Source of the DNA: Candidatus Rokuibacteriota bacterium
GTDB lineage: Bacteria; Methylomirabilota; Methylomirabilia; Rokubacteriales; CSP1-6
Assembly (NCBI GenBank): GCA_003220435.1
Contig: QHSL01000097.1
Span: 1 to 41,501 of the forward strand
Direction: 5' to 3'
DNA length: 41,501 nucleotides
Part shown: positions 1-41,501 of the stretch, piece after piece
How the letters are laid out: each line of letters begins with the position of its first letter
How positions within the stretch are numbered: the first letter of the stretch is position 1
The notes under the pieces: generated by a model
Told to the model about the DNA's origin: nothing
The model's database searches: none
What the model saw: the letters and a program-made list of their open reading frames with translations, nothing else
Position numbers and translations under genes: made by a program

Positions 1-333
1 GACGTGCTCGGCAGCGACTACATCAAGCTCGTGCGCCTCAAGGGCGTCCCCGAGGCCGTCGTCGTCGCCAAGCATGCGCTGAAGAACTCGATGATCCCCG
101 TGCTGACCTTCGCGGGCTTGAATCTGCTGATCATGGTCAACGTCGCCGTCGTGATCGAGGTCATCTTCAACTGGCCCGGCGTCGGCCAGCTCCTCTACGA
201 CGCGCTGAGCAATCGCGACTTTCCGATGGTGCAGGGTGTCGTGCTCATGTCAGGGCTGATGATCGTGCTGCTCAACTTCACGATCGACGTCCTGTACGGG
301 TACGTCGACCCGCGCATCAGGCTCTCGCGCTAG
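1..333 (+). CDS. ABC peptide transporter permease, DppB/GsiC-like, C-terminal part
   Basis: Inner-membrane permease of a dipeptide/oligopeptide/nickel-type ABC importer (BPD_transp_1 family); the reading frame is open at the window edge, so only the last ~110 residues are visible and the start lies upstream. The visible part begins inside the cytoplasmic EAA coupling loop (SDYIKLVRLKG...HALKNSMIPVLT), which docks onto the ATPases, followed by hydrophobic helices and the usual DppB ending YGYVDPRIRLS. A DppC-type permease follows after 16 nt, then a binding protein and two ATPases in the canonical order, so this is the first visible gene of a five-gene importer operon. Confidence 0.93.
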   Translation, partial: DVLGSDYIKLVRLKGVPEAVVVAKHALKNSMIPVLTFAGLNLLIMVNVAVVIEVIFNWPGVGQLLYDALSNRDFPMVQGVVLMSGLMIVLLNFTIDVLYGYVDPRIRLSR

Positions 334-349
334 GCGGGGAGGCAAGGTC

Positions 350-1297
350 ATGGCGACGATCCCGATCGGAGCCGAGGGAAGGATCGCAGCCGTCCGCGCC
401 GCCCGACGCGGCTATCGCGTCCTCCGCGAACTGCCGATGGTGCCGCTCGTCGTCCTGACCGTCCTCGCCGCGGTGGCCGTGCTGGCGCCGGTCCTGGCCC
501 CGCACGGGGAGCTCGACCCGGTGAAGCCGACGCGCGAACAATGCGTGGCGAAATTCGGCGCAGCCGACTGTCCCTACGTCGACAACGCGCCGCCCTTCTG
601 GTCGGCGGGCGGAAGGCTCGACACTCCGCTCGGCACCGACTTTCTCGGCCGCGACGTGCTCAGCCGGCTCATGTACGGCGCGCGCATCTCCCTGATCGTC
701 GCGCTGACCGGCACGCTCTTCGCCGGCGCCATCGGCACCGTGCTCGGCGTCCTGGCCGGCTACATGGGGCGGTGGTGGGACCAGATCATCATGCGAATCA
801 CCGACGCCTGGCTGACCTTGCCGTCGCTGGTCTTCGCGATTCTCCTCTCGAGCGTCCGCGGACCGGGCCTGTGGAACGTGGTCCTCATCGTGGCGCTCGT
901 GTTTTGGAGCCGATACTCGCGCGCGGTGCGCGGCGAGGTGCTCGCGCTGCGCGAGCGCGACTTCGTGAAGCTCGCGGAGATCAACGGCATCGGCAAGCTC
1001 ACGATCGTCCGGCGGCACCTGATCCCGAACGTGATGAACACGGTCATGGTGCTCTTCAGCCTCCAGGTCGGCGTGGCGGTGATCATCGAGGCGTCGCTCA
1101 GCTTCCTCGGCGTGGGCGTCCCGCCGCCGGAGCCGTCATGGGGCCTCATGATGGCCCAGGAGCGGGAGTCGTTGCTGGAGGGCCGGTGGTGGCTCGAGGT
1201 CTTTCCCGGCGTCTGCATCACGATGCTGGTGCTCTCGGCCAACATGCTCGGGGACTGGCTACGCGTCCGCCTCGATCCGCAGCTGCGTAACCGGTAG
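350..1297 (+). CDS. ABC peptide transporter permease, DppC/GsiD-like
   Basis: Second permease of the importer. The 315-residue product has a short cytoplasmic N-terminus, a first membrane helix at about residues 28-50 (LVVLTVLAAVAVLAPVLAP), the family-typical periplasmic segment ending in LGTDFLGRDVLSRLMYGARISL, then five more helices. The EAA loop is near residues 203-222 (RDFVKLAEINGIGKLTIVRR). The periplasmic insert between helix 1 and the GTDFLGRD motif carries two cysteines (QCVAKFGAADC). The start follows a GGGGAGGCAAGGTC ribosome site. It probably forms a heterodimer with the upstream permease; the substrate cannot be told from the permeases. Confidence 0.93.
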   Translation: MATIPIGAEGRIAAVRAARRGYRVLRELPMVPLVVLTVLAAVAVLAPVLAPHGELDPVKPTREQCVAKFGAADCPYVDNAPPFWSAGGRLDTPLGTDFLGRDVLSRLMYGARISLIVALTGTLFAGAIGTVLGVLAGYMGRWWDQIIMRITDAWLTLPSLVFAILLSSVRGPGLWNVVLIVALVFWSRYSRAVRGEVLALRERDFVKLAEINGIGKLTIVRRHLIPNVMNTVMVLFSLQVGVAVIIEASLSFLGVGVPPPEPSWGLMMAQERESLLEGRWWLEVFPGVCITMLVLSANMLGDWLRVRLDPQLRNR

Positions 1298-1306
1298 AGG
1301 AATTCC

Positions 1307-2953
1307 ATGGTCAAGAACGCCTTCGCGATTCTCTCCATGCTGACACTCACGTGCGGCGTCGCCTGGGGCCAGAGCGCGGCGCCCGCGGCCAAGCCGATCC
1401 TGTCCGGGCCGCTGGCCAAGCTCGACATCAAGGACGCGCAGACCGCGGCGAGCCGGGGTACGCCGAAGGGAACCTTGAACATCGCGCTGCACTTCGGGAT
1501 CGATCCCGGGTGGTTCGATCCGCTCGGGTACTACGGCGCGGCCCACCAGTTCTACTACCTGGTCCACGACGCGCTCATCAAGCCGATGCCCCAGGGAGAA
1601 TTCACGTACAGCCTGGCCGAGCGCGCCGAGATGTCCGCGGATTTCCGGCGGGCGGCATTCCGGCTGCGCCCGAATCTCAAGTTCCAGGACGGCCATCCGC
1701 TCACCACCGCGGACGTCAAGTGGACCTACGAGAACTATCGCGGCCTGAACTTCAAACCGCTGCAGGACAAGCTCGAGAACATCCAGATCGTCGACGACCG
1801 CACGATCGTCTTCCACTTCAAGGCGCCGTTCGTCGAGTTCTTCGACCTGTACAACGGGTACGGCAGCGGGATCGGCTGGATCGTGCCGCGGCACTACTAC
1901 GAGCGCGTCGGCAAGGACGGCTTCAAGGCTCGCCCGATGGGCGCCGGCCCGTTCAAGTTCGTGAGCCAGGAGGCCGGCGTGCAGGTCTCGTTCGAGGCGT
2001 GGGACCAGTACTGGCGGCGCGCGCCCGGCGTGAAGACCATCAACGTCAAGGCGATCCGGGATCTGGCCGCGCGCATGGCCGGGCTGGAGACCGGCGAGCT
2101 CGACGTCGCCTACGGGATGACCGGCAAGCTGCTCCAGCGGGTGATGGCAGACCCCAAGCTGCGCTGGGATCCCAACTTCACCGCGCCCTGGCACCTCGTG
2201 TTCCCCGGTTACAACGAGTCCGCGAGCCCGTTCCACGACCAGCGCGTTCGCCAGGCGGTCAGCCTGGCGATCAATCGCGCGTTCCTGGTGAAGCAGGAGA
2301 CGCAGGGCATCGGCAAGCCGTGGGGCAACTGGATCAGCCACGAAACGCGGGACGCGCTGCGCGGGGACGGGACGGACTTGCCGGTGCCGGCGTACGACCC
2401 CGCGAAAGCCAAGCAGCTGCTGGCGGAGGCAGGCTATCCGAACGGGTTCGACTTCGACTGGTACGTTCCGTTCGCGCCTTACTACGACATGGCCGAGCGC
2501 GTCCTGAACGACCTGCGCGCCGTCGGCCTCCGGTCCAAGCTGCAGATGCTCGATGCGCCGGCCTACATGGCGCAGACCAGCAAGGGGCGCAAGGGCTTTC
2601 CGGGCAACCGCACGATCGTCCAGCGAATCGACCCGCGGCCCGGTGGCGCCAAGGAGCTGATTCGCCTCTACGCGGTGTGCGGGGGGCAGGCCTCCTACAT
2701 GTGCGAGCCCAGGATCGAGTCCTTGTGGACCCGGCACGAGGCCAGCATCGACGTGGCCGAACGGGATCGACTGTCGAAGGAGATCCAGCGCGTCATCATC
2801 GACGGCTACTATCTGGTTCCGCTCTACCTCCAGCCCTTCGTGCACGCCGTCACCCAGAAGGTGCTTCCGGAAGGCGAGGCCGTGCACCGCTACTGGGACA
2901 CCCTGAACGCGCCGTTCCCGTGGCCGTGGGAAGTCTGGGAGGTCAGGGGATAG
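1307..2953 (+). CDS. ABC transporter substrate-binding protein, family 5 (SBP_bac_5)
   Basis: Extracytoplasmic solute receptor of the importer, 548 residues. A Sec signal peptide spans about residues 1-22 (ending CGVAWGQ, then an Ala/Pro-rich start). The body has family-5 landmarks: FRLRPNLKFQDGHPLTTADV near residue 120, and WTYEN..., then the hinge region and a C-terminal closing lobe. The region around residue 305 (FNESASPFHDQRVRQAVS-like, here GYNESASPFHDQRVRQAVS) is the usual conserved block before the second lobe. It starts 9 nt after the DppC-type permease and ends 1 nt before the first ATPase. Family members bind peptides, nickel chelates, opines or sugars; the ligand is not deducible here. 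Confidence 0.93.
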   Translation: MVKNAFAILSMLTLTCGVAWGQSAAPAAKPILSGPLAKLDIKDAQTAASRGTPKGTLNIALHFGIDPGWFDPLGYYGAAHQFYYLVHDALIKPMPQGEFTYSLAERAEMSADFRRAAFRLRPNLKFQDGHPLTTADVKWTYENYRGLNFKPLQDKLENIQIVDDRTIVFHFKAPFVEFFDLYNGYGSGIGWIVPRHYYERVGKDGFKARPMGAGPFKFVSQEAGVQVSFEAWDQYWRRAPGVKTINVKAIRDLAARMAGLETGELDVAYGMTGKLLQRVMADPKLRWDPNFTAPWHLVFPGYNESASPFHDQRVRQAVSLAINRAFLVKQETQGIGKPWGNWISHETRDALRGDGTDLPVPAYDPAKAKQLLAEAGYPNGFDFDWYVPFAPYYDMAERVLNDLRAVGLRSKLQMLDAPAYMAQTSKGRKGFPGNRTIVQRIDPRPGGAKELIRLYAVCGGQASYMCEPRIESLWTRHEASIDVAERDRLSKEIQRVIIDGYYLVPLYLQPFVHAVTQKVLPEGEAVHRYWDTLNAPFPWPWEVWEVRG

Positions 2954-2954
2954 C

Positions 2955-3941
2955 GTGGCCGCGCTGCTGCGCGTCGAGGACCTCCGGACGTACTACGTCG
3001 GGTTCCGCGGGACGCGCGTCGTGAAGGCGGTGGACGGCGTCAGCTTCTCCGTCGAGGCCGGCGAGACCTTCGGCCTCGTCGGCGAATCCGGATGCGGCAA
3101 GACCACGACCTGCCACGCGATCGTGCGCCTGCTCGCGCCGAGCGCCCGCATCGTGAGCGGCCGCATCGAGCTCGAGGGCGAGGACCTGGTGACGAAGAGC
3201 CAGGGGGAGATGCGGCGGATCCGCGGGCGGCGCATCGCGACGATCCTCCAGGACCCGATGGCATCGCTGGACCCGCTGTTCTCGATCTACGATCAGGTGG
3301 CCGAGCCCGCCTACTACCACCAGGGGCTCCGAGGCCGGGCGCTGCGCGGGCGCGTGAGGCAGCTGCTGGACGCCGTGCGGATCCCGTCGCCCGAGCTGCG
3401 CATGAAGGACTATCCGCATCAGATGAGCGGGGGGATGCGCCAACGCATCGTCGGCGCCATCTCGCAAGCCGGCGGCCCGCGCATCATCATCGCCGACGAG
3501 CCCACCACGAACCTCGACGTCACCATCCAGCTCCAGTACCTGACCCTCCTGAAGGACCTCCAGCGCGCGACCGGCGTCGCGCTGATCTTCGTCACACACA
3601 ACCTCGGCATCGTCGCCAAGATGTGCGACCGGGTCGCGGTGATGTACGCGGGAAAGATCGTGGAGCTGCAGTCGGTCCGGGGCCTGTTCTACCGTCCGCG
3701 GCATCCGTATACCAGGGCGCTGCTCGACTCGATCCCGAAGCTCGGGGTCAGGCAACCGCTCTGCGGCATCCCGGGCCAGCCGCCGGATCTCGCCGATCTG
3801 CCCCTTGGGTGCAGCTTCCATCCCCGCTGCGCGCGGGCGATCGACCGCTGTCTGAGCGAGGAGCCGAAGCCGGTCGCGCTGAACGGCGAAGGCAGCGTCC
3901 GATGCTGGTTGCCGATCGGAGACGCGGCGGCGAGTGGATAA
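2955..3941 (+). CDS. ABC transporter ATP-binding protein, DppD/OppD-like
   Basis: First ATPase subunit of the importer, 328 residues, GTG start one base after the stop of the binding-protein gene, implying translational coupling. Walker A is GESGCGKTT (residues 43-51), the signature loop is MSGGM rather than the common LSGGQ, and Walker B is IIIADEPTTNLD. The C-terminal oligo_HPY domain has the cysteine pattern FHPRCARAIDRC...RCW seen in oligopeptide ATPases. Overlaps the next ATPase by 8 nt. The Asn in TTNLD replaces the usual Ala (TTALD). Confidence 0.94.
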   Translation: MAALLRVEDLRTYYVGFRGTRVVKAVDGVSFSVEAGETFGLVGESGCGKTTTCHAIVRLLAPSARIVSGRIELEGEDLVTKSQGEMRRIRGRRIATILQDPMASLDPLFSIYDQVAEPAYYHQGLRGRALRGRVRQLLDAVRIPSPELRMKDYPHQMSGGMRQRIVGAISQAGGPRIIIADEPTTNLDVTIQLQYLTLLKDLQRATGVALIFVTHNLGIVAKMCDRVAVMYAGKIVELQSVRGLFYRPRHPYTRALLDSIPKLGVRQPLCGIPGQPPDLADLPLGCSFHPRCARAIDRCLSEEPKPVALNGEGSVRCWLPIGDAAASG

Positions 3942-4899
3942 GCCCCTCCTCGAAGTGCGCGACGTCCAGAAGTATTTCCCGATCGCGGGCTCACTCTTCG
4001 GCGCGCGCCGGGCTCTGGTCAAGGCCGTCGACGGGATCAGCTTCACGATCGATGCTGGGGAAACGCTCGGCCTCGTGGGAGAGTCGGGCTGCGGCAAGAC
4101 GACCACGTCGAAGCTGGTGCTGGCGGCCGAGACGCCGACGGCCGGCAGCATCGAGTTCGAAGGGCGCAACGTCGCGCAGCTCAAGGGCCCTGACCTGAAG
4201 GACTATCGGCGGAAGGTCCAGGTCGTGTTTCAGGACCCGTACAGCTCGCTCAGCCCCCGCATGCGCGTAGGCGACATCATCGGCGAGCCGATCAAGGCGC
4301 ACGAAGGCGTGTCCTCGGCCGATGTGCGGGCGCGGGTCGCCGAGCTCCTTGAGCTCGTCGGCTTCCGCCCCGACGTCGCGCGGCTCTTTCCTCACGAGTT
4401 CAGCGGCGGCCAGCGCCAGCGGCTGGCGATCGCGCGCGCGCTGTCGACCAAGGCGCGGCTCGTCGTGCTCGACGAGCCGGTGTCGGCGCTCGACGTCTCG
4501 ATCCGCGCCCACATCATCAGCCTGCTGGAGTCGATCCAGGCGAGGCTCGGCGTGAGCTATCTGTTCATCGCCCACGACCTGGCAGCGGTCGCGCATCTGA
4601 GTCGGCGCACGGCCGTGATGTACCTGGGCAAGCTCGTCGAGGTCGCCGAAAGCCTCGAGCTCTGCGCCCGGCCGCTGCACCCCTACACGAAGGCGCTCTA
4701 CGCAGCCTCGCTGCCGTCGCACCCGGACGAGGCGCGCGAGGAGATCGTGCTCAGCGGCGAGGTGCCGAGCGCGATCGACCCGCCACGCGGATGCCACTTC
4801 CACCCGCGCTGTCCGTTCGCGATGCCCCGCTGCTCGGAGCAGGAGCCCGCGCTGGTCGAGCTCTCGGCCGGCCACCGCGTCGCCTGCCACCTCTACTGA
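3934..4899 (+). CDS. ABC transporter ATP-binding protein, DppF/OppF-like
   Basis: Second ATPase of the importer, 321 residues, GTG start overlapping the end of the previous ATPase gene by 8 nt. Walker A GESGCGKTT (residues 49-57), signature FSGGQRQR, Walker B VVLDEPVSALD and switch His (FIAHD) are intact. The oligo_HPY tail has FHPRCPFAMPRCSE. The DppD/DppF pair energises the two permeases upstream. This is the last gene of the operon; the next gene converges on it with a 9-nt gap and no visible U-tract terminator. Confidence 0.94.
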   Translation: MDKPLLEVRDVQKYFPIAGSLFGARRALVKAVDGISFTIDAGETLGLVGESGCGKTTTSKLVLAAETPTAGSIEFEGRNVAQLKGPDLKDYRRKVQVVFQDPYSSLSPRMRVGDIIGEPIKAHEGVSSADVRARVAELLELVGFRPDVARLFPHEFSGGQRQRLAIARALSTKARLVVLDEPVSALDVSIRAHIISLLESIQARLGVSYLFIAHDLAAVAHLSRRTAVMYLGKLVEVAESLELCARPLHPYTKALYAASLPSHPDEAREEIVLSGEVPSAIDPPRGCHFHPRCPFAMPRCSEQEPALVELSAGHRVACHLY

Positions 4900-4908
4900 G
4901 GGCGAGCG

Positions 4909-5643
4909 CTATCGCCGCCAGCCCACCGGCTGCGGCCGGTCCTCGTACCGGTCGCGATGGCGCAGCCAGTCCATCGGGTACGGTAGGCCCTTCTCGTCGC
5001 GGCCCTTGGGCACCAGATCCAGCAGGTGGTAGGCGCCGTTCAGCATGTCGAGCCCGCGCGCGTAGCACGAGTACGTGTGGTAGATGGTACCGTCGGCGTC
5101 CTGGTAGAACACGCTGACGCCCGGGCGCTCGGCGACCGGGAACGAGCCGACGGCGTAGTTGTAGTACGCCCGCTTGGTCTCGAGCTCCTCGGGCGTGGCG
5201 GTGACGTAGTAGTCGCGATTGAAGTCCGTGTGGAACGATGACACCCACTTGACGCTCCAGCCCATGCGCTTCTGGTACGCCTGGAGCGTCGGCAGCGGCG
5301 CCCGCGAGACGAGCACGAAGCTGACGTCGCGGTGATTCAGGTGCACGTCGACGCCGTTGAAGTTGTCGGTCCAGAACGAGCAGCTCTTGCAGCCCTCGTC
5401 CCAGCTCGGGTCGAACATGAAGTGCTGAACGATCAGCTGACGGCGCCCCTGGAAGAGGTCGCCGAGCGACTCCTTCCCGTTCGGCCCCTCGAACGTGTAG
5501 GTTTTCTCGACCTTCTCCCAGGGCAGATCGCGCCGCGACTGGCTCAGCTGATCGCGGAGTCGCGTGAGCTCCTTTTCCCTGGTCAGGTGCTGCTTGCGCG
5601 CTTCGATCCATTCCTCGTGCGACACGATTCGGTGCGTGGTCAT
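4909..5643 (-). CDS. DUF899 family thioredoxin-like protein
   Basis: A 244-residue cytosolic protein of the DUF899 family (thioredoxin/AhpC-like fold, function not established). The hallmark sequence DPSWDEGCKSCSFWTD places a C-x-x-C pair at residues 85 and 88. Flanking family features are an N-terminal EEWIEARK...LLxxEKELTR-type helix and a C-terminal YHTYSCYARGLDMLNGAYHLLD block. I choose the ATG at 5643 because AGAGGAGG lies 7 nt upstream; an in-frame ATG at 5676 would add 11 Arg-rich residues and has no such site. Probably a redox protein; no partner is obvious among the neighbours. Confidence 0.92.
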   Translation of the reverse strand: MTTHRIVSHEEWIEARKQHLTREKELTRLRDQLSQSRRDLPWEKVEKTYTFEGPNGKESLGDLFQGRRQLIVQHFMFDPSWDEGCKSCSFWTDNFNGVDVHLNHRDVSFVLVSRAPLPTLQAYQKRMGWSVKWVSSFHTDFNRDYYVTATPEELETKRAYYNYAVGSFPVAERPGVSVFYQDADGTIYHTYSCYARGLDMLNGAYHLLDLVPKGRDEKGLPYPMDWLRHRDRYEDRPQPVGWRR

Positions 5644-5718
5644 CCGGCGCCTCCTCTCTGCATTCCTCTCAGGCACGGCCTCAGCGCGAGCGGTGCTGTC
5701 CGGAGCTCGGGCGGGCGA

Positions 5719-7017
5719 CTAGGAGCGGAGCGTCCAGACCGTGCCGTCGGCGGTGTCGCGCAGCTCGATACCGGCGGCGATCAGGCGGTCACGGACACGG
5801 TCAGCCAGCGCGTAGGCCTTCTCCGTCCGAAGCTCGGCGCGCAGCTTGATGAGTCCCTCGACCAGGGGCGCCAGCAGCTCCTTCGGGTCGCGCAAACCCT
5901 GCGAGGCGGCCTCGCCCAGGCGATGCACGAGCGAGTGGAGCACGGCGCGGGCGCGGTCCGGCTCGTCCGTCTGCAGCGTGTCGGCCGACCAGTCGAGGAT
6001 CGCGCGGTCGAGACTCAAGATCGCCTCGACCGCTTCGGCCGACCGGCGCGCCGCGAGCGCGCCGGCGAAGCCCTGCTCGAGGCGCGCCGCCTCGCCCAGC
6101 AACGGCGAACGCGTCGGTGCCGCCTCGGTCGGTGCCGCGGCGTCTCGTGGGCCTTCGCCGGGGGCCGGGGCGGCGGCCGGGGTCGGGTGGGCCTGGCCGC
6201 GCGCGGCCTCCGAGAGCGCGGTGAACGGCACGCGCGTTCCCGCGGGGAACACGTGCGAGTGCTCGCGCCGGCGCACGGTGACGCCGCCACGACCGGCCAC
6301 GCTGGCCGTGCGCGCGTCCAGGTCGAAGACGAGGGCGGTGTGCTCGTCGACGCCCAGCACCCAGGCGTCGGCGGGCAGCATCTCCTCCATCGCCCGGAGG
6401 CGCCGCTCGCCCATGTAGCAGAAGCGCGTGTCGTGGGTGCCGCCCTCGGCGTTGTCGTAGTGGGGGACGACCACGCAGTTGGCGCCGAGACCGAGCGGGG
6501 TCAAGAGATCGAGCCCGTCGAGCCAGTGAATCGGGTGACCGACCTTGTAGATCTCGTAGACCGGCAGGGCGTACCGGCCGATCGTGACCGCGGCGGCGCT
6601 CGCGAAGATGACGGCGCCGCCCTGGGCCAGCTTGTCGGCCAGCGCCTCGGGCACGACCGAGCCGCGCCACGTCGAGAGCGCGTAGGTCGGGCTCCCGGGG
6701 CCGGAGAAGACGAAGCTCGCGGCGCGCATCCGCGCGAGCGCCGCCGCGGTGGGCTGCGTCGAGCGTTCGCGCGGATCGACGGCCAGCGGCCCGGGAAAGC
6801 CGGCGACCTCGATCGACAGCTGGACCCGCTTGGCGAAGTAGTCGATGGCGCGCGTCGAGATCTCCGACGCGTTTTCCTGGAAGCCGTAGGGTGTGTCGAG
6901 CAAGACCGCGCCCAACGGGTTGCCGCCGAAGCGTGCCACGATCTCGCGGTGCGGCGTGACCATCGTCGGCGCGGTCTCGCCCGAGCCCATGACGACCAGC
7001 AGGCGGGGAGCGCTCAC
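5719..7017 (-). CDS. S51/cyanophycinase-like domain fused to CysRS-like C-terminal tail
   Basis: A 432-residue two-part protein. Residues 1-270 resemble the class I glutamine-amidotransferase-like fold of peptidase E/cyanophycinase (MEROPS S51): VVMGSGETA at the N-terminus, FSGPGSP at 104-110, a nucleophile-elbow-like IFASAAAV with Ser140, PHYDNAEGG with His186 and GVDEHTAL at 222-229. After an Ala/Pro-rich linker (about 275-300), residues 305-432 match the tail of cysteinyl-tRNA synthetase: an anticodon-binding-like helical region and a final LRAELRTEKAYALADRVRD...GIELRDTADGTVW block. The catalytic Rossmann domain of CysRS is absent. GTG start, with GTGA overlap to the hydrolase gene upstream, so the two are co-translated. 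Activity unknown; the elbow lacks the usual GTSAG glycine. Confidence 0.8.
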   Translation of the reverse strand: MSAPRLLVVMGSGETAPTMVTPHREIVARFGGNPLGAVLLDTPYGFQENASEISTRAIDYFAKRVQLSIEVAGFPGPLAVDPRERSTQPTAAALARMRAASFVFSGPGSPTYALSTWRGSVVPEALADKLAQGGAVIFASAAAVTIGRYALPVYEIYKVGHPIHWLDGLDLLTPLGLGANCVVVPHYDNAEGGTHDTRFCYMGERRLRAMEEMLPADAWVLGVDEHTALVFDLDARTASVAGRGGVTVRRREHSHVFPAGTRVPFTALSEAARGQAHPTPAAAPAPGEGPRDAAAPTEAAPTRSPLLGEAARLEQGFAGALAARRSAEAVEAILSLDRAILDWSADTLQTDEPDRARAVLHSLVHRLGEAASQGLRDPKELLAPLVEGLIKLRAELRTEKAYALADRVRDRLIAAGIELRDTADGTVWTLRS

Positions 7018-7880
7018 GCGAAGAAGCCGTCGCGGACGGCGTCGGCCAGCAGCGCGGCCACCCGGTCCGGGTACTGCGAGTGCACGTCGTGGAGCGCGGG
7101 TGAGAACCAGTGGGAGCGCACGCTGGCCGCCGACGCCTTGGCCCGCGCCTCGGCGTGGCGCTTACGCTCCGAGCGGGCGGCGTCTCCGGTGTCGGCCAGC
7201 ACCAGCAAGGTGGGCACCGTGAGCTCCTTGAATCGCGCGGACGGGCGGCTCTCCCAGAGCGACCGCACGATCTGGAGATGGCGATGCAGGGCCAGCCGGG
7301 GCTCGACGCGTCCGTCCTCGCGGACCCTGAAGCACTCGAGCGCGGCGGCGATGGCGCGGTCGGGGAGCTGTGGGCTGCCGGCACGGATCCTCGCCTCGAG
7401 CTCGGCGCGGGTGAGATGGGTGAGCGTCGGCGGCGTCATCGCGGCCAGGCACGCTTCCCACGACGGGAACCAGTCGGCCAGCTCGATGATGCCCCCGTCG
7501 ACGCAGACGACGCCCCGCGTCTCACGCGGGAAGCGACAGGCGTACTCGAGCACGACGTTGCCGCCCCACGACTGTCCGGCGACCACCGGCCGCTCGAGGC
7601 CGAGGGCCTCGATCGTGGCCCGCAGATCCTCCACGGCGACGGCGTTACCGTAACTCGACTCCGGCGCGTCCGAGCGGCCGTGACCGCGCTGGTCCAGCGC
7701 GACGACCGTGTGGCCCCGCGCCGCCAGCTCTTCGGCCACGCCGTCCCACAATCTCAGATTTGAGGCGAGGCCGTGGACGAGCACGAAGGGCGCGGCGCCC
7801 GGGTTGCCGTCGCGTCGCTCCACGTGGAGCGACACGCCCGGGGCCACTTGCACGCGCGATTCCTTGACGCTTTCGCTCAT
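7014..7880 (-). CDS. alpha/beta-fold hydrolase
   Basis: A 288-residue alpha/beta hydrolase (Abhydrolase_1). The oxyanion block is VLVHGLASN (34-42), followed by DQRGHGRSD (63-71) and the nucleophile elbow GQSWGG with Ser104. The likely acid is in LVLADTGD and the likely His in ALHDVHSQYPD near the end. No signal peptide, so cytosolic. I prefer the ATG at 7880 (GAAAGG 8 nt upstream) over an ATG at 7928 that adds a Pro/Glu-rich leader. The stop overlaps the start of the S51-like fusion gene (GTGA). The divergent VOC gene begins 100 bp away. Substrate unknown. Confidence 0.9.
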   Translation of the reverse strand: MSESVKESRVQVAPGVSLHVERRDGNPGAAPFVLVHGLASNLRLWDGVAEELAARGHTVVALDQRGHGRSDAPESSYGNAVAVEDLRATIEALGLERPVVAGQSWGGNVVLEYACRFPRETRGVVCVDGGIIELADWFPSWEACLAAMTPPTLTHLTRAELEARIRAGSPQLPDRAIAAALECFRVREDGRVEPRLALHRHLQIVRSLWESRPSARFKELTVPTLLVLADTGDAARSERKRHAEARAKASAASVRSHWFSPALHDVHSQYPDRVAALLADAVRDGFFA

Positions 7881-7956
7881 GGTCGGTCCGTGCCTTTCTT
7901 CGGGCGATGGTAGGACGCCGTGGCGCATCCCGCAAGCCGTCCGCCTGGATCGCCGC

Positions 7957-7962
7957 TAGAAT
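7957..7962 (+). promoter_or_regulatory. -10-like hexamer TAGAAT before VOC gene
   Basis: TAGAAT differs from TATAAT at one position and sits 18 nt before the VOC start, which itself has a GGGGAGGG ribosome site. I see no convincing -35 box, so this is a weak call. Confidence 0.3.
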
Positions 7963-7980
7963 CGGCCTGGGGAGGGCGCG

Positions 7981-8358
7981 ATGGAGCAGGGGACGGTCCG
8001 AGGAATCGCGGGGGTGCTGATCTGGACGGAGGCGAGCCGGTTCGAGGCCATGGCGCGCTTCTATCGCGATCAGCTTGGTCTCGTTCCCCGCACCTCGGAG
8101 TCCGACTTCATCAACTTCGACTGGAGCGGGCTCCGGCTCAGCGTGAGCGTCCACGACCGCGTCCAGGGCGCGAGCCGCGATCCCTACCGGATCATGGTCA
8201 ACCTGCTCGTCGACGACATCCACGCTCTCTACGTGCGGTTGACGCGCGCGGGTGTCGCCTTCACCCGTCCGCCGCAAGTCGAGGACTGGGGCGGCCAGGT
8301 CGCCACGTTCCTCGACCCGGACGGCAACGTCCTCCAGCTCTTCCAGCTCCCGGCCTGA
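7981..8358 (+). CDS. VOC (glyoxalase/bleomycin-resistance) family protein
   Basis: A 125-residue single-domain vicinal-oxygen-chelate protein with the paired beta-alpha-beta-beta-beta pattern: residues 9-55 (VLIWTEASRFEAMARFYRDQLGL...) and the second half ending VATFLDPDGNVLQLFQL, the family's typical terminal strand. Members bind a metal and act as dioxygenases, glyoxalases, isomerases or resistance proteins. The usual first metal-ligand His/Gln is replaced by a Trp/Thr context (LIWTEA), so the metal site may be incomplete. GGGGAGGG precedes the ATG. Stands alone between a divergent hydrolase gene and a convergent transporter gene. Confidence 0.88.
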   Translation: MEQGTVRGIAGVLIWTEASRFEAMARFYRDQLGLVPRTSESDFINFDWSGLRLSVSVHDRVQGASRDPYRIMVNLLVDDIHALYVRLTRAGVAFTRPPQVEDWGGQVATFLDPDGNVLQLFQLPA

Positions 8359-8382
8359 GCTCGAGCCCGCGCCCGGCGGCGG

Positions 8383-9186
8383 TCACTTCGGCGACCACCG
8401 TGGGTTCGCGCCGAGCAACCCGTCGACGATCCCGATCTCGTACGCGAGGAACAGTCCGAACGCGATGCTCAACACGCTGGTGGCCACCCGCAGGTGGCGG
8501 TGCGCCCTGACGAAGCGCCCTTCCGCGTACGCGAACGGAACGCTGATCGCCGCGGTGACGAGCATCATGCCCACGATGGTGCCGGCGCCGAAGAGCAGCA
8601 GATAGAGCACGGCCCACCGCGGATCCCGGATCGTGGCGAGGACCAGCAACGCGACGGCGGCCGAGCCCGCGAGCCCGTGGACGACACCTACGACGAGCGG
8701 CCGCACCGTGCGATAGGCGCCGAGGCGGCCGAACATCGCGTCGAGCCGTGCAAGGGGCGTCTCGCTGGCCTTGTGGCCGTGGGAGCCCGGCTCGTGGCCG
8801 TGCGCATGCTCGTGGACGTAGCCCTGATGATTGTGGTGATGCGCGTGAATGTTCGCGTCGTGCTCGCCCGATGCGCCCGCCCCATCCGTCTTCCGAACCA
8901 TCCCGGCCAGGTTCAGGGTTCCGAGCAGGATCAGCATGAGCGCGACCGCGAACTCCATCGCGAGACCCACGCGGGGCGGGATCACCACGTCGAAGAGGAT
9001 GATCACGCCGCCGACCACCGCGACCGTGACGGTGTGGCCGATGCCCCACAGCCCGCCGATGAGACCGGCGCCCCACAGCGTGCGCTCGCGGCTCACGATC
9101 GTGGCCACGGCGACCACGTGGTCGGGATCCATCGCGTGACGCATGCCGAGCAGGAGGCCGAGCCCCAGGATCGCGAGGTCAGTGAT
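8383..9186 (-). CDS. Nickel/cobalt transporter (NiCoT/UreH-like) with His-rich loop
   Basis: Polytopic membrane protein of about 267 residues. The first helix contains the NiCoT signature HAMDPDH (H-x4-D-H), then GLWGIGHTVTV. The central cytoplasmic loop is extremely His-rich (about 13 His within 35 residues, e.g. HAHHHNHQGY), as in metal-binding transporters. A second helical half follows (GVVHGLAGSAAVALL). No ATG, GTG or TTG lies upstream of helix 1 in frame. The annotated 5' end is an ATC at 9186 with GGAG 7 nt upstream; an ATG at 9144 would cut off most of helix 1. It overlaps the stop of the molybdoenzyme gene by 8 nt, suggesting coupled translation. Exporter or importer of Ni/Co cannot be decided. 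Confidence 0.83.
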   Translation of the reverse strand: MTDLAILGLGLLLGMRHAMDPDHVVAVATIVSRERTLWGAGLIGGLWGIGHTVTVAVVGGVIILFDVVIPPRVGLAMEFAVALMLILLGTLNLAGMVRKTDGAGASGEHDANIHAHHHNHQGYVHEHAHGHEPGSHGHKASETPLARLDAMFGRLGAYRTVRPLVVGVVHGLAGSAAVALLVLATIRDPRWAVLYLLLFGAGTIVGMMLVTAAISVPFAYAEGRFVRAHRHLRVATSVLSIAFGLFLAYEIGIVDGLLGANPRWSPK

Positions 9187-11494
9187 GGCGGCGCTCCGTC
9201 GGGGGCGGCTCGTACGCGCGGATCGGCGGCAGCGTGCTGGTCCACCGCTCGACCTCCACGAGGGCGTGCTGGCCCGAGCAGCCCTGGGCGAGCTTCGAGG
9301 TGCCACGGTCGAAGGTGAGGACGTTCGGGTTGCCGTGGACGCACATCGCGTCGGGGTCGGCCGGGTCGAGTGGATCGTACCAGGCGCCGGTCGAGAGCTG
9401 GACCACGCGCGGGCGGACCGTGTCGGTGACGACGGCGCCGGCCAGGCAGCTCCCGCGGTCGTTGAACACGCGGACGACGTCGCCGCTCTCGATGGCGCGC
9501 GGGGCGGCGTCCACCGGATGGATGCGGATGGGCTCGCGGCCGCGCACCTTGGTGGACTGGCTGAACGCGCCCACGTCGAGCTGGCTGTGCAGGCGCGCCG
9601 TCGGATTGTTGGCGACGAGGTGGAGCGGAAAGCGCCGGGCCAGCGGCGCGCCGAGCCACTCGGCGGGCTCGAGCCACGTCGGGTGGCCGGGGCAGTCGTC
9701 GTAGCCGAAGCTGGCGATCGTCGCCGAGAAGATCTCGATCCGGCCGCTGGGCGTGCCGAGCGGCGCGCGCTCCGGGTCGTCACGGAATTGCTTGAACAGC
9801 ACGAGGTCGTCGTCGACGCCGGGCACGTCGAGGAACCCGGCGGCCCAGAACTCGTCGAATGGCGGCACCGAGCCGCCGTCGTCGGCGACCCGCTGGCGCC
9901 AGCCCTCGTAGAGGTGCCGCAGCCACGCCATCTCGTCGCGACCCTCGGTGAATCGCTCGCCGATGCCGAGGGCAGCCGCGAGCCCGGCGAAGATCGCGAA
10001 GTCGCTTCGCGCCTCGCCCCAGGGGGCCACCGCCTGGCGCATGGCGATCAGGCACGCGTCGTTCGGCGAGCCACCGATGTCGTTGCGCTCGAGCGTCATC
10101 GACGCGGGCAGCACGACGTCGGCGTGCCGGGCCATCGGCGTCCAGAACGCGTCGTGCACGACGATCGTCTCGGGCCGGGCGAGCGCCGCCCGCAGGCGTG
10201 ACAGATGCTGGTGATGGTGGAAGGGATTGCCGCCGCACCAGTAGACGAGCCGGATGTCGGGATAGGCGAGGCGCCGGCCGTCGAAGTCGAACGGCTCGCC
10301 CGGATGCAACAGCATGTCGGCGAGCCTGGCAAACGGGATGAAAGCGTCGACGCCGTTGCGCCCCTGCGCCAGCGTGGGCGGACCCACCCGCAGCGGCGCC
10401 CGGCCGATGTACCCGAGCGAGCCGTAGCCCTGGCCGAAGCCGCCGCCCGGCAGCCCGATCTGGCCGAGCATCGCCGCGAGCGTCACCGCGAGCCACGGCG
10501 CCTGCTCGCCGTGCTCGACCCGCTGCAGCGAGTAGTTCACGTTGATCAGCGTGCGCCGCGCCGCCATGCGCCGGGCGAGCGCGCGGATCGTCGCGGCCGG
10601 GACCTCCGAGAGACGCGCGGCCCAGTCGGCCGTCTTGGCGCAGCCGTCCGTCGCGCCGAGCAGGTAGCGCTCGAAGCGATCGAAGCCGACGCAGCAGCGC
10701 GCCAGGAACGCGCGGTCGTGCAATCCTTCGGCGACCAGGGTGTGGGCGAGCGCCAGCATGACGGGGACGTCGCTCCCCGGGACGAGCGGCAGCCACTCGG
10801 CGCCGACGAACTCGGGCAAGTCGTCACGCAGCGGGCTCAGCAGCACGAACTCGGCGTCGCGGCGGCGAGCGGCGCGCAGGTGGTCGCGGACCGGGTGGCG
10901 GCTGGCGCCGCCGGGGCTCACCATCGTGTTCTTGATCGGGATCCCGCCGAAGCAGACGAACAGCTCGGTGTGCCGCTCGATCACCGACCACGCCGTCGCC
11001 CGATCCAGGAACTCGCGCATCGAGCCCACCACGTGCGGCATGATGACCGACTGCGCGCCGTTGCTGTACGTGTGCTCGCCGCGAACGTAGCCGGCGAGGC
11101 AGTTGAGGAAGCGGTGGAGCTGGCTCTGCGCGTGATGGAAGCGGCCGGCACTGCTCCAGCCGTAGGAGCCGCCGTACACGGCGGCTCCACCGTGCCGGGC
11201 ATACACGCGGCGCAGCTCGCCCGCCAGCAGGTCGATCGCGGTCCCCCAGTCGAGCGGCACGAAGGGCTCGGCGCCGCGCCGCACATCGCCGCCGGGCCCG
11301 CGGTCGAGCCAGCCGGCGCGGACCATCGGCTGCGTGATCCGGGCGCGATGGCGGAGGCTGTCGACGATGTTGCCGAGCAGCGGCGACGGGTCGGGATCGT
11401 GGCGATAGGGATGGATCGCGACGACCGTGCCGTCCGCGACCTCGGTCTCGAAGGCGCCCCAGTGGGAGGAGTGCGGCCGGAGCTCGCGATCCAT
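9179..11494 (-). CDS. Molybdopterin oxidoreductase, BisC/TorA/DMSO-reductase type
   Basis: A 771-residue molybdopterin-guanine-dinucleotide enzyme of the Ser-ligated (type III) DMSO reductase group. Residues 108-120 read YGGSYGWSSAGRF, with Ser110 at the expected Mo-ligand position; there is no N-terminal C-x2-C-x3-C iron-sulfur motif, as in BisC/TorA/DorA. Later landmarks are NVNYSLQR, GLPGGGFGQGYGSLGYIGR, YWCGGNPFHHHQ, HADVVLPASMTLERNDIGG and the C-terminal molydop_binding domain (NNPTARLHSQLDVGAFSQ). Typical substrates are S- or N-oxides or biotin sulfoxide. No Tat signal is visible, so it is probably cytoplasmic and BisC-like. No redox partner subunit is adjacent; the next gene is the metal transporter. 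Confidence 0.93.
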   Translation of the reverse strand: MDRELRPHSSHWGAFETEVADGTVVAIHPYRHDPDPSPLLGNIVDSLRHRARITQPMVRAGWLDRGPGGDVRRGAEPFVPLDWGTAIDLLAGELRRVYARHGGAAVYGGSYGWSSAGRFHHAQSQLHRFLNCLAGYVRGEHTYSNGAQSVIMPHVVGSMREFLDRATAWSVIERHTELFVCFGGIPIKNTMVSPGGASRHPVRDHLRAARRRDAEFVLLSPLRDDLPEFVGAEWLPLVPGSDVPVMLALAHTLVAEGLHDRAFLARCCVGFDRFERYLLGATDGCAKTADWAARLSEVPAATIRALARRMAARRTLINVNYSLQRVEHGEQAPWLAVTLAAMLGQIGLPGGGFGQGYGSLGYIGRAPLRVGPPTLAQGRNGVDAFIPFARLADMLLHPGEPFDFDGRRLAYPDIRLVYWCGGNPFHHHQHLSRLRAALARPETIVVHDAFWTPMARHADVVLPASMTLERNDIGGSPNDACLIAMRQAVAPWGEARSDFAIFAGLAAALGIGERFTEGRDEMAWLRHLYEGWRQRVADDGGSVPPFDEFWAAGFLDVPGVDDDLVLFKQFRDDPERAPLGTPSGRIEIFSATIASFGYDDCPGHPTWLEPAEWLGAPLARRFPLHLVANNPTARLHSQLDVGAFSQSTKVRGREPIRIHPVDAAPRAIESGDVVRVFNDRGSCLAGAVVTDTVRPRVVQLSTGAWYDPLDPADPDAMCVHGNPNVLTFDRGTSKLAQGCSGQHALVEVERWTSTLPPIRAYEPPPTERRHH

Positions 11495-11501
11495 CTCGGG
11501 T

Positions 11502-11507
11502 TACACT
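11502..11507 (+). promoter_or_regulatory. -10-like TACACT, probable leaderless start of the 101-aa gene
   Basis: TACACT lies 8 nt before the ATG at 11516 in a 21-bp gap between divergent genes, and no Shine-Dalgarno sequence is present. The spacing would put the transcription start at or next to the A of the ATG. Confidence 0.4.
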
Positions 11508-11515
11508 ACCATCCG

Positions 11516-11821
11516 ATGGCGAGCGAAGGTCCGAAGAGCGCGTACGAGCTGGCGATGGAGCGCCTCCGTCAGAAGGATCGCGAGGCCGGCGTGGAAGAGC
11601 GCCCGCTCACCGAGAAGCAGAAGACGGCGATCGCGGAGGCGCGCCAAGTCTATCAGGCGCGTGTCGCCGAGCGCGAGATCCTCCACCAGGACGCGCTGCG
11701 AAAGGCCCAGAGCCGCGAGGAGCTGGAGAAGCTCGAGAGCGAGCTCGCGCGCGACCGGGATCGGCTCGCGAGCGATCGCGACCGCAAGATCAGCGAGATC
11801 AAGCAGCAGTCGTCGACGTAG
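11516..11821 (+). CDS. Small charged coiled-coil protein, unknown function
   Basis: A 101-residue, highly charged, almost entirely helical protein. From about residue 38 to the end, heptad-like Glu/Arg/Leu spacing (e.g. QDALRKAQSREELEKLESEL) predicts one long coiled coil; there are no cysteines, signal peptide or membrane segments. I chose the ATG at 11516, where the protein-like sequence begins (MASEGPKSAYELAMERL); upstream in-frame sequence is antisense to the molybdoenzyme. Convergent with the next gene (6-nt gap). I do not recognise a characterised family. Confidence 0.75.
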   Translation: MASEGPKSAYELAMERLRQKDREAGVEERPLTEKQKTAIAEARQVYQARVAEREILHQDALRKAQSREELEKLESELARDRDRLASDRDRKISEIKQQSST

Positions 11822-11827
11822 CGTCGC

Positions 11828-13360
11828 TCAGCGCCGATCGAGGCCCATGGCCTCGGCGAACCGCCGGTACGCCTCCAGTGGATCTCCGTACTTCCGGTGT
11901 CCCGCCGTGTGCTGGGCGCTCGCGAGCAGCAGCCGGTCACGGTCGTGCGCCTTCGTGTGGAGGTAATCCTCCAGCGTGCACAGGCCGAGCTCCTGGTTGT
12001 GCGGATCGTTGCCGATCGTGCACGCCGCGGTCGCCAGCGTCTGCACCAGGGGTGCCCGGTCGTCGCCGCCCTTGAGGTAGGCCGCCGTCAGGTCCACCGA
12101 CTCCTCGGGCCGCAGCGCGAGGAGCGCCGCCTCCAGCTTCTCGAGGATCTGACGCGACGACCACGACCCCGAGCCGGCCGGCGGCGCGATGGCGCGCCGT
12201 CCGTTGCCCGGCGTGTTGGCCTGGTGCTCGGAGCCGCGGTTGATGAAGAGCGCGGCGACGAACAGGAGCTTGAGCCGGTGCGGATGGTCGAAGGTGTCGT
12301 AGAACCAGCCGACCGTGTTGCAGTACTCGTAGCCGTGCTGCGACATCGAGTAGTTGTTCGGCTCGCCGGTTTCTAGGATGACCTGAGCCGCGGCGATCTG
12401 GATCGCGTCGAGGATGCTGCGCGGCCGGCGCCCGGCCTTGAGGAGCGCCACCACCGCCTCGACCACCGAGTACTCGCTCTGGCGCAGGATGGTCTCGGCT
12501 AGCATCGCCTCCTCGGCCGGCGTCAGCGGCGTGTCCTGGCGCAGCAGCTCGGCGTCGCGGCCGTCGAGCACGTTCTGGACGACGTTGCCGGCGGCCTCGT
12601 AGGTGGAGTACCAGCGCGGGCCGACCGCGATGTCGGGGACGCCGGCGTAGAGCACGTCGTGCGCGCGGTCCCAGCCGATGGCTTCGCCGATCTCGATCGT
12701 GGCGCGCGCGCGGTAGCCCTTGTGGCCGGTGGTGTAGGAGCGGTTGTGCCACATGCGGTCCTGCACGTCGATGAGCCCGGCGAAGGCCAGGTGCGCCAGC
12801 ACCTCGCGCCGGTTCGGCGTGTCCTGCATCAGCCCCAGGAACACGCGATACGACGCCAGCACCTCGCCGCGCTGGACGAGCGTGAGCCAGTGGTTGAGGC
12901 GCTCGCGCAGCGGGCCCTCGACAGTGACGGGCTCCTGGTCCGGCCAGTGCCGCTCGGGCAACGGCGGCGTCGCGTTCACCTCGATGTCGTAGAGCCGCGT
13001 GTAGTGGCCGGGGGCTCGGCCGAGAAGCTGGTTCCACGGGTCGAGCCCGGTCGGCAAATACCAGACGGTCTGCGCCAGCGGCAGGTAGCGCAGCTCCGGA
13101 GCGAGCATCGGCACGAGCGACAGCCCGACCCGCTCGCTCAGGAGGCAGTGGTCGTTGTTGACGAACTTGACCACCCCGTCGTCGAGACGCTGATGGTACG
13201 GCACGTGCGTATACGGGGCGTGGATGCGCACCGTCTCGCGCGTGATCTCGTCGACGGGGCGGCCATGCTTCACGAGCCGATAGAGCACGTCGCTGGCGCC
13301 TCGCTGGTCGCGCGCAATGACGCGCTCCTCCAGGCGCGCGTAGTCGGCGATGGGCGCCAT
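11828..13360 (-). CDS. Unrecognised 510-aa protein, partner of the MBL hydrolase
   Basis: A 510-residue soluble protein with no signal peptide or membrane helix. I do not recognise the family with confidence. It is rich in His, Tyr and Trp and has blocks that look conserved: HAPYTHVPYHQRLDDGVVKF near residue 48, MWHNRSYTTGHKGYRARA near 208, TGEPNNYSMSQHGYEYCNTVGWFYDTF near 335 and CTIGNDPHNQELGLCTLEDY near 455. The last third is helical. Clusters such as HPHRLK and EYCNTVGW could be metal- or cofactor-binding; a relation to Rieske-associated or questin-oxidase-like helical domains is possible but unproven. GAGGAG precedes the ATG and the gene begins 7 nt after the MBL gene's stop, so the two form an operon. 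Confidence 0.8.
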   Translation of the reverse strand: MAPIADYARLEERVIARDQRGASDVLYRLVKHGRPVDEITRETVRIHAPYTHVPYHQRLDDGVVKFVNNDHCLLSERVGLSLVPMLAPELRYLPLAQTVWYLPTGLDPWNQLLGRAPGHYTRLYDIEVNATPPLPERHWPDQEPVTVEGPLRERLNHWLTLVQRGEVLASYRVFLGLMQDTPNRREVLAHLAFAGLIDVQDRMWHNRSYTTGHKGYRARATIEIGEAIGWDRAHDVLYAGVPDIAVGPRWYSTYEAAGNVVQNVLDGRDAELLRQDTPLTPAEEAMLAETILRQSEYSVVEAVVALLKAGRRPRSILDAIQIAAAQVILETGEPNNYSMSQHGYEYCNTVGWFYDTFDHPHRLKLLFVAALFINRGSEHQANTPGNGRRAIAPPAGSGSWSSRQILEKLEAALLALRPEESVDLTAAYLKGGDDRAPLVQTLATAACTIGNDPHNQELGLCTLEDYLHTKAHDRDRLLLASAQHTAGHRKYGDPLEAYRRFAEAMGLDRR

Positions 13361-13367
13361 CGTCTCC

Positions 13368-14474
13368 TCAGGCCTTCTTGACCACCTTCTTGAGAATCAA
13401 CTCGACGTTCTGTCCGACACGGTCGCGATAGCGCCCGAGCGGATACTTGGACATGCCGGCCTCGTACTTCGGCGCGAGCTGATCGCCGATCTTCGTCTGC
13501 ATCTCGGGCAGCGTGGCGCCGTCGGCCGACGCCTTCTTCACGGCGGCGATGAGGTCGCTGAGATAGCCCCGGAAGAACGTGAGATGGCTCTTGGGCAGGA
13601 CCTCGCCGTGCCCGGGGACGATGTGCGTGAAGTCGAGCTTCTCTACGGCGCTCAGGGTTTGCACCCAGTCCTCCGGGTAGCCGTCGTTCAGGAACGGCAT
13701 CCAGTCGATCAGCGCGTCGCCGGTGGCGATGACCTTCTCCTTCGGCATATAGATATAAAGGTCGCCGTCGGTGTGGCCCCGGCCCAGCACCTGGAGCTGG
13801 ATCTCGCGGCCATGCTCCTTCAGGGTCACGGTCGTGCTGACCGTTCGCGTCGGGAGGGTGGGCTTCAGCTGCTTGAGCTCCTGCAGGAAAGACTCTGCCT
13901 GCTGCAGGTTGGACTCGAGGTTGCGCTTCTTGGCGGGATCCGATTCCTTCTGAATGTCGCCCTTGAGCTTCTCGATCTCGCCCGGTACCGCGGCCAGCTG
14001 CTTTTCGATGTAGGGGACGCCGCCCACGCCCGCGTCCGGCTTCGTCAGGTTCTCCTTCGTCTTCTCGGTGGCGATGATCTCGAGCTTCGGATTCGTGGCC
14101 GAGTACGACTCGTTGCCCTGCCAATGGTCCCAGTGGAAGTGTGTGTTGATGACCTTGATGACCGGCTTCTTGGTGATCCCCTGGATCTGCTGGTACACGG
14201 CCCGAGAGGCCGATGGCTTGGAGTGCGAGTCGACGATGATGACGCCATCGTCGGTCATGATGACCGCGGCGTTGCAGTTCACCTTGTACCGGGTCGCCGC
14301 GATGGCGCCGTAGACGCCGTCGCCGACCTTCTTGAGCTCGAAGAGATCCTTGTCCGCGGTCTGGGCGTGCGCCGCGACCGTACAGCAGAGCTCGTGGGGG
14401 TCGAGGGTGTGAACGGCCGCCGCCGCGATCCCCATCTGGGTCAGCACCTGTCGACGCGTCCATTGCATCGCCAT
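13368..14474 (-). CDS. Exported metallo-beta-lactamase-fold hydrolase
   Basis: A 368-residue MBL-fold protein. The N-terminus MAMQWTRRQVLTQMGIAAAA has a twin-arginine-like motif followed by a hydrophobic stretch and AHAQ, suggesting Tat export with cleavage near residue 38. The metal motif is THFHWDHWQGN (His112, His114, Asp116, His117), followed by GRGHTDGDLYIY, TGDALIDW and the late His in VPGHG. Between them lies a helical, coiled-coil-like insert (about 155-205). The GGAGG at 7 nt favours ATG 14474 over the GTG at 14477. A close paralogue lacking the signal is at 38606-39604. Substrate unknown. Confidence 0.9.
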   Translation of the reverse strand: MAMQWTRRQVLTQMGIAAAAVHTLDPHELCCTVAAHAQTADKDLFELKKVGDGVYGAIAATRYKVNCNAAVIMTDDGVIIVDSHSKPSASRAVYQQIQGITKKPVIKVINTHFHWDHWQGNESYSATNPKLEIIATEKTKENLTKPDAGVGGVPYIEKQLAAVPGEIEKLKGDIQKESDPAKKRNLESNLQQAESFLQELKQLKPTLPTRTVSTTVTLKEHGREIQLQVLGRGHTDGDLYIYMPKEKVIATGDALIDWMPFLNDGYPEDWVQTLSAVEKLDFTHIVPGHGEVLPKSHLTFFRGYLSDLIAAVKKASADGATLPEMQTKIGDQLAPKYEAGMSKYPLGRYRDRVGQNVELILKKVVKKA

Positions 14475-14496
14475 CACGTCACCTCCATGTGACTGG

Positions 14497-14518
14497 TTAA
14501 AAGAGGGCTCGAGCGCCC
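14497..14518 (-). terminator. Rho-independent-like terminator after the FMN oxidase gene
   Basis: On the minus strand GGGC-GCTCGA-GCCC is followed directly by TCTTTT, 11 nt after the stop of the alpha-hydroxy-acid oxidase gene. The stem is short (4 bp, all GC), but the U-rich tail is rare in this GC-rich window. Confidence 0.55.
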
Positions 14519-14528
14519 CTCCACTCCC

Positions 14529-15581
14529 CTAGTCCGCCCGGAAGATCAGGTCGGGCTTGAGATCGGCGATCTTGGTGCGGCCGCAGAGGCCCATCGCAAT
14601 GTGCATCTGCTCGCGAAGGATCTCGAAGACGCGCGCGACGCCGTCGGCGCCGTCGGCGCCCAGCCCCCAGAGGGCCGTTCGCCCGAGCATCACGACCTTG
14701 GCCCCGCGCGCCAAGCCCTTCAGCACGGCGGTGCCTTTCGAGAAGCCGCCGTCGATCACGACCTCGGCGCGCCCGGCCACCGCGTCGACGATCGGCGGGA
14801 GCGCCTCGATGGACGACTGGGTGTGGTCGAGCTGGCGGCCCCCGTGGTTCGACACCCAGATGAGCCGCACGCCCATCTCGGCGGCGCGGCGGGCGTCGGC
14901 CACGGTCATGATGCCCTTGAGCCCGACCGGCAGCTTCGTCGTCTTGATGAGCCACTCGACGTCGGCCCACGTGAGACGCATCTGGTAATCGTGGAACGGT
15001 CCGCGCGGGTTGGGCGCGATCTCCATGGCCTTGCGCGGGCTCCAGCGCGCGAGGATGTCACGCTCGCGCCGGCTGTAGTGCTGGGTGTCGACGGTGAGGG
15101 CGACGGCCTTGTAGCCCGAGGCCTCGACGCGCTTGAGCAGCTCGCCCACCCAGCCGCGATCACCGTGGTGGTAGAGCTGGAACATCTGCGGTGCCTTGCC
15201 GGCCTTAGCCACGTCCTCGACCGGCCAGCCGGTGGCGCCCGAGAGCCACTGGAGCGTGTCGGCCTTCCCGGCGCCGCGCGCCATCTCGACGTCCCCCTCG
15301 GGGTGGAAGAGGACGAGGCCGCCCATGGGCGCGATGCCGACGGGCGACGAGAGCGGCACACCGAGCAGGCTCGTGCTCAGGTCGATCTCGCGCACGTCGA
15401 CGAGGACGTTTTGCGCGATCGCGAGCCGGTTAAGATGGCGACGATTGCGTCGCAGCGTCGCTTCGGACTCGCTGCCGCCGTCGCCGAAGTTCCACGCCTC
15501 GCGGGGCAGGCGGGCGTGAGCGGCGCGGCGGATCTCGGGAAGCGTGGCGAATGGACGTGGGAATTCCTTTGGTTGGGCCAT
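14529..15581 (-). CDS. FMN-dependent alpha-hydroxy-acid oxidase/dehydrogenase
   Basis: A 350-residue TIM-barrel flavoprotein of the lactate dehydrogenase/glycolate oxidase family, oxidising L-2-hydroxy acids to 2-oxo acids. Landmarks are the FGDGGSESEATLRRN N-terminal block, SSPVGIAPMG, LTVDTQHYSRRERD, the FMN-binding Lys222 in GLKGIMT, the catalytic base His246 and substrate-binding Arg249 in SNHGGRQLD, and the phosphate-binding DGGFSKGTAVLKGLARGAK...LGR. FSKG replaces the usual IRRG-type sequence. No membrane-anchoring segment is seen, so it is cytosolic or peripheral. The gene stands alone, with a terminator-like hairpin downstream and a probable leaderless start. Confidence 0.93.
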   Translation of the reverse strand: MAQPKEFPRPFATLPEIRRAAHARLPREAWNFGDGGSESEATLRRNRRHLNRLAIAQNVLVDVREIDLSTSLLGVPLSSPVGIAPMGGLVLFHPEGDVEMARGAGKADTLQWLSGATGWPVEDVAKAGKAPQMFQLYHHGDRGWVGELLKRVEASGYKAVALTVDTQHYSRRERDILARWSPRKAMEIAPNPRGPFHDYQMRLTWADVEWLIKTTKLPVGLKGIMTVADARRAAEMGVRLIWVSNHGGRQLDHTQSSIEALPPIVDAVAGRAEVVIDGGFSKGTAVLKGLARGAKVVMLGRTALWGLGADGADGVARVFEILREQMHIAMGLCGRTKIADLKPDLIFRAD

Positions 15582-15589
15582 GGCGCCGT

Positions 15590-15595
15590 ACTATA
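15590..15595 (-). promoter_or_regulatory. -10-like TATAGT, probable leaderless start of the FMN oxidase
   Basis: TATAGT on the minus strand (one mismatch to TATAAT) ends 8 nt before the ATG at 15581, and no Shine-Dalgarno sequence lies between, consistent with transcription starting at the start codon. No clear -35 box. Confidence 0.42.
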
Positions 15596-15665
15596 CGCCA
15601 GACCGGGCCCCGGAGTCTTGGTACACTGCGCCCACTTCGAAAGAATGGCCTCAGGGAGACTCGAC

Positions 15666-16793
15666 ATGACGGGGAACGGTGGCAGCGCCAGGGGCGTGAG
15701 ACAGGTCGGCTACTTCGACTGCCCGGGCGGCGGGCAGGTGGTGGTCGATGGGCGCGTGGCGTTCATCGCGCACATGAAGGCGCCGCATGGCACGACGCTG
15801 GTGGACGTGAGCGATCCGGCCAGACCTCGGCAGCTCGCGTCGATCGAGGTGCCACCGGGCACGCATTCGCACAAGGTACGCGCCGCCAACGGCCTCATGC
15901 TCGTGAACCGCGAGGCGCACGGCGGCCAGCCGTCGTTGCCGAACCCGCCCCGTGGGCTCGGCATTTACGACGTGTCGACTCCGAGCCGGCCCCGCGAGAT
16001 CACGCTGTGGCGCAGCGGCGGCACCGGCGTTCACCGCTTCACCTTCGACGGTCGCTATGCGTATCTCTCGCCCGAGATGGAAGGCTACGTCGGCAACATC
16101 ATGCTGATCCTCGACCTGGCCGACCCGAGCCGGCCGCAGGAAGTCGGCCGCTGGTGGATGCCCGGGCAGTGGACGGCCGGCGGCGAGACGCCGTCGTGGT
16201 CCGGGCGACAGCACCGCTGTCATCATCCCATTCGTCTCGGCGACCGGCTCTACGTCAGCTACTGGCATGGTGGCTTCGTCATCCTCGACGTGGAGGACCT
16301 CGCGAAGCCGCGTTTCGTCTCCGGCCTGGACTGGAGCCCGCCGTTCCTGACGCCGACCCACACGGCGCTGCCGGTGCCCTTCCCGCTCAATGGCCGGCGC
16401 GTTATGCTGGTGGCCGACGAAGACGTCGCCAAGCTCGAGCCCGGACCACCCGCGTTCCTGTGGCTGGTCGACATCACCGACGAGAAGAAGCCCGTGCCGT
16501 TCGCGAGCTTCCAGGTGGAGGGCGTCGACGGCACGCAGCCGGACATGACCGGGTGCCACCAGCCGTGCGAGGCGATCACGTCGACCGAGATTCCGGTGGC
16601 GTGGTTCGCCAACGGCCTGCGCATCGTGGACATCGCCAGGCCGCACGCGCCGCGCGAGGTCGCGCACTTCCTGCCGCCGGTGCCCGAGGGATCGACGCGC
16701 GTGTGCAGCAACGACGTGTGCTTCGACGACCGCGGCCTCATGTACCTGGTCGACCGCGGGCGCGGGGTCCACATCCTCGAGCGCGCGGGATGA
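15666..16793 (+). CDS. LVIVD-repeat beta-propeller protein
   Basis: A 375-residue protein made of repeated strands of the LVIVD type: TTLVDVSDPARPRQLASIEVP, GIYDVSTPSRPREITLW, LILDLADPSRPQEVGRWW, FVILDVEDLAKPRF, LRIVDIARPHAPREVAHF. Each repeat has the (V/I)D(V/I)xxPxxP signature and together they form a probable propeller. His/Cys residues such as RQHRCHHP (about 180) and GCHQPCEA (about 297) could bind metal. No signal peptide. I chose the ATG at 15666 (AGGGAGA 6 nt upstream) over the ATG at 15645. Function unknown. ProRS follows after 21 nt. Confidence 0.85.
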   Translation: MTGNGGSARGVRQVGYFDCPGGGQVVVDGRVAFIAHMKAPHGTTLVDVSDPARPRQLASIEVPPGTHSHKVRAANGLMLVNREAHGGQPSLPNPPRGLGIYDVSTPSRPREITLWRSGGTGVHRFTFDGRYAYLSPEMEGYVGNIMLILDLADPSRPQEVGRWWMPGQWTAGGETPSWSGRQHRCHHPIRLGDRLYVSYWHGGFVILDVEDLAKPRFVSGLDWSPPFLTPTHTALPVPFPLNGRRVMLVADEDVAKLEPGPPAFLWLVDITDEKKPVPFASFQVEGVDGTQPDMTGCHQPCEAITSTEIPVAWFANGLRIVDIARPHAPREVAHFLPPVPEGSTRVCSNDVCFDDRGLMYLVDRGRGVHILERAG

Positions 16794-16814
16794 CGGAGCG
16801 CTCGGAGGCGCCGG

Positions 16815-18254
16815 ATGGCCGATAGCCTGCCGACCCGCCAGCAGGATTTCAACGAGTGGTACAACCAGCTCGTGCTGCGCGCCGACATGGCGGACTACGC
16901 GCCGGTCCGCGGCTGCATGATCGTCAAGCCGTACGGCTGGGCGCTCTGGGAGAACATCCAGGGGGCGCTCGATCGGCGCTTCAAGGCCACCGGCCACGTG
17001 AACGCCGCGTTCCCGCTCTTCATCCCGAAGTCGTTCCTCGAGAAGGAGAAGCAGCACGTCGAGGGGTTCGCCCCCGAGCTGGCCGTGGTGACGATCGGCG
17101 GCGGCGAGGAGCTGGCCGAGCCGCTGATCGTCCGGCCGACCTCCGAGACGATCATCGGCCACGCGTACGCGCACTGGATCAAGTCGTATCGCGATCTGCC
17201 CGTGCTGATCAACCAGTGGAACAGCGTTGTCCGCTGGGAGCTCCGCACCAAGCTCTTCTTGAGGACGCTGGAGTTCTGGTGGCAGGAGGGCCACACCGCG
17301 CACGCGACCTACGACGAGGCGGAAGCCGAGACGCGGCAGATGCTCGACGTGTACACCGACTTCGCGGTCAACGAGGCGGCGGTGCCCGTCATTCCGGGCG
17401 TCAAGTCGGCGGCCGAGAAGTTCGCCGGCGCGGTTCACTCCTACACGATCGAGGCGATGATGGGCGACAAGCGGGCGCTGCAGGCCGGCACCTCGCACAA
17501 CCTCGGCCAGAACTTCGCCAAGGCGTTCGACATCAAGTACCTCGACCAGGGCAACGAGCTGCAGCACTGCTGGACGACCTCGTGGGGGCTCTCGACCCGG
17601 TTCATCGGCGCCATCATCATGGTCCACGGCGACGACCAGGGACTGGTGCTGCCGCCGCGGCTCGCGCCGCATCAGGTCGTGATCGTGCCGATCTACCGGA
17701 GCGACGCCGAGCGCGCCACGGTGCTCGAGGCCGCGGGGCGGGTGCGAAAGCAGCTCGTGGCCAATGGCGTGCGTGTGAAGCTCGACGAGCGCGACGGGGT
17801 CACGCCCGGCTTCAAGTTCAACGACTGGGAGATGCGAGGCGTGCCGCTCCGCATCGAGATCGGCCCGCGTGACGTCGAGAAGCGCTCCGTCGTCCTGGCC
17901 CGGCGCGACACGCCCGGGAAGGCCGGCAAGTCATTCGCGCCGGAGGAAGGGCTCAGCGGCGCGGTGACGGCGATGCTGGAGTCGATTCAGAAGTCGCTCT
18001 ACGAGCGGGCGGCGGAGTTCCTGCGGGCCAACACCTCGGAGCCCCGGACCTACGACGACTTCAGGCAGGCGATCGAGGCCGGCGGCTTCTGCCGGGTGTG
18101 GTGGTCCGGCGACGTCGAGCGCGAGGCCGCGATCAAGGAAGAGACGAAGGCGACGATTCGTTGCATCCCGCTCGAGCAGCCCGGCGGCGAAGGGCCTTGC
18201 ATCGGCACTGGCCGGCCGGCCACGCAGGTTGCGATCTTCGGCCGCGCGTACTGA
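16815..18254 (+). CDS. proS: Prolyl-tRNA synthetase, archaeal/eukaryal-type (ProS type 3)
   Basis: A 479-residue class II aminoacyl-tRNA synthetase that charges tRNA-Pro in the cytosol. The type-3 architecture (no editing insertion; C-terminal extension ending in GRAY) separates it from the longer bacterial type. Recognisable blocks are RGCMIVKPYGWALWENIQ, LIVRPTSETIIGHAYAHW (motif 2 region), the WELRTKLFLRTLEFWWQEGHTAH loop, AGTSHNLGQNFAKAFDI, and motif 3 in TSWGLSTRFIGAIIMVHGDDQGLVLPP. The anticodon-binding domain begins at about residue 285. The zinc-site-like region keeps only three cysteines (GFCRVWW, IRCIP, GPCIG), so zinc may be lost. GGAGG precedes the ATG. Confidence 0.96.
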   Translation: MADSLPTRQQDFNEWYNQLVLRADMADYAPVRGCMIVKPYGWALWENIQGALDRRFKATGHVNAAFPLFIPKSFLEKEKQHVEGFAPELAVVTIGGGEELAEPLIVRPTSETIIGHAYAHWIKSYRDLPVLINQWNSVVRWELRTKLFLRTLEFWWQEGHTAHATYDEAEAETRQMLDVYTDFAVNEAAVPVIPGVKSAAEKFAGAVHSYTIEAMMGDKRALQAGTSHNLGQNFAKAFDIKYLDQGNELQHCWTTSWGLSTRFIGAIIMVHGDDQGLVLPPRLAPHQVVIVPIYRSDAERATVLEAAGRVRKQLVANGVRVKLDERDGVTPGFKFNDWEMRGVPLRIEIGPRDVEKRSVVLARRDTPGKAGKSFAPEEGLSGAVTAMLESIQKSLYERAAEFLRANTSEPRTYDDFRQAIEAGGFCRVWWSGDVEREAAIKEETKATIRCIPLEQPGGEGPCIGTGRPATQVAIFGRAY

Positions 18255-18272
18255 AGCGCCATCGTCCCGGGT

Positions 18273-18707
18273 TCACCGCTTGAATCCGAGGATCAGCACG
18301 CCGGCTCCGACCATGAGGATGCCGATCCATTCCCGGCCCGACGGGCGCTCACCGAGAAAGACGACCGCGAACAGTGCGACCAGAAGCAGACTCAGCTTGT
18401 CGACCGGGGCGACCTTCGACGCGTCCCCGACCTTCAGGGCGCGGAAGTAGCAGACCCACGACGCGCCGGTCGCCAGCCCCGACAGCACCAGGAAGAGCCA
18501 GGTCTTGGACGGCAGCGTCAGCGGATTGCGCCATTTGCCCACCCCGGCGACGAACGCGGCCAGGACGAGCAGGATGACGACCGTGCGAACGAGCGTCGCC
18601 AGATCGGAATCGACGCCCTCGAGCCCGATCTTCGCGAAGATGGCGGTGAGGGCCGCGAACGCGGCCGACCAGAGCGCCCAGTAGAACCAGCTGGTGTCCG
18701 ACGCCAT
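18273..18707 (-). CDS. EamA/DMT-family small transporter
   Basis: A 144-residue inner-membrane protein with a single EamA (drug/metabolite transporter) repeat of about five helices; such half-size proteins usually act as dimers. It opens WFYWALWSAAFAALTAIFAKIGLEGVDSDLATLVRT, contains the family block SWVCYFRALKVGDASKVAPVDKLS and ends with a helix (IGILMVGAGVLILGFKR). Six nt separate it from the upstream MBL-like gene, so they are probably co-transcribed. Substrate unknown. Confidence 0.9.
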   Translation of the reverse strand: MASDTSWFYWALWSAAFAALTAIFAKIGLEGVDSDLATLVRTVVILLVLAAFVAGVGKWRNPLTLPSKTWLFLVLSGLATGASWVCYFRALKVGDASKVAPVDKLSLLLVALFAVVFLGERPSGREWIGILMVGAGVLILGFKR

Positions 18708-18713
18708 CGCCGT

Positions 18714-19640
18714 CTACCTCGGCCGCTTCGTGACGCCGAGCCGTCGCTTCGGCTCGAGCGTGTGAGACTCGAAGTGACGCGGGACCACGACCCGCGTTCG
18801 CGGGGACACCGCCTTGACCTCCTTCACAAACACCTCGGCTTCGCGCAGCCGCTGGTCCTGGGGCGCGCCATAGGGCAGGGACTGCTCGTCCCAGTGGGTC
18901 GCGAACACCAGGCGCGGGTGATCGAGCGCACGCATGAGCCGGCCCGTGTAGTCGTGGATCTCGAGCCGCTGGCGCGCGGCCGCGATCATGGCCACGTCCG
19001 GCCGCAGGCCCTGCACCTCGCGCTCGACATAGTTCATCGAGCCGAACCAGAGGATGCGGTAGCCCCCCAGCCGTAACAGGTACGCGAGCGTGCCGCCCTC
19101 GATGTCGTTGTCAAGACGCCGCGGGCCGGCGAAGTCGCGCGGCACCACGCGCCCGTCGTAGTAATGCTTGCCGCTGAGCGCCGAATGCAGGCTCGGGATC
19201 ACCTTGACCGACAGCACGTCGAAGTCATAGTCCTCGCCGCCGCGCACGGTGAGGATCTGGGCCTCTGGCACTCCGCCGGCGCGCGCCAGATTGGCCGTGC
19301 TCTCGGTGCCGATCACGGTTGCGCCGGTCTTGCGGGCGATGTACGGCACGTCGATCGAGTGGTTGAAGTGGGAGTGGGAGATCAGGATGAAGTCTACCCG
19401 CGTGATCCGGGCGTCGATGGTGGCGGTGTCGGAGACGAGATCCTCGCCCATCGCGAACGCGTGACGCGTGTCGCCGGGCAATTCGGGCGTGTCGAGGTTG
19501 CCGAAGCGCCCTCGGTAGCGCAGCCGCGAGAGATAGGGGTCGAGGAGGATCACCCGCTGGCCGTTGGTGATCTCCCAGCCGGCTGCGCCAAGATGCGTCA
19601 ATCGCACCTGCGTGTTCGCCGAGGCGCGGGCCTGCGTCAC
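18714..19640 (-). CDS. MBL-fold protein with altered HxHxDH motif
   Basis: A 308-residue metallo-beta-lactamase-superfamily protein related to UlaG-type hydrolases: LTHLGAAGWEI...LLDPYLSR near the N-terminus and ILISHSHFNHSID at residues 86-97. The canonical HxHxDH reads H89-S-H91-F-N93-H94, so the conserved Asp is Asn, and the strand that usually ends in GDT reads WFGSMNY. A late His is present in ATHWDEQ. One metal site may therefore be weakened or the protein may be non-hydrolytic. No signal peptide. GTG start with no clear Shine-Dalgarno, 28 nt after a VOC gene; cotranscribed with the EamA gene. Confidence 0.85.
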   Translation of the reverse strand: MTQARASANTQVRLTHLGAAGWEITNGQRVILLDPYLSRLRYRGRFGNLDTPELPGDTRHAFAMGEDLVSDTATIDARITRVDFILISHSHFNHSIDVPYIARKTGATVIGTESTANLARAGGVPEAQILTVRGGEDYDFDVLSVKVIPSLHSALSGKHYYDGRVVPRDFAGPRRLDNDIEGGTLAYLLRLGGYRILWFGSMNYVEREVQGLRPDVAMIAAARQRLEIHDYTGRLMRALDHPRLVFATHWDEQSLPYGAPQDQRLREAEVFVKEVKAVSPRTRVVVPRHFESHTLEPKRRLGVTKRPR

Positions 19641-19668
19641 GCGTCGCGCGCGAGCGATGGCGGCGGCC

Positions 19669-20088
19669 TCAGCAGGCAGCCGACGGGCCGGCGGCTTTCC
19701 GCGGCTCGATCAGCTCGACCCGAACATCGTCCGGCGCCCACATGAACGCGATGCGCGGGCCGTTGGGAATCTGGATCGGCCCCTCCAGCAGGCGGGCGCC
19801 GAATCCCTCGAGCCGCTTGATGTCGCTCTCGAGATGGGTCGAGTCGAACCCGAAGTGCTCGAGGCCGTGGTGGGCGCTGGCGTCGCCCGGGCCCAGGCGC
19901 TCGTTCGTGCGCGCGCCCGAGATATTCACCGCCATCCCGCCGTCCTCGCTCTGGCAGCGGACGAAGCGGTCGCCGAAGACGCGCGTCTCGTCGCCCATGA
20001 TCTTGAAGTTGAAGGCCCGCACGTACCATTCGGCGGTCTTCCGCGGGTCGGGGGACTTCAGGTGGATGTGGTTGATCCGGAACGCCAT
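19669..20088 (-). CDS. VOC family protein
   Basis: A 139-residue vicinal-oxygen-chelate protein. MAFRINHIHLKSPDPRKTAEWY gives a probable metal-ligand His (His7 or His9). The central HHGLEHFGFDSTHLESDIKRLEGFGARLL block supplies a second His, and AFMWAPDDVRVELIEP contains the C-terminal Glu ligand position, so the metal site looks complete. Likely a small-molecule dioxygenase, isomerase or lyase; substrate unknown. GAGGAGACGATC precedes the ATG. It leads a short minus-strand cluster with the MBL-like and EamA genes. Confidence 0.9.
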   Translation of the reverse strand: MAFRINHIHLKSPDPRKTAEWYVRAFNFKIMGDETRVFGDRFVRCQSEDGGMAVNISGARTNERLGPGDASAHHGLEHFGFDSTHLESDIKRLEGFGARLLEGPIQIPNGPRIAFMWAPDDVRVELIEPRKAAGPSAAC

Positions 20089-20160
20089 GATCGTCTCCTC
20101 TGGTCGTCGACCGCAGTTCGTTGACCGCTATCAGCCGCTGACGCAGTCCACGACCTTTCA

Positions 20161-20182
20161 TATACACCGAAACGGGCTACGC
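20161..20182. promoter_or_regulatory. TATACAC element, copy 1
   Basis: TATACACC-GAAAC-GGGCTACG lies about 75 bp upstream of the minus-strand VOC gene. Allowing one-base gaps it matches copy 2 at 22497 almost throughout (TATACAC, GAAAC, GGGyTACG). Copy 3 at 36477 shares the TATACACC core. Possible operator or promoter core. Confidence 0.35.
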
Positions 20183-20276
20183 GCCGCAGGCCGACGCGAG
20201 GCTCGCCGACCCGGGCGCGGCGCGAGTACGAATGGAACCAGGCGACTTCCTGGCCGGATATTCCCCGAGGAGCTAA

Positions 20277-20306
20277 ATGTCCGGTCGGGCCGCCGCGTCC
20301 AAGTAG
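20277..20306 (+). CDS. Possible 9-aa leader peptide upstream of the FecR/DUF6600 gene
   Basis: GAGGAG followed 4 nt later by ATG opens a nine-codon frame (MSGRAAASK, stop TAG) in the leader of the FecR/DUF6600 gene. The strong ribosome site is the only support. No run of regulatory codons is present. Confidence 0.25.
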   Translation: MSGRAAASK

Positions 20307-20329
20307 ATAGCTCGAGGAGCTCGCCGCCG

Positions 20330-20368
20330 ATGGCGCGAGCGACTCCGGCTGAGAGGAGTCAGCGATGA
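20330..20368 (+). CDS. Possible 12-aa translationally coupled upstream peptide
   Basis: GAGGAG 11 nt upstream of an ATG opens a 12-codon frame (MARATPAERSQR) whose TGA overlaps the ATG of the FecR/DUF6600 gene as ATGA. A small inverted repeat (AGCTC-GAG-GAGCT) covers its ribosome site. It could couple translation to the main gene or be fortuitous. Confidence 0.28.
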   Translation: MARATPAERSQR

Positions 20369-22386
20369 GCCCTCGGCCGATGGTTGCAGGGTTTCTGATC
20401 TTCAGCATGATCGTGAGCGGCCCGGCTTCTGCGTGGAGGGCCGATGCTCAATCGCCCCCGCCGGCGCCGGCCCCACCCCCGAACCCCGCCGGTGCTCCCG
20501 CGCCGAGGCAGGCGCCCGAAGTCACCCCACCTCGCGTGAGTTATATCCACGGTGAGGTGTCCTTTTGGCGGCCTGGCGCTGAAGAGTGGACGCCGGCCAA
20601 GCTGAACACGCCGCTGGCGCCGGGAGACGTTCTCTATACGGGCCCCGGTGGCAATGTGGAGCTCCAGATCGGCCCGCGCGGGTTCCTGCGCGCCGCCGAG
20701 GGCACGCAGCTCGGTCTCGACAATCACGAACCGGATTTCCTCCAATTTCGCGTGACCGGCGGATACGCCGCGCTCGACCTGCGCGAGGTGCCGACAGGCC
20801 ACACGCTGGAGCTGGATACGCCCAACGCCGCGTTTACGGTGGAGCGACCGGGTTACTACCGTCTCGATGTGGCTCGGGACTCGACCACCTTCGCCACGCA
20901 TCGGGGCGGCGTCGCGACGATGACGCCTGCGGGGGGGACCGCGACGCCGATCGCCGCCAATCAGCAGCTCGTCGTCACCGGGACCGATTCACCGAGCCTG
21001 GAGACCGCCGCCGCGCCCGAGCTCACCGCGTGGGACCGCTGGAACTATCAGCGCACGGCCTATCTGCTCCATCCCACGAGCACCACCCAGGTACCGGCGG
21101 GCGTGTACGGCGCCGAGGCTCTCGACCAATACGGGAGCTGGCGTACTGCCGAGACGTATGGCTCGGTGTGGGTGCCCGCGAGTGTCCCGGTGGGGTGGGT
21201 GCCGTACAGCACGGGTCGGTGGATCTGGGATCCTCGGTTCGGCTGGACCTGGCTCGACGACGCTCCGTGGGGCTGGGCGCCCTATCACTACGGCCGCTGG
21301 GTCTTCATCGGCAGCTACTGGGCGTGGGCGCCCGGTCCTGTCGTCGTGCGGCCCGTCTATTCGCCCGCCCTCGTCGTCTTCCTCGGCGGCGGCGTGCGAG
21401 TTGGGATTGGAGTCCGGCCGCTCTGCTGGGCGCCGCTCGCCTGGGGTGAGCCGCTGATTCCGTGGTGGGGCCGTCCCGGCTTCATCGGGGTCGCCTCGTG
21501 GCGGGGATGGGGTGGGCCACATGTGGTCAACAACGTCGTCGTGAATCGCACGACCACCGTGAACGTGACCGACATCACCGTGTACCGGAACGTCACCGTG
21601 ACGAACGCGGTGGTCGGTGTCTCCGCTGATCGTTTTGGTCGCGACCACGAACGGCCACGACGAATCGCCGACGCCGACGTCCGGCGGCTAACGCCAGTAC
21701 GCGGCGATGTCGACGTCAGGCCCGTCCCGGCGAGTGTGACGATTTCGGCGGGAGCTGCGGCCAGACCGCCGGCTGCGTTCCAGGCGCGTGCCACCGTGGC
21801 CACACGACGTCCGCATGACACCGCGGCATCGCTGCACGCCCACGGCATCGCGACGACACAGGCACTGGAGTCGGCCCCCGCGCCGCGTATCGTCCCCTCG
21901 CCAAGGTCTGAGCGAGCGACCAAGCGCGCTGCGGTGCCGCAACATGATGGCTCCGGCGGCGCGCCATCCGCCGCCAGGCCTGGGCGCGAGCGCGGCCAGC
22001 AGGGCCCGCCCACGCCTCCACCGCAGCGACCGGCGTCGCTGCAGCGAGAACCCGCACCGGGGCAACAACAGGGGGCGCCGCCGCCACAACTCCAAGCGGT
22101 CCCGTCGCCATCACCGCGGGTTGAGCGCCAGGCGCGGGGGGAGCACGTGGATCGCGGGGAACGGCGCGAGCGTGGCCAGCAGCAGGCCGCGCCGATCCCG
22201 CAGCGCCAGTCCGCACCATCGCAGCCACCCGCGTTACCTCAGCAGCCGTCACCGACTCGCGCCGAGCCGGTCCCGAACCGTAGTGAGCGGCTGGATCGCG
22301 GCGATCGGCAGGATCGCGGCGCGCGCCCGGAGCGGGGTGAGCCTCAGCGCCGCGCCGAACGCCAGCAGCCGGCGGAGCGCCAGTAG
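20365..22386 (+). CDS. Exported FecR-like/DUF6600 protein with disordered Pro/Gln/Arg tail
   Basis: A 673-residue secreted or envelope protein. Signal peptide at residues 1-29 (VAGFLIFSMIVSGPASAWRADAQ), then a Pro-rich linker, then a FecR-like beta domain (about 58-215, e.g. GEVSFWRPGAEEW...GDVLYTGPGGNVELQIG). The aromatic DUF6600-type region follows (about 265-385) with repeats such as GWVPYSTGRWIWDPRFGWTW and GWAPYHYGRW. After a Val/Thr/Asn-rich stretch (NNVVVNRTTTVNVTDITVY), the last 250 residues are low-complexity Pro, Gln, Arg and Glu (RGDRQDRGARPERGEPQRR), probably disordered. Start preceded by AGAGGAGT. Function unknown; FecR domains often sense signals in the periplasm. Confidence 0.87.
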   Translation: MSPRPMVAGFLIFSMIVSGPASAWRADAQSPPPAPAPPPNPAGAPAPRQAPEVTPPRVSYIHGEVSFWRPGAEEWTPAKLNTPLAPGDVLYTGPGGNVELQIGPRGFLRAAEGTQLGLDNHEPDFLQFRVTGGYAALDLREVPTGHTLELDTPNAAFTVERPGYYRLDVARDSTTFATHRGGVATMTPAGGTATPIAANQQLVVTGTDSPSLETAAAPELTAWDRWNYQRTAYLLHPTSTTQVPAGVYGAEALDQYGSWRTAETYGSVWVPASVPVGWVPYSTGRWIWDPRFGWTWLDDAPWGWAPYHYGRWVFIGSYWAWAPGPVVVRPVYSPALVVFLGGGVRVGIGVRPLCWAPLAWGEPLIPWWGRPGFIGVASWRGWGGPHVVNNVVVNRTTTVNVTDITVYRNVTVTNAVVGVSADRFGRDHERPRRIADADVRRLTPVRGDVDVRPVPASVTISAGAAARPPAAFQARATVATRRPHDTAASLHAHGIATTQALESAPAPRIVPSPRSERATKRAAVPQHDGSGGAPSAARPGRERGQQGPPTPPPQRPASLQREPAPGQQQGAPPPQLQAVPSPSPRVERQARGEHVDRGERRERGQQQAAPIPQRQSAPSQPPALPQQPSPTRAEPVPNRSERLDRGDRQDRGARPERGEPQRRAERQQPAERQ

Positions 22387-22390
22387 CGAC

Positions 22391-22420
22391 TCAGTGCATG
22401 ACGAGGCCGCCGTCGAGCCG
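22391..22420 (-). pseudogene. Relic of an SDR gene 3' end
   Basis: On the minus strand these bases encode QRL-DGGLVMH-stop, the extreme C-terminus of a short-chain dehydrogenase. They match the end of the intact SDR at 24522-25298 (DGGLVMH stop) at nearly every base over about 25 nt. No further SDR homology continues upstream, so only the tail survives. Confidence 0.55.
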
Positions 22421-22496
22421 CTGGCACCTCGATGAGCACGAGGCGCGAGCGCGTCGTTTTGATCTCCCTCCAGGTGATGACGTCCAGGTCCTCTGA

Positions 22497-22517
22497 TATA
22501 CACGAAACAGGGTTACG
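22497..22517. promoter_or_regulatory. TATACAC element, copy 2
   Basis: TATACAC-GAAACAGGGTTACG lies 20-40 bp upstream of the SDR start at 22537, just before its GGAGGAGG ribosome site. It is nearly identical to copy 1 (20161). Could contain the -10 of the SDR promoter or be an operator. Confidence 0.35.
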
Positions 22518-22536
22518 AACGGAGGAGGTGCAAACG

Positions 22537-23328
22537 ATGGGGCAGCTCGACGGAAGGACCGCGCTGATCACGGGCGCGGCGCGCGGGATCGGCGCGGCGT
22601 GCGCGCGCAGGCTCGCGGCCGAGGGCGCTCGGCTCGTGCTGGCGGACCAGGACGGCGCCGGCGTGGACAAGCTGGCGGCCGAGCTCGGCCAGGTGGCGGT
22701 GAGGGCCGACGTCACTCGACATGCGGACATCGAGCGCATGCTCGAGGAGCCGTACAAGCGATTCGGCCGGCTCGACGTGCTGTTCAACAACGCCGGCGTC
22801 ATCCGCGTCCAGCCGATGCTCGAGGTCACGGAAGACGAATGGGACCGCGTGATGGCCGTGAACCTGCGCGCGGTGTTCTTCGTGCTGCAGGCCGCGAGCC
22901 GTCGCATGCTCGAGCAGGGACTCATCGCCGGCTCGGAGCTTCGCGGCAAGCTCATCCAGACCGCGTCGATCGCGTCGTACCGCGGCGGCAACCACCTGAT
23001 GACGCCGTACTCGGCCTCGAAAGCCGGCGTGGTGAGCCTCACGCGCTCGGCGGCGCAGGCGCTCGCTACTCATCGGATCACGTCGAATTGCGTGTGCCCC
23101 GGGGCGGTCGACACGGCCATGTGGGAGCAGATCGACAAGGAGTGGGGCGCGCTCGAGGGGCTCGGGCCGGGCGAGGCGTGGAAGCGGAGGATTCGTCCCA
23201 TCCCGCTCGGGCGGCCGGAGCGTCCGGAGGACGTCGCGAGCGTGGTCGCGTTCCTGGCCGGTCCCGACTCCGACTACATGACCGGCCAGGCGATCAACGT
23301 GGACGGCGGGCTCGTCATGGGAAGCTGA
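22537..23328 (+). CDS. SDR family NAD(P)-dependent oxidoreductase
   Basis: A 263-residue classical short-chain dehydrogenase. Cofactor motif TGAARGIG (12-19), NNAG at 84-87, catalytic Ser144, Tyr158 and Lys162 (YSASK), and the C-terminal GRPERPEDVASVVAFLAGPDSDYMTGQAINVDGG. Asp37 after strand 2 (LVLADQDG) suggests NAD(H) preference. I chose the ATG at 22537 (GGAGGAGG 8 nt upstream, MGQLDGRTALITG). Probable polyol or hydroxy-substrate dehydrogenase; substrate unknown. An intact paralogue lies at 24522-25298 and a relic tail at 22391. Confidence 0.94.
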   Translation: MGQLDGRTALITGAARGIGAACARRLAAEGARLVLADQDGAGVDKLAAELGQVAVRADVTRHADIERMLEEPYKRFGRLDVLFNNAGVIRVQPMLEVTEDEWDRVMAVNLRAVFFVLQAASRRMLEQGLIAGSELRGKLIQTASIASYRGGNHLMTPYSASKAGVVSLTRSAAQALATHRITSNCVCPGAVDTAMWEQIDKEWGALEGLGPGEAWKRRIRPIPLGRPERPEDVASVVAFLAGPDSDYMTGQAINVDGGLVMGS

Positions 23329-23368
23329 GCAACTTCTCGCGACGGGAAGTCGGCCCGCCGCCGATCCA

Positions 23369-24337
23369 CTATTCGATTACTTGATCCGCTCGCAGCAGCA
23401 CCGACGGGGGGATCCTGAGCCCCAAGCGCCTCGCGGTCTTGAGATTGATCACCAACTCGAATTTCGCGGGCTGCTCGACCGGGAGATCGGCGGGCTTGGC
23501 ACCCTTGATGATCTTGTCCGCGTAGTTGGCCGCCCGTCGAATCACATCGATGAGATTCGGCCCATAGGACATCAGGCCTCCGACGTCGACGTACTCTCTG
23601 CGATGGGACATCCCCGGAAGCCCATTCCTTTCCGCGAGGCCCGCGATGCGTCGCCCTTCACTCGCAAACATGGGGTCCGAAAGCATCAGGAACGCATCGG
23701 CGCGCTCTCTCGCCATCGCGGTGAAGGCGCCCTCGAGCTCCTCGGGCGTTCTCGCCGCGTGGACGTCGAGCTGTATCCCAAGGGATCGAGCGGCCGACCG
23801 GGTCTGGTTCAGCTCTTCCTCGGTATCGCGGTTCGCGGGATTCCACAGCGCCACCACACAGGTCGTGGATGGCAAAGCTTCCTTCAGCGGTTCCAACCGC
23901 TTGCCGGCAAGCTCGGCAGCGATCATGGTCACTCCGGTCACGTTGCGTTCCGGCCGGGCGAGGCTGGCCACCAATCCGGTTCGCACTGGGTCGGCAAACG
24001 TTAGGAAAACGACCGGGATGGTCGTGATCGCATCCCGCGCAACTCGCGCCGCCGGGGTTCCCACTGCAAGGATTACGTTGACCTTGCGACGCACGAGTTG
24101 TGCGGCGACGCGGGGCAGGTCCTCGTAGCTCTTTGAGGTCAGCTCCTCGATGAGGAGGTTCTGTCCTTCGCGGTACCCGAGCGCGCTCAGGCTCTGCCTG
24201 AAGGGGTCGATGTTGAGATCGGGAGGCCAGCGCATGACACCGATCCGGGCCGTCTTCTCCGGCGGCTGCGCGTGCGCGGCGAGCGGCGCAACCGCCAGGC
24301 TGAGAGGGAGAATGATCGCGAGCCCGATCAGCCGCAT
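23369..24337 (-). CDS. ABC_sub_bind (DUF534) periplasmic binding protein
   Basis: A 322-residue solute-binding protein of the TrpX/ABC_sub_bind family, with a signal peptide at residues 1-23 (IGLAIILPLSLAVAPLAAHAQ). Typical blocks: RIGVMRWPPD, FRQSLSALGYREGQNLLIE, LPRVAAQLVRRKVNVILAVGTPAARVA, PVVFLTFADPVRTGLVASLARPERNVTGV and the end NLKTARRLGLRIPPSVLLRADQVIE. No permease or ATPase gene is adjacent, so it is an orphan binding protein, a common situation in this family. Base composition appears slightly lower in GC than its neighbours, compatible with acquisition. Convergent with the SDR gene. Confidence 0.92.
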   Translation of the reverse strand: MRLIGLAIILPLSLAVAPLAAHAQPPEKTARIGVMRWPPDLNIDPFRQSLSALGYREGQNLLIEELTSKSYEDLPRVAAQLVRRKVNVILAVGTPAARVARDAITTIPVVFLTFADPVRTGLVASLARPERNVTGVTMIAAELAGKRLEPLKEALPSTTCVVALWNPANRDTEEELNQTRSAARSLGIQLDVHAARTPEELEGAFTAMARERADAFLMLSDPMFASEGRRIAGLAERNGLPGMSHRREYVDVGGLMSYGPNLIDVIRRAANYADKIIKGAKPADLPVEQPAKFELVINLKTARRLGLRIPPSVLLRADQVIE

Positions 24338-24376
24338 GCTGCCGGGAGTCTAGCCGAGCGCCACGACGCGCACCAG

Positions 24377-24403
24377 CGCCCCGGCCGAACCTGAACCGGG
24401 GCG
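24377..24403. repeat. GC-rich hairpin between the SDR and ABC_sub_bind genes
   Basis: CGCCCCGG and CCGGGGCG form a perfect 8-bp inverted repeat around an 11-nt loop. It lies downstream of the minus-strand ADH/CoA-transferase/SDR operon and upstream of the next minus-strand gene. No U-tract follows, so it may be a Rho-type or weak terminator or an mRNA-stabilising structure. The rest of this 184-bp gap holds nothing I recognise. Confidence 0.5.
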
Positions 24404-24521
24404 TCGGCGAGTGGTGGCGCGGCCGGGGTACTACTCGGTGACGCTACCCCCGAAGGGCACCGTCAGGTCAGGGGCGGGAAGGTGACTCCGGGGCTCGTCG
24501 AGGCCCCCCATGTAGGTCAGC

Positions 24522-25298
24522 TCAATGCATGACCAGGCCGCCGTCGACGCTCAGCGCCTGGCCCGTCATGTAGCCCGATTTGCTCGACACCAGGAAGCCG
24601 ATCACGTTGGCGACGTCCTCAGGCCGCTCCATCCGTCCGAGCGGGACCGTCTCGGCGCGCCGGCGCGTGAACTCCTCCGGAGTGATCCCCATCAGCTTGC
24701 CCTGCTCGCGCGCAACGCTGGTCCACATGTCGGTCTCGACGAAGCCCGGGCAGACGCAGTTCACGCGGATCCCGTCGGCGGCGTGGGCCAGGGCCAGGCT
24801 CTTGGTCATGCTGACCACCGCCGCCTTGCTCGCGTTGTAGGGGAGGTTGTTGCGGCTGCCGATCTTGCCGGCCATCGACGCGAGGCTGACGATCGCGCCG
24901 CGCTTCTGCGCGATCATCGTCGGCAGCACCACCTGGCTCGCGAAGAACACCGCCTTGGCGTTGACGTTCATGATCGCGTCCCAGTGCTCCTCGGTGACGT
25001 CGAGCGGAAGCGCCGCGCGGTAGATCCCCGCGTTGTTCACGAGGATGTCGATGCGCCCGAACTCGGCGCGCGCCCGCTCGACCATCGCCGTTAGGTCGGT
25101 GCGCGACGTGACGTCGGTGCGCACGACGCTCACGCGGCGCCCGAGCCCTTTCACCTCGGTGGCGGTGCGCTCGGCTCCCTCGCGATCCAGCTCGGCGACG
25201 ACGATGTCGGCGCCCATGGTGGCCAGCTCGAGCGCCGTGGCCCGGCCGATGCCGCGGCCCGCGCCGGTGACGATCGCGACCTGTCCTGAAAGCTCCAC
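24522..25298 (-). CDS. SDR family oxidoreductase (FabG-like)
   Basis: A 258-residue classical SDR: TGAGRGIG (11-18), DIVVAELDRE, NNAG (88-91), catalytic Ser141, Tyr154 and Lys158 (YNASK), and the C-terminal MERPEDVANVIGFLVSSKSGYMTGQALSVDGG. GTG start at 25298 behind GAGGAGGATCTCCC. Its stop lies at the end of a probable operon (zinc alcohol dehydrogenase, CoA transferase, SDR), suggesting oxidation of a hydroxyacyl or alcohol intermediate feeding a CoA thioester pathway. That pathway role is inference. Confidence 0.94.
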   Translation of the reverse strand: MELSGQVAIVTGAGRGIGRATALELATMGADIVVAELDREGAERTATEVKGLGRRVSVVRTDVTSRTDLTAMVERARAEFGRIDILVNNAGIYRAALPLDVTEEHWDAIMNVNAKAVFFASQVVLPTMIAQKRGAIVSLASMAGKIGSRNNLPYNASKAAVVSMTKSLALAHAADGIRVNCVCPGFVETDMWTSVAREQGKLMGITPEEFTRRRAETVPLGRMERPEDVANVIGFLVSSKSGYMTGQALSVDGGLVMH

Positions 25299-25321
25299 GG
25301 GAGATCCTCCTCTGGCAGACG

Positions 25322-26527
25322 TCAAGTCTTGACCGGCTCGATGACGCCGGCGGCGTGAAGCGCGCCGAGCTCGTCGGCCGAGAGACCGAGCAGCTCGGCC
25401 AGCACGCGGTCGGTGTCCTGGCCGAGCAGCGGCGCCGGCCGCGCGACCGCCGCGGGCTCGGCGCCGTGCAGGCGGATCGGCGAGATCGGCACCTTGGTCC
25501 TGCCGCGCCGCGGATGCTCGATGTCCTTCCACACGCCGCGCGCGCGCAGGTGTGGGTCCTCGACGACCTCGGCGGCCGTCCGCACCGGGGCGCAGGGCAC
25601 GTGGGCCTCGATCAGGATCGCCATGACCTCGTCCTTGGTGCGCGCCCGCGTCCACGCGGTGACCATCGCGTCGATCTCCTCGACGCGCGCGGCCCGACCG
25701 GGCGTCGTCGCGTAGTCGGGATTCGTCAGGAGATCCTCGCGCCCGAGCACCTTGGTGATGCTCTCCCAGTGGCGGTCCGAGGCGGTGAAGATCGCGATGT
25801 GACCGTCGCTGGTCTCGTAAACGTTGTAGGGCGCGATCGCGAGCGCCGGGTGGCGGTTGCCGGTCCGCGCCGGGACCGACGTGTCGCCGTCCATGAAGAC
25901 GCCGAGCGCGCTGGCCAGCGCGATGATCGCGGCGTCGAGCATCGCGACCTCGACGAACTGGCCGCGGCCGGTGCGCTCGCGCTGCACGAGCGCGCCCAGG
26001 ATCCCGGCGCAGAGATGCACGCCGCCGAGGAAGTCGCAGACGGCGGGCCCGGCCTTGACCGGCGCCCGATCGGGGAATCCCGTCGCGTTCATGATCCCGC
26101 TCATCGCCTGGATCGTCAGGTCCATCGCCGGCAGGTCGCGGTACGGCCCGCTGAGCCCGAAGCCGGTGCCGCTGCCGTAGACGAGCCGCGGGTTCTCCTT
26201 CTGCAGCACCTCCCACCCGAGGCCCAGCCGGCTCATCACGCCGGCGGCGAAGTTCTCCACCACCACGTCGGCCATCCGCACCAGACGAAGGAAGAGCGCC
26301 TTGCCCTCAGGCTGCTTGAGGTCGAGGACCACCGACTCCTTGTTGGAGTTGAGCATCACGAGCGGGTAGGGCTCGACCTGGCGCTTCCGGCGGCGCACGA
26401 TATCGCCCTCCGGCCCCTCGATCTTGAGCACGCGGGCCCCCATGAAGCCGAGCAGGAGGCCGCAGTAGGGGCCGTTGTAGATCTGACCGAGGTCGAGCAC
26501 CAACATGCCGTCGAGCGGGCGGGTCAT
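25322..26527 (-). CDS. CaiB/BaiF family (class III) CoA transferase
   Basis: A 401-residue formyl-CoA:oxalate-type CoA transferase, which moves CoA between acyl-CoA and a free acid by an aspartyl-CoA anhydride mechanism. Landmarks: MLVLDLGQIYNGPYCGLLLGFMGARVLKIEGPEGD at the N-terminus, NKESVVLDLKQPEGKALFLRLV, DVVVENFAAGVMSRLGLG, and the catalytic Asp in AMDLTIQAMSGIM (Asp136). The C-terminal domain has VPCAPVRTAAEVVEDPHLRARG. GGAG precedes the ATG. Four nt follow the ADH stop and 23 nt precede the SDR start. Acyl substrate unknown. Confidence 0.94.
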   Translation of the reverse strand: MTRPLDGMLVLDLGQIYNGPYCGLLLGFMGARVLKIEGPEGDIVRRRKRQVEPYPLVMLNSNKESVVLDLKQPEGKALFLRLVRMADVVVENFAAGVMSRLGLGWEVLQKENPRLVYGSGTGFGLSGPYRDLPAMDLTIQAMSGIMNATGFPDRAPVKAGPAVCDFLGGVHLCAGILGALVQRERTGRGQFVEVAMLDAAIIALASALGVFMDGDTSVPARTGNRHPALAIAPYNVYETSDGHIAIFTASDRHWESITKVLGREDLLTNPDYATTPGRAARVEEIDAMVTAWTRARTKDEVMAILIEAHVPCAPVRTAAEVVEDPHLRARGVWKDIEHPRRGRTKVPISPIRLHGAEPAAVARPAPLLGQDTDRVLAELLGLSADELGALHAAGVIEPVKT

Positions 26528-26531
26528 CCCC

Positions 26532-27533
26532 TCACTCCTTCGACGGTGTGATCATCGTCTTCACGCCGTGCCCGGCGGCGGCGTGGGCGAAGGCGTCGCC
26601 GATCCGCTCCAGCGGAAATCGCGCGGTGACCAGACGCTTGAGACCGAGCTTCGGCATCAGCGCGAGCGCGCGGCGATAGGCGGTGCCGCGGCCGAACGCG
26701 CTCCCGATACGGATCTCGCGGAAGTGCACGTCCCACAGATCGAGCGGCAGCGTGCTGCCCTTCGGGTTCACGCCGACGAGCTGCAGGACGCCGGTCGGTT
26801 TTGTCATGGCCAGCGCCTCGGCGACGAGCTGGGGTTTGCCGACCGCCTCGCACACGACGTCGGCGCCGCGTCCGTGGGTGAGCTCCATCACCCGCTCGCG
26901 CAGGCTCTCGCGGACGGGGTCGACGACCACGTTCGCGCCCAGGCGCCGGGCCATCTGGCGGCGCTCCTCGATCGGATCGGAGAGGATCAGCCGCTTGGCG
27001 CCGCGACGGCCGGCCAGCACCATCGTCACCAGGCCCATGATGCCGCCGCCGATGACGAGGACCGTCGCCGCGCGCGGCATCCGAAACGTCTCGAGACCGG
27101 CCAGGCAGCATGCGGTGGGCTCGGTCATCGCCGCCGTGACCGCGTCGAGGGAGCGCGGCAGCGCGTGGACCGCGCGGGCCGGCAGCACGACACGCTCGGC
27201 GAAGCCGCCGACGCGCACGCACTTCGGGCACTGGCTCACGCGGCCGGCGGCGCACTCCGCGCATTCGCCGCATCCGTACGAGGGCTCGCAGCCCACGACG
27301 CGCCCGACCAGCGCGCGGCTCACGCCTCGGCCCACGTCGCGGACGACGCCGGTGTACTCGTGGCCGAGCACCAGCGGCGGCTTCCAGGGGAAGAGGCCCT
27401 GCGTCGCGTGAACGTCGGTGCCGCAGATGCCGGCGGCGTGGACGGCGACCACGACCTGGCCCGGGCCGGCGACGGGCTCAGGCACCTCGTCGATCGTGAA
27501 GCGGCTCTCACCCCGCCAGGTCGCGACCTTCAT
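26532..27533 (-). CDS. Zinc-dependent alcohol dehydrogenase (threonine/sorbitol dehydrogenase-like MDR)
   Basis: A 333-residue medium-chain dehydrogenase. Catalytic zinc ligands Cys37 (GICGTD), His58 and Glu59 (GHEYTG); structural zinc cysteines in CGECAECAAGRVSQCPKC (Cys88, 91, 94, 102). The Rossmann motif is VIGGGIMGLV near residue 160. ATG at 27533 has AAGGAG 9 nt upstream; an earlier in-frame ATG at 27671 would add an Arg-rich, unrelated leader. First gene of the ADH/CoA-transferase/SDR operon. It oxidises a secondary alcohol or polyol with NAD(P); substrate unknown. The upstream 168 bp hold no other recognised element. Confidence 0.94.
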   Translation of the reverse strand: MKVATWRGESRFTIDEVPEPVAGPGQVVVAVHAAGICGTDVHATQGLFPWKPPLVLGHEYTGVVRDVGRGVSRALVGRVVGCEPSYGCGECAECAAGRVSQCPKCVRVGGFAERVVLPARAVHALPRSLDAVTAAMTEPTACCLAGLETFRMPRAATVLVIGGGIMGLVTMVLAGRRGAKRLILSDPIEERRQMARRLGANVVVDPVRESLRERVMELTHGRGADVVCEAVGKPQLVAEALAMTKPTGVLQLVGVNPKGSTLPLDLWDVHFREIRIGSAFGRGTAYRRALALMPKLGLKRLVTARFPLERIGDAFAHAAAGHGVKTMITPSKE

Positions 27534-27701
27534 CGCAGCACGCTCCTTGTTACTTCGCTCGCCTCGCACGGCGGGGCCCCAGCCCGGCGACGTGCGGCGG
27601 CTCGCGCTGCCAATTGCGCTCCGCGAGGCTACAACGGGGCGCCGGATGACAATACAATCCCGCCATCTCAAGTCAAGGAGGCAGGCGGGCTGCGCAGTCC
27701 C

Positions 27702-28331
27702 TCAGGCGCGGAAGCGCCGGTAGGCGAGTCCGGCCAGCAGCGCCAGCGCGATCTGGAGCAGATCCACCGGCGACGGCTCCGGTACCTGCGGATCAACGAC
27801 GGGATCGCTTCGCGGAGGCTGATCGCCGCCGGACGCGCCCTCCGGCGGTGGCCCCTGCGAGCTGCCGGCTCCGAGGAAGGATCCGAAGCCGTCCGGGGTC
27901 AGGCCGGCGATGGTGTCGGCGTTCTCGCCGAACGCGGCGAACAGGGCGTCGCTGGACAGCGGCTCGCTCGTGTCGCCGAAATCGGGCTCGATACCGCCCG
28001 GGAGCGGCACGTTGGGAAACTGCGCCCGAACGGGCTCGCCTGGACCAGCCCACGCCAGGCGGCCGATGCCGCGGTGATCGGCATCGAGCTCGAGCGCGTC
28101 GCCGAACGGCGGAGCTTCAGCCCCCTGGTCCTCGAGCGGTGAGACGAAGGCGAGCGCCGATTCGCCGAGTCCGGGAAGGACGGACAGACCGTCGTCGCTC
28201 CCGGTCTGGGCGCTCTGAGGCGCGGAGCCGCTGCTACCGAACCGGGTGACGCCGGCGAGACCACCGACGAGCGCAAGCAGCGCCGCCCCGAGGGCCGACC
28301 AGCCCGCGATCGTGCCGACCTTGCGCCTCAT
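27702..28331 (-). CDS. PEP-CTERM sorting-signal protein
   Basis: A 209-residue exported protein. Signal-like N-terminus MRRKVGTIAGWSALGAALLALVGGLAGV, then an acidic, Gly/Pro-rich, low-complexity body (e.g. DDGLSVLPGLGESALAF), and a C-terminal sorting tag: VPEPSP, a hydrophobic helix (VDLLQIALALLAGLAY) and a basic end RRFRA. This is the PEP-CTERM tripartite signal recognised by an exosortase (EpsH/XrtA type), probably anchoring or secreting it with exopolysaccharide. Start ATG 28331 with GGGAG upstream. No exosortase or EPS gene is in the window. Function of the body unknown. Confidence 0.82.
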   Translation of the reverse strand: MRRKVGTIAGWSALGAALLALVGGLAGVTRFGSSGSAPQSAQTGSDDGLSVLPGLGESALAFVSPLEDQGAEAPPFGDALELDADHRGIGRLAWAGPGEPVRAQFPNVPLPGGIEPDFGDTSEPLSSDALFAAFGENADTIAGLTPDGFGSFLGAGSSQGPPPEGASGGDQPPRSDPVVDPQVPEPSPVDLLQIALALLAGLAYRRFRA

Positions 28332-28461
28332 CGAAGTCTCCCGACGGGGTGTCTGGATTGTTTCCAGTTTGAACGTCCAGATACGCCCACCAGACGTTGT
28401 GCAAACGACATACCGCTCACGCCGAGTCGTCGAGGTGTGGCAGCAAAGACGCGAAAGAGCG

Positions 28462-28524
28462 GACGGTTTCTCCATCGGCGACGGAGGCTCTCGCCATCGC
28501 TCCGGCGGCGGCGACGAAACCGTC
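28462..28524. repeat. Structured inverted repeat between PEP-CTERM and amine oxidase genes
   Basis: GACGGTTTC (28462-28470) and GAAACCGTC (28516-28524) form a perfect 9-bp inverted repeat enclosing a GC-rich core that can itself pair (CGGAG with CTCCG). On the minus strand it sits about 130 nt upstream of the PEP-CTERM start; on the plus strand 54 nt before the amine oxidase. It looks like a cis-regulatory RNA but matches no class I can name. Confidence 0.4.
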
Positions 28525-28577
28525 AAAGGTGCCGACGCTCGGGCGTGTTATCGTCCGCGAGAGGCTCCCAGGTCCCA

Positions 28578-29825
28578 ATGGTGGACTCCATCGTCATCGG
28601 CGCCGGTGCCGCCGGAATCACCGCGGCCCGCGAGCTGGCGCGCGCGGGGCTCTCGGTGCGAGTGCTCGAGGCGCGGCACCGCGTCGGCGGACGCGCGTGG
28701 ACCGACTGCGAGACGTTCGGCGTGCCGATCGACCGCGGCTGTGCGTGGCTCCACTCGGCCGAGCGCAATCCGTGGGCACCCTACGCTCGCATGCACGGGT
28801 TCACCGTGCTCGAGCGCCCGCCGGATTGGGGACAGCGGATCGGGCGCGAGCGCCTGAGCCACGCACAGCGCGCGCGCCGGGACGCGGACTGGGACCGCGC
28901 GGCCGACGCGATCGGGGCGGCGGCGGCCGCCGGGCGCGACGTCCCGGCCTCGACGGTCCTGCCCAGCGATCTCGAGTTCCGCCCGCACTTCGACGCGATC
29001 GTGAGCTGGTGGATGGGCGTGGACACGCCCGAGCTTTCGACCGTCGACTTCGCCGCAAGCGACGACTCCGAGACCAACTGGGCCGTCGCCGAGGGGCTCG
29101 GCACCGTCGTCGCGAGCGCCGCGCGCGGGCTCGACGTCGAGCTGGCGTGTCCGGTCCGCGCGATCGACTGGAGCGGCCCTCGGGTTCGCGTTACGTCCGC
29201 GCGAGGGACGCTCGAGTGCCGGTCCGTCGTCGTGACCGTTCCGCCGCCGCTGCTGGCTCGGGGCGAGCCGCGCTTCACGCCGGCGCTGCCGCCGGAGTAC
29301 GAGGAGGCCTTCGCGGGCCTCCCGCTCGGCGTCGCCAACAAGGTATTCCTGGAGCTGGAGAACGGCGCCTTGCCGTTCGAGGGCACGACCAACTTCATCG
29401 CCAGCGGAACCACCGCGCGCACGATGAGCTTCAGCGTGCGCCCCGCCGGCCACGACGTGTTGCTCGCCTACTTCGGCGGCGGCTACGCGCGGGAGCTCGA
29501 GCGCAACGGCGCGCTGGTCGCCGCCGCCCGCGAGGAGCTGGCGCGCCTCTTTGGCGCCGACCTCGGCCGTCGGATCGGACGAACCACCGCCACGGCATGG
29601 GCCGGCGACCCGTGGGCGCGCGGATCGTACTCCGCCGCGAAGCCGGGTTTCGCGCGCTGTCGGGTGACGCTCGGGCGCCCCCTCGCCGGCCGCATCTTCT
29701 TCGCGGGCGACGCCTGCACGACGGACACCTTCGGTGAGATCAACGGCGCCTGGGAGTCGGGCGTCGCCGCCGCGCGCGGGGTCGCCGCCGCCCTGGCCGA
29801 ACGCGTCGGGTCGGACGCCGCGTGA
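28578..29825 (+). CDS. FAD-dependent amine oxidase family protein
   Basis: A 415-residue flavin amine oxidase/phytoene-desaturase-like protein. Dinucleotide-binding motif GAGAAG (8-13) followed by the LEARHRVGGRAWTD block (about 29-42) that contacts FAD, and DRGCAWLHS. Near the C-terminus the FAD-binding block reads RIFFAGDACTTDTFGEINGAWESG, with THFGE/TTDTFGE-type conservation typical of monoamine and polyamine oxidases. Cytosolic; no signal peptide. I chose the ATG at 28578, where the Rossmann strand begins (MVDSIVIGAG); upstream in-frame sequence is Arg-rich and unlike the family. Amine substrate unknown. Confidence 0.92.
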   Translation: MVDSIVIGAGAAGITAARELARAGLSVRVLEARHRVGGRAWTDCETFGVPIDRGCAWLHSAERNPWAPYARMHGFTVLERPPDWGQRIGRERLSHAQRARRDADWDRAADAIGAAAAAGRDVPASTVLPSDLEFRPHFDAIVSWWMGVDTPELSTVDFAASDDSETNWAVAEGLGTVVASAARGLDVELACPVRAIDWSGPRVRVTSARGTLECRSVVVTVPPPLLARGEPRFTPALPPEYEEAFAGLPLGVANKVFLELENGALPFEGTTNFIASGTTARTMSFSVRPAGHDVLLAYFGGGYARELERNGALVAAAREELARLFGADLGRRIGRTTATAWAGDPWARGSYSAAKPGFARCRVTLGRPLAGRIFFAGDACTTDTFGEINGAWESGVAAARGVAAALAERVGSDAA

Positions 29826-29826
29826 G

Positions 29827-29841
29827 GGCGCGTTGTGCGCC
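29827..29841 (+). terminator. Short GC hairpin after the amine oxidase gene
   Basis: GGCGC-GTTGT-GCGCC begins 2 nt after the amine oxidase stop. There is no U-tract, so terminator function is uncertain. A possible promoter for the next gene (TTGTGC, 18 nt, TAAGAA at 29857) overlaps it. Confidence 0.3.
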
Positions 29842-29901
29842 GTCCACGGTTGGTGCTAAGAAAGGATCACGCTGCTGACACGTCACGAGCGGAGGTGAGA
29901 G

Positions 29902-31551
29902 ATGAGCGCCGCTGAGAAGATCTCGGTTCTGAACCCGATGGGCTTCGCGCCGAAGGTGGTCCAGAAGGACCTGGCGCCACGACTCGACACCCTCGACGGC
30001 AAGACCGTTTATCTCGTCGACTGCCGGTTCGACGACTCGGACCTGTTCCTCAGGCAGATGCAGGCGTGGTTCGCCGAGCACATGCCCGCCGTGCGGACCG
30101 TCTTCAAGCCGATCTCGAGCGTGTACCTCAACGACGACCCGGCCACGTGGGAGGAGATCAAGGCGAGGGGGCACGCCGCGATCGTCGGCGTCGGCCACTG
30201 AAGCACCTGCGCGCCGGCGGTCGCCGCGCACGCGATGACGATCGAAGCGAAGTACGGGGTACCCACCGTCGCCATACACACCGACAAGTTCGACCGGGTC
30301 GTCCGGTCGGTCGCCTCGGTGAACGGGATGGCCGGGCTCCGGCAGGTGTTCGTCCCTCAGCCCGTCATGGGCAAATCGGCGCGCGAGCTGCGCGCGTACG
30401 TCGACGGGAAGGACCCGCTCACCGGCCGGCCCGTCATGCAGGAAGTCATCGAGGGGCTCACCGCCCCGCCGAGCGGCGAGGGCGGAGACCGGATCGAGTA
30501 CGACCGATCCACGCCGCGTCTCGTCGAGCCCGACACGGAGGAGAGTCTCCACCGGCTGTTCATGGAGAACCGGTGGACCGACTATCTGCCGATCGTGCTG
30601 CCGACCGAGGAGCGGGTGGCGGCGATGCTGGCGGCCACCCGCCGCAAGCCCGACGAGATCGTCGGGCGCATGCGGCCGACCCATTTCCGCGAGGCCTGGC
30701 AGTACACGGTGGAAAAAGTCGCGGTGAATGCCGTGATGGCCGGGGCGCGACCGGAATATTTCCCCGTGATCCTGGCGCTCGCCGCGACCGGCGTGAGCGC
30801 GCGCGGCAGCACGACCAGCTCGATGGCGGCCATGGCCGTCGTCAACGGGCCGATTCGCCTCGAGATCAAGATGAACGCGGGCACCGGCGCGCTGGCGCCG
30901 TACAACCACGCCAACGCCACCATCGGGCGCGCCTACGGCCTCCTGTCGCAGAATCTCCAGGGCGGCTCGGTGCCCGGGCTCACCTACATGGGGTCGCAGG
31001 GGAACAACTACGCCTACAACAGCATCACGTTCCCCGAGAACGAGGAGCGGAGCCCGTGGGAGCCGTTCCACGTCCAGCACGGCTTCCGTCCGTCCGACAG
31101 CACCGTGAGCGTCTTCTCGGGGTGCCGCGGCACCGCCTACACGCTCGGGATCCGCGAGAAGCACTGGCGCGAGCACGTCCGCAACATGCTGCGCGGGATG
31201 GATCCGCACGTCCCGCCGGTCTTCGTGCTCGACCCGATCACCGCGCGGCAGTTCATCGACCGCGGCGGGTTCACCAAGAAGGATGCGCTGATCGACTGGA
31301 TCTACGAGAACGCCCAGATGCCGGCCGGCGAGTACTGGGACTACCAGCTCGTGCAGAACTACATCTACCCGCGCGCCACCTTCGGCGAGGAGCCGTGGGC
31401 GTCGAAGCTCAAGGTGGCACCGGACCAGATGATCCAGGTGTTCAAGCGGGACGACATCCACGTCGTGGTCGTCGGCGGCGAGACCAACGGCTACTGGCGC
31501 ATCATGGGCGCCACCTACGCCAAGACCGTCTCGGTGGACGACTGGCGATAG
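29902..31551 (+). CDS. UGSC-family selenoprotein with in-frame TGA (Sec100), two-domain
   Basis: One 549-residue frame containing TGA at 30199-30201, read here as selenocysteine 100. Residues 5-180 match the UGSC (seleno)protein family: LDGKTVYLVDCRFDDSD, a helix, AIVGVGH-U-STCAPAVAAHAM, GVPTVAIHTDKF, and VFVPQPVMG. The family's redox motif U/C-G-S-C is here U-S-T-C (Sec100, Cys103). Homology runs straight through the TGA in the same frame. A hairpin with a GGU-containing loop follows at SECIS distance. Residues 205-549 form a second domain seen with this family (REAWQYTVEKVAVNAVMAGARPEYFPVI, MNAGTGALAPYNHANATIGRA, FSGCRGTAY), of unknown activity. GGAGGTGAGAG precedes the ATG. A termination at TGA would leave a 99-aa fragment lacking the redox motif. 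Probably a cytosolic redox or reductase enzyme. Confidence 0.82.
30208..30230 (+). promoter_or_regulatory. Candidate bacterial SECIS element
   Basis: Six nt after the TGA begins a hairpin: TGCGCG pairs with CGCGCA (6 bp), then a C-C mismatch, then two more pairs closing a small loop that contains GGT. The loop G-U lies about 18-20 nt after the TGA, within the range known for bacterial SECIS elements recognised by SelB. Folded by eye only. Confidence 0.55.
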
Positions 31552-31591
31552 GGCCAGCGGGAAGCACGCACACGGCGCCCGCGGTGGACCC

Positions 31592-32659
31592 TTGAAGCTC
31601 ACCCGGCGGACGGCGCTGACTCTGGCCGGGCTGGCGGCGCTCGGCATCACGGTCCCGGCGTGCCGCCAGATGCTCCGGCAGATGTTGTTCTCTCCGGACG
31701 CGACCCCGGCTGCAGCACCGCTGCCCGCCGACAATCCGTTTCGTGCCGGCGGGAGGAGTCTCGTCGCGATCGTGCACGGTGACGATCCAGCGGCCATGGT
31801 TCGCCGAGCGGTGGAGCTGATCGGTGGTTTCGACCGGCTCGATCTCCGCGGCCGGCGGACCCTTGTGAAGCCGAACGTCGTCTCGGGGAGCCCGCCGCCC
31901 ACGACCACGGACCCGCGTGTCGTCCATTCGGTGTTGGAGCTGGCCAGAACGGCCGGAGCCGGCTCCCTCGCCGTCGGTGAGATGTCGGCAGTGCTGTCGC
32001 TCCCGAGCCGTCCGCATCTCGTGCAGACCGGGATCGCCCGCGTGGCCACCGAGGTCGGCGCGATGCTTCTCGCCTTCGACGAGGGCGACTGGGTCGAGGT
32101 GCGTCCTCCCGCCGCCGAGTACGCGACGAGCGTGTACGTGGCGAAGGCCGTCCACGAGGCGGAACGGCTGATCAGCGTGCCCGTCATCAAGACCCATCGA
32201 AACGCGAGCTTCAGCTGCGCGCTCAAGAACACCGTCGGATGTGTCCACGGCAAGAACAAGCCCTGGGCGTACGGCGGTGCCGCCTGGGAGCCCGTGGTGG
32301 CCGAGCTCAATCTGGCCGTGCGCCCACACCTGTACGTCGTGGATGGTCTCCAGAGCATGGTGGCCGGCGGCCCGTGGTCCGGCGAGAGCGTTCGGACCAA
32401 TGTGATCCTGGCCAGTGGCGACCCCGTCGCCATGGATGTCGTGGTGCTCGGTCTCCTGAAGTCGGCTGGACGATGGGAGCTCGTGATCGGGAAGGACGTG
32501 TGGGAGCAGCGCCAGATCCGGCGCGCCGTCGCCCTCGGTCTGGGGGCGCGTGGCCCCGCCGATGTGGCGCTCGTGGCCGAGGATCTGACCCCTGAGGACC
32601 GGGGCTTCCGCGAACTCCTCGACAGCGTCAGACGCGAAGTTGGGCTCGTTCGGGCCTGA
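31592..32659 (+). CDS. DUF362 domain protein with Tat/lipoprotein-type signal
   Basis: A 355-residue DUF362 protein. TTG start; N-terminus MKLTRRTALTLAGLAALGITVPAC has a twin-arginine-like TRRTALT motif and a lipobox-like VPAC with Cys24, suggesting an exported, possibly lipid-anchored protein. The DUF362 core follows: GRRTLVKPNVVSGSPPPTTTDPRVVHSVLEL, LISVPVIKTHRNASFSCALKNTVGCVHGKNK and LYVVDGLQSMVAGGPWSGESV...ASGDPVAMDVV. No C-terminal ferredoxin (CxxCxxCxxxC) domain is present. It starts 40 nt after the UGSC selenoprotein gene and is probably cotranscribed. Role unknown. Confidence 0.88.
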   Translation: MKLTRRTALTLAGLAALGITVPACRQMLRQMLFSPDATPAAAPLPADNPFRAGGRSLVAIVHGDDPAAMVRRAVELIGGFDRLDLRGRRTLVKPNVVSGSPPPTTTDPRVVHSVLELARTAGAGSLAVGEMSAVLSLPSRPHLVQTGIARVATEVGAMLLAFDEGDWVEVRPPAAEYATSVYVAKAVHEAERLISVPVIKTHRNASFSCALKNTVGCVHGKNKPWAYGGAAWEPVVAELNLAVRPHLYVVDGLQSMVAGGPWSGESVRTNVILASGDPVAMDVVVLGLLKSAGRWELVIGKDVWEQRQIRRAVALGLGARGPADVALVAEDLTPEDRGFRELLDSVRREVGLVRA

Positions 32660-32769
32660 GCGGATCTCGCCAGGCGAGTCGGGCTACGACGACGACATCA
32701 CGGGGCACCCTAGCGGTCGGCGCACCGAATGGCACTGCCGCTCGTCAGCGTACTGGCCGGCTCGGGTTT

Positions 32770-32798
32770 TTGGTGTGGACGGTGTCACCATCTATGAT
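32770..32798 (+). promoter_or_regulatory. Sigma70-type promoter before the TPM-domain gene
   Basis: TTGGTG (32770-32775), a 17-nt spacer and TATGAT (32793-32798) give a good vegetative promoter about 135 bp upstream of the TPM gene. The -10 lies within a perfect inverted repeat ACCATC-TAT-GATGGT (32787-32801), which could be an operator. The rest of the 276-bp gap (32660-32935) shows only a small CTCGC-CAG-GCGAG hairpin just after the DUF362 stop. Confidence 0.5.
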
Positions 32799-32935
32799 GG
32801 TCTGAGTGGCGTCGTGACGACGGCGTCTTGATCCCCGGGTTCCGTCACCAATAGCCTGTCAGCACGGACGGGGGCCACGCCACGGTCGAGCTCACGTGGG
32901 GCCCTCGGGTGAGCGCGTGTGCGGAGGCGAGGAAC

Positions 32936-33694
32936 GTGAATCTGCGGGGCGCAGTCGTCAGGCGTCTGCTGTGGTCTCTCGTGCTCGTGGTCGGTCCCCT
33001 GGTCGGCAATGGCTGGGGCCAGGTGTCGTTCCCGCCCGCGCCGGCCGTCGGCAGCTTCGTCACCGACGAGGCGGGGATGATCACGCCGCCGCACCGCGCG
33101 GAGATCGACCGGATCGCCAGGGCGCTCAGCGCGCAGCGCGGATATCCGATCAGCGTGGTGACCATCCGCTCTCTGAACGCGCAGCGGGCGACCGGCTACA
33201 CGATCGAGCGCTACGCGTCCGAGATGCTCCGCGCGGGGAAGCTCGACACGGATCGCAGCGGCTACGGTCTGCTGCTGCTCGTCGCCGCCGAGGATCGACT
33301 CGCACGCATCGAGCTCGGGTCGGCGTGGGGCCGCGCGTACGACGGCCAGGTCCGCGAGGTCATGGACGGGCTCATCCTTCCCGCGTTCCGCCGTGGCGAG
33401 CCCTCCCAGGGGATCCTGGACGGGGTCCGTGGGTTCGATGCGATGGGCCGCGGGCAGGCGCTGCCGACGCCGGTCCGGCCGTGGTGGCTCCTGCCGGCGA
33501 TTGCCGCCGGAGCCCTGGTGCTGATCGGCGCGATCTTCTCGCTCGGGCGGAGCGGACGCCCGGGGCTGGCTTGGGCGGCCGCCGCGTTCATCGGCGTGAT
33601 CCTGGTCTCGCGCGCGATCGCCTGGGCCCGCGGCGACGATGGCGGCGACGGCGGCTCGTCCGCCGACGAAACCGGCGTCACCGGGAAGTGGTAG
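32936..33694 (+). CDS. TPM-domain (YgcG-like) membrane protein
   Basis: A 252-residue protein with a signal peptide (MNLRGAVVRRLLWSLVLVVGPLVGNGWGQ), then a TPM_phosphatase domain at about residues 37-160: VGSFVTDEAGMITPPHRAEIDRIARAL, YPISVVTIRSL, GYGLLLLVAAEDRLARIELGSAWG. Two C-terminal membrane helices follow (about 177-196 and 205-225) and a Gly/Asp-rich tail DDGGDGGSS. TPM proteins act in envelope or thylakoid quality control; a precise role is not established. I chose the GTG at 32936 because GGAGGCGAGG precedes it; an in-frame GTG at 32909 would add nine residues. Confidence 0.87.
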   Translation: MNLRGAVVRRLLWSLVLVVGPLVGNGWGQVSFPPAPAVGSFVTDEAGMITPPHRAEIDRIARALSAQRGYPISVVTIRSLNAQRATGYTIERYASEMLRAGKLDTDRSGYGLLLLVAAEDRLARIELGSAWGRAYDGQVREVMDGLILPAFRRGEPSQGILDGVRGFDAMGRGQALPTPVRPWWLLPAIAAGALVLIGAIFSLGRSGRPGLAWAAAAFIGVILVSRAIAWARGDDGGDGGSSADETGVTGKW

Positions 33695-33712
33695 CGCGCC
33701 CGGCCACCGACC

Positions 33713-34708
33713 TCAGATGTTCAGCAACCGCTCGAGGTTCTTCCAGAGGATGGCGTCCTTCTCCTCCTGGGTCAGCGACTCCATGCTGAGGATCCAGGAC
33801 ACGGGCCAGTCGAGCGCCATGTCGTACGGCCAGTCGGTGCCGAACACGACCCGGTCCGCGCCCACGGTGTCGATGAGGAAGCGCAGCGCCGACTCGGTGT
33901 AGACGATGCAGTCGTAGTAGAACTTTCGCAGGTACGCGCTCGGCGGCTTGGCGATGTTGGCCCGCGCCTCCGAGCGCACCTGCCATCCCCGGTCCATCCG
34001 TCCGATGCCGTAGCACGTGTAGCCGCCGCCGTGGCCGAGGACGATCTTGAGGTTGGGGCACTCGTCCACGACGCCGCCCGACACCAGCGTCGCGAACGTC
34101 ACCGCGCGGTCGACGAGATTGCCGACGGTGTTGGGCAGGTGATAGCGCTTCGTGCGCGGGCTCACCAGCGTCTCGCCGCCCTGATGGAAGAAGATCAGCG
34201 CGCCGAGCTGATCGGCCGCCTTCCAGAACGGGCGAAACTCCGCCTCGTCGAGGGTGCGGCCGTTGACGTGGTCGTTGATCTCGGCGCCCTTGAGCCCGAG
34301 CTGGGTCACGCAGCGCTCGAGCTCCGAAATCGCGCCCTTCACGTCCTGCATGGGTAGGGTCCCCAGTCCCGCGAACCGCTTGGGCCACGTCTTCGTCATC
34401 GAGCTGATCTCGTCGTTGGTGGCTCGCGCGGTCGCCGCCGCCACCTTCGCGTCGAGGTGGTAGTTGTAGAAGCCGACGTACGGCGAGACGACATGGACGT
34501 CGACGCCGAGCGAGTCCATGTCCGCCAACCGCTCCTCGGGCGTCCACTTCGCACGGGGTGGGAGCACCTGCCGCCGGCCCCCGATGACGGCGCACTCCTG
34601 GCCGCGATCGTCCTTCTCGCGCTTGAGCGAGTGCCAGTCGCCGCCCTTCTCGGTGGCCTGCCAGAAGCACTGCGGGGTCAGATGGGCGTGGACGTCAATG
34701 CTCCGCAT
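33713..34708 (-). CDS. Amidohydrolase 2 (ACMSD-like) metal-dependent hydrolase/decarboxylase
   Basis: A 331-residue TIM-barrel amidohydrolase of the ACMSD/OH-DDVA/gamma-resorcylate group. Metal ligands: HAH (His7, His9) in IDVHAHL; His in LIFFHQGGE; His in IVLGHGGGYTCYG; Asp in FGTDWPYD. Family members decarboxylate or hydrolyse aromatic or ring-fission acids using zinc or manganese. ATG at 34708 sits 5 nt after AGGAGGG; an ATG at 34723 lies ahead of that site. Divergent from a Gfo/Idh/MocA gene 32 bp away, so both are probably regulated from the same short region. Confidence 0.93.
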   Translation of the reverse strand: MRSIDVHAHLTPQCFWQATEKGGDWHSLKREKDDRGQECAVIGGRRQVLPPRAKWTPEERLADMDSLGVDVHVVSPYVGFYNYHLDAKVAAATARATNDEISSMTKTWPKRFAGLGTLPMQDVKGAISELERCVTQLGLKGAEINDHVNGRTLDEAEFRPFWKAADQLGALIFFHQGGETLVSPRTKRYHLPNTVGNLVDRAVTFATLVSGGVVDECPNLKIVLGHGGGYTCYGIGRMDRGWQVRSEARANIAKPPSAYLRKFYYDCIVYTESALRFLIDTVGADRVVFGTDWPYDMALDWPVSWILSMESLTQEEKDAILWKNLERLLNI

Positions 34709-34727
34709 CGGTCCCTCCTGCACCTGC

Positions 34728-34733
34728 TATCCT
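34728..34733 (+). promoter_or_regulatory. Extended -10 TGC-TATCCT, probable leaderless start of oxidoreductase
   Basis: TGCTATCCT (extended -10) ends 7 nt before the GTG at 34741 and there is no Shine-Dalgarno sequence, so the mRNA probably starts at the initiation codon. No -35 box is required for an extended -10 promoter. Confidence 0.45.
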
Positions 34734-34740
34734 GCCGCTT

Positions 34741-35733
34741 GTGCCCGCACGCGTCGCGGCCATCGGGGTCAGTCACTGGCACTCGCTGTATGACTCCGCC
34801 TACCTGCGCCACCTGACGACCATGCCCGACATGCGGCTCGTCGGCGTGCACGATCCGGACGCGGCGATCGCCGCCAACCGGGCGGCGGCGCTCGGCGGTC
34901 CGCCGACCTTCACGGACTATCGGCGCATGCTGGCCGAGACGCGGCCGGATTTCGTGATCGCGCTCGGGCGACACAGTAGCATGGCCGAGGTCGCCCTCCA
35001 TCTGCTGGATCACGACTACCCGTTCCTGATGGAGAAGCCGATGGGCGTCAACGCGGAAGAAGTCGGCCGCGTCGCCGATCGGGCGGCCGCTAAGGACGCC
35101 TTCGTCGCCGTGCCCCTGATCCAGCGTTATCACCCGTTCACCGCGCGAGCCCGCGCGCTGCTCGCCGAGGCGAGGTTCGGCCCCCTGTCGCACGTGTACT
35201 TCCGGCTGAACCGGCCCACGTCGGGCCGCTACGTCGCATGGGACGCGGCGTGGATGCTCGATCCCAAGGACGCGGGCGGCGGCTGCCTGCGCAACCTGGG
35301 CCCGCATGGCCTCGATCTCTTCCTGTTCCTCACCGGCGAGGACGCCACCGTCACGGCGGCCCAGCTCAGCTCACGCGCGCTGGGCCAGCCGGTCGAAGAC
35401 TACGCGTCCGTCCTCGTGCGTTCAGCCGGTGGGATCCTGGGGACGATCGAGGTCGGGAACACGTTTCCCCGCTCCGGCACGGATGCGGAGTGGAAGATCG
35501 CCGGGCGCGACGCGATCCTCCTGTTGAGGGACGGCACGATCCGCTTGACGACGGCTGATGGCGAGGAAGTCGCGGCGGGGGAGCCGACCGAGCCGCTGGC
35601 GCTCACGGCCCTGCGCGACGCGCTCGACCACTGGCGCCGCGGCACCCCGCCGCCGGCCACCGTTCACGACTGCCTGCGCGCGGTGCGCCTCATCGACCGG
35701 GCATACGCGCTCGCCGGTCGACGCGACGGTTGA
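34741..35733 (+). CDS. Gfo/Idh/MocA family oxidoreductase
   Basis: A 330-residue NAD(P)-dependent dehydrogenase. The N-terminal Rossmann domain opens ARVAAIGVSHWHSLYDSAYL, with the first strand lacking the full GxGxxG (GVSHWHS instead). The family motif EKP is at residues 98-100 (FLMEKPMGV). The C-terminal alpha/beta domain contains GGGCLRNLGPHGLDLFLFLTG, placing His at the usual D/H catalytic region. Members oxidise sugars, inositols or related compounds. GTG start with no ribosome site (see leaderless promoter). Divergent from the amidohydrolase; a shared pathway is possible but not shown. Confidence 0.92.
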   Translation: MPARVAAIGVSHWHSLYDSAYLRHLTTMPDMRLVGVHDPDAAIAANRAAALGGPPTFTDYRRMLAETRPDFVIALGRHSSMAEVALHLLDHDYPFLMEKPMGVNAEEVGRVADRAAAKDAFVAVPLIQRYHPFTARARALLAEARFGPLSHVYFRLNRPTSGRYVAWDAAWMLDPKDAGGGCLRNLGPHGLDLFLFLTGEDATVTAAQLSSRALGQPVEDYASVLVRSAGGILGTIEVGNTFPRSGTDAEWKIAGRDAILLLRDGTIRLTTADGEEVAAGEPTEPLALTALRDALDHWRRGTPPPATVHDCLRAVRLIDRAYALAGRRDG

Positions 35734-35764
35734 TTCCCTCCCGTGGTTCGTACGCTGAATGTCA

Positions 35765-35803
35765 CGGCGTGCCCCGGCGAGTCGTCTCGCCACGGGCACG
35801 CCG
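35765..35803. terminator. Long two-part hairpin between convergent genes
   Basis: CGGCGTGCCC (35765-35774) pairs with GGGCACGCCG (35794-35803), and inside it GGCGAG pairs with CTCGCC around a TCGT loop, giving 16 bp in two segments with only a C versus AC bulge. It sits in the 103-bp gap between two convergent genes, as expected of a bidirectional terminator, but lacks a U-tract on either side. Confidence 0.55.
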
Positions 35804-35836
35804 CGAGGACTTCGTCGCCCGTGCTGTCGCCGGGCG

Positions 35837-36433
35837 CTACTTCTTGGCGAGCCCGAGCCGTAGCTCCAGGATGCTCCGCATTTCCTGCACGGCCGCGCGC
35901 CAGAGCGGCGCGCCGGGCGCCGCGTAAGCGTCTCCGACCTGCTTGCGCATCTCGTTCGTTGCCGCGTCCTGCTGCTCCTTCGACGCGGCGTCGACCGTCT
36001 TCGCACGGATCTGGGCCGCCTTGACCGTCGCCGGGTGCGAGCGCTCGATCCAGCGGCCGATCTCGTTCCAGTCCTTGTCGAAGAACGCGACCACCGGGAT
36101 GGACTGATAGCCGTTGTTCAGGTAGGTGTCCCGAAGGTCGGCCTCCTTGTCCCTGAAGAACACGCGCAGCTCACAGCCCGGGATCGCCTCGCAGACGTGC
36201 GCGATCAGCGGCGAGTTGCGGTGGACGTCACCGCACCAGTTCTCCGCGATCATCATCGCGTACTTGACCTGGTTGACACCACCGAAGAACTTCCGCTCGT
36301 CGTCGGTCAACCCCGACTTCGCGTAGTAGTCCTCGGTGCGGGCCCGCGTATCGCCCATCTGGGCCATGTAATCCTTCCAGGACAAGCCTTTGGAGAAGCG
36401 CTGGGCGTCGAGGGGAATCTTGAGCTGAGCCAT
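35837..36433 (-). CDS. Thioredoxin-family protein with WCGDV motif
   Basis: A 198-residue cytosolic protein of the thioredoxin_9-type family. The core is KYAMMIAENWCGDVHRNSPLI, with Trp66-Cys67-Gly-Asp, so the second active-site Cys is replaced and only Cys67 remains; Cys81 and Cys87 are nearby. The cis-Pro strand is GYQSIPVVAFFD. An N-terminal helical region (KGLSWKDYMAQMGDT) and a C-terminal helical tail flank it. Monothiol chemistry or a non-redox role is likely. AAAGGAG precedes the ATG. Promoter at 36475-36502. Confidence 0.88.
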   Translation of the reverse strand: MAQLKIPLDAQRFSKGLSWKDYMAQMGDTRARTEDYYAKSGLTDDERKFFGGVNQVKYAMMIAENWCGDVHRNSPLIAHVCEAIPGCELRVFFRDKEADLRDTYLNNGYQSIPVVAFFDKDWNEIGRWIERSHPATVKAAQIRAKTVDAASKEQQDAATNEMRKQVGDAYAAPGAPLWRAAVQEMRSILELRLGLAKK

Positions 36434-36474
36434 CGGGTCTCTCCTTTGTTGGTGGTTCGACTGCGCGCCCGCCC

Positions 36475-36502
36475 TTTATACACCAAATCGGTATACACCC
36501 AA
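36475..36502 (-). promoter_or_regulatory. Sigma70-type promoter of the thioredoxin-like gene
   Basis: On the minus strand TTGGGT, a 16-nt spacer and TATAAA lie about 40 nt before the start codon. Two direct GGTGTATA copies 15 nt apart overlap the spacer and the -10. Confidence 0.55.
36477..36499. repeat. TATACACC direct repeat (copy 3 of the TATACAC element)
   Basis: TATACACC occurs twice, at 36477 and 36492, separated by AAATCGG (15-nt period, so roughly not one full helical turn but one and a half). The same TATACAC core appears at 20161 and 22497. It overlaps the promoter of the thioredoxin-like gene and could bind a regulator. Confidence 0.4.
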
Positions 36503-36594
36503 CAGGGCGGTGAGGACAGCGATGGCCCCGATGGCAAGTCTCTAGGGACCAGGCGTGCCCGCAACCCTGAAGAGCGATAACCCTTGCGTCGCCA

Positions 36595-37143
36595 TTACGG
36601 AGTTCGCGACGCCAAGTACGCGGCAATCGACAACATATCGTCAATGTTCAGATTCGCCACCGTCGCTTTCATGAGCTGCGTTGCCGTGCCCGCGCGTGCA
36701 CCGTTCTGGATGTCATAGAGTTGGCGCACGACGTAGCTGGGTGAACGCCCGGCGATCGACGGTACGCCTCCCAGACCTTTCAGATCCTGCCCATGGCAGA
36801 TTGCGCATTGCAGTGTTTTACCCGCACCGCCGGTGTTGACCAATGCCGCCCCCTTTGCGACGCTGCCAATTGGCGCATAGGCGTTGAACTGCGATCTCGG
36901 GTCGCGGTGTTCAAATTGTTCGAGATCTTCGGGCACCTCGATGATTCGTTGACCGATAGGCTCCTTCTCCCCGGTTTTGAGGGCGGCCAAAAACCAGCCG
37001 GCGACAAATGTCTTGGGGACGGTAGCGGTTTCGACAACCCTGATATTCGATCTGGGCTTCATCGCCGAGAAATATGCTGCGGCAGCTTGCACCTCGGCGT
37101 CGGTGATGTCTTTTGACAGCGAGATCATCAAATCAACGTTTCT
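36595..37143 (-). pseudogene. 5'-truncated cytochrome c gene
   Basis: About 180 codons of a class I cytochrome c related to diheme c4-type proteins. The remaining part opens mid-domain (RNVDLMISLSKDITDAEVQAAAAYFSAM), continues with RVVETATVPKTFVAGWF and retains one heme site CAICHGQDLKG and the C-terminal MKATVANLNIDDMLSIAAYLAS with its axial-Met-like residue. The expected signal peptide and first CxxCH domain are missing; the in-frame upstream sequence is unrelated. An internal ATG at 37128 exists but would give an unexported, hence heme-less, product. Base composition is lower in GC than the surroundings, suggesting acquisition and decay. No flanking mobile element is visible. Confidence 0.7.
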
Positions 37144-37355
37144 CTTTGGCACCGAGGTCTTCCTGGCGCCGTATCTGCGCTCGGCGGCTGCGGCGCAGGC
37201 TGAGGTGGACCGGACGAGAATGACCCTCCCGCCATCGGCCGGCACTATAGCCTGCCACTCGAGGGCCGACAAGGCAGCCCCCAGCCGCAACCGCCTCGCC
37301 GCACCCCAACCCTTGATTCGGCCGTCCGAATGAGGCCGCAACCGAAGACCTGTGA

Positions 37356-37361
37356 TAGAAG
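37356..37361 (+). promoter_or_regulatory. Extended -10 TGA-TAGAAG, probable leaderless start of MFS gene
   Basis: TGATAGAAG ends 6 nt before the GTG at 37368; no Shine-Dalgarno sequence lies between. Same arrangement as at 34728. Upstream, 37150-37350 holds only the edge of the truncated cytochrome and nothing else I recognise. Confidence 0.38.
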
Positions 37362-37367
37362 TCTCGC

Positions 37368-38579
37368 GTGCGTCCGGCCGCTCGTCGCTGGCTGATCGTG
37401 GTCGCGCTGTTCACGGTGACCTACGGCATCTCGACCCCGCTCGCCGCCTACGGCGTGTTCCTCCCCGTCTTCGCCGAGGTGTTCGGGTGGAGTCGGGGCG
37501 CCATCTCGACCGCGCTCTCGGTGAACCTGCTGCTCGGTGGCGTGGCCGGCTTCGCCATCGGCGCCCTCGCCGACCGCCACGGGCCGCGCGTGATGCTCGT
37601 CGCCACGCTGGCGCTGGCCGGGACCGCGTTCGCGTTCGTCTCCATGGTCGACGCGCTCTGGCAGCTGTACCTGTTCGTCGGGGTGCTGGGCGGGGTCGGC
37701 ATGTCGAGCTTCTATCTCCTCGGCACCACGACGGTCACGCGCTGGTTCGGAGCGCGCCGCGGCCTGGCGCTGGCGCTCGTGCTGGTGGGGTTCAACCTCG
37801 GCTACATCTCGGCCGGCCCGCTGGCGGCGTGGTTGATCGAGAAACTCGGCTGGCGCGGCGCCTACGCGCTGCTCGGCGGCGGGTGCGGTCTGATCACGAT
37901 GGTCGCTGCGCTGACCGTGCGGCTGCCGCGCGCTGACGAGACGGACGCGCCCGTCGTGGCACGCCAAGAGGCATCCCACGCCGGGCCCGGCGTGACACTC
38001 GCCGACGCGCTCGCCGATCCGCGCCAGTGGTCCCTGAACGTCGCGTGGCTCCTGCTCGGGGGGCTCGCGCTGATGGTCTCGGTCCACATCGTCCCGTTCG
38101 CGCACGACCAGGGGATCGGCCTGGCCGGCGCGTCGCTCGCGCTCACCGCCTACGGCGTCGGCGCCGTCAGCGGGCGAATCGCCTCTGGCGTGGTGTCGGA
38201 CCGGCTCGGGACGTTCGCGGCGATCCGCGCTGGTTACGTCCTGCAGCTGGTGGCGCTGCTGCTGCTCCTGCTGCTGTCCTCGCGCGCGGCGCTCTTCAGC
38301 TCGCTGGTGATGCTCGGGATGGGCCTCGCGGCGGCCGACACCATGCTGGCGAAGGCGGTGCCCGAAGTGTTCGGGATGCAGGCGCTCGGCTCCATCCTGG
38401 GCGTGCTCAACCTCGGCTGGCGCCTGGGCGCGGCGCTCGGGCCGGCCGCCGCCGGCTTCCTCTACGACGTGACCGGCTCGTACACCGTCCCGTTCGGCGC
38501 GGCGCCCTTCGTTGTGGTGGCGAGCTGGGGGCTGTTCGCGCTAGGCTCGTCGCGCCGACCACGTGACCGTCGGTGGTGA
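37368..38579 (+). CDS. MFS transporter (monocarboxylate/oxalate-formate type)
   Basis: A 403-residue, 12-helix major-facilitator protein of the inner membrane. The loop 2-3 signature reads GALADRHGPRVMLV (about 65-78); helix 1 is VVALFTVTYGISTPLAAYGVFLPVF; FGWSRGAIS and TVTRWFGARRGLALALVLVGFNLG are typical of the oxalate:formate/monocarboxylate branch. The second half has SGRIASGVVSDRLG. GTG start (leaderless candidate). Followed after 26 nt by an MBL hydrolase gene, so this may import its substrate or export its product; that link is inference. Confidence 0.92.
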   Translation: MRPAARRWLIVVALFTVTYGISTPLAAYGVFLPVFAEVFGWSRGAISTALSVNLLLGGVAGFAIGALADRHGPRVMLVATLALAGTAFAFVSMVDALWQLYLFVGVLGGVGMSSFYLLGTTTVTRWFGARRGLALALVLVGFNLGYISAGPLAAWLIEKLGWRGAYALLGGGCGLITMVAALTVRLPRADETDAPVVARQEASHAGPGVTLADALADPRQWSLNVAWLLLGGLALMVSVHIVPFAHDQGIGLAGASLALTAYGVGAVSGRIASGVVSDRLGTFAAIRAGYVLQLVALLLLLLLSSRAALFSSLVMLGMGLAAADTMLAKAVPEVFGMQALGSILGVLNLGWRLGAALGPAAAGFLYDVTGSYTVPFGAAPFVVVASWGLFALGSSRRPRDRRW

Positions 38580-38605
38580 AGACAACTTCTCAAGGGAGAC
38601 ACGCG

Positions 38606-39604
38606 ATGGACTGTTGTGGCCATGAAGGACCCGGCGGCGGTGACGCGCGGTTCGATATCGTGAAGGTCGCCGACGGCGTGCACGCCGCGGTCGCGGCGCC
38701 CGCCTACAAGGTCAACTGCAACACGGCGATCGTCGAGATCGACGACGGCGTCATGATCGTCGACACGCACTCGAAGCCGTCGGCGGCGCGGGTGATCGTC
38801 GAGCGGCTGCGCGACCTGACGCCGAAGCCCGTCCGCTACGTCGTCAACACGCATTTCCACTGGGATCACTGGCACGGCAACGAGGTGTACCCGGCGGCCT
38901 ACCCGGGCGCGGACATCATCACCAACCAGATCACCCGCGAGGCCATGCTCACGAAGGGGCTCAAGCGCATCCGGGACCACGCGCGCCAGGCCCCCAACGA
39001 GATCGCGCAGCTGAAGGCCGACCTCGCCGCCGCCCCGAACGCCACCCAGCGCGCGAAGGTCGAGGCCGATCTTCGCCTCGCCGAGTCCTACCTGCGCGAG
39101 GTCACCGCGCTCAAGCCGTCGCTGCCGACGATCGCCTTCGAGCAGACCATGAGGGTGTACCGGCGCGACCGCGAGATCCATCTGCTCCATCTCGGCCGGG
39201 CCCACACCGAGGGCGACGTGTTCGTTTACCTGCCGAAGGAGAAGGTGGTGATCACGGGCGACGCGCTGATCGGCTGGACGCCCTTCATGGGCGACGGCTA
39301 CCCCGACGAGTGGGCGGCGACGCTCGATCGTCTCGCCCAGCTCGACTTCACCCACGTCATCATGGGCCACGGCAACGTGTCCGGCCGCGAGTGGCTCGGC
39401 ACCTTCCGCAGCTACGTGCACGAGATGGTCGAGGCGGTGCGGCAGGAGGCCGCGACCGGCGCGACCCTCGACGAGGTCAAGCAGCGCGTCGTCGCGAAGC
39501 TCGCGCCGCGGCACGAAAAGTCGTTCGTGGCGTACAACGACTACCGGCCGTGGCGCACGGGCGTGCTGGCCAACATCGAGCGGACGTTCGCGATGGTCAG
39601 CTAG
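38606..39604 (+). CDS. Cytosolic MBL-fold hydrolase, paralogue of 13368-14474
   Basis: A 332-residue metallo-beta-lactamase-fold protein without signal peptide. Metal motif NTHFHWDHWHGN (His83, His85, Asp87, His88), then LGRAHTEGDVFVYLPKEKVVITGDALIGWTPF, and MGHGNVSG with the late His. A helical insert (about 120-180) resembles that of the exported paralogue, and blocks such as YKVNCNTAIVEIDDGVMIVDTHSKPS are nearly the same. The N-terminus MDCCGHEGPGGG has an unusual vicinal Cys pair and His. ATG at 38606 has AGGGAGA upstream; an earlier GTG at 38573 overlaps the MFS gene end. Substrate unknown. Confidence 0.92.
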   Translation: MDCCGHEGPGGGDARFDIVKVADGVHAAVAAPAYKVNCNTAIVEIDDGVMIVDTHSKPSAARVIVERLRDLTPKPVRYVVNTHFHWDHWHGNEVYPAAYPGADIITNQITREAMLTKGLKRIRDHARQAPNEIAQLKADLAAAPNATQRAKVEADLRLAESYLREVTALKPSLPTIAFEQTMRVYRRDREIHLLHLGRAHTEGDVFVYLPKEKVVITGDALIGWTPFMGDGYPDEWAATLDRLAQLDFTHVIMGHGNVSGREWLGTFRSYVHEMVEAVRQEAATGATLDEVKQRVVAKLAPRHEKSFVAYNDYRPWRTGVLANIERTFAMVS

Positions 39605-39607
39605 GGC

Positions 39608-40030
39608 TTAGGCGAGCCGCTTGCGAAGGAAGATGCGCACGGTGTCGGCCGGCCAGCCCGGGAGCTCACCGATCACCTCGTAGCCGTGCCGCCGGTAAAA
39701 CGCGGGCGCTTGATAGCTGTGCGTGAAGAGGTGCATCTGGGAGCAGCCGCGACGCCGCGCCTCGGCTTCCGCGGCGGCGAGCAGCCGCGAGCCGAGACCG
39801 CGCCCCCGAAGCTTCTCGTGAACCCAGATCGCCTGGACGGATCCAGTCCCGGCCCAGGTCCACCCGTGCAGACCCGCGACGACCGCTCCGTCGCGGTCGC
39901 GCACGAAGATCGCCAACCAGCGGCCGTCGTCAACGCCGGTCGCCGCCGCATTGAACTCGTAGAGCCGCTCGTCGAGGAGCGCGACGTCCTCGCGGCGCGG
40001 GTCGTCCTCGACCCGGAGATCTTCGGTCAT
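39608..40030 (-). CDS. GNAT family N-acetyltransferase
   Basis: A 140-residue acetyl-CoA-dependent acetyltransferase. The acetyl-CoA loop is RGRGLG (75-80), preceded by SVQAIWVHEKL and followed by the helix SRLLAAAEAEARRRGC; the C-terminal AFYRRHGYEVIGELPG is the usual GNAT motif B. Similar proteins acetylate small amines or antibiotics. No signal peptide. Converges on the MBL gene with a 3-nt gap and lies 19 nt downstream of the aldehyde oxidoreductase gene on the same strand. Confidence 0.92.
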   Translation of the reverse strand: MTEDLRVEDDPRREDVALLDERLYEFNAAATGVDDGRWLAIFVRDRDGAVVAGLHGWTWAGTGSVQAIWVHEKLRGRGLGSRLLAAAEAEARRRGCSQMHLFTHSYQAPAFYRRHGYEVIGELPGWPADTVRIFLRKRLA

Positions 40031-40049
40031 CGGCCGTGTCGGCTTGCGA

Positions 40050-41501
40050 TTACCCCGCGTGCACGGCGTCGGCCTCGAGCTCGAGCGCGCGGATCGTCTC
40101 CGCGGTCGGCACGCCCGTCGCCGGATCCCACCCCTGCTCGACGTAGTACTCGGTGACGATCTTGTCCTGCTGCTCGCGGGTGAGCCCCGCGTGCTTGGGC
40201 AGGGGGTCGCTGAATCGCGCCGGCAGCCGGTCGTCCGCGCGGCTCATACCCTCGCGCAGGTTGAAGAGCCGCGCCAGCGTGAGGCCGCGGTGGGCGGTCG
40301 TCACCATCTCCTCGGGCGTGATGTCCCAGCCGGTCACCGCCTTGAGGATCGCCAGCGACTGGTCGTCCTCGTAGGCGAGGAAGTGGCAGAGGCCGATCTG
40401 GTTGCGCAGGCCGTTGCGGTTGCTGGTCTGGCGCATGTGGTCACCGCCGGTGGGGGCCAGCAGGTACGAGGCGCGCATGGCCGGCATGTGCCGCGGGTCG
40501 TGCATCGCCATCTCCATGCCCTTCACTGTCGTCAGGAACGCCTCGGAGCCGCGGCCCAGCCGCTGCGCGGCACGCAGCGAACCCTCGGCCAGCAGATCGC
40601 CGATGCCCTGCCGGTAGGCGATCATCTCCACGACCTTGATGACGCCGTCGGCGTCGTGGAAGTTGAGCGGCACGCCTCCGGTGTCCTCGAGCGTGAGGAT
40701 ACCCTTCTCGAAGCACTCCATCGCCCACGCGAGCGTAGCGCCGAGCGAGACGGTGTCCATCGCGAGGTAGTTGCACATCTCGTTGGACTTGCAGATCGCG
40801 ACCAGGTCGTCGAGCCCGAGGTTGACGCCGAGCGACGCGAGCGACTCGTACTCCGGCCCGCCGTAGCGCGGATCGACGCGATAGCGGCCCATCGGATCGA
40901 CCGCCACGCGGGCGCGGCCCTTGTACACGGTCTCGGCCGCCGCGCGCGCCGCCTCCTCCCGCTCCTCGATGTGGACGACCTTCTTGCAGCGCACCGAGCA
41001 CGCGTAGCAGGCGCCCATCTTGACGCGCACCTGGTCGCGCACCGCGATCGCGTCGACCTTCGCGATCGTGTCGGCGGCGCCCATCCGGTAGTTGAGCACC
41101 GGCATGCCGCCCTCGAGGCTCTTGCCCTGCATCGCGGCGCCCGTGCCGAACTCGTGGAACGCGCGGTGCTTCTCGTCCATGGTGCCCGAGACCCACTTGG
41201 CGATCGTCATGAGCCCAGGCTGGTCGGCGATCTTCACGGCGGTCTTGCCGCGGACCGCGATGGCCTTGAGCCGCTTGGAGCCCATGACGGCGCCCATCCC
41301 GGTCCGGCCCGCCACCTCGTTCAGCTCGTTGGCGATGCACGCAAAGCGCACGAGGTTCTCGCCGGCCGGGCCGATCTGGGCGATGCGGACCAGCTTGTCG
41401 CCGAGCTCGGCGAGCAGGATGTCCTCGACCTCACCGGTGATCTTGCCCCAGAGATGCGCGGCGTCGCGGATCTCGACGGTCCCCTCGTTGATCCACAGGT
41501 A
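40050..41501 (-). CDS. Aldehyde:ferredoxin oxidoreductase family protein, C-terminal part
   Basis: The frame runs off the window edge, so 483 residues of the C-terminal part are visible. It belongs to the tungsten/molybdenum bis-pterin AOR family: IGPAGENLVRFACIAN, GRTGMGAVMGSKRLKAIAVRG (pterin-binding region), a C-x-x-C-x-x-x-C iron-sulfur motif in GACYACSVRCKKV, MGRYRVDPRYGGPEYESLASLG, and the later Cys in QIGLCHFLAYE supplying the fourth cluster ligand. Family members oxidise aldehydes to acids with ferredoxin, or in related branches reduce aromatic acyl-CoA. Cytoplasmic. No partner subunit is visible in the window. Confidence 0.93.
   Translation of the reverse strand, partial: YLWINEGTVEIRDAAHLWGKITGEVEDILLAELGDKLVRIAQIGPAGENLVRFACIANELNEVAGRTGMGAVMGSKRLKAIAVRGKTAVKIADQPGLMTIAKWVSGTMDEKHRAFHEFGTGAAMQGKSLEGGMPVLNYRMGAADTIAKVDAIAVRDQVRVKMGACYACSVRCKKVVHIEEREEAARAAAETVYKGRARVAVDPMGRYRVDPRYGGPEYESLASLGVNLGLDDLVAICKSNEMCNYLAMDTVSLGATLAWAMECFEKGILTLEDTGGVPLNFHDADGVIKVVEMIAYRQGIGDLLAEGSLRAAQRLGRGSEAFLTTVKGMEMAMHDPRHMPAMRASYLLAPTGGDHMRQTSNRNGLRNQIGLCHFLAYEDDQSLAILKAVTGWDITPEEMVTTAHRGLTLARLFNLREGMSRADDRLPARFSDPLPKHAGLTREQQDKIVTEYYVEQGWDPATGVPTAETIRALELEADAVHAG

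Follow-up and report, generated by a model that had tools for sequence, protein, structure and literature searches.

A UGSC-family selenoprotein with a fused partner domain in a Rokubacteria genome, a candidate TrxR-recharged selenol reductase

Is the TGA that interrupts a long forward frame in the window (the whole 41,501-nucleotide stretch of DNA analyzed here) a stop separating two genes or a selenocysteine codon within one, and, in the latter case, what might the product do? Between an ATG at 29902 and a TAG at 31549 to 31551, the frame holds this single TGA and no other stop (Table 1). Standard ORF calling divides it into 29902 to 30201 (99 aa) and 30235 to 31551 (438 aa), the two-ORF outcome that the earlier note, which proposed a UGSC-family selenoprotein, had anticipated. 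Its statement that the TGA at 30199 lies in the same frame on both sides was confirmed by the joined translation, in which Sec100 is flanked by GHAAIVGVGH-Sec-STCAPAVAAHAMTIEAK. The start was fixed at 29902 because of the Shine-Dalgarno-like sequence and an upstream in-frame stop at 29896. The open frame alone is little proof of a single gene because long in-frame joins turn up repeatedly in so GC-rich a window, where 14 combine at least 90 aa before a stop with at least 400 aa after it. The abundance of long open frames flanking stops also lends some color to the view that this is a broken gene or an assembly error. The evidence that goes beyond chance comprises the extension of the UGSC family across the TGA, the TGA/Cys column in the homologues, and the SECIS signature.

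Table 1. Coordinates of the gene, its elements and a neighboring gene in the window
Feature	Position	Strand	Remarks
Complete selenoprotein gene (UGSC domain plus "Unknown_1"-type partner domain)	29902..31551	+	549 residues, Sec at 100
Shine-Dalgarno-like GGAGG	29891..29895	+	6 nt before ATG; basis, sequence
UGSC domain (PF24696)	29926..30402	+	residues 9-167; Pfam profile
TGA read as selenocysteine 100	30199..30201	+	frame unchanged on either side
C103, the cysteine of U-S-T-C, presumed to be resolving	30208..30210	+	invariant across all aligned homologues
Bacterial SECIS hairpin (predicted)	30213..30229	+	columns 15-20 paired with 25-31 in a stem with one bulge; 17 nt after TGA
C-terminal partner domain	30499..31548	+	about residues 200-549; no Pfam family
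Amidohydrolase_2 (PF04909) gene	33713..34723	-	several lineages have amidohydrolases near the fusion gene

A Pfam search of the joined protein up to E = 1 recovered only UGSC (PF24696; 89.9 bits against a cutoff of 25; E = 2.7e-25). The match spans the TGA, bearing out the description of family-like sequence before and after it, and each half scores weaker against this profile than the joined protein does. The NCBI equivalog model NF041046 gave 63.1 bits, below its cutoff of 125, a shortfall that on sequence grounds marks a distinct subgroup within the same superfamily. A scan of GTDB genomes then yielded 52 homologous loci, 50 of which cover the Sec site. The codon column there holds TGA in 48, Cys in two, and nothing else, such that Sec or Cys occupies the predicted column in every locus covering the site. 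The observation that the motif reads U-S-T-C rather than U-G-S-C proved correct; it is read by 43 of the 48 Sec loci (USSC by four) and is thus the standard motif of the fusion subgroup and no oddity.

The two Cys loci belong to alphaproteobacterial MAGs (L061 and L062), and Neorhizobium galegae plasmids supply an additional Cys form, 67% identical. The three Cys rows examined group as one clade (98/100), which the tree places among the Sec forms. Carriers of Cys forms include cultured rhizobia and a haloarchaeon. Contrary to expectation, the Cys homologues do not signal a lost Sec machinery, both Cys MAGs having kept selA. The nearest named relatives of the window protein are from Candidatus Rokuibacteriota MAGs. 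More widely, UGSC genes were found in 72 of the 95 genomes of the class, and within the Rokubacteria family examined there are 2 to 12 of them per genome; the source genome has seven, each with one TGA, and the relatives' genes likewise show one TGA in each match listed. Three loci deserve separate mention. In N. galegae CP090555.1 (L145; 8977 to 10645), the annotation divides the Cys-form fusion into two hypothetical proteins that overlap, a split that is likely an assembly frameshift, the same fusion being one frame in N. galegae HAMBI 1141 (L158). A distant homologue from Dehalococcoidia (L080) has a Sec motif that is neither UGSC nor USTC and more than one in-frame TGA; a partner-type gene lies nearby, and the arrangement may be tandem or divergent. 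A locus titled Bordetella parapertussis (L063) comes from an environmental MAG with a Sec-type UGSC fusion and selA, and the title is probably a taxonomic mislabel.

This distribution bears on both rival readings of the TGA. Sequencing error is excluded in practice because the same TGA recurs in dozens of independent assemblies, and its presence in 48 loci over many phyla, with Cys in the rest, makes a broken gene exceedingly improbable. Equally far-fetched is the proposal that TGA is a general sense codon under an alternative genetic code, in favor of which nothing was found: in the homologues it is replaced only by Cys, the Pfam-supported genes of the window terminate at ordinary stops under table 11, and the genome has a tRNA-Sec with a TCA anticodon (see below).

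Further evidence against a broken gene came from conservation just downstream of the TGA. When third-base variation was compared at 191 fourfold-degenerate columns in 32 aligned Sec homologues, zero entropy was confined to codons 106 and 107, which make up the loop of the SECIS hairpin; codons 104, 105, 108, and 109, which complete the hairpin, were within the lowest seven. Compensatory changes from G-C to A-U are seen at stem pairs 18-27 and 19-26 in gammaproteobacterial-type sequences, and the Cys homologues have lost the loop G and encode the next serine with TCC instead of AGY. The apical loop, GGUC at 30219 to 30222, is closed by GGC/GCC. Bacterial SECIS elements are described as having a loop of 3 to 9 nt with G in the first two loop positions, a stem of 4 to 16 bp, and a location 16 to 37 nt from the UGA (PMC13188914); the window hairpin agrees in its loop, its 6-bp stem with one bulge, and its spacing. 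A plain uninterrupted 8-bp hairpin was rejected, since it pairs in 64% of cells as against 91% for the bulged form. Shuffled GC-rich sequence folds with a minimum free energy at least as good as that of the hairpin region, and the case for the element is therefore one of conservation and not of stability; an Rfam scan of the window returned no match. Taken together, the sequence evidence is that UGA 100 is read as Sec via this predicted hairpin.

The source genome (5.4 Mb in 147 contigs; 95.5% complete) encodes the complete machinery that this decoding would use, for which the earlier note had proposed a search. selB and selA adjoin on contig 138, with the tRNA-Sec (selC) just upstream of the pair (69.8 bits against 47), and selB, selA, and selD all score above their profile cutoffs. 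selD (G000:C100:66727-67671; L011) holds one in-frame TGA and is itself a selenoprotein gene. With the family match, the Sec/Cys column, the conserved SECIS element, and this machinery all in its support, the region from 29902 to 31551 almost certainly encodes a UGSC-family selenoprotein.

Sequence comparison shows the gene to be a fusion of the UGSC domain with a second domain, on which the earlier note is silent. This partner domain of ca. 350 residues is encoded in other places by a gene of its own beside UGSC: homologues of the partner adjoin classic UGSC genes in the source genome itself (e.g., on contig 17). We infer the partner to be the "Unknown_1" domain named in the GOS selenoproteome survey (PMC2398784). 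It is large and strongly conserved, with D227, N338, R343, E379, and H390 as polar invariants. A Foldseek search of the full model against the PDB and viral structures gave no convincing match for this C-terminal domain, and a phage origin, for which no match was obtained, was set aside; among PDB sequences, too, nothing matched the family profile.

The AlphaFold model (mean pLDDT of 86 over all residues and of 88 within the UGSC domain) presents the UGSC domain as five strands alternating with helices in a Rossmann/flavodoxin-like b-a-b sandwich, with Sec immediately following the third strand. Structural neighbors of this domain resemble it only weakly (TM no higher than about 0.5), with flavodoxin-like proteins among them. 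The same survey suggested a thioredoxin-like fold; neither the predicted topology nor a profile comparison with thioredoxin (about 1%) supports it, and the domain is predicted to be Rossmann/flavodoxin-like. The comparison with thioredoxin-like redox centers drawn in the earlier note thus holds for the U-x-x-C spacing only. In hhalign, the UGSC domain was matched to the Sec end of Rokubacteria GrdB with 77% probability (P = 2e-5), Sec on Sec, over only ca. 60 columns, while the best of 60 column-shuffled controls reached 2.1%. The Sec segment therefore bears a weak but significant sequence resemblance to GrdB. For the partner domain, hhalign gave no sign of homology to GrdE (0.1%) or to the N terminus of GrdB (3.9%), and the chemistry may consequently differ from that of GrdB. 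Separately, contig 17 of the source genome carries, at 15579 to 18078 (L113 and L169), a glycine reductase-type pair of GrdE-like and GrdB-like genes, which is unexpected in a soil relative of the Rokubacteria. A UGSC gene pair is ca. 10 kb away, and the frame of the GrdB-like gene, too, continues through a TGA (ATUGTCNRCG). The Pfam GRDB model (PF07355) seems to stop just short of the Sec residue, which would explain why its matches show no internal stop despite the TGA in the genes. No PDB entry for GrdB was found.

Gene neighborhoods in relatives suggest how the window protein might be recharged. A TrxR-like gene overlaps the stop of the fusion by 4 nt in a Chloroflexota locus (L052) and in the betaproteobacterial-type MAG (L063), lies 3' of the fusion in L050, and begins 3 nt 3' of it in N. 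galegae (L158); on the tree, these loci are spread over three distinct regions. TIGR01292 (TrxR) is the best match for the genes of L050, L052, and L063, with E values of 1e-82 or better and a CxxC motif but scores below the equivalog cutoff; for the Neorhizobium gene, the assignment comes from tblastn and a CASC motif. Among split genes, the order in Arthrobacter is trxB-trxA-partner-UGSC, and in Variovorax SRS16 trxB is near the partner/UGSC pair. No TrxR gene was found beside the fusion in the window or in the Rokubacteria loci examined, and the only TrxR match of the source genome is unlinked, on contig 76. In the window, the amidohydrolase is a possible pathway partner. Amine oxidase and DUF362 were rejected as operon partners, since their adjacency to the gene is conserved no further than among close relatives in the Rokubacteria; the DUF362 gene (31592 to 32659, +) lies directly 3' of the selenoprotein gene and is adjacent elsewhere only in the close relative L066. 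The right end of the window carries aldehyde ferredoxin oxidoreductase domains 2 and 3 (PF01314; 40050 to 41351, -). Amidohydrolases, solute-binding proteins, and catabolic genes lie nearby and suggest a small organic substrate rather than peroxide defense.

We consider the protein to be, with a probability of about 0.6, a substrate-specific, TrxR-recharged selenol reductase that resembles GrdB in its working without being a GrdB. The partner domain would bind the substrate, which Sec100 would attack or by which it would be oxidized; the intermediate would be resolved with Cys103 to a selenenyl-sulfide, and NADPH would restore the selenol and thiol via a TrxR-type flavoprotein, either directly or through thioredoxin. 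The adjacent or overlapping gene would supply the TrxR in some relatives, and in the source genome the role would go to the contig 76 enzyme. A comparable path is described for glycine reductase, in which electrons pass from NADPH to TrxR, Trx, GrdA, and GrdB (PMC3091704).

The U-x-x-C motif and the TrxR neighbors would fit a TrxR-dependent peroxidase equally well, and a paper cited in PMC3091704 reports, going by its title, peroxidase activity of GrdB. That the protein is a peroxidase or thiol-disulfide oxidoreductase of redox defense, and not a metabolic reductase, is nonetheless unlikely: the large conserved partner domain with its many polar invariants is as expected of a substrate-binding enzyme, the seven UGSC genes of the source genome better fit diverse substrates, and the neighbors are catabolic and uptake genes. 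Given the lack of a convincing fold match for the partner domain, the reaction might be of another class, without redox chemistry (C-S cleavage or isomerization), in which Sec would act as nucleophile or bind a metal, with TrxR only keeping the pair reduced; the invariant C103 and the linked TrxR genes favor a redox pair tied to turnover and render this distinctly unlikely. If the selenol reductase reading holds, UGSC and its partner could tentatively be viewed as a widespread TrxR-fed class that joins a GrdB-like Sec domain to a new substrate-binding domain, a picture that would take in the expansion of UGSC genes within that Rokubacteria family as well as the Cys form in cultured rhizobia and a haloarchaeon. 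The TrxR gene order, the GrdB-like Sec segment, and the Cys orthologue of cultured N. galegae with its downstream TrxR-like gene together offer a runnable assay. UGSC is an abundant bacterial selenoprotein family, and the subgroup also matters for annotation, as it scores below the current NCBI equivalog cutoff and gene callers would split such genes.

Among known systems, the closest is the UGSC family itself (PF24696/NF041046; the UGSC selenoprotein of the GOS survey), with which the window protein shares the domain, the Sec column, and the U-x-x-C spacing. It differs in its U-S-T-C motif and in scoring such that the equivalog model would not name it. The 2008 survey reports both the UGSC-containing selenoprotein and the UGSC/"Unknown_1" fusion (PMC2398784); the window protein is accordingly a further member of a known selenoprotein family with an architecture already on record. 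Thioredoxin-like U-x-x-C selenoproteins have the spacing of the redox pair in common with it but differ from the strand order and Sec placement predicted for UGSC. GrdB (PF07355) offers a strand-Sec-x-x-C-helix-GIP segment that profiles can align to UGSC, with UxxC in both; it differs in that the window protein has no PF07355 match and in the confinement of the similarity to the short aligned segment. The D-proline reductase PrdB is grouped with GrdB as a close known system, the profile alignment being to GrdB only.
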